Shown here piece by piece: positions 1 through 64,000 of a DNA stretch of 64,000 nucleotides. The notes beneath the pieces are model-generated. The model did no database searches. It had not been told where the DNA came from and worked only from the letters and a program-made list of their open reading frames with translations. The stretch is from Rugalucina vietnamica (taxonomy: Eukaryota; Mollusca; Bivalvia; Lucinida; Lucinidae), in NCBI GenBank assembly GCA_964017185.1, contig OZ024879.1, forward strand, positions 46,605,383 to 46,669,382. The letters are read 5' to 3'. Each line of letters starts with the position of its first letter. Within the stretch, counting starts at the first letter, position 1. Position numbers and translations under genes: made by a program.

Positions 1-183
1 CTGTAGTCTGGGTTTCCGACCAGGTCTGATACAGACTAGGCTGTACAGTCAGACAAAATAGATACAAACTTGAAACTTCGGATTAAGAAAGAAGAAGCAG
101 CTTTCAATGTAAGGAGCAAAAACAAAGGTGCAAATCAGTGCCATATGGTTTCACATTGGTTTTCTGAGGCCATGGCTCAATTA
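1..183 (+). mobile_element. MITE-A, partial copy cut by the window edge
   Basis: The stretch contains the order of blocks seen in full MITE-A copies: 'tttccgaccaggtctga', a 'ctgtacagtc' block, 'cttgaaacttcggatta', an 'aacaaaggtgc' hairpin arm, and a terminal 'ggttttctgaggccatggct' that resembles the inverted terminus. The left terminus is outside the window and the internal hairpin has decayed. The full copy at 58319-58558 is the best reference. Confidence 0.6.
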
Positions 184-437
184 TCAAATTTGGGAGCACA
201 TACGTACAGACTATTTAAAAAGTTTTAGTCTTTTTAAATAGTCTGTAAATATGTCTGGATGATTCCTGGCCAGTGCAATGTCTCTCTTATTATCCAGTAG
301 TCTCAAAATAACCACACTGTTTATACAGAGAGTAACCAACACAGACGAAATCAGTAGGCAACAGTAGGGTGTAAATGGCCTATGGGAATTTGTTCCTTGA
401 CAAGAATTTGCAGCATACAGCATTATATATATTTCAT

Positions 438-1867
438 TAGCTCACCTGAGCCAAAGGCTCACAGGTGAGCTTATAGTATACCCATGCTTCGGCGTCCGTC
501 CGTCGTCCACAATTTCAAAGATCTTCTCCTCTGAAACCGCTTGGCCAATCAAAGCCAAACTTCATGTGGAGCATCCTTAGGAAGGGGGAACGAAAGTCTA
601 TATAAATGGTCCAGGTCACATGACCAAGATGGCCGCCATGGCTATAAATAGCAAAAACCTTTAAAAATCTTCTTCTCCAGAACCAGTGTGCCGATTTCCA
701 CGAAACTTGGTATGTAGCATCGGGGACGCGGGCCCATCATAGTTTATATAAATCATGACCCTAGGATGACCTTGACTTATTTTAAGGCAAGGTCAAGTTA
801 GGTCGCCAATGCATTTGAATGGGAAAAAATGGTAAAATGCTATTTAATGGGCAAAACTTACTGGGAATAGGCAAATGGACAGAAAATTTATGTTAATGGA
901 AAATTTTAGCCCCTGGGGGGTTGTCTGCCCCTGCCCTGGGGCTATATACATGTATATTTCCATAATAATGAAACATCTTCTCCCCTGAAACCGCTTGGCC
1001 AATCAAAGCCAAACTTCATATGGAGCATCCTTGGGAAGGGGGAAAGAAAGTTTATATAAATGGTCAAGGTCACATGATTAAGATGGCCGCCATGGCTATC
1101 AATAGAAAAACCTTTAAAAATCTTCTTCTCAAGAACCAGAAGGCCTATGATTTTGAAACTTGGCATGAAGCATCAGGCAATGGAGCTCTACAAAGTTTGT
1201 ATAAATCATGACCCTGGGATGAACTGGACCTTTTTTACAGCAAGGTCAACTTAGGCCGCCCATGCATTTGAATGGGAAAAAATAGGAAAATGTCATTTAA
1301 TGGCAAAAAACTTGCTAAGAATGAGCAAATGGACAGAAGATTTATGTTTATGAAAATATTTTGGGCCCAGAGGGTTGTCTGCCCCTGCCCCGGGGCTATA
1401 TACATGTAAATGACCATAATATTCAAACATCTTCTTCTCTGAAACCTCTTGGTCAATCAAAGCCAAACTTTATGTGGAGCATTCTTAGGAAGAGTGAATG
1501 AAATTTTATATTAATGGTCATGGTCACATGACCAAGATGGCCCCAATGGCTATAAATAGCAAAAACCTACAAAGTTTATATAAATCATGACCCTGGGATG
1601 ACCTTGACCTTTTTTACGGCAAGGTCAACTTAGGTTGCCCACGCATTTGAATGGGGAAAATTGTTACAATGTCATTTGAAGGGCAAAACTTGCAGTAAAT
1701 TGGCAAATGGACTGAATCTTTGATTTAAAAAAGAAATTGACTCCAGAGGTTGCTCTGACCCTGCCCTGGGGTTATATACATGTATATTACCTTTCTAGTC
1801 AAACAAGTTTATTGGTTTATATCTCGGGTCTCAGGTGAGCGTTTACAGGACCATTGGTCCTCTGGTT
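438..1867 (+). mobile_element. Helentron-like tandem-repeat element (HINE-1), copy 1
   Basis: It opens with a palindrome (AGCTCACCTGAGCC, then ggctcacaggtgagc) and closes with ggtgagcgtttac followed by the hairpin AGGACC-att-GGTCCT and ctggtt. Between the ends are three tandem units of about 455 bp, each with 'ccgcttggccaatcaaagcc', 'ggtcacatgaccaagatgg' and 'gatgaccttgac'. The flanks show no target-site duplication, only T-rich bases. No replicase or helicase ORF is present, so it would be non-autonomous. The Helentron label is an inference from the subterminal inverted repeats, the end hairpins and insertion without duplication; a satellite-bearing foldback element is the alternative. Confidence 0.7.
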
Positions 1868-3159
1868 TGTGTTGTTTCTTTCCGGATAATTAGTGTTCAA
1901 ATGCAAATAGAAACCAGAAAGTAACTTCTAAGTGTCTGATAAGTGTGTTGCTGCAACCTTTCAGTAATGCACTTGAGCATTTGAATATGTTAACCCTTAT
2001 GGTACTTTTTTCACAATGCAAGCAGTCTTTTTTTTTTATTTTCTTAAATTTTGTACATCTTGAAATATCAGAGAAATGCAAATCTAAAATACATAGTACA
2101 TGTACATTGTAAAATGCAAAAGTGAAGATGCTGATCTGACTGTGCAAGTTCAGCATCATTTGAACCTCAACACAAAAGACTCTTGTCAGCTGTGATGTAA
2201 CTGCACAGATGACCAGCACATTTGTTTTTGCTTCACAGTACTTCAACCCAATATTGTATCCATCTTCTGTTGCTGCTTGGGCCAGACTGTGTAAAGACGG
2301 GTGGTAACCCCAAAGGACTGGACTTTTTGTGTGGCGGTTCATTTGTGCCCGTATCCTTAGGATTTCTTTCCAAAATTTTGTTAACATTACAGGATATTTT
2401 CAGCTTTATGTCCCTTTCAAGATTATTTTACTAATTTGAGAAGTCAGAAGAAAAAAAGGGAGTACCTACAAGAAAAAAAAAAAAAGCCGCAAGCAGTACT
2501 TGGCTCATCTAATGTTCCCAGTATTGCGCTTGATCCCAAATTGGACACAGCAGTGAGAGGCCTAAATGATTACGTGCGGTAACGAAATCAGCAACTTGGA
2601 ACCACTCGGCCACGGTGACCTCTCAGGCCCAAAATATTGTCTTAGTAGCAGGTACCTTTACTTATCTTGTATTTGCCTAACAATCTATTGTTATAGGTTA
2701 ATTTTTGCTTCAGTTTTGCACTTAAATGCAAGTAACATATTTGATGTTTGTGTTTTAAATAAAAGTTTTATGTAAATCTTACTGGTGTTTGTGTTATAAA
2801 TTCCGTCCTTAATCAAAGGAATGTCTACAGCAGTTGCAGTTAACATTTTTAGTGTTGAATGCAAACAAAAAGTCCTTTTCATTTTTAAGAAATGTCTGTA
2901 CATACATGCACAAAAGTACATGTACCAAAGCGAAATCGGTCGTAGAGAAGACATTTTACCATATACATGTATAAGCATGACAGACATCATGACCATGTGA
3001 CCTGGGCCATTTACACAAAATTCGCCATTTCCAAGGGGTCTCACAAAATTTGGTTTTCATTGGCCAGGCAGCATTTTGAATATGAATTAACATTAGCATG
3101 GGCACACTACACATAGTAAGCCCGATATATAAAACCACATCTGCATCAGGAAAACATCT
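1868..3159. other. No supported gene
   Basis: Intergenic, AT-rich. A 165-codon open frame on the minus strand (1890-2387) has low-complexity, cysteine- and lysine-rich content, no recognisable domain, and overlaps a decayed MITE-A, so I treat it as chance. Other open frames are shorter. Confidence 0.5.
2221..2345 (-). mobile_element. MITE-A, degenerate fragment
   Basis: In reverse orientation it keeps 'tttgtttttgcttcacagta' (hairpin arm and downstream block), 'catcttctgt', 'aaccccaaagg' and an end 'gtggcggttcattt' resembling the MITE-A terminus. Divergence is high and the central hairpin is missing. Confidence 0.4.
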
Positions 3160-3220
3160 CCATGAAATGCATCTCCTTAAACCCCACTTTTATATAGTAA
3201 AACTGCAGTATACCCATTTT
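3160..3220 (-). mobile_element. MITE-B, left piece of an interrupted copy
   Basis: It contains 'aaccccacttttatatagt' followed by 'aaaactgcagtatacccat', the start of MITE-B as seen at 58745-58993. The sequence then breaks at a T run into the Helentron-like element at 3221 and resumes at about 5648. Confidence 0.6.
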
Positions 3221-5646
3221 TAGCTCACCTGAGCCGTTAGGCTCACAAGGTGAGCTTATAGGATGGCCATGATCCGGCGTCCGTCCGTCGTCCGTCTTCC
3301 GTCCGTCCACAATTTCAAAGATCTTCTCCTCTGAATCTGCTTGGCCAATCAAAGCCAAATTTTATATGAAGCATCTATAGGAAGGGGGAACCAATGTGTA
3401 TATAAGAAATCCAGGTCACATGACCAAGATGGCCGCCATGCCCATATATGGTAAAAACCCTTCAAAAATCTTCTTCTCCAGAACCGGTGGACCGTTTTCA
3501 ATGAAACTTGGCATGAAGCATCAATGGCTCAAGCACTACAATGTGTATATAAATCATGACCCTGTGATGACCTTGACCTATTTTACGGCAAGGTCAACAT
3601 AGGTCGCCAATGCATTTGAATGGGGAAAACTTTTAAAATGTCATTTAAAGTGAAAGTTTTGCAGGAAATGGGCAGTAGGACTGAATATTAATGATTCTGA
3701 AAAAAATTGGACCCCAGGGACTCGTGCCCCCACCCCCAGGGGCAATATACATGTATATCTCCAAAATATTCAAACGTCTTCTCCTCTGAAACCGCTAGGC
3801 CAATCAAAGCCAAATTTTATGTGAAGCATCAATAGGAAGGGGTAACCAATGTATATATAAATAATCCAGGTCACATGACCAAGATGGCCGCCATGCATAT
3901 ATATGGTAAAAACCCTTCAAAAATCTTCTTCTCCAGAACCGGTGGATCGATTTCAACGAAACTTGGCATGAAGCATCAATGGCTCAAGCACTCCAATGTA
4001 TATATAAATCATGACCCTGTGATGACCTTGACCTATTTTACGGCAAGGTCAACATAGGTCGCCAATGCATTTGAATGGGGAAAACTTTTAAAAAGACATT
4101 TGAGGTGAAAATCTTGCAGGAAATGGGCAGTAGGACTGAATATTAATGATTCTGAAAAAAAATGGACCCAAGGGGCTCATGTGCCCCCACCCTGGGGCAA
4201 TATACATGTATATCTCCATAATATTCAGACGTCTTCTCCTCTGAAACCGCTTGGTAAATCAAAGCCAAATTTTATGTGAAGCATCTATAAAATGGGGGAA
4301 TCAATGTATATATAAATAATCTAGGTCACATGACCAAGATGGCCGCCATGCCCATATACGGTAAAAACCCTTCATAAATCTTCTTCTCCAGAACAGGTGG
4401 ATCGATTTCAACGAAACTTGGCATGAAGCATCGATTCCTAAAGCACTCCAATGTGTATATAAATCATGACCCTGTGATGACCTTGACCTATTTTACGGCA
4501 AGGTCAACATAGGTCGCCAATGCATTTGAATGGGGAAACTTTTAAAAAGTCATTTGAGGTGAAAATCTTGCAGGAAATGGGCAGTAGGACTGAAAATTAA
4601 TGATTCTGAAAAAAGTTGGACCCCAGGGGCTCATGTGCTCCCACCCCGGGGCAATATACATGTATATCTCCATAATATTCATACGTCTTCTTTTCTGAAA
4701 CCGCTTGGTAAATCAAAGCCAAATTTTATGTGAAGCATCTATAAAATGGGGAAATCAATGTATATATAAATAATCTAGGTCACATGACCAAGATGACCGC
4801 CATGTCCATATACGGTAAAAACCCTTCAAAAATCTAATCTTCTACTCTGGAACTGGTGGACCAATTTCAAAGAAATTTCGCATGAAGCATCGATGGCTAG
4901 AGTACTATAATGTATATATAAATCATTACCCTGTGGTGACCTTGACCTATTTTATGACAAGGTCAGCATAGGTCACCTATGCATTTGAATTGGGAAAAAT
5001 TTAAAAAGTCATTTGAGGTTAAAATCTTGCAGGAAATGGGTAGTAGGACTGAATATTAATGATTCTAAAAAAGTTGGACCCAAGGGCTTATATGGCCGCA
5101 CCCCGGGCAATATACATGTATATTACCAAAATATTCAAACATCTTCTCTGAAACCGCTTGGCCAATTAAAGCCAAATTTTATGTGAAGCATCCATAGGAT
5201 GGGGGAACCAATGTGTATATTAATAATTTAGGTCACATGACCAAGATGGCCGCCATGCCCATATATGGTAAAAACCCATCAAAAATCTTCTTCTCTGATA
5301 GACTGATTTCAAGGAAACTTGGTATGAAGCATCGATGGCTAAAGTGCTTCAATGTATATATAAATCATGACCCTGTGATGACCTGGACCATGTTTATATA
5401 ATGGCAAGGTCAACATGGGTTGCCTTTGCATTTCAATTGGGAAAACTGTTAAAATGACATTTGAAGGGAAAAGCCAGCAGGAAATTGGCAAATGGACGGA
5501 ATATTGAAGATTCTGAAAAAAAAGAAAATGGCCCTAGGGCTTTATCTGCCCCTGCACTGGAGTTAAATACCATTATATTCAAACATGTTTATTGGTATAT
5601 GCAGCAGATCTCAGGTGAGCGTTTACAGGACCATTGGTCCTCTGGT
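3221..5646 (+). mobile_element. Helentron-like tandem-repeat element (HINE-1), copy 2
   Basis: Same termini as copy 1: 'tagctcacctgagcc' at the left and 'ggaccattggtcctctggtt' at the right. It holds five and a part tandem units; the landmark 'cttctcctctgaaaccgc' or its variants recurs near 3320, 3778, 4232, 4685 and 5145, a period of about 455 bp. The element splits a MITE-B copy, so the empty site can be inferred from intact MITE-B: at most one or two bases of a T-rich stretch are altered and there is no target-site duplication. That fits rolling-circle insertion at T|T. No transposition protein is encoded. Confidence 0.75.
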
Positions 5647-5647
5647 T

Positions 5648-5806
5648 TATTTTTGCTCCAAAACATAGTGGGTACTCATTAGAACCCACAATGTGTGAGC
5701 AAAAATACTAAAATATCACAATTTTTCTACTCAAATTTTCACTTTTCACTTTTAAAGGTGGAAAAAATCTCTGTATATTGCATAGGCAAGTTTTCGTAAT
5801 GTGCAG
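5648..5806 (-). mobile_element. MITE-B, right piece of an interrupted copy
   Basis: It continues MITE-B from 'atttttgctccaaaacatag' through a shortened 'gggtactcattagaacccac' hairpin to the terminus 'gcaagttttcgtaatg'. Joined to 3160-3220 it makes one copy with the Helentron-like element inserted. Confidence 0.65.
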
Positions 5807-5854
5807 AGTACAAAGCACCTCTGGAAATTAAATGTAAAAACCTAATTTATTTGT

Positions 5855-6030
5855 TTTTGAGGTTTAACATCTCAGTAATGTTGGGATGGAGCCACCTGTT
5901 TCTGGGTATAACAAGTACTCTTGAGAGTTAATATGTCTTGCTCAGTGACAAAACATGGTGCACATTGTGGAGAATAGAATATAGAACCTCTTGATTCAAA
6001 GGGTTGCACTACCAACAGGCCATGGCACTA
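5855..6030 (+). repeat. Dispersed repeat fragment ('tgtcttgctcagtgac' family)
   Basis: The string 'gttgggatggagccacctgt ... gagagttaatatgtcttgct ... gacaaaac' recurs in variant form near 17530-17600, 17810-17870, 18890-18970, 19425-19510, 27975-28040 and 30545-30610, usually followed by 'ccactaggcca'-like sequence. It is a short interspersed repeat; I cannot place it in a named family. Confidence 0.5.
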
Positions 6031-6218
6031 CCTGTTTTAAAAGTGCTTTATATCCGAGGCGAGTTATTCTATCCACACAGTTTGTTGGCAATCCTCCAGG
6101 AGAAAAGTAACCAGAATTTCCATGACGAAATCAGAAATGAACTGGATGTCTTGAATGATCAACCACACGGTTACAAATCACACAACCAGTGAGTTCCTAA
6201 TTATGGAACATCATATAA

Positions 6219-6410
6219 GCCATGAGAAAACTGGATCTTTGTAAACGCAAAAATATTCGCAGATCAGCTCTGTTTTCGCTTCAAGGATAGTTCAATCCCT
6301 TTCTGATATCCCGAATTTCAAGCTTCTAGCCTTTCAAGACAGCAGTCAGGTTTGTGTCCGACCTGGTTAGCAACCCCCAAAGACCGATTTTCTGTGCTGC
6401 AGCTCATACG
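6219..6410 (-). mobile_element. MITE-A, degenerate reverse copy
   Basis: Blocks in reverse order: 'agccatgagaaaactgg' terminus, 'gcagatcagctctgttttcg' (collapsed hairpin), 'gaatttcaagcttctagcc', 'caggtttgtgtccgacctgg', and a terminus 'gctgcagctcat'. Confidence 0.55.
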
Positions 6411-7029
6411 AGACAATTTGATTTATAATGACACCTTGTACAACATAAGTTCAATATTTTAAGGTTAAGCAATATAAAGAAACACACACGTTTAGTAAAC
6501 CATTTAATTGTAACGAAACAATATCCATGATACTCACTTGACAATTCTTCAGGGTATATGACCAACAATAGCTACAGAAGTTAACTAGAGTTTGCAAAAA
6601 CAGTGTAGATCGTGACTTTTATTCATTGGTAAATTTTGATATTTTTTTATTACAACTTAAGTTACTATTTTATGTTCACAGAAAATTTCAGGGCTCACCA
6701 GCATAACCAATGAGGCAAAATTTACATACACCAAATAAAAAGAAAATTCCTACAAAAACAATATTTTACATTGTTTTCATCTTTTTAAGAATCTAAATCA
6801 AAGTCAGGATTATTTTTTCAGAAAAGTTAAATCTGTTTAGATATTGATTATTGATTGAAGGTTTTGAAAACTGGTACAAACAGCAATTTGATATTCTCAA
6901 AATATTGAAAAACAAGTATTATCAATAAACACTAGTTTTTAGATATGCAAAAAAAGTAAATCAAATCCTAGGATCTTTTATTTAATTTTACTCTCGTAGA
7001 GAAAAATACACCAGTAATTTTATATTCCT
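6411..7029. other. No supported gene
   Basis: AT-rich intergenic sequence without a convincing open frame, hairpin or repeat. Confidence 0.5.
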
Positions 7030-7310
7030 GATCATTCCAAGGCAATTCTTCTGTTTTGGTTCTTAATGTTTTGTCTTGTTGATTTTTTGTGCTGTTTAAG
7101 TGCATTTTCATATTTTTAGTAAGGTTTAGGTAACTGAGTGGCTGCCTATTTGGAAATAGCTCCTTACTCTGCTTACAATATGGTTTCTTAGTACAAGTAT
7201 CTTATTGTCAATTTAGTTTTTTCCCACTTCAGTTTTTGGAGTGTGAATTTCTTTCTGATTGCGCCTTTTCCTGATCACTGCCTACTTGTACCTTTTTTTC
7301 CAACAGGACA
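7030..7310 (+). repeat. Repeat C (about 250-280 bp dispersed repeat)
   Basis: It shares ordered blocks with 39119-39365 in the opposite orientation: 'tgtgctgttt', 'catatttttagtaaggt', 'ggtaactgagtggc', 'attgcgccttttcctgatc' and 'cctacttgtacctt'. The copy at 39.1 kb interrupts a LINE reading frame, which shows that repeat C is mobile. I see no clear terminal inverted repeat and no pol III boxes. Confidence 0.55.
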
Positions 7311-8214
7311 TGTGGGATATGCAGCTACAGAAGCACTAGCTAGAAGCTTGAGTACCTCCCAGTGCTTGGGTTGAGCTATAGTATTGTGGCACTCCCAGAA
7401 TCTTGCCTTATATCACACAGATTCAGAAGCTAGAGAGATAACTATTAAACATTGGCAAGCACACCTATACACAAGATTTCTTAACTTGTGTACAACTTGA
7501 TTCCTAACTTGTGTACGATCTGCGTCAACAGAAAGCCAGTCTTCAGGTGTCTGACCATGTCCGAACTATCTACCCAGAATAGAAGCTTGGACATTCAGAT
7601 TTAGAAAGTAGAGGGGTTGCATTATCCTTGCAGCAATGCAAACACAATGGCAATGATTACTGATTTTTATCGGTCACACCAACAGATTTAACATACTGAT
7701 TGGTCCAAGACAACAGTCAAGAGAACTACATAACTAGAGAGCGCAAACCAGCTTGAAAACTTTGTTAATGTTCACAAGTCTTCAAAATGTTTTAAGAAAA
7801 GTTACATGATTTCTTCAATACATCGCAACAACGTCCCATGATTTTTTTTTCATCTTATTAACACAAAACAACAGCACCATGATTTGACAAGGAAACAGTA
7901 AAATATTTACAATGTAAGTACATGTATGTCATAAATTGTGTCAATTTTTGCAGACATGGCTCTATGCTACCATATATGCAATTAATACAAAAATGTAAGA
8001 AAATGGGTCATAAAGATTTACAAAGAAAATCAACCACGTCAACGTCAGACATGCTTAGTCTTTTCTCTCATACCACTTATTCATTCAAAGCTCTATACAT
8101 CACAGATGAAAAACATGCAGTAACACAAACTTTTTTCCGTCCAGCTTTTATGCAAGAACTTTGCAATTTCGAATGTCCACTGTAAAATGATGGTATGTCA
8201 GTGAGGTAGAACAG
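7311..8214. other. No supported gene
   Basis: AT-rich intergenic sequence. An 87-codon open frame at 7922-8185 has no recognisable domain and no neighbouring splice context. Confidence 0.45.
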
Positions 8215-8570
8215 AACTGGTAACTTCATACCTTAATACCAGTTGTTAGGTTTGTGTACCACTGGCAAACATGAAGAACTGAATACCATTTTCAGGTGAA
8301 TAACTGAATACAGTTTTTAGGTTTGTGTACCACTGGCTAATAACTGAATACCAGTTTTAGGGTTCTGTGTCACTGGCTAATAATCGAATACCATTTTAAG
8401 GTAAATAACCAAATACAAGTTAAGGTTAATGTACCACTGGCTAATAACTGAATACAAATTAAGGTTTGTGTGCCACTGGTGAATATCTGAATTCCAGTTT
8501 TAGGTGAACAATTGAACATTGTGTACCACTGGTGAATAACTGACAGGGTTCCCACCGAAAGTATAAAATA
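8215..8570. repeat. 40 bp minisatellite array, segment 1
   Basis: Degenerate units contain 'aggtttgtgtaccactggc' followed by 'taataactgaataccag'. The same unit continues at 8815-8878, 11237-11880 and 13867-14160, so this is one array split by later insertions. The period is read best at 11331-11410, where two 40 bp units are nearly identical. Confidence 0.75.
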
Positions 8571-8620
8571 AAATTTCATGACTTTTCCATGATAATTCAA
8601 TGATCAGAGTTAAATTTCCA

Positions 8621-8787
8621 GGGCCCAGTTGTTCAAAACTTTGCTAGCTAAACGCTGTCGTTAAGCCCTCAATTTGTTAACAATATATCTACTTCAAAAG
8701 CAAATAACAGTGTATTTTTAATATTCGTGTTTGAAATTTTAACGAAATGTTAACTAACGACATCGTTAATTTTAAACAACTGGGCCC
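8621..8787. mobile_element. MITE-D (GGGCCCAGTTG inverted termini), copy 1
   Basis: The 167 bp element begins 'gggcccagttgttcaaaa' and ends with the near reverse complement 'ttttaaacaactgggccc'. Internal sequence is also partly self-complementary ('cgctgtcgttaa' and 'ttaactaacgacatcg'). A second copy lies at 48473-48608. It sits inside the minisatellite. Confidence 0.6.
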
Positions 8788-8814
8788 TGGACTATTTTTT
8801 TCTGTTTATTACAA

Positions 8815-8878
8815 ATTTAGGTTTGCGTACCACTGGCTAATAACTGAATACAAATTTAGGTTTGTGTACCACTGGCTA
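8815..8878. repeat. 40 bp minisatellite array, segment 2
   Basis: One and a half units ('aggtttgtgtaccactggct') end abruptly in 'ccactggcta', where the Helentron-like element starts. Confidence 0.65.
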
Positions 8879-11236
8879 ACCAGAGGACCAATGGTCCTGT
8901 AAAAGCTCACCTGAGATCTGGGATATGCGACCTCAGCTGATCTTGCCATAAAATAGGTCAAGGTCGTCCCGGGTCATGATTTATACAAACTTTGTAGAGC
9001 TCCACTCACTGATGCTTCAGGCAAAGTTTCAAAATCATAGGTCTTACGGTTCTGAAGAAAAAAAAAAAGTTTTTTTCTATTTATAGCCATGGCGGCCAGC
9101 TTGGTCATGTGACCTGGACCATTTATATTAACTTGCATTCCCCTTTCCTAACGATGCTCCACATCAAGTTTGGCTTTGATTGGCTAAGCGGTTTCGGAGA
9201 AGAAGATGTTTGAATATTATGGTCATATGCATGTATATAGCCCTGGGGCAGGGGCAGACAATCCCCTGGGGACATTTTTTTTTTCATAAACATAAATCTT
9301 CTGTCCATTTGCATACTCCAAGCAAGTTTCCTCCCATTTCATTACATCTTACTAATTTTCCCCATACATCTACATGGGCAACCTATGTTGGCCTTGCCAT
9401 AGAATAGGACATGGTCATCCCAAGGTCATGATTTATATAAACTTTGTAGATCTCCTCTCCCTAATGCTTCATGCCAAGTTTCAAAATCATAGGCGTTCTT
9501 GTTCTGGAGAAAAAGATTTTTAAAATTGGTCCACACGTGATCATTTTTTTGCTATTTATAGCCATGATGGCCATCTTGGTCATGTGACCTTGGCCATTTA
9601 TATAAACTTTCATTCTCCCTTCCTAAGAATGCTCCACATGAAGTTTGGCTTTGATTGGCCTAGCGGTTTCAGAGGAGAAGATCTTTGAATATTGTGGTAA
9701 TAGACATGTATACTACTCAAAATTTGATAAGCATCAAAGTATCATTTTCCATACAGCACAGTGCTAAATACCCCGTGTTTGACCTAAATTTAATGGCAAT
9801 CCCCAATTAGCAAGAATGACAGTTCCATTTGCATTTTGTTAGAATATGTCTGAAGCTACCGACTACAAGAAATTTGAAACAAAACATGTCCTACCGAAGT
9901 CCATAGGACAGTTCTTCTAAAATTTGAATTTTGACAAAAACAGTGGTTGTTTTGAAAATTGGTCCACACGTGATCATTACAAGCTTGCTTTTATCCTGCA
10001 CTGCACACATCTGTTAGAATGCACTTCAGACTAACTTTCATAGAGAAATCAATCTTAAGTCGAATATTCGTGCTCCTGTGGACTTTTAGAAAAATGCCAT
10101 TATTTCAGGCATTTTAGAAAAATGCAAAGATGGCTCAGTGGTCTATGGTAGGACATTTCCTGTTTCAAATTTCTTGTAGCAAGAAACTTCAAGGCTTTAT
10201 CTAAGAAAAATCAAATGAGACCGACATTTTGTGCCTTGGCATTATCATTAAATTTGGGTCAATTTCGAGTTGTTTTGCATTGTGTTGTATTTAAAATAAA
10301 AACTTGATGCTTATCAAATTTTGAGTAGTATATATTGCCACAGGGTGGGGGCAGACCTACTCCTGGGGTCCATTTTTTCAGAATCATAAATCTTTAGTCC
10401 ATTTGCTATTTCCATAAGTTTTTCCCTTCAAATGACACTTTGACAGTTTTGCCCATTCAAATGCATGGTCGACCTATGTTGACCTTGCCGTAAAATAGGT
10501 CAAGGTCAGCCCAATGTCATGATTTATATAAACTTTGTAGAGCTCTCTCCCTGATGCTTCATGCCAAGTTTCATAATTGTAGGCCTTCTGGTTCTAGAGA
10601 AGATGATTTTAAAGGTTTCCGCTATTTATAGCCATGGCGGTCATCTTGGTCATGTGACCTTGACCATTTATACAAATTTTTATTCCCCCATCCCAAGGAT
10701 CCTACATATAAAATTTGGCTTTGATTGGTCAAGCGGTTACAGAGAAAACTAAATTTTACATTTGATTTGTAAATGACCTTTGGCCAAGGTCAAGAAATGA
10801 CCTTGACCATTAATACTCACAACACTTCATAAGCTCAACATGTTGTCTGTATCCACTGTATTCCATTGAAAAGCCTATGTAACCAAAATTGACCTTTCCA
10901 TCAAATAGGTCAAGGTCAACCCAAGGTCATGATTTATATAAACTATGATGGGCCAGAGTCCCCGATGCTACATACCAAGTTTTGGTTCCAGAGAAGAAGA
11001 TTTTTTTATGGTTTTTACCATATATGGGCATGGCGGCCATCTTGGTCATGTGACCTGGATCATTTATATAAACTTTCGTTCCCCGTTCCTAAGGATGCTC
11101 CACATGAAGTTTGGCTTTGATTGGCCTAGAGGTTTCAGAGGAGAAGAACTTTGAAATTGTGGACGACGGACGGACGGACACCAGAGCATGGCCATCCTAT
11201 AAGCTCACCTTGTGAGCCTTCGGCTCAGGTGAGCTA
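8879..11236 (-). mobile_element. Helentron-like tandem-repeat element (HINE-1), copy 3
   Basis: Reverse orientation: it starts 'aaccagaggaccaatggtcc' and ends 'cggctcaggtgagct'. It carries several ~455 bp units, one truncated near 10750-10880, and is interrupted by a mariner-type MITE at 9711-10330. On both sides the 40 bp minisatellite resumes; joining 'ccactggct' to 'aataactgaatac' restores a normal unit, so the insertion made no target-site duplication. Confidence 0.75.
9711..10330. mobile_element. Mariner-type MITE with TA target-site duplication
   Basis: The 620 bp element is bounded by 'tactactcaaaatttgataa' and its reverse complement, with perfect inverted termini of about 27 bp. It is flanked by TA on both sides. 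Sister units of the host repeat read 'catgtatattgcc'; here they read 'catg-TA-element-TA-tattgcc', which demonstrates the duplication. Internal inverted repeats (about 9868-9897 against 10145-10180, 'agaaatttgaaaca') make it a foldback structure. No transposase is encoded. Confidence 0.85.
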
Positions 11237-11880
11237 ATAACTGAATACAAGCTAAAGTTTGTGTACTGTCACCGGTGAATAACTAAACACCACTGAATAA
11301 AGTTTGTGTACCACTGGCTGATAACTGAATACCAGTTTCAGGTTTGATTACCACTGGCTAATAACTGAATACCAGTTTCAGGTTTGATTACCACTGGCTA
11401 ATAAGTGAATACCAGTATAAGGTTTGTGTACAACTGGCTAATAAGTGAATACCAGTTTTATGTTTGTATACCACTGGTGAATAACTTAATACAAGTTTAA
11501 GGTTTGTGTATCATTGGATAAGAAATGAATACCAGTTCAAGGTAAATGCAACTGAATAGTTTACAGTTTGTGTAACACTGACTAATTTATTAAATAACTG
11601 AATACAAGTTAAGATTTCTGTCACTGGTGAATAAATACAGTTTGTGTACCACTGGCTAATAGCTGAATACCAATGATTAGTGAGTACCAATGTTTCAGGT
11701 TTGTGTATCACCAGTAAATAAATGTATATCTCTTTGTGTATTACTGGTGAATAACTGAATACCGCTGATCAAAGTTTGGTTGCACTGGCTAATACCTGAA
11801 TACCAATGTTTTAGATTTGTGTATCACCAGTGAATAAATGTATGATTAACCGCTGATTAAAGTTTGTGTATCACTGGTAA
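11237..11880. repeat. 40 bp minisatellite array, segment 3
   Basis: Best-preserved segment: 'accagtttcaggtttgatta' then 'ccactggctaataactgaat' repeats with a 40 bp period near 11331-11410. Later units vary in length. Confidence 0.8.
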
Positions 11881-13866
11881 ACCAGAGGACCAATGGTCCT
11901 GTAAACGCTCACCTGAGTCTGCTGCATATACCAATAAACGTTTGAATATTATGGTATTTAACCCCAGTGCAGGGGCAGATGAAGCCCTTGGGCCGTTTTC
12001 TTTTTTCAGAATATTCAATATTCTGTCCATTTGCCAATTTCTTGGCTCTTGCTGGCTTTTCCCTTCAAATGACATTTTAACAGTTTTTCCCATTCAAATG
12101 CATGGGCAACCCATGTTGACCTTGCCATAAACTTGGTCAAGGTCATCACAGGGTCATGATTTATATATACATTGTACATGTAATACTTTAGCCATGGATG
12201 CTTCACGCCAAGTTTCATTGAAATCAATCTATTGGTTTCAGAGAAGAAGATATTTGAAGGTTTTTTACCATATATGGGCATGGCGGCCATCTTGGTCATG
12301 TGACCTAGATTATTAATATACACATTGGTTCCCCCATCCTATAGATACTTTACATAAAATTTGGCTTCAATTGGCCAAGTGGTTTCAGAGGAGAAGATGT
12401 TTGAATATTATGGTAATATACATGTATATTGCCCCGGGGTGTGGGCATATGAGCCCTTAGGTCCATTTTCTTTTTCAGAATCATTAATATTTAGTCCTAC
12501 TACCCATTTCCTGCAAGATTTTCACCTCAAATGACTTTTTAAAAGTTTTCCCCATTCCAATGCATTGGCGACCTATGTTGACCTAGTCGTAAAATAGGTC
12601 AAGGTCACCACAGGGTCATGATTTATAAATACATTGAAGTACTGCAGCCATTGGTGGTTCATGCCAAGTTTCTTTGAAATCGGTCCACCAGATTCGGAGA
12701 AGAAGATTTTTGAAGGGTTTTTACCCTATATATGGGCATGGCAGCCATCTTGGTCATGTGAACTAGATAATTTATATAAACATTAATTCCCCCATTCCAT
12801 AGATGATTCACATAAATTGGCTTTGATTCGCCAAGCGGTTTCAGAGGAGAAGATGTTTGAATATTATGCTAATATACATGTATATTGCCCCGGGGTGGGG
12901 GCATATGAGCCCCTGGAGTCCAGTTTTTTTTTCAGAATCATTAATATTCAGTCCTACTGCCCATTTCCTGCAAGACTTTCACTTTAAATGACATTTTAAA
13001 AGTTTTCCCTATTCAATTGCATTGGCGACCTATGTTGACCTTGCCGTAAAATAAGTCAAGGTCATCACAGGGTCATGATTTATATACACATTGTAGTGCT
13101 TGAGCCATCAATGCTTCATGCCAAGTTTCGTTAAAATCAGTCCACCGGTTCTGGAGAAGAAGATTTTTGAAGGGTTTTTAACATATATGGGCATTGCGGC
13201 CATCTTGGTCATGTGACCTGGATTATTTATATATACATTGATTACCCCTTCCTATTGATGCTTCACATAAAATTTGGCTTTGATTGGCCAAGCGGTTTTA
13301 GAGGAGATGATGTTTGAATATTATGGTAATATACATGTATATTGCCCCGGGGTGTGGGCATATGAGCCCCTGGGGTCCATTTATTTTTCAGAATCATTAA
13401 TATTCAGTCCTACTGCCCATTTCCTGCAAGACTTTCACTTTAAATGACTTTAAATGACATTTTAAAAGTTATCCCCATTCAAATGCATTGGCGACCTATG
13501 TTGACCTTGCCGTAAAATAAGTCAAGGTCATCACAGGGTCATGATTTATATAAACATTGTAGTGCTTGAGCCATCGATGCTTCATGCCAAGTTTCGTTGA
13601 AATCAGTCCACCGGTTCTGGAGAAGAAGATTTTTGAAGGGTTTTTACCATATATGGGCATGGCAGCCATCTTGGTCATGTGACCTGGATTTCTTATATAC
13701 ACATTGGTTCCCCCTTCCTATAGATGCTTCATATAAAATTTGGCTTTGGTTGGCCAAGCGGTTTCAGAGAAGAAGATCTTTGAAATTGTGGACGGACGAC
13801 GGACGGACGCCGGATCATGGCCATCCTATAAGCTCACCTTGTGAGCCTAACGGCTCAGGTGAGCTA
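11881..13866 (-). mobile_element. Helentron-like tandem-repeat element (HINE-1), copy 4
   Basis: Reverse orientation, termini 'accagaggaccaatggtcct' and 'cggctcaggtgagct'. It holds four and a part units with landmarks such as 'gaagatgtttgaatattatg' near 12393, 12850 and 13308, a ~456 bp period. It interrupts the minisatellite ('cactggt' on the left, 'aataatcgagtaccag' on the right). The units resemble copy 2 more than copies 1 and 3. Confidence 0.75.
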
Positions 13867-14160
13867 ATAATCGAGTACCAGATTTAGGTTTGTGTACCAC
13901 TGGCAAGTAACAAACAGTACCACTGCTGAATACCACTGATTAATCTGGTCAATTGAATACCACTAGCTGTTGCTGAGTAAGGTTTGTGTACCACCAGTGA
14001 TAGACCGACTACCAAGGAAAATGACAATTCCATGTACATGTATACCACTAGTGTATGACTGAATACCTCTGCTGGAAGATTTTTACCAGTGGTGCATGAC
14101 CAAATACATATTTGCTTGTATACCACTGTTGAATGACCAAATACCACTGGCACTGTGCAC
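13867..14160. repeat. 40 bp minisatellite array, segment 4
   Basis: Degenerate end of the array with recurring 'tgtaccactggc' and 'gaataccactg' motifs. Confidence 0.6.
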
Positions 14161-14418
14161 TCTGTTCTTTTCTTGGTTCTTCATTGTACATGACTTTTGT
14201 TTGTTGCTCGATTCCAGAAGACCTTTATATAGCTGTTCGATTCCGGCATGACCAAATATACAACGGTGGAAAAATCTCAATATTTTAAGATTTTCCCATC
14301 ATGATATATGGACGGATATGACGCCAGGTTGACTTGTGTGGCTCACTCACACTGTATGTACATTCTGAAGAAACAAAATGTAGAAAACTGGTTGTTAATT
14401 TTGAAGAAAAATAATAAA

Positions 14419-14653
14419 ATGAGCCGCCACATGGGAAAACCAACAATCTGCATAGGCGAAAACAAAGACGCAGATCAGCTTCACGGTAACCGCGAAGCTG
14501 ATCAGTGCCTTTGTTTTCGCTACTCGGATAGTACAATTCCTCTTCTACTTAAATCCGAAATTTCAAGCTTCTAGCTCTTTCCTGAGCTTGTATAGGCCGG
14601 TTTGTGTCGGACCCGTTCCGAAACCACGTTGGTTTTCCCACGAGACGGCTCAA
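14419..14653 (-). mobile_element. MITE-A, full-length reverse copy
   Basis: Inverted termini 'gagccgccacatgggaaaac' and 'ggttttcccacgagacggct'. The internal hairpin arms run 'aacaaagacgcagatcagct' to 'agctgatcagtgcctttgtt'. All other blocks are present in reverse order. Confidence 0.8.
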
Positions 14654-15188
14654 ATGTTTTCTAAAACAGAATTATAACAAATGTTTTTTTTGTTTTGTTT
14701 TTTATGATCGCTTCCTTGAAAGACCTTCTTGCCAGTCATGTGTAGTATATGTCCTTACAGCCATTTTCCTTTTTTTTTTTTACCAATGGCAATGCACCCA
14801 TCAATGTTTTCTTTTTTGTTGTTGTAGTTGTTTTAGGGTAGGGGTGTGAAAGCACATGGGAGTAACCCAAAAATATCTAAACCCCGTCCGAATAAGATTA
14901 TTTCAGAGACACGGGGCAAACACTTTTGAACATCTATTCTAACACACCTCGCCTATATAGCCAATTGTTAAAAACATGTTACATTGAGCAACAATTTCAC
15001 TGGGTGAAATTGGTTAAATTATTACATCAGCTATCCCATAAGTCACATTACCTTGACGTTAGACAGTGTAACGTCATTTCTATGCATGCAGCGTTAAAGC
15101 ATAAACATGTCATTGTGTAAACCTCTGCGGTACAGTCAAGTTTGGCAGGATTTCTTCAGTGCAATGGTGGAAAAGCTAAAGAAATAAC
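14654..15188. other. No supported gene
   Basis: T-rich intergenic sequence with poly-T runs. No convincing frame or repeat. Confidence 0.45.
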
Positions 15189-16990
15189 TAGAAATGCGTG
15201 TTTGTAAAACACTATGCCCCCAACCGTATGCTTGTGCCTAAACTGGCAGTTTGTATGATTCATTTATTTCATTCGAATGCAGTCAAATTTAATTTCCTGA
15301 AGAAGCTGTTTGGTTGCGTCTGTTTTGACCTCGATCCAGAAACAGAATGTAAGCTTTTTTGCAGGCGATTTAGAAATGAAGAAGAAATTAAAAAATTGAG
15401 TAATTTTGTCAAAATTTGACAGAGAGTCCTCAAACGTTAATCAGGTGATCTTCTTCTCAGCCCCAACCAGCATACCAAATATGAAGGCTCTAGCTTGCTA
15501 GCTCAAATACGTTTTGAGATATCTTGCACACAAAATTTTCAAAATTTCTTTTCAAAGGGACATTATTCCAACAAGGGGCATAACAAGTACATGAAAAAAA
15601 TACAGGCCAACTATTTTTTCATGAGGAATCTGTATATGAAATTTCAAAACCCTATAATTCACCGTTCAAAGGTTTTAAATTTCACCGAAAAGTGGAAAAA
15701 TCAATCAAAATTTCAAAATTCTGTATTTTTGTAAAAATGTGACGGAAAGTTCTAAAAAGTTAATAAGGTCATCTACTTCTCAGCCCCAACAAGTGTACCA
15801 AATATGAAGGCTCTAGCTTAAATACTTTTTGAGATATCTTGCACACAAGATTTTCAAATTTTGTTTTCAAAGGGACATAACTCACAAAAGGGGCATAACT
15901 TGGCCATACAAAAAAATACGGGTCAACTATTTTATCATAAGGAATGTGTATATGAAATTTCAAAACCCTAGCATTCACCGTTCAAAAGTTTCAAATTTCA
16001 CCGAAAAGTGGAAAAATCAATCAAAATTTCAAAATTCCGTATTTTTGTTAAAAATTTGACAGAAAGTTCTCAAAAGTTAATCAGGTCATCTACTTCTCAG
16101 CCCCAACAAGTGTACCAAATATGAAGGCTCTAGCTTAAATACTTTTTGAGATATCTTGCACACAAAATTTTCAAATTTTGTTTTCAAAGGGACATAACTC
16201 AAAAAAGGGGCATAACTTGGCCATACAAAAAATACGGGTCAACTATTTTATCATGAGGAATGTGTATATGAAATTTCAAAACCCTAGCATTCACCGTTCA
16301 AAAGTTTCAAATTTCACCGAAAAGTGGAAAAATCAATCAAAATTTCAAAATTCTGTATTTTTGTTAAAAATTTGACAGAAAGTTCTCAAAAGTTAATCAG
16401 GTCATCTACTTCTCAGCCCCAACAAGTGTACCAAATATGAAGGCTCTAGCTTAAATACTTTTAGAGATATCTTGCACACAAGATTTTCAAATTTTGTTTT
16501 CAAAGGGACATAACTCAAAAAAGGGGCATAACTTGGCCATACAAAAAAATACGGGTCAACTATTTTATCATGAGGAATGTGTATATGAAATTTCAAAACC
16601 CTAGCATTCACCATTCAAAAGTTTCAAATTTCACCGAAAAGTGGAAAAATCAATCAAAATTTCAAAATTCCGTATTTTTGTTAAAAATTGACGGAAAGTT
16701 CTGAAAAGTTAATCAGGTCATCTACTCCTCAGCCCCAACAAGTGTACCAAATATGAAGGCTCTAGCTTAAATACTTTTTGAGATATCTTGCACACAAGAT
16801 TTTCAAATTTTGTTTTCAAAGGGACATAACTCAGAAAAGGGGCGTAACTCGGACATGAAAAAAAATACGGGTCAATTATTTTTTCATGAGGAATGTGCAT
16901 ATGAAATTTCAAAACCCTAGCATTCACCATTCAAAAGTTAACACACACACAGACAGACAAGCCGAAAGCAATATGCCCTTCCAACTTTTT
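15189..16990 (+). mobile_element. Tandem-repeat element with 316 bp units (HINE-2)
   Basis: A unique leader ('tatgcccccaaccgtatgc', then 'gatccagaaacagaatgtaa') is followed by five tandem units. The landmark 'aggtcatctacttctcagcc' or its variants falls near 15441, 15765, 16083, 16399 and 16715, a period of about 316 bp. The right end is the hairpin 'ccaactttttcaaagttgg' followed by 'gggcataaa'; 'atgcccccaac' near the start is inverted to 'gttgggggcat' at the end. A truncated relative lies at 35413-35940. The design parallels HINE-1; the Helentron assignment is an inference. Confidence 0.7.
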
Positions 16991-17049
16991 CAAAGTTGGG
17001 GGCATAAAAAGGTTCAAAATGATTTCATTTTGTTTATTGTGTGTTAGAA

Positions 17050-17223
17050 TCGGAATAGATCAGATCTAGTGTGTGAATGGAGTAATAAGTCAATGTTTAT
17101 CAGTCAGTTGTATACAGATAAATCGCCCGCGCTTGCGCGCTCATGATTTTATCTGATTTACAACTGACCTTCAAACAGTGAATTACTACTCAACAAATCA
17201 CTGCTATAACTGATCTATTTCTT
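17050..17223. repeat. Imperfect palindrome with GC-rich core
   Basis: The outer arms 'aatagatcag' and 'ctgatctatt', and 'cagtcagttgta' against 'tacaactgac', fold around a core 'gcccgcgcttgcgcgctca'. This is a foldback-type repeat of about 175 bp. Confidence 0.55.
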
Positions 17224-18100
17224 AAGTGTTGTTCTATTCACATTGAAATGCCACAAAATCCATTGATAGGTGCATACTGGTACTTACCCTTTGATTCTTA
17301 CCTGCTACTGTTCTTGTTTTCACCAGTCTGGTAAGTGTCAGACCTGTCTAAAGCTACAGAAGATAGCTAGCATCTTGATTTTAAATTGCTTCAAGAGAAA
17401 ATCCTGTCTTTGGCCTTCCCACCATGTCAGACACACAAACTGATGCACCCACAGAAGATGGTAAGAGGCTTGAAATTTAGAATTTAGGGAGTAAAGGTTG
17501 GTTGGTTAAGGCCAAACTCCAAACTCGGGATAGAGCTAATACTTGCTCAAGAACCATGGAGAGTAAATTTGTCTTGCTCAAGAGCAAAACATGCTGGAGG
17601 CAGATTTTGAATGCAGGACCTCTCTCTCTAGAGTTAGACACTTTACCAATAGACCATATACTCCCCAAGAAGAAGAGGGTTACCCCAACTATGTATATCA
17701 ATGTATACTTACCTTAGATTTATATTTTGTGCTATACTAATTTTGTAGTTAAATATTGCAGTCTGCCAACACTGTTTCAGTCATTACAGGACTAAGTCAC
17801 TGCTTCCTGTGTTTTAACCAGTACTTTGGAGAGTTTATGTGTCTTGCCCAAGGACACACTACACAACGGGTTGTTGGTATCAACCCCCCAGAAGGCCCAT
17901 GACGTCAGACGTCGTCATGTGCCCGCCATGACCTCTCACTTAGGTGTCCTGAACTTTACCACTATTCTTGGGAAAACCTTTCATGACCTCTCTCCATGTA
18001 AAGATGGCTTCTTGCCGATGCAACCTAAGTAGTGCCGTTGGTAGCATTATCAGGAGTAAACGTGCTTTGCTCAAGGACACAACCTTGTGAAGATAGGATG
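17224..18100. other. No supported gene; two dispersed repeat fragments
   Basis: About 17470-17670 ('aatttgtcttgctcaagagc') and 17755-17870 ('tgtgtcttgcccaaggacac') belong to the dispersed repeat described at 5855-6030. The rest shows no coding signal. Confidence 0.45.
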
Positions 18101-18850
18101 AGCCTGTGTGTGAGAAAACCAACAATTTGGGTTCCGACCAGGTCTGACACAAACCGGCCTGTACACTCTCAGAAGAAAGCTAGACCCTTGAAATTTTGGA
18201 TTTAAGTAGTCTGGCGGGTCAGCCGTCAAAATTAATTTTTGATAACTGATTTATCATTTTGACGTCTGGCTCCAGCACTATCAAAATTTCCCAAGTTCTA
18301 TTAATATCTCTGCAAGCTGTTTTTAGACATTGATTTTATGGGAATTCCTAATCTGATTGGTTGATGGCTTGGTGCTGAGGTCATGCACTCTCTGAGAGCC
18401 AATCAGAAGCTCGCAATTAGAATTGTCTCCCCTCTCAAGGTGACTTTTTGAAGAAAAACAGGTCAGCCATGATGAATGGATTCTTTAAGAAATCATCAAA
18501 ATAAACAAAACTTTGATATATTTTATGAATTTTCAAATGGAGGTTTGTTTATTATTTTGTTTTACAGTGTTTAACACCATTTGTTTTGCATTAAAACTTG
18601 CTATTCTGTAAATAATGGCTTTCACCCAAAAGTGGCTAACAGCTTGGCTTTTCAGACGGCAAAATGAACCACTGGGTATGATACTTCATTTTGACGGCTG
18701 ACCAGTCAGACTAGATTTAAGTAGAAGAGATATTGTACTAACCGAGTAGCGAAAACAAAGGCGCTGATCAGCTTTGCAGTTACTGCGAAGCTGATCAGCG
18801 CCTTTGTTTTCACCTACGCAGATTGTTGGTTTTCCCATGCGACGGCTCAG
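18101..18850 (+). mobile_element. MITE-A interrupted by a hAT-type element
   Basis: The MITE-A blocks run from 'gtgagaaaaccaacaat' to 18206, then resume at 18722 and end 'ttcccatgcgacggctca'. The hairpin arms 'aacaaaggcgctgatcagct' and 'agctgatcagcgcctttgtt' are intact. Confidence 0.8.
18207..18713. mobile_element. hAT-type MITE with 8 bp target-site duplication
   Basis: The element begins 'tagtctggcgggtcagccgt' and ends 'acggctgaccagtcagacta', inverted termini of about 27 bp with a perfect 16 bp core. It is flanked by 'gatttaag' at 18199-18206 and again at 18714-18721. The target is MITE-A, whose intact copies read 'ggatttaagtagaagagg' here, so the empty site is known. The 507 bp has no transposase; an 8 bp duplication is the hAT signature. 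Confidence 0.85.
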
Positions 18851-19040
18851 GATTCAATTCCAGGTACTCTACCACTAAGCCCTAGCACTCACCTTGTCAA
18901 GACCAATTCCTGGGTATCAAACAGTACTATGGGTGTAAATCATGTGTCTCGCTCAACGACACAGCATGACACCATTGGTGTTTGAACTCAGATTTTGACA
19001 CATTAACCACTAGGCCAAAGGGCTTGTGTATGATGTTGGG
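18851..19040 (+). repeat. Dispersed repeat fragments with a possible tRNA-like end
   Basis: It contains 'caattcctgggtatcaaac' and 'catgtgtctcgctcaacgac', members of the 5855-6030 family, and ends 'ccactaggccaaag'. Just inside, 18841-18882 read on the minus strand has 'cttagtggtagagtac', like a pol III A box, and 'ggaattgaatcc', like a B box. This is weak evidence for a SINE. Confidence 0.35.
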
Positions 19041-19297
19041 CGCCAAAGAGCTACTGATACCAATTTTAATGTCACTGGTGTGGCGCAGCAGAGGCTCAAA
19101 CTGATGAAACATGAAACCTACTTCCACCAAAGCGGACACTCAACCTCTTAAACTACTGAGACTGGTGGCTATATCAGGACCCACAATCCCATATGTATAG
19201 GGTTAATCTCAAAATCAGCTCCAAGATCCAAGTTTTGTATCTTATGTCGTTTCATGTCCAAGTCAACAGCTTAAGTCATGTCATTTCTGTCGTTACC

Positions 19298-19386
19298 CAG
19301 CGGGAACAAGCCGTCAAAATGATGTCAGATCTACGTCGATGCGACGTCATGACGTCCCATCGACGTTGTCATGTGCCCGCTGGATA
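19298..19386. repeat. Small palindromic element around GACGTCATGACGTC
   Basis: The ends are 'cccagcggga' and 'tgcccgctgg'. The centre is the perfect palindrome 'gacgtcatgacgtc' with arms 'acgtcgatgc' and 'catcgacgtt'. A partial relative occurs at 17895-17932 ('catgacgtcagacgtcgtca'). Confidence 0.55.
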
Positions 19387-21990
19387 TTGTGTGCTACTTG
19401 TCAAGCCAAACTAGGATATCATTGTTTTGTGGTTTAATGTCCCGTTCAACATTTTAGTCATATCCGGACGGAGCCACCCCTTCCTGGGTATTAACCAGTA
19501 CTATGCTGATATTTGGTTATGTAACCACTGTCCTTATCAACTATGATAATGTTTCAAACAGATATATCATATTCGGTATATCAGTGACCCAGACCATCAT
19601 TATCATTCACTAAACCTCAGCAGAAAAGAATTTTGAATGATTTGGCTAAATTTATGCTAATAATAGTTGCTGGAGTGCTTGAAGTAAATGTATATGGCTC
19701 ATTTTAGTCAATGTAAAATAAAAATGTTTCTCAGCAAAAAATCATTTTCACCTGCTATTAAACACAAAAATTTTCTATGTTCTTAGAAAATTTAAACACC
19801 TATTTGTATTTGTTCTTTTTTTTATCATGGAAACAGAATTTTGTAAAGGTACAGTAGTACTTCAACCAAAAGCAAAAGAAACTTTGGGAGAGCCGTATAG
19901 AAAGTATCTTGTCAATTTGAATAACTCATAAAAGTGGGTAATAATTTTTGTTGAGCGTACACCCGTATTCCTCATTCTAACAATATGCTGTATAATTGCC
20001 AAGGAGAGAGTATTCACCCTTTTTTCTGATACATGTTTTAAATGATCACTAAAGCCCAGTTGTGTTTACTCCCAAATGCTGATGGGTTACACACACGTCA
20101 GCATCATATCACAAAGCCCCTTACGGTACGGACAGTTTTGCTTCATCCCAAATACTAGTGTATCTATAATGACCCGATACCTGTCTTCAGACTGTTGACA
20201 GAATAACTGAAAACAGTGGAACTGTCAATTTACATCATTAAACATCTGAAGCAAAGTTGAGATGCTTAATAATGAGGTGTACATCATAAGACAGCATAGC
20301 TCGACTGCGCTCACCAAAGATACAGAACTAGAGGATAGCTGTAGCAGGTTTGATGTCTAATGATTAGACCACCTTGGCCACCACGCTCCCCTAGAGAGAT
20401 TTGCTCTTTCCCACTCGATAGAATGCCAAGAAACAAAGCTTCAATCAGATCAAATGTCTACTTTGTCCCAAGTTTTCCCTCCAAACATCCCAAAACAGCC
20501 CTTTAAACAATAATACAATTTTAGCTGAGCAAAGCAAGAGGTCATAGCAATACAAACAAGTATGACACTAAATCTTTAGTGTTTGTAAACCAATCACTTC
20601 AGGAAATGACCACTATGCCAAAGTAATATTTGATAGAATATTAACAATCGAGATACATCAGAACAATTACATTGATAGGGTGGAGGCAGAAAACATTTAT
20701 AGTTTACTGCTTTTGAAGAATGGTTCTCCAAATGAGATTTATTTCAAACCACAGAGACAAAGACCAAGTTTCACTGAAAATCCAACCATGTCCAATATTA
20801 AGATTTCAAGTTTTCATTCATTGCCTAAATATCAAGACAAAACTTAAACTTTCCATTTAGGATATAGCCTATTTAATATGCTGTTGTTTTTTTAGAATTG
20901 GCATCCCTTTTCAATTCTGGCTTTTGAACTCATCAATTATGAAGACATAGCATTTTTTCCATTCCCAATTTATGCTTTGCGAGTTTGAGACTTTTTTTAT
21001 TGTAAAGCGAACTCAATTCAGACATTGCCTTTTTGCTGTTTGGTTTATGTCATAATGTGGTTTTCTGTGGTTTAAGTAATGAAGGTCTCGTCATGCCGGT
21101 TGCAATCATTTTCGTCTAGCAAGGAGCTGGCGTGCAAACACAACATCTGTAAAATGCCAAACATTTCAGTAATACTACCTACCCCGCTTCATTTTTCATG
21201 TATAAATCTTGTAATTTGCCATTATCATAAAGCCTTTTCATTTACTTTTAAGGTTAAATGTACTATCAACATCTTTAAATCAAGTGATTTACATGTCCTA
21301 GCCATGGAGCTTAGGTACTTAACCTGTATTTAGTATGTGACTATGTGGGGAGCTTTAAAGTGTCTTGCTAGATTGTGATGTGGTTTAAGAGCATTTGAAA
21401 CAAGCTGTATTTTCTTTAAAACTTAACATGGCCATGCTTACTGTTTGCCAAATATCGTTTTGTTGAATGATAAGACTGAATAGTGAAAAAGACCATATTT
21501 TAGAACATAAAAAATACATGAAAAACGAAGGCCTGTTTGGCATTTTACAGACTCCTGTGTACCTTTGTAGCTCGAACTCGGACTAGGGATCAATCGGTCC
21601 CGGACACTGAAACAGCAAAATAACACATTTTCTAGATTTTCGCACAAAAATGATAGGTTACCCGACTAAAAAAGTAGATTCCATTTTTCTATAAACACCT
21701 TATTAAGATTTCACTTAAGTCAACAGTCATGACAGATGGGTATAAGGGGAACAGCTTACCTTTAAAATGATGGTTTTTACTCCCTTTAGGTGGTTCTGAC
21801 TTTCATGTTTATTACAGTATTGTGTAACTTACCTTCTCAATAATATTCTATAGTTTGTCCATGACCCAATTAAAAGCTACAAATCAAAGTATTTAGGTAT
21901 GCCATCTAAAAGCGAACAAATATGTGGCAAGTCTGTACATCTTTGCATGGCCTGATCTGCCTACGATAGTACAAGTATTATCTCATTATA
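19387..21990. other. No supported gene
   Basis: About 2.6 kb of AT-rich sequence. A dispersed repeat fragment ('cggagccaccccttcctggg') lies at 19425-19510. Open frames of up to 84 codons lack recognisable domains and splice-consistent neighbours. Confidence 0.5.
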
Positions 21991-21991
21991 T

Positions 21992-22610
21992 CAGTCAGGG
22001 ACAAAACCTAAACAAGTTATAAAAAAAATAACTGAAACAAGTTATTTTTCATTTTCCCTGCATCAGTCAAAATCTGTGAAGTTTTTCTTAATTTAATTGA
22101 AATATGCAGGGTTTTACATAATTAAAATGTTAATGGGAGATGCAGCAAGATGAGAGCTTTATACTCACATGGCTGAAAGTTAGTATATACCATTAAGATT
22201 TTGAAAATTTCAGTTTTTTATGCATTTTTTTGGCATCAGAATGGCAAAATCCCTGATTTTAAAACATCTGTTCCCACCTTACAAGAATTTTGGCACATGT
22301 CTAGACAATTTTCCTAGGATGATGTAACTTTAATGTAGCTACTACAAAAGAATTTCTTAGTACGCATAGTCTAAAAAGTGGTACGCAGGTACTTCAAAGA
22401 CAAGTGGGGTAATGATACTAATAACCTATTCAAGTTAATATTGTCATAATTACTAATAAAAGCATAACTTATATAAGTGGTTTTTTGATCTGAAAAAAAT
22501 ATCCAAGAAAAGTGAACTCTAACATCTTGGAAAGGGAGATCATTTAAAGTGTATTAATAACTTGTTTCAGTTATTTTTTTTATAACTTGTTTAGGTTTTG
22601 TCCCTGACTG
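21992..22610. mobile_element. DNA transposon remnant with 52 bp perfect inverted termini
   Basis: It starts 'cagtcagggacaaaacctaa' and ends 'ttaggttttgtccctgactg'; the terminal 52 bases are perfect reverse complements. The flanks 'ttatat' (21986-21991) and 'ttatat' (22611-22616) suggest a 6 bp target-site duplication. No transposase frame is present in the 619 bp. The superfamily is unresolved; a 6 bp duplication is unusual among common superfamilies. Confidence 0.8.
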
Positions 22611-22855
22611 TTATATGATGTTGATAAAAAAAAAGCCATCCGTTTTCTACAAAATCTTTAATAACAGTAACAACCAAAGGCATGTGCTTCATAACAAAAT
22701 ACTGTTTAGTATTAACATGATTGAGGGCAGTTTTCAAATGCAGTTTATAAAGCTGTCCAATCTTTCGGTTCAACAAAAAATCAACTTTCAGTGTTATAAT
22801 AAATTAAAGTCCTGCTTTATCAGTGGTTCCACTAACACCTAGAGTTCTGTTTTTC

Positions 22856-23139
22856 ATTACGAAAACGTCCATGCAATATACCGGTACAGAGATTTTTTAA
22901 GTTGTAAAACTTGAAAATTTTCAGTCGAAAATTTTGGATATTTTTCTTATTTTTGCTCCAAACATAGATTGTGGGTACATGTTAGAACTGCCTCGCCAAG
23001 GCGGTTCTAACGAGTACCCACAATCTATGTTTTGGAACTAACATAAGAAAAATAGGTTTACCCCTACATACCCCATTTTTGCTATATAATAGTGTGGTTT
23101 AAGGGGGTGTATATTACACGGACATGTTTTCCTGATGTA
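22856..23139 (+). mobile_element. MITE-B, full-length copy
   Basis: It starts 'cattacgaaaacgtccatgc' and ends 'ggacatgttttcctgatg'. Internal arms 'catagattgtgggtac' and 'gtacccacaatctatg' enclose 'gcctcgccaaggc'. It lies just downstream of the USPL1-like stop codon and could be in its 3' UTR. Confidence 0.8.
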
Positions 23140-23239
23140 TAAAATGCATGAAAAGCTCAACACAGCATTTAACAACATCTAGATCAAAACCCTACCTACC
23201 TATGGGAGATAGGAGAGTCGCAAGATCTTTCTTGTACGC

Positions 23240-25290
23240 TTAACCATTACTGGAGGCTAACTGTCCACTGATTTGTCGCGTTGGTAGACTCGTCGATACA
23301 GTTCCCGAGAACCCAGTGGTAAGTTCCGACGGTTTCATGAAGTCGAGTATATCGTCAACATCGGACATTACACTAGCCATTGTACTGCTGACATCTTGAT
23401 ACGGAATGTTAAGGGCTTCGTATAGGTCCTGTAGAACACAGTCCGTACTATCTGGTACACCCGCGTTGTCACCTTTTTTTAGTGGTTCATTATGGCCGTT
23501 GATAGAGGGTGCCTGATGTACATTATTATCAACTTCATGGATTTTTGTCGTAGGATTACTTTTGTTTACATTACCACTTGCCTCCACAACTTTCCCAACA
23601 GCATGATTACCATTTGTCTTTCTATTAACAATTACAATTTTCCTATTCACTTGTCCATTTTGTACATTTACACTAGCTATTTTACTGTCTACCTGACCAT
23701 TTACAATCACTGCTTCACTGCATGATTTCTTGCCTTGTCTTACGACTTCCACAGCATCAGTCAATGACTTTCTTTTCGCGGCCCTAACATTAGTCGTACT
23801 ATACACACTCCTTGTTGGACTATGAACTTTACGTCCAAACCACTCAGACATCGGACTAACTACTCGGCTATTACACGAACTAGCTGAATCACCCATACTG
23901 TTTTTCCTATCGCGACCAATAATCATACGATCAATAGCAGTCTCTGATCGCGATTTCAACATCATGCCATCGAACTTTGTATTGTCGAAGCCGACTTTAT
24001 TGTTCATTAGGTATTGTTGCACTTTTCCCAAATACGAAACATTGCCATCCCCTGTAAGTTGATTGATAGGTACAAAATTGGCTGGAGTAGCAGGTTGTGA
24101 CTTGGCCTTATCTTCAACCATATCTAAAGTCATAAACATGTCTTTTCTGTTCAAGACAGCATTAGGCCTATTTCTTTTCATGTACGTAAACAGACTCCTT
24201 CTCTTGTCCATTTTATGCGCCGGTGTAAATCTGTTTTTGTCCATTTTCTTGCTTTGCTTGTCATCAATATTCTTAGGAACAACAAATGGATCTAAGTTAT
24301 TAGCAGAATTCTGTTTGTTACTTTCTTTGATATCTTCAGTAGCAGGAACTGAGTTCGAATTTGACACAGTACTATCGGTTTTCATATCACTTGGGTTTAC
24401 ATTTTTCTGAACACTAAATGGTGGATAAGTTATAGGTGCTTTCTGTGATGCCTTCTTTTCAAAAGGATTTGGAGCACAAAATACAGTAGAAGGCTGAATG
24501 TTAGGTTTCTGTCCACTAAATGTAAAACTAGAAAATGTCATTGATTCACTTGTGCCACTTGGTTGACCTCCATGACCTACTACGTCTGTTTGGTTCATTT
24601 CTGTGTTAATCTCACCAGAATTATTCGATACAGCTTGAGCAGAATAAACCACATCACAAGTACTAGAGTTCACTTCTGATTTTGTATTACTGTTTTTAGA
24701 TATACTGGAGTTTAATGAAATGCCATTACTAGTATTAGACACACTTGTGCTGTTATTAGATACACTGGTATGGCAAGGCACAGGGCGAACAACAGGAACA
24801 GTAGGTAGAAATGCAGCGAATTCTGGTAAATCTTCTGATAATTCGCTACAAGCCGAAGACAACGACGAGCATTCTGACCCAGTTTGTTTCGGAACATTGA
24901 ATCTACCCGTTGGAATTTCGGACAACATCGTACCAACAGAAGTATTCCCTGAAGCAGGAAACACTTGATTGCTTTCATTCCCATTTTGAGCAGTTTCGTT
25001 CACTTTTAATGCATTAAAGGCATTAACAACCAAGTTACTGTCTGACCCATTTTGTTGAATACCTCCATTCACTTTCAAACTAGCAATTTCTGTTGTCCCT
25101 GTGGCTAGATTCTGCATTTCAACCGGATTTTGACCAGACTGGCTTTGATTGGATTTGCTCTGGTTGGACTTCAGGGGGATGGGCACCTTCTCCCACATCA
25201 CCATGTGTATCTGAGAGGGCGGGACGGCCGCCTGGGACTGGAAGGTACACACAGGGGGCTGGAGATCATCACAAAGCAGCCATCTACCAC
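23240..25290 (-). CDS. USPL1: USPL1-like exon 5, catalytic Asp and long C-terminal tail
   Basis: It begins GRWLLCDDLQPPVCTFQ, which supplies the candidate Asp, then some 660 codons of Asn/Ser/Val-rich sequence to the stop at 23240-23242. A basic patch (AHKMDKRRSLFTYMKRNR) and KRKSLTDA suggest nuclear localisation. A hydrophobic-acidic stretch EFAAFLPTVPVV could be a SUMO-interaction motif; this is only a guess. Confidence 0.85.
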
Positions 25291-28200
25291 CTGGAATTAT
25301 ATAAATAGTCTGTTAATTGTATCTATTCCTTGACTTTCTATTCTTACTTGACAATTAAATATTGATACAAGGCTTTAAAATAAAGTCAAGTCAGTTTAAC
25401 ATCATTACAGCTCTCTGCAATGCTGATTTCAATAACTCATGGAAATGTCAAGGCTCTCAAAATTATCTTTTTCTTTTCTACAAATCTACAATACTTTAAA
25501 GAAACCTTATTATAACACAGTCTCACTTATAAACTGATCAGCTTCCATGGATCCCAAAGACAGCATTACAATTAGGCTGACCTATACTAAACTCTTATCT
25601 GCTATAACCTATATGTAACAGATATATTCATGAATATTATTGAAAATTAAGTACATAAATTAAATATGAGCCACCGCATGGGAAAACCAACAATCAGCAG
25701 GCGAAAACAAAGGCGCAGATCAGCTTCGCAGTAACTGTGAAGCTGATCAGCGCCTTTGTTTTTGCTACACGGGTAGTACAATTCCTCTTCTTTTTAAATC
25801 CAAATTTCCAAGCTTCTAACCATATTCAGTAATTGTACAGCCCGGTTTGTGTCAGACCTGGTCGGAAACCCCGAACACCGGTTTTCTTGCGTCTCGGCTC
25901 ATTTAAATATTGTACCTGTAGGGTCTCTGAGCCAGGCTATGAAGTGGTCTGGATTGTTGAGGTACTGCACCACCCCAGTGACTGTGTACAGGTATCCTTG
26001 GTGATCAAAGTCCAGTTTCCTCCAGTTGTTATGGGGTAAACCTTCGGTGAAGTGTAGCAAGAGGCAGTCAGATAACCTGAAAACAGAAATAGAAGAGAAT
26101 GTACATGTAAACATACACATACAAATCAAAGTTTTAATTGTGAAGACATCTAAAATCATGTGGTTATTACATGTATATTTTTGTTGTATTCATGAGTAAT
26201 CCTTTTTTAATTTGGATATATGAGAACTGCAGAACAAACCCTCTGCCTCCTTATTAAGTAAAGATCAAACCTTCCTGACTGCACAGGTCTGCTTGTAATG
26301 TTTTTAGCAAAATGGCTCATATTACATACCCACAATAAGAAAACATCTTATTTGGTATACTCTTAACAAGCCATACCAAAGGTTTTAACAATGCAAATTC
26401 TGGCTGGACACCCAAGGTCTATGCTACTTGCAAGCTCAGATTACATTGTATTTGTACAGCAGGCAAAACAAATCAATATACTTACTGGTCATACACCATG
26501 GTCCTTCTGGCCTCGTTGAACCCACAGAGAGCGCAGGATTTGACATGTGATGGCTCTGTGATCTGGAAATCTTTTACGACAGCAGGCAGGGTGGGCAGGA
26601 CTTTCTCGAATGCCTCCTGTTCGGCGTATCCACACTTGCTGCATTGTACCCAGAAAGTGTAATTCAGCTTGAACAATTTCTCAATGTTGGGATTTTCTCG
26701 GATTAAGGACGACATTGTGAACACAGGACTGTCGTCTCTGCCCCGCTCAAGCTGCAGTTTCGGCTGTAAAGCATGCCACACTTGTTCCCGTATAGAACTC
26801 ATTTCATCTTCAATCTGGCTTGCTTTCAAGGAATCGCTCATCTCAGTATTTCCATTTAGGTTTGAGCTGGTAACCAGCGATTGGCCACTGGTCTGGTTCC
26901 CAGCACCTGTTTTAACATCTAGGGCACCATCTGGACTGACCAACTTCATTTCCACATTACAGCCATCTTGACTAGAGCATGCCGGGTGGATTTCCGAATG
27001 TCTATTTTTAGAACTGAATAGAACTGACACTTTCTCAGCTTTGATTGTTTCTAACAGCTCCTGTGCTTGTTTTTGAGCCTTTACAAGTTTATAAACAACA
27101 GAATCTTGGTTGAAATTGTCACTGAACACAATCTGCTGAACATGTCTGTTGTGTACGAGTAGACACTGAACAGCGTCTAACCAGCACAGTGCCTCTTTGT
27201 TACGCCACTGAATAAACTTTTTGGGATAAGTGAAGAAAGTTTTAGCTTGCTTAATCACAGCTGTTCTCTCCTTCGCTGAACTGGTTGAACTTTTGGAGCA
27301 AGAACTTGATCTACCATTCACTACACCTTTTACCACTCTGCCATTTTGATGTGATTTAATGTCATTTGTGTTACTATTTATAGCACCATTAAATGTAATC
27401 TTATTGAGCTTAATGGGAGGTTCAGATTTTGACACTTGCCTTGAATGGCCATCTTTGGTTGAAAATTTAAATTCTTCAAATGCTTTCGCGTCACTGCTAT
27501 TATTTGAAGAACTAGGGCTTATTCTGTCAGCTGAATTTGAATTATGATTTCCATGTTCATTAATACTGTGTGTGCCATTTGATAAACCGTTAAATTTCAA
27601 AGAATTGGAATGATTTGAAGTGGATGTGAAAGGATTTCCGTTTGTTAGTGGACCATTTTTACTGCCCATTCCTGGCTGGATTCGGCTGAATCTCTGTGTC
27701 TTGGTGAAACCCCTCGAGTTGGACCTCTGATCAGTTTGTGTGCCTGAAACAGAATGAAAAGAAAATTTTCATAAATTTACATTTTCATAAATAAGCTTGC
27801 TTAGCAATTATAGCCCTAACTTTGTGATTAAACTGACAAACTTATTTTAAATATTCTTTTATGGCTCAGTTGAAAGAAATTTACATTGCATTATGCGTTT
27901 GACTTGATTCGTAATTTGTAACATCTCCAACAATTTTTCAGTCATGCGAAGATATACTAAGACCAGCTGAGTGCTAAAACCAGTACTTTGGCAAGTAAAT
28001 GTATCTTGCTCATGGACAAAACCTTGTGCAGGACATTTCAGTTCAGAGTTGACCCTCTATCACTAGGCCACCACAAGCTCAATATGCAGTTTTGCACCTA
28101 TTATGCAAGAGGTCTGGTTCAAGACAAGTTTGGTGAAGAATATAATCTTACCGACAGTGAAAACTTATTGTCAGATTAAAATGAATTAGAAACATACACA

Positions 28201-29751
28201 ATATCCCTTTTCCAGAATTACAATGGTACTTGCCAATGACTGATCTGAAGGCTTTGCCGTTGTTTCTGGCGTATCCAGCCATCCTGGTCTGCAGCGCCAC
28301 CTGGGCTTCAGGTACACTGGGGCCGACATCTCGCGGCTTGGGGACGTCAATATGGTTGAAACTACGAGTGTAGGTGACGCAGAAGTTGGTGGACCCCACA
28401 GGATAGCTACACTGTAAAAGAGAAGGAAAAATATAAGTCCTTAGGTTAAAGTGCAGAAAAAAACAATAGGCAATGAATTTTACCAAAAATTTAACACCTT
28501 TTCACAAGTTCTCATCTCAGTACATGTATAGCTATATAGGTATGAGACGCGATGCCAGAAAACCGGTCTACGGGGTTTCCGACCAGGAGCCACACAAACC
28601 GGCCTGTACAGTCACAGAAGCAGGCTTTAGGCTTAGAACTTCGTATTTACGTAGAGGAGGAATTTTACTATCCGTGTAGCAAAAACAAAGGCGCTGATCA
28701 GTGTGCAGTTACTGCACAGGCTCGGATGATCTGCGCCTTTGTTTTCGCATCTATATAGGCAAAAAACAGACTTTCTCAAGACACGGCTCGTATTAAGACT
28801 GCAAAAAAAGCCTTTTGTTTTTATTACTTTCTTAAGATGTTGGTTCGATGAGTTATTGCTTTAAGTCCCAATCAACAATTTTTCTGTCATGTCAGGACAA
28901 CTACCTTGGTTGTATCAATACAATGGGGATTAAAATTACCATATTTCTTCTAATTAGGGCACATAAAGTAAACATATCTCACCTTTTATATCGTAAAACT
29001 GGGGTATACCTATTTTTAGGTATTAATGTTAATGTTACGTACCTGTGGGTTTTCACAAAGAACAATGGCCTCATCTAGATTGAGCTGGTATGAGTGGAGG
29101 AAGCTCCTCTTGTTGTTAACTTGCTCACCTTGCTCACCTTTTATATATAGTAAGACTGAGGTCTACCTATTTTTCTTATTTTTGATCCAAAGCATGGATT
29201 GTGGGTACTCGTAGAGGCGGTTCTAACGTGTACCCATAATCAATGTTTTGAGCATAAATTGTAAAAACATCAAATTTTTTCCAATGAAATTTTCAATTTT
29301 CACAGCTGAAAAAAGTCGCTGTAAAAATGTATAATTTTTCACCAATGAATTTTTCAATTTTTACAGCTGAAAAAAGTCTCTGTATATTTCATGGGTAAGT
29401 TTTCGTAATGATCGTCATGTGTTGCAAGAAAGAAACAGCCTGGTAACCAAAAGCAAGATTTTAATGTAATGCTACATACCTGTGGGTTTTCACAAAGAAC
29501 AATGGCCTCATCTAGGTTGAGCTGGTATGAGTGGAGGAAACTCCTCTTGTTAGTAGCTTGACAAAGTAGACATAGCTCACCTTTTATAAAGTAAAACTGG
29601 GGGATACCTATTTTTAGGCATTACTGTTAACGCTACTTACCTGTGGGTTTTCACAGAGAACAATGGCCTCATCTAGGTTGAGCTGGTATGAGTGGAGGAA
29701 GCTCCTCTTGTTATTAGCTTGACAAAGTAGACATAGCTCACCATCGGTCAT
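23240..29751 (-). CDS. USPL1: USPL1-like SUMO isopeptidase (five-exon gene model)
   Basis: Join of 29751-29641, 28411-28234, 27743-26486, 26076-25916 and 25290-23240, about 1252 residues (human USPL1 is about 1090). All four junctions keep phase. Family role, from knowledge: a nuclear SUMO-specific cysteine protease linked to Cajal bodies, with an N-terminal cysteine-rich segment and a USP-like fold. Seen here: CLLCQ in exon 1; NPQ|CSYPVG across junction 1, like the human ENLQC-type segment; QWRNKEALCWLD with the candidate nucleophile Cys (codon 27186-27184); two Cys pairs near the end of exon 3 (CSKCG, CALCG); HFTEGLP in exon 4; NPDHFIAW with the candidate His; WLLCDDL with the candidate Asp on exon 5. 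The long C-terminal exon is Asn/Ser-rich with no recognised domain. Whether ATG 29751 is the true start is unsure: it directly follows an acceptor-like 'tttgcag', so a 5' exon may exist. Confidence 0.85.
25669..25902 (-). mobile_element. MITE-A in a USPL1-like intron
   Basis: Full-length reverse copy with termini 'gagccaccgcatgggaaaac' and 'tcttgcgtctcggctc' and hairpin arms 'aacaaaggcgcagatcagct' / 'agctgatcagcgcctttgtt'. It sits 13 bases from the donor of exon 4. Confidence 0.8.
25916..26076 (-). CDS. USPL1: USPL1-like exon 4, catalytic His
   Basis: The first codon is split (CA|G) and the exon reads LSDCLLLHFTEGLPHNNWRK to HFIAWLRDPT. The acceptor is 'tctgttttcag', the donor G|GTACAA. NPDHFIAW carries the candidate catalytic His. 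Confidence 0.85.
26486..27743 (-). CDS. USPL1: USPL1-like exon 3, catalytic Cys and zinc-type cysteines
   Basis: About 418 codons. The acceptor is 'ctgtttcag' and the donor A|GTAAGT. A low-complexity Asn/Ser-rich stretch leads to FFTYPKKFIQWRNKEALCWLD, where ALCWLD is the protease Cys box. The end holds QCSKCGY and KSCALCG, two CxxC pairs that probably bind zinc as in the USP fingers. Confidence 0.85.
27955..28080 (+). repeat. Dispersed repeat fragment in a USPL1-like intron
   Basis: The text 'aaaccagtactttggcaagt' followed by 'tgtatcttgctcatggacaa' and 'ctatcactaggccacc' matches the family at 5855-6030. Confidence 0.45.
28234..28411 (-). CDS. USPL1: USPL1-like exon 2
   Basis: Begins CSYPVGSTNFC after 'ctcttttacag' and ends FRSVI plus one base. 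Only the donor at 28233 (G|GCAAGT, a GC donor) keeps the frame into the strong acceptor of exon 3. A GT donor four bases on ('aa|gtacca') would need a weaker acceptor, 'tcagag', inside exon 3. The end coordinate therefore depends on this choice. Confidence 0.7.
28542..28792 (+). mobile_element. MITE-A in a USPL1-like intron
   Basis: Blocks in order: 'gagacgcgatgccagaaaac', 'ggggtttccgaccagg', 'cacaaaccggcctgtacag', the hairpin region 'aacaaaggcgctgatcag', and the end 'caagacacggctc'. The hairpin is partly mismatched. Confidence 0.75.
28957..28983 (-). pseudogene. Truncated duplicate of USPL1-like exon 1 (copy D)
   Basis: Only the first part of the exon is left ('ggtgagatatgtttacttta' against 'ggtgagctatgtctactttg' in copy A), again preceded by the MITE-B-like 'agttttacgatataaaa' fragment. 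Confidence 0.45.
29043..29129 (-). pseudogene. Duplicate of USPL1-like exon 1 (copy C)
   Basis: It reads GEQVNNKRSFLHSY to CENPQ in frame with a GTACGT donor. A 15-base in-frame deletion removes the CLLC cysteine pair. A MITE-B copy (29135-29411) separates it from copy B. Confidence 0.6.
29135..29411 (-). mobile_element. MITE-B between USPL1-like exon copies B and C
   Basis: It carries 'tttatatatagtaagactga', a shortened hairpin ('tgggtactcgtagaggc', 'ggttctaacgtgtaccc'), an internal direct duplication of about 70 bp ('acagctgaaaaaagtc' twice), and the terminus 'gggtaagttttcgtaatg'. Confidence 0.7.
29480..29581 (-). pseudogene. Duplicate of USPL1-like exon 1 (copy B)
   Basis: It reads GELCLLCQATNK to CENPQ without a stop and keeps a donor (CAG|GTATGT), but lacks the MTD codons and the pyrimidine-rich acceptor. 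Upstream is a MITE-B-like fragment ('gttttactttataaaaggtg'). It differs from copy A by only a few bases. It could be spliced only if the weak 'aaaag' acceptor is used. Confidence 0.65.
29641..29751 (-). CDS. USPL1: USPL1-like exon 1 (copy A)
   Basis: Thirty-seven codons start MTDGELCLLCQANNK and end CENPQ, in phase 0 with a GTAAGT donor. The preceding 'tatttgcag' is a good acceptor, so the ATG may be internal to a longer message. The CxxC pair and the NPQ|CSYPVG junction resemble the cysteine-rich N-terminal part of vertebrate USPL1. Decayed copies of this exon follow at 29480-29581, 29043-29129 and 28957-28983. Confidence 0.75.
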
Positions 29752-29817
29752 CTGCAAATACACAGGCAAATGTTATAGCTAGACATGTACAATAAACAGC
29801 AAATATTGGATACACTT

Positions 29818-29992
29818 TATTTGAGCCGTGTCATCAGCACCTTTGTTTTCGCTACACAGATAGTAGAATACATCTACTTTCTAAAATCAAAATTTCAAAC
29901 TTCTAGCCATCTTCTGTGCTTGTATGGTGCGGTTTGTGTTGGACCTGTTCAAAAAACACATTGTTCAATGGTTTTTCTATTGACTCAAATGA
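29818..29992 (-). mobile_element. MITE-A with internal deletion
   Basis: The terminus 'tgagccgtgtcat' is joined directly to 'cagcacctttgttttcgcta', so one hairpin arm is lost. The rest of the reverse-order blocks run to 'tttttctattgactca'. Confidence 0.65.
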
Positions 29993-30192
29993 AAACTGCT
30001 TCTTATCACGTGCAGCTCTACAGCCTGGTTTGTTTTAGACATGAACAGTAAAAACTACAAAGACTTTTTCTCATAGCATCTCAGCATGCTTCTCAGTTCT
30101 TACCTAATCTTTTAATACTGAGCTAATCAATTTCTAATCATAGCATAATGAAATTATTTTACTTACATCTAATTTGATGACAACATAAAAAA

Positions 30193-30224
<32 letters not shown>

Positions 30225-30305
30225 TAATGCCCTATGTAAATATGCTTCAAATCTGGCTCTAAGCAATGTTTGTGACGCTGACCTTATTCATCATTATTGA
30301 AAGAA

Positions 30306-30308
30306 ATA

Positions 30309-30349
<41 letters not shown>

Positions 30350-30361
30350 ACAACAACAACT
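30306..30361. repeat. (CAT)n/(CAA)n microsatellite
   Basis: About 14 CAT triplets followed by four CAA triplets. Confidence 0.95.
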
Positions 30362-30598
30362 CAGGATGGTCTCAGCATTATCAAAGGACAAAAGATCTGC
30401 TGAAAAAGTCACAAAACACTGAGTGGAGAAATCATAGCTCAGAATGTAAGACCAATAAATAAAGTGAACGACTACATGATGGGGCATTAATTAAAAATAT
30501 CAGACTGAAATAAATCTCTGCCTTCTTAGCCTTCAATTTTCCACAGTTTATGTTGGGACGAAGCCACAGCATCCTCGGAATGAACCAGTACTCTGGGG

Positions 30599-31129
30599 TA
30601 GTGATGGGCCGATGATCGATTATAATCGAAAGCTAGTTGGTTTGGGCTTCCAATTGAGATAATCAATAGTAAAATGCAGCAATCGATTGTAATCGGTTTC
30701 AAGACTAAGGGTGTAGAAAATTTTACTTTGTGCTTTTTACATTTGACAAAGTTTAAGGTTAGTTAAAAATTTCACAGTTTGAGATAGATCTCACTATCAT
30801 AACTTGTACTTGCATATATAACTACTTTGGAGCAATTTTTCTTCTTCATTTTCTTCAAAATATCAGAACAGAAAGGTAAAAATTTGTAAATGCATGCCAT
30901 CTTATGTTCATGTAAGTGGAATTGTTCTATATAAATTCTGTAGTCATATCTAACAGACTTAATGGCTCTCTCCTTGACCCCTCAGTCTGCATGGTGATGA
31001 CACGCATGCTTGGCAATTGCACATTATGTAGCTAATTGAACTGATTATACAATCGATAGCTAGTTGGTTTAGTCCTTCCCATTATAAACCGATAATCGAT
31101 TGCAATTTCAAACCGATGGCCCAACACTA
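30599..31129. mobile_element. hAT-type MITE (TAGTGATGGG termini)
   Basis: It starts 'tagtgatgggccgatgatcg' and ends 'aaaccgatggcccaacacta'. The 8 bp flanks are 'ctctgggg' (30591-30598) and 'ctctggga' (31130-31137), matching in seven of eight positions. The interior repeats 'atagctagttggttt' in inverted form. It lies in a dispersed repeat of the 5855-6030 family, which continues on both sides. Confidence 0.8.
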
Positions 31130-31195
31130 CTCTGGGAGTACACAACACGGTGCCATACATGTGGATCGGACCCAGGACCTCAAGATTAACAGGTA

Positions 31196-31812
31196 GGGAA
31201 AAGATATTGCTTTATAGAGTATCTATAAATTTATAGAGCTTCTTTAAATTTATAGTACAAATGTTCTATAAATTTATAGATCAAACAGGTAATCCGTCTT
31301 CGAAACTTCACAGAATGAAAACCGCATCCCGAAACCTTGTCCACATTTTTGTCTAGGGCCTGCGCAACCAAATGTCATTCGTTTTTGCATGGGATGTGTA
31401 GTTTGCTGTAGAAGCTGCAGCAGCATTGAAAACAATGCATCATGTATTATATCATGTATGTTTAGTATAGTGACTTCCAGAGCTGGATTTATCATCATAG
31501 TTGTTCCAGCTATCTTTTTGGACGCAATCTGGAATAAATAGGTCAGACTCAATTATATGCATAGTTCAATCTTGAATTAGAAAAGATGCTTGTTTTCTTT
31601 GCAACATCATCAACAAAATACACATCCCGTGCAATAATGGAAGACATTCCGTGGTTTTCATTCTGAAAGTGAATCTGCCATGTACTCCAAACACCTCAGA
31701 GTATTATATGGATTATTCAGTAATGTTTCGCAGACAGATTACCTGTTTGAGAAAATTTGTACTATAAATTCACAGAAACTCTATAAATTTATAGATACTC
31801 TATACATTAATA
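31196..31812. mobile_element. Inverted-repeat element with AT-rich ~70 bp arms
   Basis: Left arm 'agagtatctataaatttata' through 'caaacaggtaatc'; right arm 'gattacctgtttg' through 'tataaatttatagatactct'. Further in, 'cagaatgaaaaccgcatccc' pairs with the reverse complement of 'ccgtggttttcattctgaaa'. No target-site duplication or transposase could be settled. A 92-codon open frame inside has no recognised domain. Confidence 0.65.
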
Positions 31813-31902
31813 TCTTTCAACTACTGACAGTAGCTGATTTATAGTATGATCATCCAACGCTATGTCACCGTGCTCCCCATTTAAAATTGTTTACATTGGT
31901 AA

Positions 31903-33793
31903 GTCGTCTAACACGGCCAACAAACCTTTAAATGCGTAACCGCCGGTTAAGAAAGAAAATCCGATTCACGCCCTTCCGGCTGCGCATATGATGACCAAGA
32001 AAAGGTAAACAAAACATACACTACTAGGATCGATTGATGATTATATTTTAGTACAGAAATATATCGATTATCTATGAATGCTATTTTGTCACTTATTTAC
32101 TATTGTAAGTCAGCACCAAAGTAGCTCGCAAAATAATTTGATGGTCTTTGAGTAATTTATTCCCTTCTTCGAACCTGGTATTCCAACAAGGCCAAAGTCG
32201 GCGAAATACAACTAAAAATTGGACAATTTGCTGGTAAATATCAAATTTTAGTGATTGTTCCACGACAAATTTACAGATATGTATTAACTAAATTTCATCT
32301 GATGTCTGTGCCGGTATTTCGTTGTGTTAGTGCCCAGCATTATCGATTTGAAGGTAAGGAAAAGATGGGTACGCATTTTAGTGTTGTGCCGATTAATCGA
32401 AATAATCGATAACTATCGGAATCTAGCTTCTATCGGTAGCTATCGATCGGAATTTTCCACTATCGATTAATCGAAATTAAATACATGATTGTATAGTAAA
32501 AACATTTACTAACATAAAATGTTGTTACAAATTCAATTCATTTGTCACAATAATGCCTCCTTATGTCTGCCTTCATTTAGACTTGAATGCATTGTTAATA
32601 TTCACTTATTAAAGCATCACTTGACAGTCTTCACCGTTTATAGTTAGGTTTTTTCTATGCTATGTGCTACAGCAATATTCTATCACATGGTCACTTTATC
32701 ATTTGTAGAAAATGTGGCCTTAATATATTGGCTATGTTCAATTTAAATACAGAGAAGGGGCATGATGCAGTGACTTGTCACTACATTGTCAAATACTGAG
32801 CATTTTTAATCACTTCACTGGTTAATGTAAGGGGAACATACATTTCGATTGTACAATCGATAATCAATCGACTAATGTGCTCCGATAATCGATAGTGATT
32901 TTCGCAACCGATACCCAACACTAACGCATTTAATCATTAAAATATGAAGGGCATATTTCAAGATACGTTTGAAAACCTCAACCTGTTCAAGTTATGGTAT
33001 TTATTTCCCTGTAGACATAAAACCAAGAAAAAAACAAATTAAAGTATATAGAATGCTGTAAAATCGTCTTCATGAACAGGAATATCATGCATGTGAACTA
33101 TTGTATTGCATGTATTTCATAGACAGTTTGTATTATTTTATATCAAACATTTTCACTGCAAATATCACAAACACACAAAATTTGAGTGAGCACCTATTAA
33201 GAAAGGACGAGAGAATGTAACAATAATCTTCAGCGTAAAACAATTAACAAAAACAAAAACTTTAATACATGTGTTCTATAATGATTATATTGCTATCATT
33301 CTAATGATTAAATTCGTAACCGAAATGTTGACACAGCTTTTAACCACATATGCATAGAATGCATTGGCCAGAGGCAACGAAATTGTCACCAGACCTGTAA
33401 CAATGTTAAAATCATCTGCGCACTGTATTGCTTTCTGTTAATATGGACGTAATGAGCGGAAATCTAAAAATATCCCTGCGACTGACCCACATTTTCGTCG
33501 TGTACAATGCAATCCCAGCATGTGTTTTGGGGTAGGGAATAAAAATCATGATTATAAAGAATAATTTCTGGAAATCCTTTGGGGTCCAAATATAGCAATG
33601 TCTAACTAATAAAATAGCATTGAGAGAATTATAAAATTTGTCTTCGAATCGAAATTTTTTACTCGGAAACACGAGCTGCAAAAGCTTGTTTACCTTTTGT
33701 TGGTCATCTGATGCGAAACCGGAAGGACATGAATCGGATTTCTTTTCTTAACCGCGGTTACGCATTTAAAGGTTTGTTAGCCGTGTCTAAGAA
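31903..33793. mobile_element. 1.9 kb element with ~110 bp inverted termini
   Basis: The left arm includes 'caaacctttaaatgcgtaac', 'aatccgattc' and 'gatgaccaa', ending near 32012. The right arm (33688-33793) carries the same strings inverted ('gttacgcatttaaaggtttg', 'gaatcggatt', 'ttggtcatc'). The interior has no long open frame, so it looks non-autonomous. A hAT-type MITE (32379-32923) is nested inside. Confidence 0.75.
32379..32923. mobile_element. hAT-type MITE nested in the 1.9 kb element
   Basis: It begins 'tagtgttgtgccgattaatc' and ends 'gcaaccgatacccaacacta', with the identical 8 bp flanks 'acgcattt' at 32371-32378 and 32924-32931. Multiple 'atcgat' and 'taatcga' motifs fill the subterminal parts. 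The termini relate it to 30599-31129. Confidence 0.85.
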
Positions 33794-34300
33794 ACCCACA
33801 CAACTCGCCTCTCTGCCGCTTTGTTGTACGCAAGTGGTCAAGTTCAGAGAATAAACAAAGTCAAAGGAGCGTTCAGCGAGCGCAGGTGTTGTTGAACGCG
33901 CCTCACTTCTGTACATGACTACCGGTTCATTGCTAAATAAGAATAACATGGCAATCTGAAAATAATGTCAAAAATATCAATAGTATCATTGAAGCATGAA
34001 GGCGTGAACGTTGGAAAACGTCACAAATGTAACCCGGCAGCCTACAATTGACAGTTTGGAGTAGAAATGAGATTCAATTCATTAGGATTTTGGGTCCGTG
34101 GATTCCAGATTAATTGAGTATTGTGTGTCATTAAGATCTGCGTTTATTTATGACTGTCAGCTCACCTTTTCTTCAAAGAATTCAACATAATTGGGGCACA
34201 TGTTCAAGCCGCGCCATGTTCTTTCAGACTGGTATGGGATAGGTGTACCTCAAAACAGTGTGTTTCTGGTCACTTCGGTCCTAGTCCGTGAAAAGGCCAT
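33794..34300. other. No supported gene
   Basis: No coding or repeat signal that I can support. Confidence 0.45.
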
Positions 34301-34338
34301 TTCCCTCCCAGTCATTTCGCCTCTTATTTCCACGCTAT

Positions 34339-34500
34339 TCACCTTTTTTGCATTATCCACTGGTTCCCAGCTTTAAAAAAATCAATATTGGAAATATAGG
34401 TAACCAGAACCCCCCTGAGGGGAGTTTCTGGTTACCTGTTTTTTCAAATATTGATTTTTGTCAGCAGGTAACCAGCCGCTAATGCAAAAATGGTGAATCT
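34339..34500. repeat. Long imperfect palindrome
   Basis: Nested arms: 'attcacctttttt' to 'aaaaatggtgaat', 'ggtaaccagaa' to 'ttctggttacc', centred on 'cccctgagggg'. About 160 bp in all; a foldback-type element. Confidence 0.65.
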
Positions 34501-34795
34501 GTTTCGCCCCGTACCCTAGTCGTTGGCCCCCAATATCACCACCCCTAGTTGTTTCCCAATTTAATATAACAAATATTTTATTATTTTAATTGTTTTATTT
34601 TTCATGTTTATTAAGAGTGTAAGACAAAATCCCCCACTCTTTATCTATTAAATTTTAAGAGGACAAAATCACCCCCTATTTTATGAATAGGACAGAATCC
34701 CCATCCCAGTCAGAAATTGTAACATTAACATGTATGTCAACTATTTTTGCACCAAATGAGGGGGGCCTTTAATTATTGTTTGCTAATGACCGGAA

Positions 34796-35013
34796 AACTA
34801 TTTTGTTTGACTCATTACGAAAACTTGCACATGCAATATACAGAGTTGTAAAAGATGAACAATTTCAGTAGATAGTTTTTGATATTTTTTCTAAGTTTTG
34901 CTCAAAACATAGATTGTGGGTACACGTTAGAAGTCTCGGCGAGACTATGCTATATAAAAGTGGGGTATAAGGAGGTATATATTGCACGGACATGTTTTCC
35001 TGATGTTTATAAA
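34796..35013 (+). mobile_element. MITE-B with internal deletion
   Basis: It begins 'cattacgaaaacttgcacat' and ends 'ggacatgttttcctgatg'. The hairpin is reduced to one arm, 'acatagattgtgggtacacg', with 'tctcggcgagac' in the middle. Confidence 0.7.
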
Positions 35014-35250
35014 GAAAGTTGCATATTAATACGCAATAATTACTGCTAATAGCAATAATGAGGTGAAATAAACTTCCATATTTGTGTAATTAACAAAGTT
35101 ATACGGGGTGTCCCAAAAAAAAAACGAAATCGATACTAAACAGTACATAACTTTTTTTAATAATACAGATTTAAGTAAGGTATTTAACACAATAGTAGTT
35201 CCATTATATTTGATCCTTAATCTGACACCCGTTTTGCTAGGCAAAATCAA

Positions 35251-35412
35251 GGGGGTAGGGTAGATTAAACTTGAATATTACACAACTGCAAATTGCTTGC
35301 ACTGATTTGATGTTTATTTCAGAAGACGTAGATTTTTGTCGGTATTTCTTTCTTTGGTGTGTTTGTTTTAAACTTTTGGGTGGCTTTATAAAATGGGATG
35401 TACGAAACACTA
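35251..35412 (+). repeat. Repeat E, piece 1
   Basis: It opens 'agggggtagggtagattaaa' and continues 'cttgaatattacaca', the same as the reverse complement of 63870-63835. Downstream 'gtgtgtttgttttaaacttt' parallels the reverse complement near 63745. The other pieces are 37164-37205, 37950-38217 and 41590-41720. Confidence 0.6.
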
Positions 35413-35940
35413 AAAATGCATGTTTGCACAAGACGTACCATGCCCCAAACTGTATGCTTGTCCCTTAAACTGGCACAGTTTGTATGATTCATTTGTTTCA
35501 CTTGAATAAAGTGAAATTTGATGTCCTGAAGTGGCTGCTAGGTTGCCTCTGTTTTGTTCTGGATCCAGAAACAGAATGTAAGCGTTTTGCAGACAAGTTA
35601 AAAATAGAGTAAAAAATATCAAAATTTCGTAATTCTGTCAAAATTTGACGGAAAGTCCTCAAAAGTTCACCTCGTTATCTTCTTCTTAGACAAAACCAGT
35701 ATACCACACATTAAGGCTCTAGCTCAAATACTTTTTGAGATATTTTGAACACAAGATTTTCAAATTTTGTTTTCAAAGGGACATAACTCCGAAAAGAGGC
35801 ATAAGTCAGACATGAAAAACAATACGGACCAACATTTTTGTTTCATGAGGAATCTGTATATGAAATTTCAAATCCCTAGCATGCACCATTCAAAAGTTTT
35901 AAATTTCACCCAAAAGTGGAAAAATCGATCAAAAGTTCAT
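35413..35940 (+). mobile_element. Truncated HINE-2 copy (leader and one 316 bp unit)
   Basis: 'gtatgcttgtcccttaaac', 'gatccagaaacagaatgtaa' and one unit ('gacggaaagtcctcaaaagt' to 'gaaaaatcgatcaaaa') match 15189-15730. The end is lost in an AT-rich run before the LINE fragment. Confidence 0.65.
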
Positions 35941-35979
35941 AAATTAATATTATTTTATATTATTAATATTATTTATTTT

Positions 35980-36965
35980 TTTGGCCCCTGTTGTGTCTGG
36001 TGGCCCACAGGGCACCGTTCTCGGTCCATTGTTGTTCTCCTTGTACATAAATGACATACCCGTTGGCATTGACTCTCAAATCAGGCTTTTTGCTGATGAC
36101 TGTGTTTGTTACCGTGAAATTAAAACAGTTGAAGAAACATTGAAACTTCAGAAAGACATTGACAAATTAGTGAGCTGGGTCCGAAAATGGGGCATGAGAT
36201 TTCAACTTGGATGCAGTTGGCAAATAAGCGGATTAATAAATTAGAGGCCTCCCACACCCTCGAGGATACAGTATTGAAAAATGTTGATAGCATTAAATAT
36301 CTAGGTGTAACAATTACAAATGACTTGATGTGGAATATCCATATCATCAATATCTGTACTAAAGCCAACAGAACACTTGGATTCTTGAGGAGAAACATAT
36401 TTTCTTGTCCCCAAGATGTTAAAGAAGCAGCTTATAAAGGACTGGTGCGCCTAGTCCTGGAATATGGAAGTTCTGTTTGGGATCCTCATACTTAATGCCT
36501 CCAGGAGGATTTGGAGAAGGTACAGAATCGTGCTGCTAGATTTGTAACTAGGGATTATACTTTCGAGGAAGAAAGTATGACTGGCATTCTTGAACAACTG
36601 ATACTCAAATGGGAATCTCTCAAGAAAAGGAGGAATCGACTTCTATTGCTATACAAAGGTCTGAGGGGTAATGCCAGAATACCTACAGATGACCTTATCC
36701 CCCCAAGACTAGGCGTTGTAGAAATAGTCACTCCCAGGCATTTCAGCTTCCATCTGCTTGTACAGAGGCCTATAAAAGTAGTTTCTTTCCCCAGACAACC
36801 AGGGACTAGAATGTTCTCCCTGACTCTCCGTTTTCTACTGCTGAAATTTCAGATGATAGTGTGTCCACGTTCGCTTCACTCGTGCGTTCTAGGGACTAAT
36901 TTCTCCCAAATCCGAACCCCTGGTGAAATAATGTCATTTGGCGTGTCACAAGTAAACTATTCAGA
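35980..36965 (+). pseudogene. Jockey/CR1-type LINE reverse transcriptase remnant
   Basis: Conceptual pieces read GPQGTVLGPLLFSLYINDIP (RT fingers/palm block), RLFADDCVCY (the catalytic FADD box), then, after a frame change, SIKYLGVTI, LGFLRRN, YKGLVRLVLEYGSSVWDP and, after an in-frame stop at 36493, VQNRAARFVTRDY. The 5' half of the LINE, including the endonuclease, is missing. At least one frameshift (near 36220) and one stop show that it is dead. Confidence 0.8.
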
Positions 36966-37163
36966 TTCAAATTCTTATTTTTGCTACAAAACATAGATTG
37001 CGGGTACTCGTTTTAACCGCCTCGGCGAGGTGGTTCTAACTTGTACCCTTAATCTATGTTTTGAGCAAAAATATTAATAATATCATTTTTTCTACTGCAA
37101 ATTTTCATTGTTTTACAACTTTTAAAATCTCTGTATATTGCATGGGCAAGTTTTCGTGATGGA
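36966..37163 (-). mobile_element. MITE-B copy
   Basis: It carries 'caaaacatagattgcgggta', 'gcctcggcgagg' as the hairpin loop region, 'gtacccttaatctatgtttt', and the terminus 'gcaagttttcgtgatg'. The opposite terminus is absent. Confidence 0.7.
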
Positions 37164-37205
37164 ATATGAACAAGTTCTATGTTGCGTGAAAATACAACTC
37201 ATATA
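37164..37205 (+). repeat. Repeat E, piece 2
   Basis: 'gaacaagttctatgttgcgt' followed by 'gaaaatacaa' matches the reverse complement near 63610-63580 ('accaagttctatgttgtg'). Confidence 0.45.
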
Positions 37206-37930
37206 ACTCACATATCCTCGACACCAAGATCAGGCTAGATAGCCTCTGTAGGTGCATTCTTGTCGTAGTCTCTTGGTTTTGGTCCGGGACTGTAGCACCA
37301 GGGACTAAACTTATACGAGTGTTTTTTTCCAAAACACATTTTTAAAACCGTGATTTGAATCAGTTCAGGGAGGGTGCCATGACTACATGTTGGGGTAAAG
37401 CGTTCCAAGAGTCTATCACTCTTAGACTGAAACTGTTGGATCTGATTTTTAGCCTATGCTGTTTCCTGGCTAGTTTAAATTGATGTCCCCTTGTCACAGT
37501 GTAAGTTGGAAAAGCGAACAGATTGTCCTTGTCGATTTTGTCGATGTTGTGCATTATTTTATAAACTTCTACTAGGTCAGCTCTTTCACGTATGTATTCT
37601 AGTGACGGCAACCCCAGTTGTCTTAGCCTTTCAAGGTATGATAGATTTTTAACACTGGTTACCAATTTTGTGGCTCGCCTCTGAACATTCTCGATTGCTA
37701 TCATATCCTTCTTGAACAGTGGAGTGCAGACAGTTGTTGCGTATTCCAAGTGTGGTCTGACAATGGTTTTGTAGAGGTTGTGGAACATGTCATGGTCCAT
37801 GTATGTGAAAGTTCGAAAGATTATTCCCAGGTTTCTGTTTGCTTTATTTACTTTTTCATGTATATGTTTACTGAAGTTCAAAGATTGATCAATAATAACA
37901 CCAAGGCCTTTTTCACTAGATACTTTCTCA
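37206..37930 (-). pseudogene. LINE 3' end: reverse transcriptase C-terminal remnant
   Basis: One continuous frame from about 37925 to 37360 reads EKGLGVIIDQSLNFSKHIHE, IFRTFTYMD, RPHLEYATTVCTPLF, VQRRATKLV and SWNALPQHVV, the typical C-terminal region of jockey/CR1-type polymerases. The upstream RT core is absent (5' truncation). It differs from the neighbouring LINE fragments and so is a separate insertion. Confidence 0.8.
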
Positions 37931-37949
37931 AAAAGAAAAAGTTTAATTC

Positions 37950-38217
37950 TACAAATATGGATTTGGCACGTTTATAAATATTGGATTTTTCCAAATTTTT
38001 AAGTTAGGGCTAGTGCTGTTAAATGAGTCGAAAACAATTGTCATCCACTTCAAGTTGTAAATTTGTGCATGTTTTAGGCCTGTAATAGTCAGCGTTACTT
38101 TAACAAAATGACTTTTGAAAGCATTCGTGATGTATTATATGGTCAGGAAGGTATATATGGTCAGGAAGGTATATGTGAACGAATTCAAAATGATTTTTTT
38201 CTAGTTTTCAAGCATGG
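37950..38217 (+). repeat. Repeat E, piece 3
   Basis: 'catccacttcaagttg', 'atgacttttgaaagcattc' and 'caagcatggt' match, in order, the reverse complement of 63565-63310. A short tandem duplication ('tatggtcaggaaggtata' twice) occurs at 38138-38171. Confidence 0.65.
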
Positions 38218-38299
<82 letters not shown>

Positions 38300-38325
38300 G
38301 AACTATATATCTATCTATCTATACT
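38218..38325. repeat. (CTAT)n(CTGT)n microsatellite, probable LINE 3' tail
   Basis: About 10 CTAT repeats, then about 11 CTGT repeats, then a few CTAT repeats. It directly adjoins the 3' end of the minus-strand LINE, so TAGA/CAGA repeats may be that LINE's expanded tail. Confidence 0.9.
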
Positions 38326-39118
38326 GCCACGCGCCCTCGCGGACATTTTAGGCAGGTTAGCGCATCGTCTGTTAGTATCAGACAGAAAAAGGAAAGGTAA
38401 AGGAAGAATTAAAAGCATTTAAGTGAAGGGTAAAAACAGATGATAGTTTAAAATAGTTAAGAATAGCTAAAATCAGATAAAAACAGACGAGTAAGGATTT
38501 AAGGGCGAGAATGTTGCAGCTTGCAGACTGCGTCTTAAAGACCTCAAGGCTCTGCGAGCATGCCACAGACTGTGGGAGGGCATTCCATTGGACTAAAGCC
38601 AGGGAGAAGAAAGAGTATTTGTAGTAATCAGTCGAAGTGGAGACCTGCCTAAAGTTCATCGAATGGCAGTACCTAGAGACTCTATTGCTGTACTCTATAT
38701 ATTCAGGGGTACGGCGAATAATCCATGTACAACATTATCAAACAAACAAAGACGGGCGTCAGCCCTTCTTTGCTTCAATGTGCGCCAACCAAGGTTTTGG
38801 ACAATCTGAGTTACACTTGCCCTTTGATCAAAATTGCTAACTGTCCAGCGAGCAGCTCTTCGCTGGACTTGTTCAATTTGGGAGATACGTTACTTATGGT
38901 TTGGGTCCCAGACAGCTGAGGCGTACTCAAGCTGTGGTCGTACCAGGGAGTTGTATTCCGTTTCACGCACCTTTGGTATCTTGTTTTTTTTTTATGTCAC
39001 GCCGCACAGAGTTTAGTGTACGATTTGCGCTACTGACAATCCGATCCAGGAGAGGGAGCTGGATATATCAACCCCAAGATATTTTGCACAAGAGACAGAC
39101 TCCAATACCTGCCCGTGC

Positions 39119-39365
39119 AGTACAAAAAAGCACAAGTAGGCAAAGATCAGGAAAAGGCGCAATCAGAAAAAGACCCCCACTCCAAAAACCAAGGTGGGAA
39201 AAACCAAACTAACAATCAGGTACTTATACCATGAAAACATTTCGTAAGCCGAATGAGCAGCTATTTTCCCAATAGGTGGCCACTCAGTTACCTTAACTTA
39301 ACTAAAAATATGCAAACATACATAAGGCGCCAACAGCACAAAAATATTTTAAACACCAAGACATA
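39119..39365 (-). repeat. Repeat C copy inserted in the LINE
   Basis: The LINE frame is readable up to VTGSKIPILFVL and again from HGQVLESVSCAKYLGVD, with about 250 bp of repeat C between. The blocks 'gccactcagttacctt' and 'caggaaaaggcgcaatcag' are the inverse of those at 7030-7310. Confidence 0.6.
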
Positions 39366-39499
39366 AAACAAATAGAATGGGGATTTTGGAGCCTGTCACG
39401 TACAACCTGACATTTCGAGGGGTTGAATTCCATATACCATCTGGTTTCCCACTTTGAAAGTATGTCCAGGTCATTTTGAAGTGCTGAACCGTCATTTTT

Positions 39500-39571
39500 C
39501 CCCACCTCAGTTCTTGGAGTGGGAATCTTTTTCTGATTGCGCCTTTTCCTGATCTTTGCCTACTTGTACCT
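39500..39571 (-). repeat. Repeat C fragment inserted in the LINE
   Basis: On the plus strand it reads 'cttggagtgggaatcttttt', 'ctgattgcgccttttcctga' and 'tctttgcctacttgtacctt', which is inverted relative to 39119-39200 once LINE orientation is taken into account. It separates TIERYK from NDGSALQNDLD in the reverse transcriptase. Confidence 0.55.
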
Positions 39572-39889
39572 TTCTATGGTGAGATACAGGGCTGTATCAT
39601 CGGCAAACAGACGCACCTGGGAACAAACCTCATCAGGCCTAGGCAGATCATTAATATAGATGAGGAACAGGATAGGTCCCAGGACTGATCCCTGGGGTAC
39701 ACCTGAAGTAACTGGTACTGATTCCGATTCCTCACCATCAATGACTACCCGCTGGGATCTGCTCCCAAGGAAAGCTCTGACACAGTCCAGCACTTGTCCG
39801 CATATGCCATATTGGTGCAGCTTCCATAGGAGTTTGCTGTGATTAACCTTATCGAAGGCCTTTGAAAAGTCCAGTTAGATGGTGTCCGT

Positions 39890-40624
39890 CTATTTTCCCA
39901 AACTGGCACTCCTTGCAAGGTCCTCTATGAGCATGATGAGCTGGGTCTCGCATGATCGCTTCTCTCTGAAGCCATGCTGCAAGTAACACAAGATACCCTG
40001 CCCATCAAGGTGCCTGATAATATTAGATGCAAGGATGTGTTCAAGCACCTTGCAAAGACTGCAAGTCAGGGAAATGGGTCTGTAATTTTCTGCCAGAGAT
40101 TTGTCACCATTTTTGAAGACAGGCATGACATTGGCCATCATCCAATTTGCTGGGAGCTTGCCTGTCTGTAAAGACCTATCAAAAATGATTTTGGTGATCG
40201 GAGCAATCTCTTCTCTAAGTTCTCTCAACAGAATGGGTTTGAGCCTATCTGGTCCGGCATCCTTACCAGGTTTTAGGTTTTTCAGAAGTTTAAGCAGTCC
40301 GTTTTGGGAGATATTAATCTCTGGCATGGTTACCGTAGAGCCTTGTTGAGTGTCCGTGGTGATGTCAGAATCAGGAGGCAAACCACCCTCATGGTTCAGG
40401 TTCTGCACACGCATCTGGGCGTGGAGAGAAAGTGATAATGGTTCTTTAGGGGTGAAAACTGATTTAAACTGTTGATTAAAAAGATTTGCTTTTGTCTTAG
40501 TTTCAGAATGGAGAATGCCATTATGCTTAAGGGGTGGAGTGCCTTGCTGATCACGTCGGGAGTTTTTCAGGAAAGAAAAAAGTTTTTTGCTGTCACATGT
40601 GTTGTCATCGTCAGTAAGTCCCAA
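39890..40624 (-). pseudogene. LINE reverse transcriptase N-terminal fragment
   Basis: It reads KNLKPGKDAGPDRLKPILL, NWMMANVMPVFKNGDK, ENYRPISLTCSLCKVLE and LQHGFREKRSCETQLI, which are RT blocks 1-3. The frame ends at 39890 by a stop within a region that should continue (FDKVNHSKL-type text appears in another frame). Confidence 0.8.
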
Positions 40625-40947
40625 GAGATTTTCGAGATAGACTTGGTATGAGTCTTTGATTTTCTTTTTGATTTCCTGTCTTAGCGTCTGAAATTTAGAC
40701 CAAATATCGTGGTCTCTGGATTTTTTAAACTTTGTATAGAGCCTGTCTCTTTTACGGATAAGCCGTTTAATCTCTTGGGTTATCCATGGCAGAGATGATT
40801 TGCCACGGATAAGTTAGGAAGTATACATTCTTCAGATAGTTTGTCCAAAGTGTTTGTGAAGTCTGTCCAGAGTTCGTCAACAGTCTTACTGAGATGATTT
40901 GCTAAAAAGGACTGTTGGAAGTGTTTCAATTTAGCTTTGAGGGTTGG

Positions 40948-41589
40948 TCAGTCTGCCTTATTGAATAGCAAGACTTTACGAGGTTTCTGTTTTTGTTGGG
41001 TTGGTTTCAGGGATGCTTCTGCACAAACAATATCGTGATCACCAAGACCAGGGGAGCAATGTATGTTGTTGATCAGAGTTGGATTAGTTGTCAGGAACAG
41101 GTCTTGAATGTTTTCCTTTCTGGTAGGTTCAGAGACTACCTGTGTAAAATTGTGGTCCTCTGTGGTGGTGAGAAAGGTATCATAAACCTTACCCAGGGAG
41201 CAATCAGGTTTAGACTCAGGTGAGCCATCAGACCAGTTCAGCTTGGGCAGGTTGAAATCACCCAAAACCCATACATTGTCGCTGTGTTCCCGAACCCGGC
41301 CGATCGAACTTTGGAGCTCCTGGATACTCTCCAGGTCGTCTTCCGAGGGTCTATAGTATGCGCCAATGAAGAGAGGCATATTGCCTGCTACTTCTATCTT
41401 AATCCATAAAATTTTACAATTTGTCTGGACCTGAGGTTGCTCAGCGCAGATCAAATTGTTCTTGACAAGGATTAAGACACCCCCACCCCGTGAGGCAGCA
41501 TTTGATTTTCTGTCAGCACGGAATGAGTGGTAGCCCTCGGGGAAGACCTCACTACTTGCAATATCTGACCGCAACCAGGATTCATTCAT
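40948..41589 (-). pseudogene. LINE endonuclease fragment
   Basis: AP-endonuclease-like reading frame with VWVLGDFNLPKLNW (metal and active-site block) and LGDHDIVCAEASL (terminal DH motif), lacking the N-terminal part of the domain. It belongs to the CR1/jockey-type LINE that spans 38326-41589. Confidence 0.75.
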
Positions 41590-41720
41590 AGGCATGTAGC
41601 TTGAAAAACAATGCACACTACCCTATGTATATATTTATTTTGTTTTCAAAATTTGGAAGAAAAAAGAGCGGTTAGAACAAATAAGTTGAACACTCTTTCA
41701 TTGGCAGCGAACATCCTTAA
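41590..41720 (+). repeat. Repeat E, piece 4
   Basis: 'gcatgtagcttgaaaaacaa', 'tgcacactaccctatgtata' and 'cattggcagcgaacatcctt' match the reverse complement of 63290-63150. Confidence 0.7.
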
Positions 41721-42424
41721 ATCTATAGTGTGAAGTTGCGCAAAGGACAGCAATCGCTCACCTGAAAGTCACTGTATGCCTAAATCTCAAGTGCAACTAA
41801 TTCCAGTCAATAGTTCAATTTCGTCAAAAGTCAAACTCATTTGAGGTATTATGGTTATTTTCTTTTTCCTGTTTAAAAGGACTGGATCAATAAATTTTTA
41901 ACGCTAATGCTGGATGAGAGTTATGATCTGGCCTGATATCGAACTCAATGAAGATTTCTTTTTCATAATTACCTTAAAGAATGAAGCAAATCCTATCAAA
42001 ATGAAGGCCGTAAAGTTTGTGTGACAGTGAAGTGTTACATTTTAATATATATTTAATTTTTACTTGACTCAACTTGTACTCCGCAAGAGGTGCTCCTATC
42101 TACAGGAGGGATTCAAGAACAAAACGGTTCTGGACCGAATTGATCTGGAACGGTATTCTTCTTTAGATGTACCACCTGTTAGCGGTATGGTGTCACGTGA
42201 CTTCGTGATTGTTTACATGGGTAACAGGTGCCCGTTTAATTTTTATCTTCTTCTCTTTTTTAAACCGACGAGATCCCTGTTCTGACACCTGAGTTGACTA
42301 AAAGCTCTTTGTCTTTTCTAACTGAACCATATTTTGTCATGTGGCAAAAGGGTTTCCTCAAAATATGTGTTATACCGGCTAATTTTGGTGGGTGGAGAAG
42401 ACAGTCTTATAGAGGCTAGACTAG
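41721..42424. other. No supported gene
   Basis: AT-rich intergenic sequence. A 73-codon open frame at 42064-42285 is unrecognised. Confidence 0.4.
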
Positions 42425-42470
42425 TTTTATCTATCTTCTGATACTGAGTCGATCAATTTCTGATCATCAC
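42425..42470. repeat. Left member of a ~45 bp direct repeat pair
   Basis: 'gatactgagtcgatcaattt' followed by 'ctgatcatc' recurs almost exactly at 43782-43827. The pair flanks the LINE fragment with its inserted MULE-like element. Confidence 0.6.
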
Positions 42471-42496
42471 CTCAGGTGTGGGGTGGGAGGCTAAAT

Positions 42497-43715
42497 TTAG
42501 AATTTAGTCAAGGGAAAATAAAACATTTGGGGTGGACCATTAAAACTATTTACAAGATATAGATGAGAGGCATACCTCTGGGTAGGTCGACAAGCCAACC
42601 ATTTGTACAGAATTCCTCTTTTATTGACAAGACGTTCCTGGTCATTCTGTACATGAGGTACCTCGGCGCTGATCACACGAGCAGGCGGGGTTAACCTCTG
42701 GGCTAATGATTTAAATAGAAGCCTTAAATTCCTCAATGGTCTTAGATAGGACCACTGAAGAAGGGAGACTATTCCAAACCGGAATAGTTCTGGGGAAAAA
42801 GGAATTTTTCAGGGGTGCGTTCCTTTACCGGAATGGACCGGAATGGGCCTAATTACCGGAATGGACTACCGGAATGGACATTATGCTATGGCTTTGGGTG
42901 CTTTAATTGTATCTTATCTGCATATAATGTACTTCTATAGTCATATGAATAGTTTGCATAAGATAAAATTCATCTCAATATAGCAAAACTGACTTCCCAG
43001 GGTGGTTAAGGTAACTCAGTGGTGGGGTCCGCGGTGGGGCCACTGTTCGGAGGTTTCTTTGACTGAAACGTATAGAGATCATCAGTGATTCTTCTACAGT
43101 AAATGTAGGGGTGAATAGAAGAAGAAATTAGTGAATATGTACTGACACTGTGACAGGGACCTATATAAGCATATAAAATTATGAACACCTGACCTAGGCG
43201 ACACCACCGTATGGAGCACACTTTAACTGTACTTAAATCACATGATTCTCAAATTTATCACCGTCAGTGTATATTCTAGGTCAATGTGTCCCCAAAAACC
43301 AAATGAAAAGTACGCAAGGACACATATAAATGTCCATTCCGGTAGTCCATTCCGGTAATCAGGCCCATTCCGGTCCATTCCGGTAAAGGAACGCACCGAT
43401 TTTTCAGGGCATCACTATAGGCAAATGGTCTTGTGTATTGTGATTCATGTGATGCCAGAGTATGCCTTAGATTGGGTGCCGGGGTCAGGTATTTGTCTTT
43501 ATCAAGAGACACTGTACCGGAGTGTATCTTGTAGAAGAAGGTTAAGGAGGACCGCTCCCTGCGAGACTCCAGGGATGGCCACTCAAGTTCGTCTAGCATT
43601 TCACCGACGCTACTGGTGTTCCTCCATCGCCTGCAGGTCCACCGGGCAGCAGTCCTCTGCACCTTCTCCACCTTCTCAATCTGAGTTTCATGATAGGGAT
43701 GACAGTTTTAGCTAG
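42497..43715 (-). pseudogene. LINE 3' end remnant split by a MULE-like element
   Basis: From 43671 the frame reads EKVQRTAARWTCRRW, MLDELEWPSLESRR, FFYKIHSGTV and AYSDALKN. After removal of 42814-43397 it resumes as SFFPRTIPVWNSLPSSVVLS, the expected C-terminus of a CR1/jockey-type reverse transcriptase. The 5' portion is missing. Confidence 0.8.
42814..43397. mobile_element. MULE-like element with ~67 bp inverted termini and 10 bp duplication
   Basis: It begins 'ggtgcgttcctttaccggaa' and ends 'ttccggtaaaggaacgcacc'. The arms contain four 'accggaatgga' repeats. The flanks are 'atttttcagg' at 42804-42813 and again at 43399-43408, with one extra base at the right. The 584 bp has no transposase. 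A 9-10 bp duplication with long inverted termini is the Mutator-like pattern; the assignment is inferred. Confidence 0.85.
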
Positions 43716-43781
43716 TTCAGAAGATTTTTTTAAAAACTAAACTTATAAGCGACTGAAGACATGTCTAAAAAGTTTTATTCT

Positions 43782-43827
43782 TTTATCTATCTTATGATAC
43801 TGAGTGGATCAATTTCTGATCATCGCC
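43782..43827. repeat. Right member of a ~45 bp direct repeat pair
   Basis: 'gatactgagtggatcaattt' followed by 'ctgatcatc'; see 42425-42470. A weaker relative occurs at 30103-30140. Confidence 0.6.
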
Positions 43828-43844
43828 AAAACAGTGGTGAAAAA

Positions 43845-45330
43845 AACGGCTGAGGCTATCCGCACGACGGTGGTGCAGATAACTTCGCTTAAACGCGCGA
43901 TGGTCTTGCCGATAAGCGGCGTTATCGGCCCGACCGTCGTGCGGATAGGCTTAAAAAAAAATGTTATGTTTCCGATTTCCCGACCGACTGGTCAAAATCT
44001 GCGCCGACTGCAACTTTTTTAGCGCTCAGAAAAAAAAAAAAAAAAAGGCGGCGACCGACCCTGTTCAACGATTCCGGTTTTTATCAAAAGTCAAAACCAT
44101 TTCGTTACGAGAATTTGTCCGCGCCGATTTTCGGATATTTTCGGTCTTTAACAATTACGATCAAGAACAACAACATGACGGGCACGTATATACTTCAAAC
44201 CAACAGAGTCAAGTTTAATCAGAATGAAGTGAATCCTACTTGTCAGTTGTGTCAGAGTGGCGCAGAAACATTGAGACATTTCTTACTTGACTGCCAAGAA
44301 CTTGAAACTATCAGAAAACCAATATTGAATGACTTTTTACATGTCAGTGATAGACTAGTACAGGATTATCCATCGGTTGCTGACCTGAGTTTGATTCAGT
44401 TATTAGTAGATCCCAGTGTTACACAAGACATTACTAAAGCTGATAGTGAAGAATTTCAGTCTGCAGTTGAATTGCTCCATTTCCATAGTCGGCGTTTGGT
44501 CTATCTGTTGCATTCCACCAGATATAAAAAACTTGACTTAGTGTGGAAAGTTACAAAAAGAAAAAGAGGCCCAGCAACCCGCACAAAATTGGAAGGTTAA
44601 GCAGTTTAGAACTGTATACAAATTAAAAGAGCTGAGAGATACTGATAGAAGGAATGTTGTACATACCATGGTGATGGTGATGATGTATATAGAAGGATTG
44701 TTTTAACGTTCTGTGGCTTTTAGCTGTTTAAAGTACTGTGTCATTGACATATTGTGTTTTAATTTCTGTAACATTCTTACCTGGGTTATTGTACCCGTGG
44801 ATTATTGTGTTTTACAAACTGTAATTCTTTTATCTGGATTATAATATTTTAAAGTGCTGGGACTTTTCTAAAGAAGATTTTTACTGGTGTTACCAGGTGT
44901 GCCTACGAAGGCAGAATTTATCTACATACAATACAATACAATACAATACATGGCTACTGTGTAGTGTGTTGACACGACCAAGCACATTAGTCGCCATTTA
45001 TTTCGACAAATGTAGCCACATACCTGCTTCAAATGTAATAAAAGCCTTGTGGCACAATGTCCCGTTATCCCTGTTATACGAAGACGGCCATCCTCTGTGT
45101 AAAGGTTTCCGATTTGGAGTCAAATGTGCGGTAAGAAGAAAGTCCGGTCAAAAAAAAAAAAAAAAAAATACCTACCGATCCCGATTTTCCAAGGAAAAAA
45201 AAAAAGCCTACCTACCGACCCTATGCTAAATTTATGATGAAATCGGAAACATAACATTTTTTTTTTTAGGCCATAGCCAATGCTACAGGTATTGGCTATC
45301 AGCACAACGGGGGTATGAGATTTTTTAACA
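43845..45330. mobile_element. Composite inverted-repeat element carrying a LINE fragment
   Basis: Left end: hairpin 'gctatccgcacgacggt' / 'accgtcgtgcggatag', then 'aaaatgttatgtttccgatt'. Right end: 'aatcggaaacataacatttt', then hairpin 'atagccaat' / 'attggctat' (to about 45300). The inner ~30 bp blocks are inverted copies of each other. A LINE 3' end (about 44160-44950) lies between. The boundaries are approximate and no target-site duplication was found. Confidence 0.5.
44160..44950 (+). pseudogene. LINE 3' end with zinc-knuckle-type terminus and (ACAAT)n tail
   Basis: The frame ending at 44600 reads MTGTYILQTNRVKFNQNEV, PTCQLCQSGAETLRHFLLDC and FHSRRLVYLLHSTRY. The CxxC..H...C pattern is the C-terminal zinc-binding segment of some LINE polymerases. 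The 3' UTR ends in several 'acaat' repeats at 44926-44949, a plausible LINE tail. The polymerase core is absent. Confidence 0.7.
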
Positions 45331-46187
45331 AGCTTACGTATGCATTCAACTGTCAATTATGTGTTTAGCTATTGAAATGCTAGATCAGCTGGCTAACATG
45401 CACTCCGATACACTTCTTGACCTCGCTCCTCTCCCGTGACAGCTTAGCATAGGTTGCCTTTAAACTATGGTCGAACAGATTATGGATATCGTAAGAAGCT
45501 TATAGCTGCTTCTTTGGTGATAATTGTTAAAATTTTTGTTATGTTTTGTTAGAAAATGCATAAATCTTTGAGTAAACATCTGGTTAGCTTGCAGAATTTC
45601 AATAAATTTGCAAAAAGCAATTGATTTTCTACTTTTTTGTCTCATATTTTACAGTAGTCTCCCCTTATCTATTTATAGACGTATGTAATATTTTCAACAG
45701 AAAACATTATGTTTTTTATGAATCTGCGTCATTTTACATCTGGAATATATATAAATTAAGTCCTATCAGTCAGAAAAGATATAACATAATATAATTTTCA
45801 ATTTTTTTTGAGTCTTCGATGATTTTTCATTTTCGACTAAGGGCTCAACAGAAGTCATTTCCGTCGGTATGGAGAGGTCTAACGGAATACCGATGGAAAT
45901 ATTCCGTTTATTGAAATGCATTCGAAATGTACATTTTTTGTTAATTATGAATAAGAAAACTAGTTTCAATTGGTTATTCCAGCTGATGTGAACTGATTAT
46001 TACAGTAGATTTCTAACAGCGGAGGAAACTTTAACCATTATAAAAGCATTTTAGTTGAATTAATGAAATATTTCCAAACCCCATTGTTAAAATCAAAGGC
46101 TGTTTATTCTATTGGATTACCACATTCTTTTATTATTTAGGTTATGATAATTACTTTCTCAATTACGCATACGCATGGCTGATTTCT
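45331..46187. other. No supported gene
   Basis: AT-rich intergenic sequence without recognisable coding potential. Confidence 0.45.
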
Positions 46188-47055
46188 ACAGGTAAATTCA
46201 CAGGTAAGCCAATTTCAGCAAAATAATAATTTTGCTAATTAAAAAGTAAAAACTTCCTGTGCAAGGGTAATATTCTGTTTCAGTTTTGAAGCCAGTGTAT
46301 CATATTTATCAACTTAAAATGTATCCATTTCTAAACATTTTTAACATTTGGATATCCATTTCCCTGTGGTGCTGATAGCCAGTGTCGAATTAAACAGGTC
46401 TACACTGGCTGTCTGCACAATGGTCATGCTGATAAGTCTACTTATCAGCTCGACCGTCGTAACGCTGCTTATTGGCAGGACTGTCGTGGGGAGAAGCGGT
46501 GTTATCCACAGTACAGGGAAATTGATATCCAAATGTTAGAAATGCTTATTAATGATTTTGGATAGGGCATGCCAGGATGACATCATACAGGTAAGTTTGT
46601 TCATTCGGTGGAGGTACATTACTCGCTGTTTATCGCTATGCCTTACCAAGTTTGGAGCCCAAAATATAGAATCAAATGAATTTTTTTCATCAAAACATTG
46701 CATATTGAATGATATTCTATTAGATTTCCAGATATAATTTATTCAAAGGTAAAGAATGTGTAATATTATGGTCAAATTATGATTTCATTAGCGCCTGAAA
46801 GTAGTAAACGCATAGGGATAATGACCGAGGTTACCATCTCCACTGCATGAAGAAAATAGCGGGAAAGGTGTCCGATATTGATTTCTTTTCACGGAAGAGT
46901 ACCTTGCCGACCTGCCCTATACATTTTAAGTTGATAAATATTATACACTGGCTTCAAAACTGAAATAGAATATTACACATGCAGGAATTTTTTACTTTTT
47001 AATTTACAAAATTGTTATATTGCTGAAAGTGGCTTACCTGTGAATTTACCTTGCA
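46188..47055. mobile_element. Inverted-repeat element with ~135 bp arms
   Basis: Left arm: 'ggtaaattcacaggtaagcc', 'gaagccagtgta' and 'caacttaaaatgta' (46190-46325). Right arm: 'acattttaagttgataaat', 'acactggcttcaaaactga', 'ggcttacctgtgaatttacc' (46920-47052). Arm identity is partial. It contains a further palindrome at 46346-46537. No transposase. Confidence 0.7.
46346..46537. repeat. ~190 bp palindrome open on both strands
   Basis: It starts 'catttggatatccatttccc' at 46344 and ends with the near reverse complement 'gggaaattgatatccaaatg'. Internal arms include 'ctgataagt' / 'acttatcag'. Both strands carry a 63-codon open frame starting MDIxFPV and ending TGKxISKC, a consequence of the palindrome. 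Confidence 0.7.
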
Positions 47056-47253
47056 TATGGGGGCAGTTTCGAAATAAATGGCCGCAAAGTGTAACATTGT
47101 GTTAAAACACTAAAACTGTTATTTGGCAGACAAATAAATTTTCTTGTATCTTGTAATGTACAGTCATTTATGTAACAGGGTAACATGAGGGAAGAGAGTT
47201 AGCTGTAACCTTGAGATCATAGCAAACCGCCTTAACTGTACATCTGTGTATAA

Positions 47254-47488
47254 GCCGTCTCGTGGGAAAACCAACAATGTGGTTTCCGAACAGGTCCGAC
47301 ACAAACCGGCCTGTACAGTCACAGAAAAGAACTAGGAGCTTGAAATTTCGGATTTACGTAGAAGAGGAATTGTACTATCCGAGTAGCGAAAACAAAGGCG
47401 TGATCAGCTTCGCGGTTACCGCGAAGCTGATCTGCGCCTTTGTTTTCGCCTATGCAGATTGTTGGTTTTCCCATGAGGCGGCTCATAT
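47254..47488 (+). mobile_element. MITE-A, full-length copy
   Basis: Termini 'agccgtctcgtgggaaaacc' and 'ggttttcccatgaggcggct'; internal arms 'gatcagcttcgcgg' and 'ccgcgaagctgatc'. It lies about 190 bp upstream of the RITA1-like start. Confidence 0.85.
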
Positions 47489-47641
47489 AATAATGATAAT
47501 TGGACAGTCACCGCTTGGCTATGCTCAAATTAAATTTTTGATCACATGAATTGAAGAAATAAGGATATGATTTTTGGCTTTATAAAATGCAGTGATTTAT
47601 TATTTCAGGTGAATGATTAAGACAATAAAAATGGTTTATTT

Positions 47642-47677
47642 CCTTTTTTCAGACATGATTAAGGCAATACCATAATG
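47642..47677 (+). promoter_or_regulatory. Splice acceptor and stop-start uORF before RITA1-like ATG
   Basis: A pyrimidine tract ending in AG at 47651-47652 suggests that the coding exon is preceded by a 5' UTR intron. The exon then has ATG at 47655 opening a six-codon frame (MIKAIP) whose TAA shares its final A with the main ATG at 47675 (TAATG). Confidence 0.5.
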
Positions 47678-48325
47678 GCTGACATTGACCTAGAACTAAC
47701 AGGGACACGACCACCTTCCGTGGCATCGTCAAGGCCAGCCTCGTCACACCGACCCAGGTCAGGGTACCACACCATAGCTGACAAGTCCTCAGTTGATGAA
47801 CTATTATTCTCTAGCCACCATCCTACCAGAAATTCAGAGGAAATAAATTTTAAAGCTCCTTGGGACAATGTTAAGGATAGGCCTAACAGATCGGATAAAA
47901 CTCGTTCAAAGCCCCTTTTATGGGCCCCTTCTGAGAGGTCTATGTCGAGTAGAAGTCAAATTCTGAAAAGTTCAAATAGGAATTCATTAACACATGACTT
48001 TGAGAAACACCAGAAATATAAACCATTGAAACACACACCAACATATGTCGATGAGTCATTGTTTGGGCCAAGGTTAGAGGAGCCCTCATTTCGGGCCCCG
48101 TGGGCAGAGAAAGTCAAGAGACCTAAACCATTCTTGTTTTCACCTATAGATTATACAAAATTAGTTCGAGAAAGTACAACAGATAAGAAGGTACGGTATT
48201 CGTCAGCTGGTACGATGGACGGTCGACCGCCGTCTCGGCAGGGTAGACGGCCGGTGACGGCGACCACTAGGCCTGTTACTGTAGAGTCAACTTATGACAT
48301 TGAGAGGCCTACATGGAAACCTTAG
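47675..48325 (+). CDS. RITA1: RITA1-like RBPJ-interacting and tubulin-associated protein
   Basis: A 216-residue intron-free coding frame. Known role of the family: RITA1 binds the Notch effector RBPJ through a RAM-like hydrophobic-W-x-P motif, shuttles it out of the nucleus and associates with tubulin. Two similar modules are visible. Module 1: VDELLF (40-45), NFKAPWD (58-64), LLWAP (81-85). Module 2: KYKPLKHTPTYVDESLFG (114-131), SFRAPWAEK (138-146), FLFSP (153-157). KYKPLKHTPTYVDESLFG closely resembles the vertebrate KYRPISHTPSYCDESLFG. The C-terminus is basic (SRQGRRPVTATTRPVT), fitting tubulin binding. The length is slightly below human RITA1 (about 269). The ATG at 47675 is taken because an acceptor ('ccttttttcag', 47642-47652) lies just upstream; an overlapping minimal uORF precedes it. 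Upstream non-coding exons are expected but not identified. Confidence 0.85.
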   Translation: MADIDLELTGTRPPSVASSRPASSHRPRSGYHTIADKSSVDELLFSSHHPTRNSEEINFKAPWDNVKDRPNRSDKTRSKPLLWAPSERSMSSRSQILKSSNRNSLTHDFEKHQKYKPLKHTPTYVDESLFGPRLEEPSFRAPWAEKVKRPKPFLFSPIDYTKLVRESTTDKKVRYSSAGTMDGRPPSRQGRRPVTATTRPVTVESTYDIERPTWKP

Positions 48326-48472
48326 TTTGTTGTTACATATGAAGTGTTTTCCAAATAGTTTGGAGATTACAATCATTATTATTGTAAAAAGTGAACATGA
48401 AATTGTGAAAGTTAAATCAAACTCAAAGAGTGAACACATTTATTTTCGTAAAGTTCTGTGATATGTCAAACT

Positions 48473-48608
48473 GGGCCCAGTTGTTCAAAATTAATTTATT
48501 GTTAACGATTCGATAAAATATTTGCTTATGTAGTCGCATTTAATACTTAAAACAAGTTGAGGTCTTAATGATAATATTAAGCTAACAAATTTTTGAACAA
48601 CTGCGCCC
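48473..48608. mobile_element. MITE-D, copy 2
   Basis: Starts 'gggcccagttgttcaaaatt' and ends 'tttttgaacaactgcgccc'. 136 bp, about 150 bp downstream of the RITA1-like stop, so possibly within its 3' UTR. Confidence 0.6.
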
Positions 48609-48689
48609 TGACGTACAATGCAGTTTCGAGAGCTTGTTGTATGGAGCAACAAGCTGTGTGTATAGAGCAACAAGCTGGGTCAGAAGAAT

Positions 48690-49009
48690 CCTGAACTTAG
48701 GTTTTCCACCAGGTTCAACAAGAGAAATCATCATAAGTCACAAACCAGGCAGCTGATTTACACAGGACAGTTAGATACATGAGATTTTGCTATATAGGAA
48801 GCAAGGAGACAGCATTGTATGTACCATATGCAAAAATGCAGATCAGCTACATGCAGCATTGCTTACTGAGGCATGTAGCTAACCTGTAACTTTTTTTTTC
48901 ATATTTGAAATCATTTTTATGACTGTGTTGTATTATTTAGTTTGTCAAAGAAAATTTTAGTCATAATATGTAAGAAGAGCAGTTTAACAGTCTTGCATCA
49001 TGCAAACCT
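48690..49009. other. No supported gene; possible decayed MITE-A
   Basis: 'ggttttccaccaggttcaac' and 'cacaaaccaggcagctga' faintly recall MITE-A, but the hairpin is not recognisable. Confidence 0.3.
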
Positions 49010-49262
49010 GTCGATATTATGAATACCCGCTGTAACCCCACTTTTATGCAATAAAACTGGGGTATACAGGGGTATTCTATTTTCCTAATTTTTGATCCAA
49101 AACAAAGATGGTGGGTACTAGTTAGAACAAGGAGGTTCTGACATATATCCACAATCAAAGTTTCGAGCAAAAAATTTGAAAATATCAATTGTTTTCCAAT
49201 GAAATTTTCAATTTTTGTTGCTCAAAAACTTCTCTATACATCGCATGGGCATGTTTTTGTAA
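49010..49262 (-). mobile_element. MITE-B, degenerate copy
   Basis: 'aaccccacttttatgcaata', 'aaacaaagatggtgggtac', and the terminus 'catgggcatgtttttgtaat'. The hairpin has decayed. Confidence 0.65.
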
Positions 49263-49726
49263 TGATCAGGCTGATCCATAAAGAGAATTTAGCTTAAAAT
49301 TCCAGGTGTGATGATAAAGAGTTAATTGTTAATTACTGTAAATTTGGAAATTTTTGTGAGACTTTTATTTCGCGAATTTTCTATTTCCGAATTATCAGCG
49401 ACTTCTTGTATTAGCGAGTGTCCATGTATGTGATGTTTTGCGAGATTGTACTATCTCCTGTATTCAGTGTCGGGAAACAAACTCCGTGTTTGCTATCATT
49501 TGTCTATACCTCATACAATAGAGAGTGTGTTCATACTGCACAAGATTTCGGAAATCACGCATTGCTATTTTCATGTTAAAGAAAAATGTTTTACACATAT
49601 TTTATGAAAATGTTTATCATATGCGGCATAGTATAATCGCTTTGCAATATTTTCTTTCTTTGTAACATTTGACAACATTATAAACACTTCGAAAATTTAA
49701 AGTTTCCGAATTGTTTTCAGTGACCA

Positions 49727-51474
49727 CCCTTATGAAAAAAACAGGCCTCCTGCAAACATAACTGCAAAGCTACCATAATGTAGCGGTAGGCTAGCCGCAA
49801 ACATTGCTGCAAGGCTACCGCAAAGTTTTTACCATGCAAATGAAGATTGCTGAAAGGTTGCCGCAGTCTAATTAATTCACAAAATCTTTGTGGCGATGTT
49901 CTGGTGATGCACCAGATTCCAAATATGGAAAGATGTAACTCTGCAGCAACTTCACCAGAAGTTTTTCATGGTTAATGAATATTCATAGGGCTACCGGCAA
50001 TGCTGCGGCTAACTTTGCCGCAGCATTGCCACACCTTATATAGGGACTGGCTACATCCAGCTAAATGATTTGAATAATGAATATTCATGAGGTGAGCTGT
50101 GTCACAGAAAAATTACCTTACAACCAACAGAGCAGATCGGCTGTGCAGTAGCCGCACAGCTGATCAGCACATTTGTTTATACAATCCATCTTACTAAGAA
50201 GCCTGTATAGCTGTCTTTGTCACTGTTGAGAAATCCCAATGACAAATATAGACCTGGTCAGAAATTACAAATTTTCTCATGACTGCTCATATTATTATCC
50301 AATTTCCCACTTTTATTGCTCCCATATTTACATGAAAAGACATTTTTCTGATTTATAAAATATATAGCTCATAGAGTGACAAATTTGGTAACTGTCTTTC
50401 CTTTACTTTAATTCAATGACTTAACTTAAGTTGAGGGCATGTAGAAATCCAAGACATGTTTTATGTAACGCTTTGGATTATCAGAAGATAATTGTACATA
50501 TTTTTTCTTACTACAGTAATAAGACATTAACATGCATCAGCACAATTATCTTTTCATTACGCGTTCCAAATAAAGTTGAAATATTTTGTGCACATAAAAT
50601 CTGAGCATATTCTATAGAATCATGTCTAGATGCTGAATACCATAATCCATTTCTCTCTTTCAATAAAATAAATGCTAACATACCATTTTAAATGCTTGAA
50701 ACTCTTCTCATGGTCTGTATCAAGATTTTTGAAATACAGAACAATTCCAAACAAATAAGTACACAAATACAAAAGAAAAACATGAGAACACCCTATAATT
50801 TGACTGTTCATTCCATCACTAACATCCTATAAGTGTCTGCAGTTTTGTTCCAAAAAGTAATTAAGTGACCACTTTTATGATATCTTAATTAATAACATAT
50901 TGCAACCATGGTTACAAGACCATCTGTCTCTTCATGCAACATTTGCACATTATTGCAATTATGATGTGGTAATGCTTTGGCGAAGTTCGCCATAACTTCG
51001 TCAAAAAGATATATTTTCCTAGCAAATATTAGCATGTATGTATACAAGTTTGAAATAAGTTCTTATCACTAAAATCCTTTGCCAGTCTTAGTCTGGTCAC
51101 ATGATGTCAAAGGATAAAAAACTGAATTATTTAAAATCACACCGTTAGTGTATGTTGTTTTTACCTGCATGTTCTTGGGACAGGATATATTGACAAAAGT
51201 GCGATTAAAACTTGCAAGTTATTGGTAATGTTATGGCGATGTCAGTTGAAAATGCTAAGTTTGTGGCAACCATGTAGCCAATCATTTGTAATACGATACA
51301 TAAAAGAGAAGCTGTGGCGAATTCACCGCTAGCGGCAAAGCACTTCGCAAGAACATTACCGCTAGTGGCGAAGTCCGGCGAAGTCGTAAATCATTTTGCG
51401 GCAAACTTTTTCTTCGCTGCAACCTTGCAGTAAGGTTATGGTAGCTTTTCTGCAGAAAATCCTTTTCATAAGGG
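49727..51474. mobile_element. Candidate 1.75 kb inverted-terminus element
   Basis: Perfect 12-base ends 'cccttatgaaaa' / 'ttttcataaggg', then 'aaagctaccataa' inverted as 'ttatggtagcttt' a little inside each end. The subterminal parts repeat 'gccgcaa' and 'ttgcggc' motifs many times. No transposase and no target-site duplication settled. It contains a degenerate MITE-A (50095-50290). Confidence 0.5.
50095..50290 (-). mobile_element. MITE-A, degenerate reverse copy
   Basis: 'gagctgtgtcacagaaaaat', hairpin 'gatcggctgtgcagtagccg', 'agctgatcagcacatttg', and the end 'ttttctcatgactgctcat'. Confidence 0.5.
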
Positions 51475-51506
51475 CAGAGGAAGATGTGACAATTATACAA
51501 TCAATT

Positions 51507-51742
51507 GAGCCGCCTCGTGGGGAAACCAACAATGTGGTTTCCGAACAGGTCCAACACAAACCAACTTGTACAAGCACAGAAAAGAGCTAGAGGTTTGAAA
51601 TTTCGGATTTAGGTAGAAGAGGAATTGTACTATTGGAGTAGCGAAAACAAAGGCGCTGATCAGCTTCGCAGTTACTGCAAAGCTGATCTGCGCCTTTGTT
51701 TTCGCCTATGCAGATTGTTGGTTTGCCCATGTGGCGACTCAA
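51507..51742 (+). mobile_element. MITE-A, full-length copy
   Basis: Termini 'gagccgcctcgtggggaaac' and 'ttgcccatgtggcgactc'; hairpin 'aacaaaggcgctgatcagct' to 'agctgatctgcgcctttgtt'; flanks 'caatt' and 'aatta'. Confidence 0.8.
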
Positions 51743-52328
51743 TTATGTATGCTGCATATGATAGGATATGTAATATATGTAACAAATGACTCACACAAAC
51801 GGCACCACAAATTTTCCGAACTTGTTAAATTTACGTGTGAGGTCACTGTTGTTTACACAAATGATACACTTAGCTTACTTGGAGTTTGTTTCCTGACAGT
51901 GGTATTCATGAAATGAAAACAAATCAAGTACTTAAAAATCACATCCAAAGTCTCTTAAGCATTAACCGAGTTATCTGTAGACAATATTGGTATTTCATAG
52001 GCCTATTAAAAGCAGGCTTTTTATGTGACTTAATAATACATTATTTTATTCATTCAACAAAAATGTCAGCATTGTTAAACAGATACAAATTTCTAAAATA
52101 CCTCAAGTCATAAATGCACAAGTACCATTTGCATTTAGTTAACATGTATGGCGCCAGTGCTATTGTCCCCTTTTTGTTTATCTTAATAATTTGTATCTTT
52201 ATGTTCATTATTCACTGGGTATCTTTACATTCATAGACTTTTTTAGTATAAATTTGAGACTGAAAGACCTTAACAAACTTAGATCCATACCTGACTGTCC
52301 CAGAAAGGGCAGTCTTTCTGAATTATTC
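51743..52328. other. No supported gene
   Basis: AT-rich. Open frames of 61-75 codons have no recognisable domain. Confidence 0.4.
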
Positions 52329-52602
52329 ATTACGAAAACTTGCCCATGCAATAAACAGATATTTTTTGAGCTTTAAAAAATGAAAAATTTCAGTTGAAAA
52401 AATTTGATATTTTTGCTCAAAACATAGATTGTGGGTACACGTTAGAACCGCCGCGCCGAGGCGGTTCTAATGGGTACCCACAATTATGTTTTGGAGCAAA
52501 AATAAGAAAACTAGGTAGCGCTACCCCTGCATACCCCAGTTTTGCTGTATAAAAGTGGGGTTCATGGGGGTATACATTACATGACATGTTTTCGTAATGT
52601 GA
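52329..52602 (+). mobile_element. MITE-B, full-length copy
   Basis: Starts 'cattacgaaaacttgcccat' and ends 'tgacatgttttcgtaatg', a clear inverted terminus pair. Hairpin 'catagattgtgggtac' / 'gtacccacaattatg' around 'gccgcgccgaggc'. Confidence 0.85.
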
Positions 52603-52606
52603 ATTA

Positions 52607-52855
52607 TTTGAGCTGCGTCATGAAAAAACAAACAATGTGGTTTCTGAACAGGTTGGACACAAACCGAGTTGTACAAGCACAGAAGATGGCTAGAGGCTGG
52701 AGATTATGGATTTAGAAGGTAGGGGAATTGTACTATCTGTGTAGCGGAAACAAAGGTGCTGATCAGCTTTGCAGTTACTGTAAAGCTGATCTGCACCTTT
52801 GTTTGTGCATATGCAAAATGTTGGTTTTCTCAGATTGCAGCACATTTTGTTGCAG
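52607..52855 (+). mobile_element. MITE-A copy next to MITE-B
   Basis: 'gagctgcgtcatgaaaaaac', 'cagtttctgaacagg'-type block, hairpin 'gctgatcagctttgcag' to 'agctgatctgcacctttg', and 'ttggttttctcagattgcag' at the end. Confidence 0.7.
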
Positions 52856-53578
52856 CTTTTTGTTGGATGAGAGAACAATTATTATAAACTTGTTATGGAA
52901 TGTTACAGCATAAACCAAAACGTTTTTGTATCAGAAATTTTAGAATTCATAATGCACTTTTACACATGTGAGTTTGAAGTTTTTATTTGTTGTTACATAT
53001 ATAGTATTCATCACAAAGTGTATTCATAATTTTCACAATCATGGTCAGCACATCACAAGAATTAGAGTTATCCCATGAAATTTGTTTGGCATCTTATTAA
53101 AAAGTAGCTGCATGCATCTGGATAACATTTCTGTGTAATAGACTAATACATGTACATTCCCCCTTATACCCCACTTTTATAATAGTAAAACTGGGGTATG
53201 CAGAGTTTTGAATTGAGCTATCTTTGTAGCAAAATTACTGTAGATCAGTCTGGAATATCTTCTTGTGCAGGAAGCATATTTCCTCATGAGGCAATGCTGA
53301 GTTCTCACTAGGATTTTGAAAATTGGGTGTAAAACTGAGTTTTTTCACTAAAACCATAAATATTGGATTCTTCCTTTACCTTTCTACTGGGGCTTTCCAA
53401 AATGCTTAATTAAACTCCCTTGAGTTAGTGAGAACTCTGCAAGGCATTTACAGAATGTCATGAAATGCATGACCAATTTGTTAAAAAAATTATGCGTTGC
53501 TCAGAAACCTAGATTTAATATTTTGTGTGTCTTTGTCTGTTAGATTATCCTAGTAAAATAGTTATATATTTATAATTT
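52856..53578. other. No supported gene; MITE-B fragment
   Basis: 53158-53215 carries 'accccacttttataatagta' and 'aaaactggggtatgcag' from MITE-B. Otherwise nothing recognisable. Confidence 0.45.
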
Positions 53579-53833
53579 GAGCCTCGATGTGAGAAAACCT
53601 ACCTGTCTTAAAAGTTTTGGACCAGGTCTGACTCAAATCGACCTGTGCACCTACAGAAGATGGCTAGTTGCTTGAAATTTCGGATTTAGGAAGAAGAGGC
53701 ATGGTACTCTACAAAATGTGTATGTATGTGTTACAAAATCAAAGACTCTGATCAGCTGTGCAGTTAATGCACAGCTGATCTGCGCCTTTGTTTTCGCATA
53801 GGCAAATCAGGTTTTCTCATGACGTGGCTCATT
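53579..53833 (+). mobile_element. MITE-A copy abutting the LINE 3' end
   Basis: 'gagcctcgatgtgagaaaac', 'ttttggaccaggtctgac', 'gcttgaaatttcggattta', hairpin 'gatcagctgtgcag' / 'gcacagctgatc', and 'ggttttctcatgacgtggct'. Confidence 0.75.
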
Positions 53834-53867
53834 TGTACTGGTGCAACTAGTGGTGGTTCGTCTCTCA

Positions 53868-55943
53868 CTAATGAGAAAGACCATCATTATTTCTTGAATA
53901 GGTTCGTGTGTGTTGGTGAGTTCTTTGATGGCTGACTAGGCCAATTCTAGCTCTAAACTGTCGGTTGCAAGTAGAGCAAGTCAATGTCATTGAATCAGCT
54001 GGTGGCCCATTGGTATTGGCTTTGCGTTCTCTGCGCTTTCTTTCAGCTTCACATATTCTCTTTTTTTCATGGAGAGCTGCTCCTTTGTTGATGAGACCTC
54101 GCCACTTTGATCGCTCCTGTGCAGTCTGTTCCCAAGACCCAATTGGTATGTCAAAATCCTTCAGAGAGGCTTTCAGGGTGTCTTTGTAGCGTTTCTTCTG
54201 GCCACCTTGAGAGCGCTTTCCCTCTTGTACTTCTCCATAGAAGACTTTCTTTGGAAGTCGCTCATCAGGCATTCTTATAACATGGCCGGTCCACCTTAGC
54301 TGTGCTAGCTTTAAGACAGTATGCATGCTTTGCATCCCTGCTTTCTTCAGGACCTCTGTGTCTGGGATCTTGTCTTGCCACTTGATTTTTAACAGCTTTC
54401 TCAAACAGCTTAAGTGGAAATGGTTAAGTCTCTTTGCATGACGCTGGTATACTGTCCAGGTCTCACATGCATACAAGAGGGTTGGAAGTACCACAGCCTT
54501 GTAGACTTTCAGCTTGGTGTCAAGCTTGATTCCATTTCGCTCCCAGACATTTGCACGGAGTCTTCCGAATGCCACACTGGCTTTTGCAATTCTTGCAGTG
54601 ACCTCATCATCAATGTGCACTGCTCTGGAAAGAGTGCTTCCCAGGTAGGTGAATTTATCAACAACTTTCAGTTTTTCTCCATTCACAGTGATGGTTGGTT
54701 CATTGTACAGTTTTCCAGGTGCTGGCTGGTGTACAACCTCTGTCTTTTTTGTGCTGATTGTGAGATCATAGTTATCACATGACTGTGAGACTTGATCCAT
54801 GGCTCTTTGCATTTTTGCCTCTGAGCTGGCATTCTTATCCATATCATCTGCATAGAGGAGCTCATCTAGCACATCGGTCTGCACCTTAGTTTTGGCTTGC
54901 AACCTTCTAAGGTTGAATATATTGCCATCAAAACGGTATCTGATTGGAAAACCAGTGTCACTGTCCTGAAAAGCATCCATGAGCATGGCAGAAAACATCA
55001 TGCTGAACAGTGTTGGTGCCATAACACAGCCCTGTTTGACCCCATTTGTTACCTCAAAGGGTTCAGAGAACTCTCCATCATTTTGCACACGTGCCTGCAT
55101 GCCATCATGAAATTGCCGCACCATTGCTATGAATCTGGGTGGACAGCCAAACTTGGCCATGATTTTCCACAGTCCATCACGACTTACTGTGTCAAACGCT
55201 TTGGTGAGGTCGACAAACGTCATGTATAGATCTACTTTCTGCTCTTGGCATTTCTCCTGAAGCTGTCTTGCTGTGAAGATCATGTCTATCGTCCCCCTGT
55301 CCTTTCTGAATCCACATTGACTTTCTGGGATAAGTCCCTTCTGATCAAGATGAACATTCAGGCGGTTCAACAGAATTTTTGCTAGTATCTTCCCAGCAAT
55401 CGATAGGAGGGAAATGCCTCTGTGGTTATCACAGACTTGTGGATTTCCTTTCCGCTTGTATAGGTGGATTATGGATGCATCCTTAAATTCTTGTGGGATG
55501 GCCTCCTTCCTCCACATACAGTGAAACAGCTCGGTCAGTTTCTCTGCCATGGGTAGCCCCCCGGCCTTATAAACCTCTGCAGGAATTGCATCTGCACCTG
55601 GAGCTTTGCCAGAAGACAGTTGTTGAACTGCTTTTCTTGTTTCCATGACGGTTGGAAATTCATCTAACAGAACATTGCACTCTATCTGTGGCAGTCTGTC
55701 AATTGCATCCTCATTGATGCTTGATGGTCGATTTAGCACACTATTGAAATGTTCTGCCCACCTTTTCAAGATAGCCTCTTTGTCTGTGAGAAGAGTGTTT
55801 CCATCTGCACTGAGTAATGTGGTGGCTCCAGAACTCTTAGGGCCATAAATGGTTTTCAGTGCATCATGAAATTTCTTCATGTCCTTTCTGTCTGCAAAAG
55901 ACTGAATTTCTTCTGTTTTCTTCCTCAGCCAGGAATCTTGCAT
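53868..55943 (-). CDS. LINE reverse transcriptase with C-terminal zinc finger (3' part of broken ORF)
   Basis: An uninterrupted 691-codon frame. RT blocks in order: LSSGKAPGADAIPAEVYK (107-125), HLYKRKGNPQVCDNHRGISL (158-178), SQCGFRKDRGTIDMIF (207-222), VDLTKAFDTVSRDGLWK (243-260), NGVKQGCVMAPTLFSMMF (296-313), ELLYADDMDKNAS (catalytic YADD, about 362-365), KFTYLGSTLS (430-440). The C-terminal third has LLYACETWTVYQRHAK and LRWTGHVIRMPDERLPKK, typical of the family, and ends with a C2H2 finger TCSTCNRQFRARIGLVSHQR. The Met taken at 55943 is internal; the natural ORF would run on from the endonuclease. Confidence 0.88.
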   Translation of the reverse strand: MQDSWLRKKTEEIQSFADRKDMKKFHDALKTIYGPKSSGATTLLSADGNTLLTDKEAILKRWAEHFNSVLNRPSSINEDAIDRLPQIECNVLLDEFPTVMETRKAVQQLSSGKAPGADAIPAEVYKAGGLPMAEKLTELFHCMWRKEAIPQEFKDASIIHLYKRKGNPQVCDNHRGISLLSIAGKILAKILLNRLNVHLDQKGLIPESQCGFRKDRGTIDMIFTARQLQEKCQEQKVDLYMTFVDLTKAFDTVSRDGLWKIMAKFGCPPRFIAMVRQFHDGMQARVQNDGEFSEPFEVTNGVKQGCVMAPTLFSMMFSAMLMDAFQDSDTGFPIRYRFDGNIFNLRRLQAKTKVQTDVLDELLYADDMDKNASSEAKMQRAMDQVSQSCDNYDLTISTKKTEVVHQPAPGKLYNEPTITVNGEKLKVVDKFTYLGSTLSRAVHIDDEVTARIAKASVAFGRLRANVWERNGIKLDTKLKVYKAVVLPTLLYACETWTVYQRHAKRLNHFHLSCLRKLLKIKWQDKIPDTEVLKKAGMQSMHTVLKLAQLRWTGHVIRMPDERLPKKVFYGEVQEGKRSQGGQKKRYKDTLKASLKDFDIPIGSWEQTAQERSKWRGLINKGAALHEKKRICEAERKRRERKANTNGPPADSMTLTCSTCNRQFRARIGLVSHQRTHQHTRTYSRNNDGLSH

Positions 55944-57094
55944 GTCCCTAAGCTTGGTCTGGACTGTCTTACAAACGTTGCTGTAGGCTGCTTTCTTGGA
56001 TACTGAGCTAGTATCATCTCGATGTGCCTTGTGCTGTGTTTTTCTTCAAGAAGCTTCTGAATTTCGTCATCATTCTCATCAAACCAGTCTTGATGTTTGC
56101 GAGATGGATGTCCTAAAGTAGTAGCAGCTGAAGAATGAACTGTTTTATGGAAGACTGTCCAGTTTTCTTCGGGGTTCTCTGACCTGAGATTGATTGCATC
56201 CAGTTGGTTGCAAATGTCTGTTAAGAAAGCTTGTCGCATGCTGTCTTGATTCAGCTTTGAGACATCCAGTCTTTTAGCAGCTTTCTTGCCTTGAGGTCGC
56301 CTCGCAGGCTGGATTCTAAGGTTGAGTTTGCTGACAACCAGTCTATGGTCTGTCCAGCAGTCTGCACCACACGTAGTCTTTGTCACTCTGACATCCTGCC
56401 TATCTGTTCTCCGCACAATAACATAGTCTATGAGATGCCAATGTTTGGAACGGGGATGCATCCAGGATGTTTTATTTCTGTTAGGTAGACGAAAGACTGT
56501 GTTGGTGATTAGAAGATCATGTTCAGCACACTTCCTTAGAAGCAAGAGACCATTGCTGTTGCACTTTCCAACACCTTCTGGACCTATAACTCCTTCCCAG
56601 GTCTGATGGTCTGTACCAACTCTGGCATTAAAGTCTCCAAGAAGGATAAGTTTGTCTGTACGGGGTGTAGCAGAAATAATGTCATCTAAGTCATTACAGA
56701 ACTTGTCTTTAACCTCATCTGGATTGGTCATCGTGGGTGCATAGGCACTGACAATAGTTGCATGTTTATTGCCTGACAGAGGAAGTCTCAATGTCATTAG
56801 GCGGTCATTGATGCCTTTTGGCAATCCTGAAAGCTTACCAACAAGTTCTGTTTTAATGGCAAAGCCAACTCCTGCTTCACGCCTCTCTTCACTTTTGCGT
56901 CCACTCCAGAAGAAGGTGTATCCAGCACCAACTTCTTTGATCTCCCCAACATCTGCTAACCGAGTCTCACTCAGAGCTGCTATCTGAATTCCATACCTCC
57001 CAAGTTCTCTGCCCACAAGGGCCGTTCTACGCTGCGGTCTATTTGACCCAGCACTGTCCATCAATGTTCGCACATTCCATGCGCCAATCCTCAA
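55925..57094 (-). CDS. LINE AP-endonuclease domain (5' part of broken ORF)
   Basis: Starts MRIGAWNVRTLMDSAG, the typical opening of this LINE family. Endonuclease motifs: ALSETRL (metal-binding Glu), VSAYAPT, LLGDFNARVG (Asp/Asn), HLIDYVIVRR and WTDHRLVVSKL (catalytic His). The region 270-340 links to the polymerase. After about residue 355 the frame runs out of register (EEKHSTRHIEMIL), and the true continuation EEKH-KAHRDDT is found in another frame, so a 1- or 2-base change near 56030 broke the ORF. The enzyme nicks target DNA to prime reverse transcription. Confidence 0.85.
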   Translation of the reverse strand: MRIGAWNVRTLMDSAGSNRPQRRTALVGRELGRYGIQIAALSETRLADVGEIKEVGAGYTFFWSGRKSEERREAGVGFAIKTELVGKLSGLPKGINDRLMTLRLPLSGNKHATIVSAYAPTMTNPDEVKDKFCNDLDDIISATPRTDKLILLGDFNARVGTDHQTWEGVIGPEGVGKCNSNGLLLLRKCAEHDLLITNTVFRLPNRNKTSWMHPRSKHWHLIDYVIVRRTDRQDVRVTKTTCGADCWTDHRLVVSKLNLRIQPARRPQGKKAAKRLDVSKLNQDSMRQAFLTDICNQLDAINLRSENPEENWTVFHKTVHSSAATTLGHPSRKHQDWFDENDDEIQKLLEEKHSTRHIEMILAQYPRKQPTATFVRQSRPSLGTCKIPG

Positions 57095-57605
57095 AGGGAT
57101 TATCTTTGTTTTTTTCTTATTTTTTCGACCGCTAAAAAGGGATCCCCGCTGATCGCGGTTAACCAGCCAGGGGGTTTGAAGCAGGCAATTGTTTAGGGCA
57201 CCTTTTCTAGCCCCTTCCCCATGCTACGGGGGTGAGCAGTGCGGTCCTAAATAGGTCTGCTCAGTCGCTCAGCCGACTGCCGAATTTCGCTTACTGCTTC
57301 TCCTCACGGAAAACGACCATATAGAACTGAGCCGCCTGCGTGCAGGTCTGCAACTACAGCTCCCAGTGTGTCCTACACCTGCTGCTTCGCCGCTCGCCCA
57401 TCGCCACAGGACTTTTGTAGGTATGTGGGTGCATGTGTGATGAAATTGTTGTGTATGCAAGTGCTTGTGTGTTGAGAAATAAGATGACGTGCGCTATGAA
57501 ATTGGATTATAGTGAGGAAGAGGTGCGCAGCGTCAACCTCACTCACTCGTCCTCACCCAACTGTGCCCAGAGGCAAGACACAGGTCAAGACGTCTGGAGT
57601 TAGGT

Positions 57606-58318
57606 TTGGATGCAGTGGATGACCGTAACATCTATAGTGCCTTATCACGCTCTGCATGTTCCACAACATGTTGCTGTATCGCTTTCCGAACCGTTGAATC
57701 TGATGATTTCTTCCGCTCCGTCTACCGAAACAGTCTTTGCATATCTGGACCAGGCATATCCAGACACACAGGTTTTATTTTGGAATTACCTTTTCCTAGA
57801 TGAATTGCTGGCCACAGCTGAAGGGCTCCATCTACCCTTTCATAGGTTTTGTTTAGAGACCTGTAAACTCCTAGGAGGACTGTCAACCAAAACTAATGAG
57901 TTCCCCCTGCCCAGCTAGGTTTTTGTGTAGAGAACTAGCAAACTCCTAGATGGGTTGCCGTCCAAGGCTAACGAGCCCCATCTGCACCGCATGGCAACAG
58001 GTAGTACTGATTACATGTTACAGTAGCAGATAATCTGACCTGACTTGAGTAACTAGTAATGTGATATTGTCATTAAATTATTTTATTCACTTAGATGCAT
58101 ATTGTTAGACTGGTCCCAGACTAGTATATTGTTTGTCTCATAATTTTAGTGTAATACAGAAAGAGAAAATAAAATTACTAATCTACCCTTCAATCAGTCA
58201 ATCAGTACATGTATAACCCTATGAAATATGTACATAAGGTTCATAAAAAGAACGAGCGAGCTATGCGAATGAGAACATTTACGCGGCAAGATTATTTTAT
58301 CCTATTTTAACCCTATAA
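57606..58318. other. No supported gene
   Basis: Overlapping open frames of 65 and 102 codons at about 57606-57918 have no recognisable domain. A short imperfect direct repeat ('ttttgtttagagacctgtaa' / 'tttttgtgtagagaactagc') occurs at 57848-57950. Confidence 0.45.
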
Positions 58319-58558
58319 AATGAGCCGCGACGCGAGAAAACCGGTCTTCGGGGTTTCCGACCAGGTCCGACACAAACCGGCCTGTACAAGATCAGAAAAG
58401 AGCTAGAAGCTTGAAATTTCGGATTTAAGTAGAAGAGGAATTGTACTATCCGAGTAGCGAAAACAAAGGCGCTGATCAGCTTCGCGGTTACCGCGAAGCT
58501 GATCTGCGCCTTTGTTTTCGCCTAGGCAAAAATCCGGTTTTCTCACGATGCGGCTCAA
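58319..58558 (+). mobile_element. MITE-A, reference-quality copy
   Basis: Termini 'tgagccgcgacgcgagaaaa' and 'ttttctcacgatgcggctca'. The internal hairpin 'aacaaaggcgctgatcagct' ... 'agctgatctgcgcctttgtt' has some 25 paired bases each side, with 'tcgcggttaccgcga' at the apex. The preservation suggests a young insertion. Confidence 0.9.
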
Positions 58559-58575
58559 ATAGTCCATCTCTTTAA

Positions 58576-58696
58576 TTGCGATAATGGTGGACTAGTGGTA
58601 GAGCATAGGACTAGAGGTCTGGCGCCTGGATTGCGTAGTGGATAACACAGTTGCTGGTCACCTCTATGGTCCGGGTTCAAATCCGGGTCAGGGCAT
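58576..58696 (+). repeat. tRNA-like SINE fragment
   Basis: 'ggactagtggtagagcatag' resembles a tRNA D-arm/A box. Further on 'ttgcgtagtggataac' is a second A-box-like string, and 'ggttcaaatccgggtcaggg' contains a good B box (GGTTCAAATCC) with a T-arm. The cloverleaf is incomplete, so it is a tRNA-derived repeat rather than a working tRNA. Confidence 0.5.
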
Positions 58697-58744
58697 GTGG
58701 CAGAGTAGTAGTCTCTCGTCCAGGTCATCAGGTGCAATGAATAC

Positions 58745-58993
58745 CCACTTAAACCCCACTTTTATATAGCAAAACTGGTGTATGCAGGGGTATACCTATT
58801 TTTCTTATTATAGCTCCAAAACATAGATTGTGGGTACTCGTTAGAACCGCCTCATCGAGGCGGTTCTAACGTGTACCCACAATCTATGTTTTGAGCAATA
58901 ATAAGAAAAATATCAAACTTTTTCTGATGAAATTTTCAATCTTTACAACTTAAAACTATCTCTGTATATTGCATGGGCAAGTTTTCGTAATGT
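58745..58993 (-). mobile_element. MITE-B, reference-quality copy
   Basis: 'aaaccccacttttatatagc', hairpin 'acatagattgtgggtactcg' ... 'gtacccacaatctatgtttt' around 'gcctcatcgaggc', and the terminus 'catgggcaagttttcgtaat'. Confidence 0.85.
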
Positions 58994-59584
58994 CTGTGGT
59001 TTCCCCCCAGGGTTCCCGGGCTTCCTCCACCATGTTTGACCACATAAATCCAACACCCATGCCTTAAAGAACGAGGCTTTCCCAGGGGTTTTGGGGATTC
59101 AGGGAGAAGGGCTATTTATTCTCAGGGATTTGGGGAGAAAGCATAACTTTTTGGGGTTTTATGGAGCAGGGGGCTCAGGAAAAAACATTGTAGGGAGCTG
59201 GGGAGAAAGGTAATTTTTCTTTCAGGGAGCAGATAGCAAAGACCCCCCGCCCCCCCCCCCCCCCCCGCCCCCCTGGGCAGCCTCAAGAACGTGTATATAA
59301 GTTACTTGAGCTTTCTGTGTAATTTAAGTAAAATAAGTAATGTTTGAAATAAATCTAGAGGTCTATTATATAGGTTCATACCTCAATCCCCACATTATCA
59401 CATTAGCTTCTGAGAGGTGCCGTAACTTCTGAGAGGTGCTGGTTAAGTTTCAAGGAAATGTTGACTTTGTCCAGACACGACTAAAAATTGTTGGGGGATT
59501 CCAGAATAAAATCACTGTTCTTAGGTTTATCACCACCATGAATACCTTTGGTGTAACTTTTTTGTGTCAATGTAAACCTCAAAT
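58994..59584. repeat. Low-complexity G-rich and poly-C stretch
   Basis: Repeated 'tttggggagaaag' and 'cagggagcag'-type phrases (59060-59240), then a C-rich run at 59246-59274. No gene. Confidence 0.6.
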
Positions 59585-59593
59585 ATTCACATC

Positions 59594-60889
59594 CCGGGGA
59601 GGGCACTCCCTGGTAAGCAGTGTACCGATGCGTGATCAAAGAATTGTTGAACATACCCAAAACAGTGTGATCGACATTTAAAATTTGACCCCCCTTTTCA
59701 CTGTGTTTGCTTTAAAATGTGACCCTTTCCACTGTGTCCCGTCAAAAAGTACCCCTTTCCACTGTAGTCAACTAAAACACTGGAATGCAATAATTCTTTT
59801 ATAACCACGTGAAGATGCTATATGTGTAATATGCAAACAATCTGCCTGATGGCTTCAGAGAAGTAATTTTAAAATATAGACAGACTACAGTAACGGAAGA
59901 TGGATGCCAGGTACCTGCCTATCCTATAAGATCACCTTTGAGACTTTGGCTCTGTTGGGTTAAAATGCTTAAAAATGTGGAACTGATATGATCATAAACA
60001 AACATTTGGTCATGCAATCAACACATGAAATAGCTAAAGTTACAAATAGGCAACATACAGGTACAATAAGAAAAGATGGTAAACCTTAAAATGCACATAC
60101 AAAAGAAATTGTCATCACTGAAACGAGAAACAGACTAACCACAGAGGAAGTATCTCCTTGGAACTGTCAGTAATAAAGTATTGGGGGTTTAAATTGTTTC
60201 AGGGCTTTCAAGCTTTGCCCTCAGCATCTGAATTTGTTCAAATGTACACAGAAAATTGACACAAATATATATGAAATAATGGTTGGTTGGTTAATTTTGT
60301 GTTTTGTCCCACTAAACAGCTAAGGTAATATGGCGATAGGAAATTAGTTTTGTCTTGTACGAAATAACTGGAGAAGCCTGGAATTGACCCCTGGTTTACA
60401 AGGCAAGCAGCTTTCCCACTACACCACTAGGCTTCTATACATACTTGAAATAAATCTTGATATAGTAGATAAATACCAAGCACTTACATATAGCAAGCAT
60501 TATGGAGAGCAGGGTACAAAAGACAAGATTTAATACAAACCATTATTTGTATGAACTACTCAATTAGCAGAAACAATAATTTCTATTGAAGCAACACACA
60601 TTGTTGAACAGAAAGGGAAAATCATATCTTATCTCTTAGGTTTTAGACATTTTAGTCATTTCGGCCCAAAACATATCGGCCAAGGACGCCTCGGTCCACC
60701 CCTTTTCACAGCGTTTTAGCAGAATTGTAAAAAACATACCCTTTTTCCACAAAAACGAGATTTTGCCTACCCTAAATGATGTCAGCGCTGCGCACTGCCC
60801 TTCTTGAAAAAAAGTACCCTTTCTCATCGTTTTTTTGATCACGCATCGGTACACTGCTTACCAGGGAGTGCCCCCCCCCCCCCCCCGGG
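59594..60889. mobile_element. MULE-like element with 9 bp target-site duplication
   Basis: Left end 'ccggggagggcactccctgg', continued by 'taagcagtgtaccgatgcgt' and 'gatcaaa'. The right end is the inverse, expanded by a poly-C run ('gatcacgcatcggtacactg' to 'ccagggagtgcccc'). Both flanks read 'attcacatc' (59585-59593 and 60890-60898). Subterminal 'ccctttccactgt' repeats occur at the left. 1296 bp with no transposase frame. Confidence 0.85.
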
Positions 60890-60899
60890 ATTCACATCT

Positions 60900-61165
60900 A
60901 CTGCGGGGGATGGTGAACTAGTGATAGAGTGCTTGTTGATTTTTGTTTTTCATTTTTTCCGAGCATTTCAAGATAATTTTTCAGATGGGCGAATCAGAAG
61001 GTGGGACAAAAATTGGGGAACCCTCAGAAAAACCACCTGGCATACCCGCAAGCACAACTTGGCTTGTCCCACATGTTCGAGTGTGAGGCTCGAACCCACA
61101 CCAGACACAATGGTGAGATGATTGAAAAGAATTTCAGCGCCCAGTCAGCCACTCAGGCCACCTGA
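60900..61165. repeat. tRNA-like SINE fragments
   Basis: 'ggtgaactagtgatagagtg' (60912-60931) resembles the A box seen at 58586. On the minus strand 61163-61075 reads 'ggtggcctgagtggctgact' (A-box-like) and 'gtgtgggttcgagcctcaca' (B box GGTTCGAGCCT). The anticodon arm is not credible, so I call it a tRNA-derived repeat. Confidence 0.4.
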
Positions 61166-61269
61166 CAGAGTGTTGAATTTGATAGAGAGATTAAGGGGCT
61201 TAAAACCCATTGGCACTGAGTTTTGACCTTGAGCGAGACACGGTAACTTCTCATAGAAGTGGTTAATAT

Positions 61270-61507
61270 ATGAGCCACCGCATGGGAAAACGAACAATCT
61301 GCATAGGCGAGAACAAAGGCGCAGATCAGCTTCACAGTAACTGCGAAGCTGATCAGCGCCTTTGTTTTCGCTACACGGATAGTACAATTCCTCTACTTTC
61401 TAAATCCAAAATTTTCAGCCTCTAACCATCTTCTGTGACTGTACAGCCCGGTTTGTGTCGGACCTGGTCGGAACCCAAAATGTTGGTTTTCTCACGCACA
61501 TGCTCAC
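61270..61507 (-). mobile_element. MITE-A copy with a hAT-like insertion at its end
   Basis: 'tgagccaccgcatgggaaaa', hairpin 'gcgcagatcagcttcacag' / 'gcgaagctgatcagcgcc', 'ggtttgtgtcggacctggtc', 'ggttttctcacgcacatgct'. The terminal 'gctca' is repeated after the inserted element at 61674. Confidence 0.8.
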
Positions 61508-61673
61508 AGTGGCGGATTTAGAGGGGGTTCAAGGGGTTCGCTCGAACCCCCCTCTGGAACCAAATTATTCCGTTTTCATGGGGAATTTAAAGAAATTTTG
61601 AGTGAAATTAGGCTGACGAACCCCCCTTTTCTACATTTGAACCCCCTTTTAAAAAATCCTGGATCCGCCCCTG
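61508..61673. mobile_element. Short hAT-like MITE
   Basis: Begins 'agtggcggatttagagg' and ends 'atcctggatccgcccctg', the common hAT-type terminus. Inside, 'gttcgctcgaacccccc' and 'gaaccccctttt' recur. At 166 bp it is very small; a full 8 bp duplication is not clear, only 'gctca' on both sides. Confidence 0.6.
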
Positions 61674-63149
61674 GCTCATATAGAAGGTGGTGGCTCTGTC
61701 CGACATTACTGAAATTGACTCCTCCGCCAGCAAGGTATAGCCACGCCCACCCCTATTTCCTTAGACAAACATTGTGTTTTTGCACCTATATTTACCTGTA
61801 AAAAGCACGTGTTGGTTTGTTTGTCTAACCCACGTGTTGTCTAACCGTCATTGACCGTTAGCTAATGTGCAGATTTGAATGGTCAATATAAAAATGAATA
61901 TTAATGATGGGTGGTTTGACGGAGGACTCTCAAGGCCATTAAACTAAAGTTTTTTCGACTGTAAGGTGAATCTCCAGCATGAAAAGGTTACGGGTTAAGT
62001 TCATCGCCATCATGTTGGTTTACAACTGTGAGGTTTATCACCTTCATGACTCTCCCTATAGAGTCGCTGTTCGCCAGAAATCCAGTGATGTGGCTGTCAC
62101 CAGTGAATTGGCGCTTTTTGGACAAAATTTGCGCCATAGCGATTATTGTTTGTAGAAGCATGTGGAAGGTGTTCTTTTTGGATAGCATTAATGATTTGCA
62201 AAACGTCGAAAAATCGCAGCATCGTCTCTTCTAGTTCAAAGTGACAATCGAACTATACTATGCAAAATAAATTTAGCAATTTTACGATGTTACATTATGT
62301 CTTTGATCACCTTAGAGCAATTTTGGACATTTCTTTGACTTAAATGACAAGAACAGTGTCTTAGGCACATGATACGATGCATTTAAAAACGCCATCCTTT
62401 AAAGAGGCTTCTGGAACAACAAAGAAATACAGAAAGGGCGTGAATGCAAAATTCTCAACCATTAAACACAATGCAAACAGCTGACTTTTGTAAAGTCCTT
62501 TAGGCCCATCCTTTTCACCCCTTCTTTATGAACGACAAGTGAGATTGGGCTTATTCGGTACAAACTTTACCTGTCAAAAACGACGCCAACGCGTCGTCAA
62601 TTGGTCGAAAATGCCTTAATTTCGGGTTACTTGATTTCCATTGATTTCATGTAAACAAAAAAGACAAATGAATCACAATGTAGCCAACACCGTGGTCAGT
62701 AACACTTGAAAGTTTTGGAACCATAACGCGTCAAACTCATTATTTAAGCTCACGTTATGGAGCCAAGATAGGGAATTTTGCAAACTCTCTTTATTTTAAC
62801 ATATCGGTATGCATCAGACATTTAAACTCATTTTCAGGAAATTCCAGTTTAATAGAAACGTAACTCTAAGGCGATAATGTAGGAGCAAAAGAAAGAAAAA
62901 ACGTCGAATTCAAAAACTTACGTTCCTTATTTCTCGGCGATAAAATTTTATTTCCAAACGTTTTTAATGTTTTTCTTTCACGGTTTTGATGACTAAGCAG
63001 TTGCTTAAGCATGATTTTGATTTCCCACTTTAAGCAGACCTGCAAGTTTTGATCGTGTGTCTTAAATTGTAACGTCACGTCAGTATCGCCTAAGGTTTGA
63101 TTTTTTCGAAATTTTTCGCTTGCAAGTTCTTGCAGAAAGGTTACCACTT
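61674..63149. other. No supported gene
   Basis: No repeat with a partner in this window and no recognisable coding frame. Open frames of 66-93 codons lack domains. Confidence 0.45.
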
Positions 63150-63870
63150 AAGGATGTTCGCTGCCAATGAAAAAGTATTCAAACTTTTTTTCTAACCACC
63201 CTTTTTTGATTCCAAAATACAACACAAGGCATTTGAAAACAAAATAAATATAGGGTAGTGTGCATTTTTTCAAGCTACAGGCCTCTGAAAGAGACCTCTG
63301 AGCACCATGTTTAAAATTTAGTGAAATTAATTTATTTTTTAATTCTTTGAAACATACCTGTCTTGAACAAAACTACACCTAGAATGCTTTCAAAAGTCAT
63401 CATATTTACGTAACGCAGACTATTTTGAACGAAATGCATAGAAAAATTTGCAACTTGAAGTGGATGATAGAATTTTACGATTCCTTTTCCAACCCTACCC
63501 CCATACTTGAAAAGTCGGAAAAAAAACTACATTTTGAAATGTGCCAAACCAATATTTGTTGATTCAAACTTTTTCTTATATTTTCACACAACATAGAACT
63601 TGGTAATATTGTTCGAATGAAAGAAAGAAATATATAGGGTAGTGTGCATATAAGAGAGAACCAACAACTTTAAAATCGCCATTTTCAGCCTTTTTTCGGC
63701 TGTTTTATTTCTTAAAGCCAATTTCATAAAACCAACTAAAATTTTAAAATCAGCACACCGAAGACGCATAGACTGACTTAGAATGTCATGTACACATATG
63801 CTGCTGCTAAAATAAACATCGAACTTAATTTGAAGATGTGTAATATTCAAGTTTAATCTACCCTACCCCC
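63150..63870 (-). repeat. Repeat E, uninterrupted copy
   Basis: Read on the minus strand it goes from 'agggggtagggtagattaaa' to 'cattggcagcgaacatcctt'. Each part finds its match, in the same order, at 35251-35412, 37164-37205, 37950-38217 and 41590-41720. 'atagggtagtgtgcat' occurs twice inside (near 63250 and 63635). Confidence 0.65.
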
Positions 63871-64000
63871 TAAATTTTAATGACATCTAAAATTTTCTGA
63901 AAAGTTGCAGAAAATGGGGTGAAAAAATGAAGTTTCTTAGATTGACAATTTTCATGGCTCATTCAATGCATATCATCAATATGTATCCAAATATAAAATA

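Follow-up and report, generated by a model that had tools for sequence, protein, structure and literature searches.

Exons duplicated in tandem that are functional are spliced into transcripts, for which both splice sites are needed, and a second relevant class of event is the repeat-associated partial tandem duplication, which arises by illegitimate join. In PMC9013439, each exon was aligned to the gene that contains it in order to find unannotated tandem copies, and targets were filtered out if their overlap with annotated repeats exceeded 10%; PMC9741552 deals with substitutions in human tandem duplicated exons. For the SUMO isopeptidase USPL1, PMC8983731 gives Cys236, His456 and Asp472 as the catalytic Cys-His-Asp of the human protein, assigns the zinc site of the structure to the catalytic domain's fingers, and describes the extensions as disordered and without evident globular domains. 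The locus considered here lies in a 64,000-nucleotide stretch of Rugalucina vietnamica DNA (the window), within which a USPL1-type gene holds copies of its first recognisable coding exon (exon A) in tandem within the parent gene, as in the tandem exon duplications described in two of these sources (PMC9013439; PMC9741552). The array is most likely ordinary and explained, being a kind of genome debris already known. The reading preferred here, at a probability of about 0.8, is that it represents the inert debris of a tandem duplication, consisting of 5'-truncated, acceptor-less exon copies in a whole-looking USPL1-type gene.

The host gene occupies positions 29751-23240 on the minus strand and appears whole, with five exons that join in frame into 1252 codons and with all introns of the gene model in frame. 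Exon A (29641..29751, minus strand; MTDGELCLLC...LCENPQ, ending in phase 0) has its ATG directly behind the acceptor (TTTGCAG/ATG) and carries the donor CAG/GTAAGT, exon 2 (28234..28411, minus strand; CSYPVG...) has the acceptor TTTTACAG and a GC donor (GCAAGT), and exons 3-5 (27743-26486, 26076-25916 and 25290-23240, minus strand) encode the Peptidase_C98 domain and the C-terminal part of the protein, ending with the stop codon. Intron 28233-27744, which follows exon 2, has an apparent GC start (ATTG/GCAAGT) and is a GC-AG intron in the in-frame model. Three exon-frame pieces match Peptidase_C98 in Pfam, at 127.7, 59.6 and 29.6 bits against a cut-off of 27, which places the gene in that family, and the exon-3 protein matched the solved USPL1 chains in PDB with E values of 5.5e-20 and 1.2e-19. 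The ORF segments NKEALCWLD, DHFIAWL and WLLCDDL are putative counterparts of the catalytic boxes of human USPL1. Searches for loci related to the exon-3 protein yielded 22 pattern matches in prokaryote contigs and two in viral contigs, none of which was confirmed in either set, as expected for prokaryotic and viral collections. Exon A and exon 2 together encode an N-terminal CxxC...CxxxxC-YPxG motif that is visible in the 1252-codon ORF, and a like motif is, we assume, also present in human USPL1. The cysteines of exon A look like half of a putative metal-type motif that is completed by exon 2, and the peptide of exon A plus exon 2 matched no Pfam family.

Behind exon A, the intron holds two copies of that exon (B and C) and a short fragment (D), arranged in tandem on the minus strand. 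Copy B (29480..29581) is 97.1% identical to exon A over 102 nt (E 2.3e-45) and copy C (29043..29138) 95.1% over 81 nt (E 7.1e-33); each spans exon A codons 4-37, with three and four substitutions from A, respectively, and each has a donor (GTATGT in B, GTACGT in C) and lacks the native acceptor and the ATG. An earlier note, made from the sequence alone, had listed three exon copies in this intron, all of which are real, although copy C starts at 29138 rather than 29129, and the 28957-28983 assigned to copy D is convincing for only ~19-22 nt. Copy D (28962..28983) thus amounts to ~19-22 nt from the start of the truncated exon and has no donor, and beyond its first 19 nt it is no better than shuffled sequence, with the score reached by 167 of 500 shuffles. 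An alternative identity for copy D as the far MITE end, from a 12/16 resemblance counted by eye, was rejected in favour of the better exon match at the start of D. Copy C carries a 15-nt in-frame deletion and a 9-nt tandem duplication (GGTGAGCAA), for a net change of -6 nt; the deletion had been noted previously and is indeed in frame, but it removes the codons LCLLC, one residue more than the CLLC then proposed, and the duplication has to be added to it. Exons 2-5 have no second copy within the 64-kb window at E 0.01, and the array is therefore specific to exon A within the window. A repeat search of the window recovered the same exon A family, and Tandem Repeats Finder at score 50 returned no row at the array, owing to its uneven spacing (161 and 437). 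The same program reported large tandem arrays at 515-1568, 3306-5522, 12063-13791 and 15385-16939, with units of ~455 and 316 bp. In the literature searched, by searches not aimed at the species, the array is unnamed.

The copies are separated by linkers of two forms. The short form is found between A and B (29582..29640, minus strand), where 59 nt comprise donor-side intron and an internal MITE-B piece, and between C and D (28984..29042, minus strand); these two linkers differ at eight positions (8/59, 14%) and have an internal deletion in common. The long form, between B and C (29139..29479, minus strand), consists of ~70 nt of intron followed by a stretch of MITE-B that has its terminal CATTACGAAAAC at 29410 and stops at the internal breakpoint, 29139. 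A repeat unit of ~160 bp with a MITE-B segment had been put forward earlier, of which the MITE piece is present and the ~160-bp spacing applies to A-B, and to linkers A-B and C-D, while the B-C spacing is 437-441, reflecting a linker that still carries most of a MITE. The MITE piece in the unit recurs elsewhere in the window, as seven other aligned copies and two fragments. At the join point, seven of these nine run through into CCCCA and two (36880-37290 and 5560-5930) stop short. Five of the seven aligned copies were inspected at their ends, and a CATTACGAAAAC-type end was present in all five, once with a mismatch; the opposite end matched within three mismatches in three of them (c22, c34 and c52), was only doubtful in c49 and was absent in c58. 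The source of the linkers is a putative MITE, for which terminal inverted repeats, a target-site duplication and dispersed non-coding copies would be expected. The MITE in linker B-C also contains a private direct duplication (29272-29384; 52-nt copies 61 nt apart, 88%) that none of the seven other aligned copies shows.

The origin of the array is reflected in its junctions. The same join, TATAAAA/GGTGAG, is found at 29581, 29138 and 28983, the exon A counterpart being GACCGAT/GGTGAG, and in exon A the GGTGAG is preceded by ATGACCGAT and then the acceptor. Copies B, C and D all start at the same base, in codon 4 of exon A, and are fused to a single internal point of the MITE, whose sequence ends at the join in the array; the earlier suggestion that a mobile element took part in the duplication is borne out by this arrangement, which supports a probable role for the MITE. 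With one breakpoint inside the exon and one inside the MITE, the acceptor, the ATG and the first nine bases are absent from every copy, and the shared breakpoint inside the exon is a direct sign that the acceptor was not copied. The copies were therefore truncated at birth, and the term decayed, previously applied to them, does not describe them. Three alike junctions point to one founding event followed by homologous exchange, and from the deletion common to linkers A-B and C-D we infer that later exchange multiplied the unit.

The simplest path to the present arrangement would begin with a MITE located ~70 nt into the intron that follows exon A. An illegitimate join that was nearly blunt, with one shared base (G), would have fused codon 4 of exon A to the internal MITE point, and the tandem copy so formed would have lacked the acceptor, the ATG and the nine bases at the start of the exon. 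One MITE copy, and with it one linker, would then have undergone an internal deletion, and unequal exchange among the exon copies, in a step of two units, would have produced the order A-short-B-long-C-short-D, with copy D cut down afterwards. In the transcript, the copies would leave with the intron and exon A would be spliced to exon 2. A scenario in which the MITE captured the exon was also considered and is disfavoured, because no MITE terminus is present on the far side and the copies do not lie between two termini.

Splice sites were scored with generic matrices, so the ranks carry more weight than the values. All three donors are GT, as previously noted for B and C; donor A scored 8.7 bits and ranked first of 3515 GTs on the strand, and the weaker donors of C and B scored 6.3 bits (rank 24) and 5.7 bits (rank 31). 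The exon A acceptor, at 3.7 bits, lies at the 98.4th percentile of 3678 AGs and is the best-scoring in the array, and the claim that A alone has both an ATG and a strong acceptor holds; the exon 2 acceptor scored 7.0 bits (99.8th percentile). When the array is compared with a functional tandem exon array, which calls for an acceptor and a donor at every copy, the acceptor was copied in none of the three cases, and the donor is present in B and C and absent in D.

The easiest route, on paper, by which B or C might be used is an acceptor-like site (CTCCACTCATACCAG, cut directly behind it) that is identical inside A, B and C and scored 2.2 bits (95.8th percentile), where the acceptor of exon A itself reached 3.7. 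Through this site, B or C could feed an in-frame 42-nt microexon (LNLDEAIVLCENPQ) into some transcripts, lengthening the spacing between the two cysteine pairs; the resulting ORF would be 1266 aa, and the intron from A would measure 119 nt with B and 556 nt with C. This explanation is considered unlikely, given that its score comes from generic matrices and that the same site inside exon A is presumably ignored there; 42 nt is also short for exon definition. Somewhat more doubtful again is the specific proposal that an acceptor-less copy was recruited through the cryptic internal acceptor as a 42-base microexon doubling the second half of the cysteine motif. If true, such recruitment would represent a route of exonisation from a partial exon duplication, with slower change in the exon than in the linker as its trace.

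The ranks of donors B and C (31 and 24 of 3515) also allow a reading in which they act as decoys, causing intron retention and then a stop, such that the array would tune USPL1 output via nonsense-mediated decay. Retention from A through donor B or donor C does reach a stop after 45 codons, but both decoys are weaker than donor A, which is the first-ranked of the strand and the nearest to the exon A acceptor, and there is accordingly little probability in this reading either.

The earlier note had also proposed that B and C could be alternative exons that change a zinc-type site, whether replacing or following A as whole-length exons, and this now appears weakly placed and very improbable. Copy B as drawn (29480-29581) is not preceded by an AG, the two preceding bases being AA. 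Its junction AG (29580; -1.5) breaks the frame and gives a 59-aa ORF, the junction AG of C (29137; -6.0) gives 57 aa, and the MITE-piece CAG before C (29155; -5.8) gives 41 aa, so that an early stop follows in three of the four uses of the AGs nearest the B and C junctions. The fourth, the MITE-piece CAG before B (29596), keeps the frame and opens an ORF of 1291 aa, but it is weak (-1.5) and would need an intron of 44 nt. Two sites just inside B, 29575 and 29545, are likewise in frame (1284 and 1274 aa), but score -11.8 and -7.9, and 29607 and 29556 lead to 44 and 51 aa; the scores of these four AGs in or before B lie between -11.8 and -0.4. Of the open AGs in copy C that keep the frame, only the internal ones at 29084 (2.2) and 29069 (-6.4) score above -10. 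The frame is thus kept by the weak AG at 29596 and by the internal AG, rather than by the junction AGs, and replacement of A would in addition mean loss of the exon A ATG. Dead exons, the other outcome offered in the earlier note, is the better of its two readings, except that the copies did not begin as whole exons that are now being lost.

An assembly artefact or collapsed alleles, to which tandem repeats are generally prone in assembly, is scarcely credible here, as the exon copies differ by 3-6%, the short linkers by 14% (8/59), and C and the sequence beside B have indels of their own: differing copies with their own indels are unlike a duplicated read path, and neither a recent allele nor an assembly error would be expected to show such a difference between linkers.

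The preferred reading of inert debris was also considered against the pattern of substitution among the copies. Across A, B and C the exon varies at six positions, and at four of these the change is synonymous (p 0.02-0.06, according to the transition bias assumed); leaving out the site where A alone differs gives three of five (~0.10 by hand). Fisher comparisons of the exon differences with those of the short linkers (8/59) gave p values of 0.019 for A-B (3/102), 0.068 for A-C (4/87) and 0.140 for B-C (5/87); in the A-B comparison the linker pair belongs to other copies, and exon A itself is presumably under selection. Set against the B-C flanks (8/51), the B-C exon difference (5/87) gave p 0.071, with a few end bases of that alignment being doubtful homologues. 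Both indels of copy C are multiples of three. The slower change of the exon weakly hints at constraint or conversion, and the same exon-linker pattern would be expected if A alone were constrained or if A converted the other copies. A random substitution in exon A creates a stop only ~4% of the time, and the open frames of B and C therefore carry little weight. Selection on B and C was considered on the basis of the substitution classes and the exon-versus-linker rates, which are suggestive at most.

A second MITE is present around this part of the gene, with inverted copies at 28576-28698 and 29833-29955 flanking exon A and the array. Its arms gave a predicted duplex of -119.1 kcal/mol, compared with a mean of -39.1 and a lowest value of -55.2 over 100 plain shuffles of one arm, and transcripts of the arms could therefore pair strongly. 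Flanking inverted repeats of this type can favour circular RNA, which here would be of exon A. Window-wide, its core motif (at most two mismatches) occurs ten times on each strand, with 16 of these 20 occurrences forming eight close inverted pairs ~50 nt apart.

At the level of the host gene, the Peptidase_C98 domain and the similarity to the solved USPL1 chains are held in common with USPL1, no functional difference at the protein level is claimed, and among the members of the array an evident acceptor and ATG are found in exon A only. If any copy were expressed, the locus would show cleanly how a partial exon duplication can give rise to a microexon. It also offers a caution, in that open frames and GT donors in intronic exon copies are weak evidence for alternative exons at a divergence of a few per cent. 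In contrast to the functional class of tandem exon duplication, this array had the donor side alone copied, with its junction inside a mobile element. The closer likeness is to repeat-associated partial tandem duplication, which likewise has one breakpoint in a repeat and one in unique sequence, a near-blunt junction and later amplification, and from which the array differs only by falling inside a coding exon.
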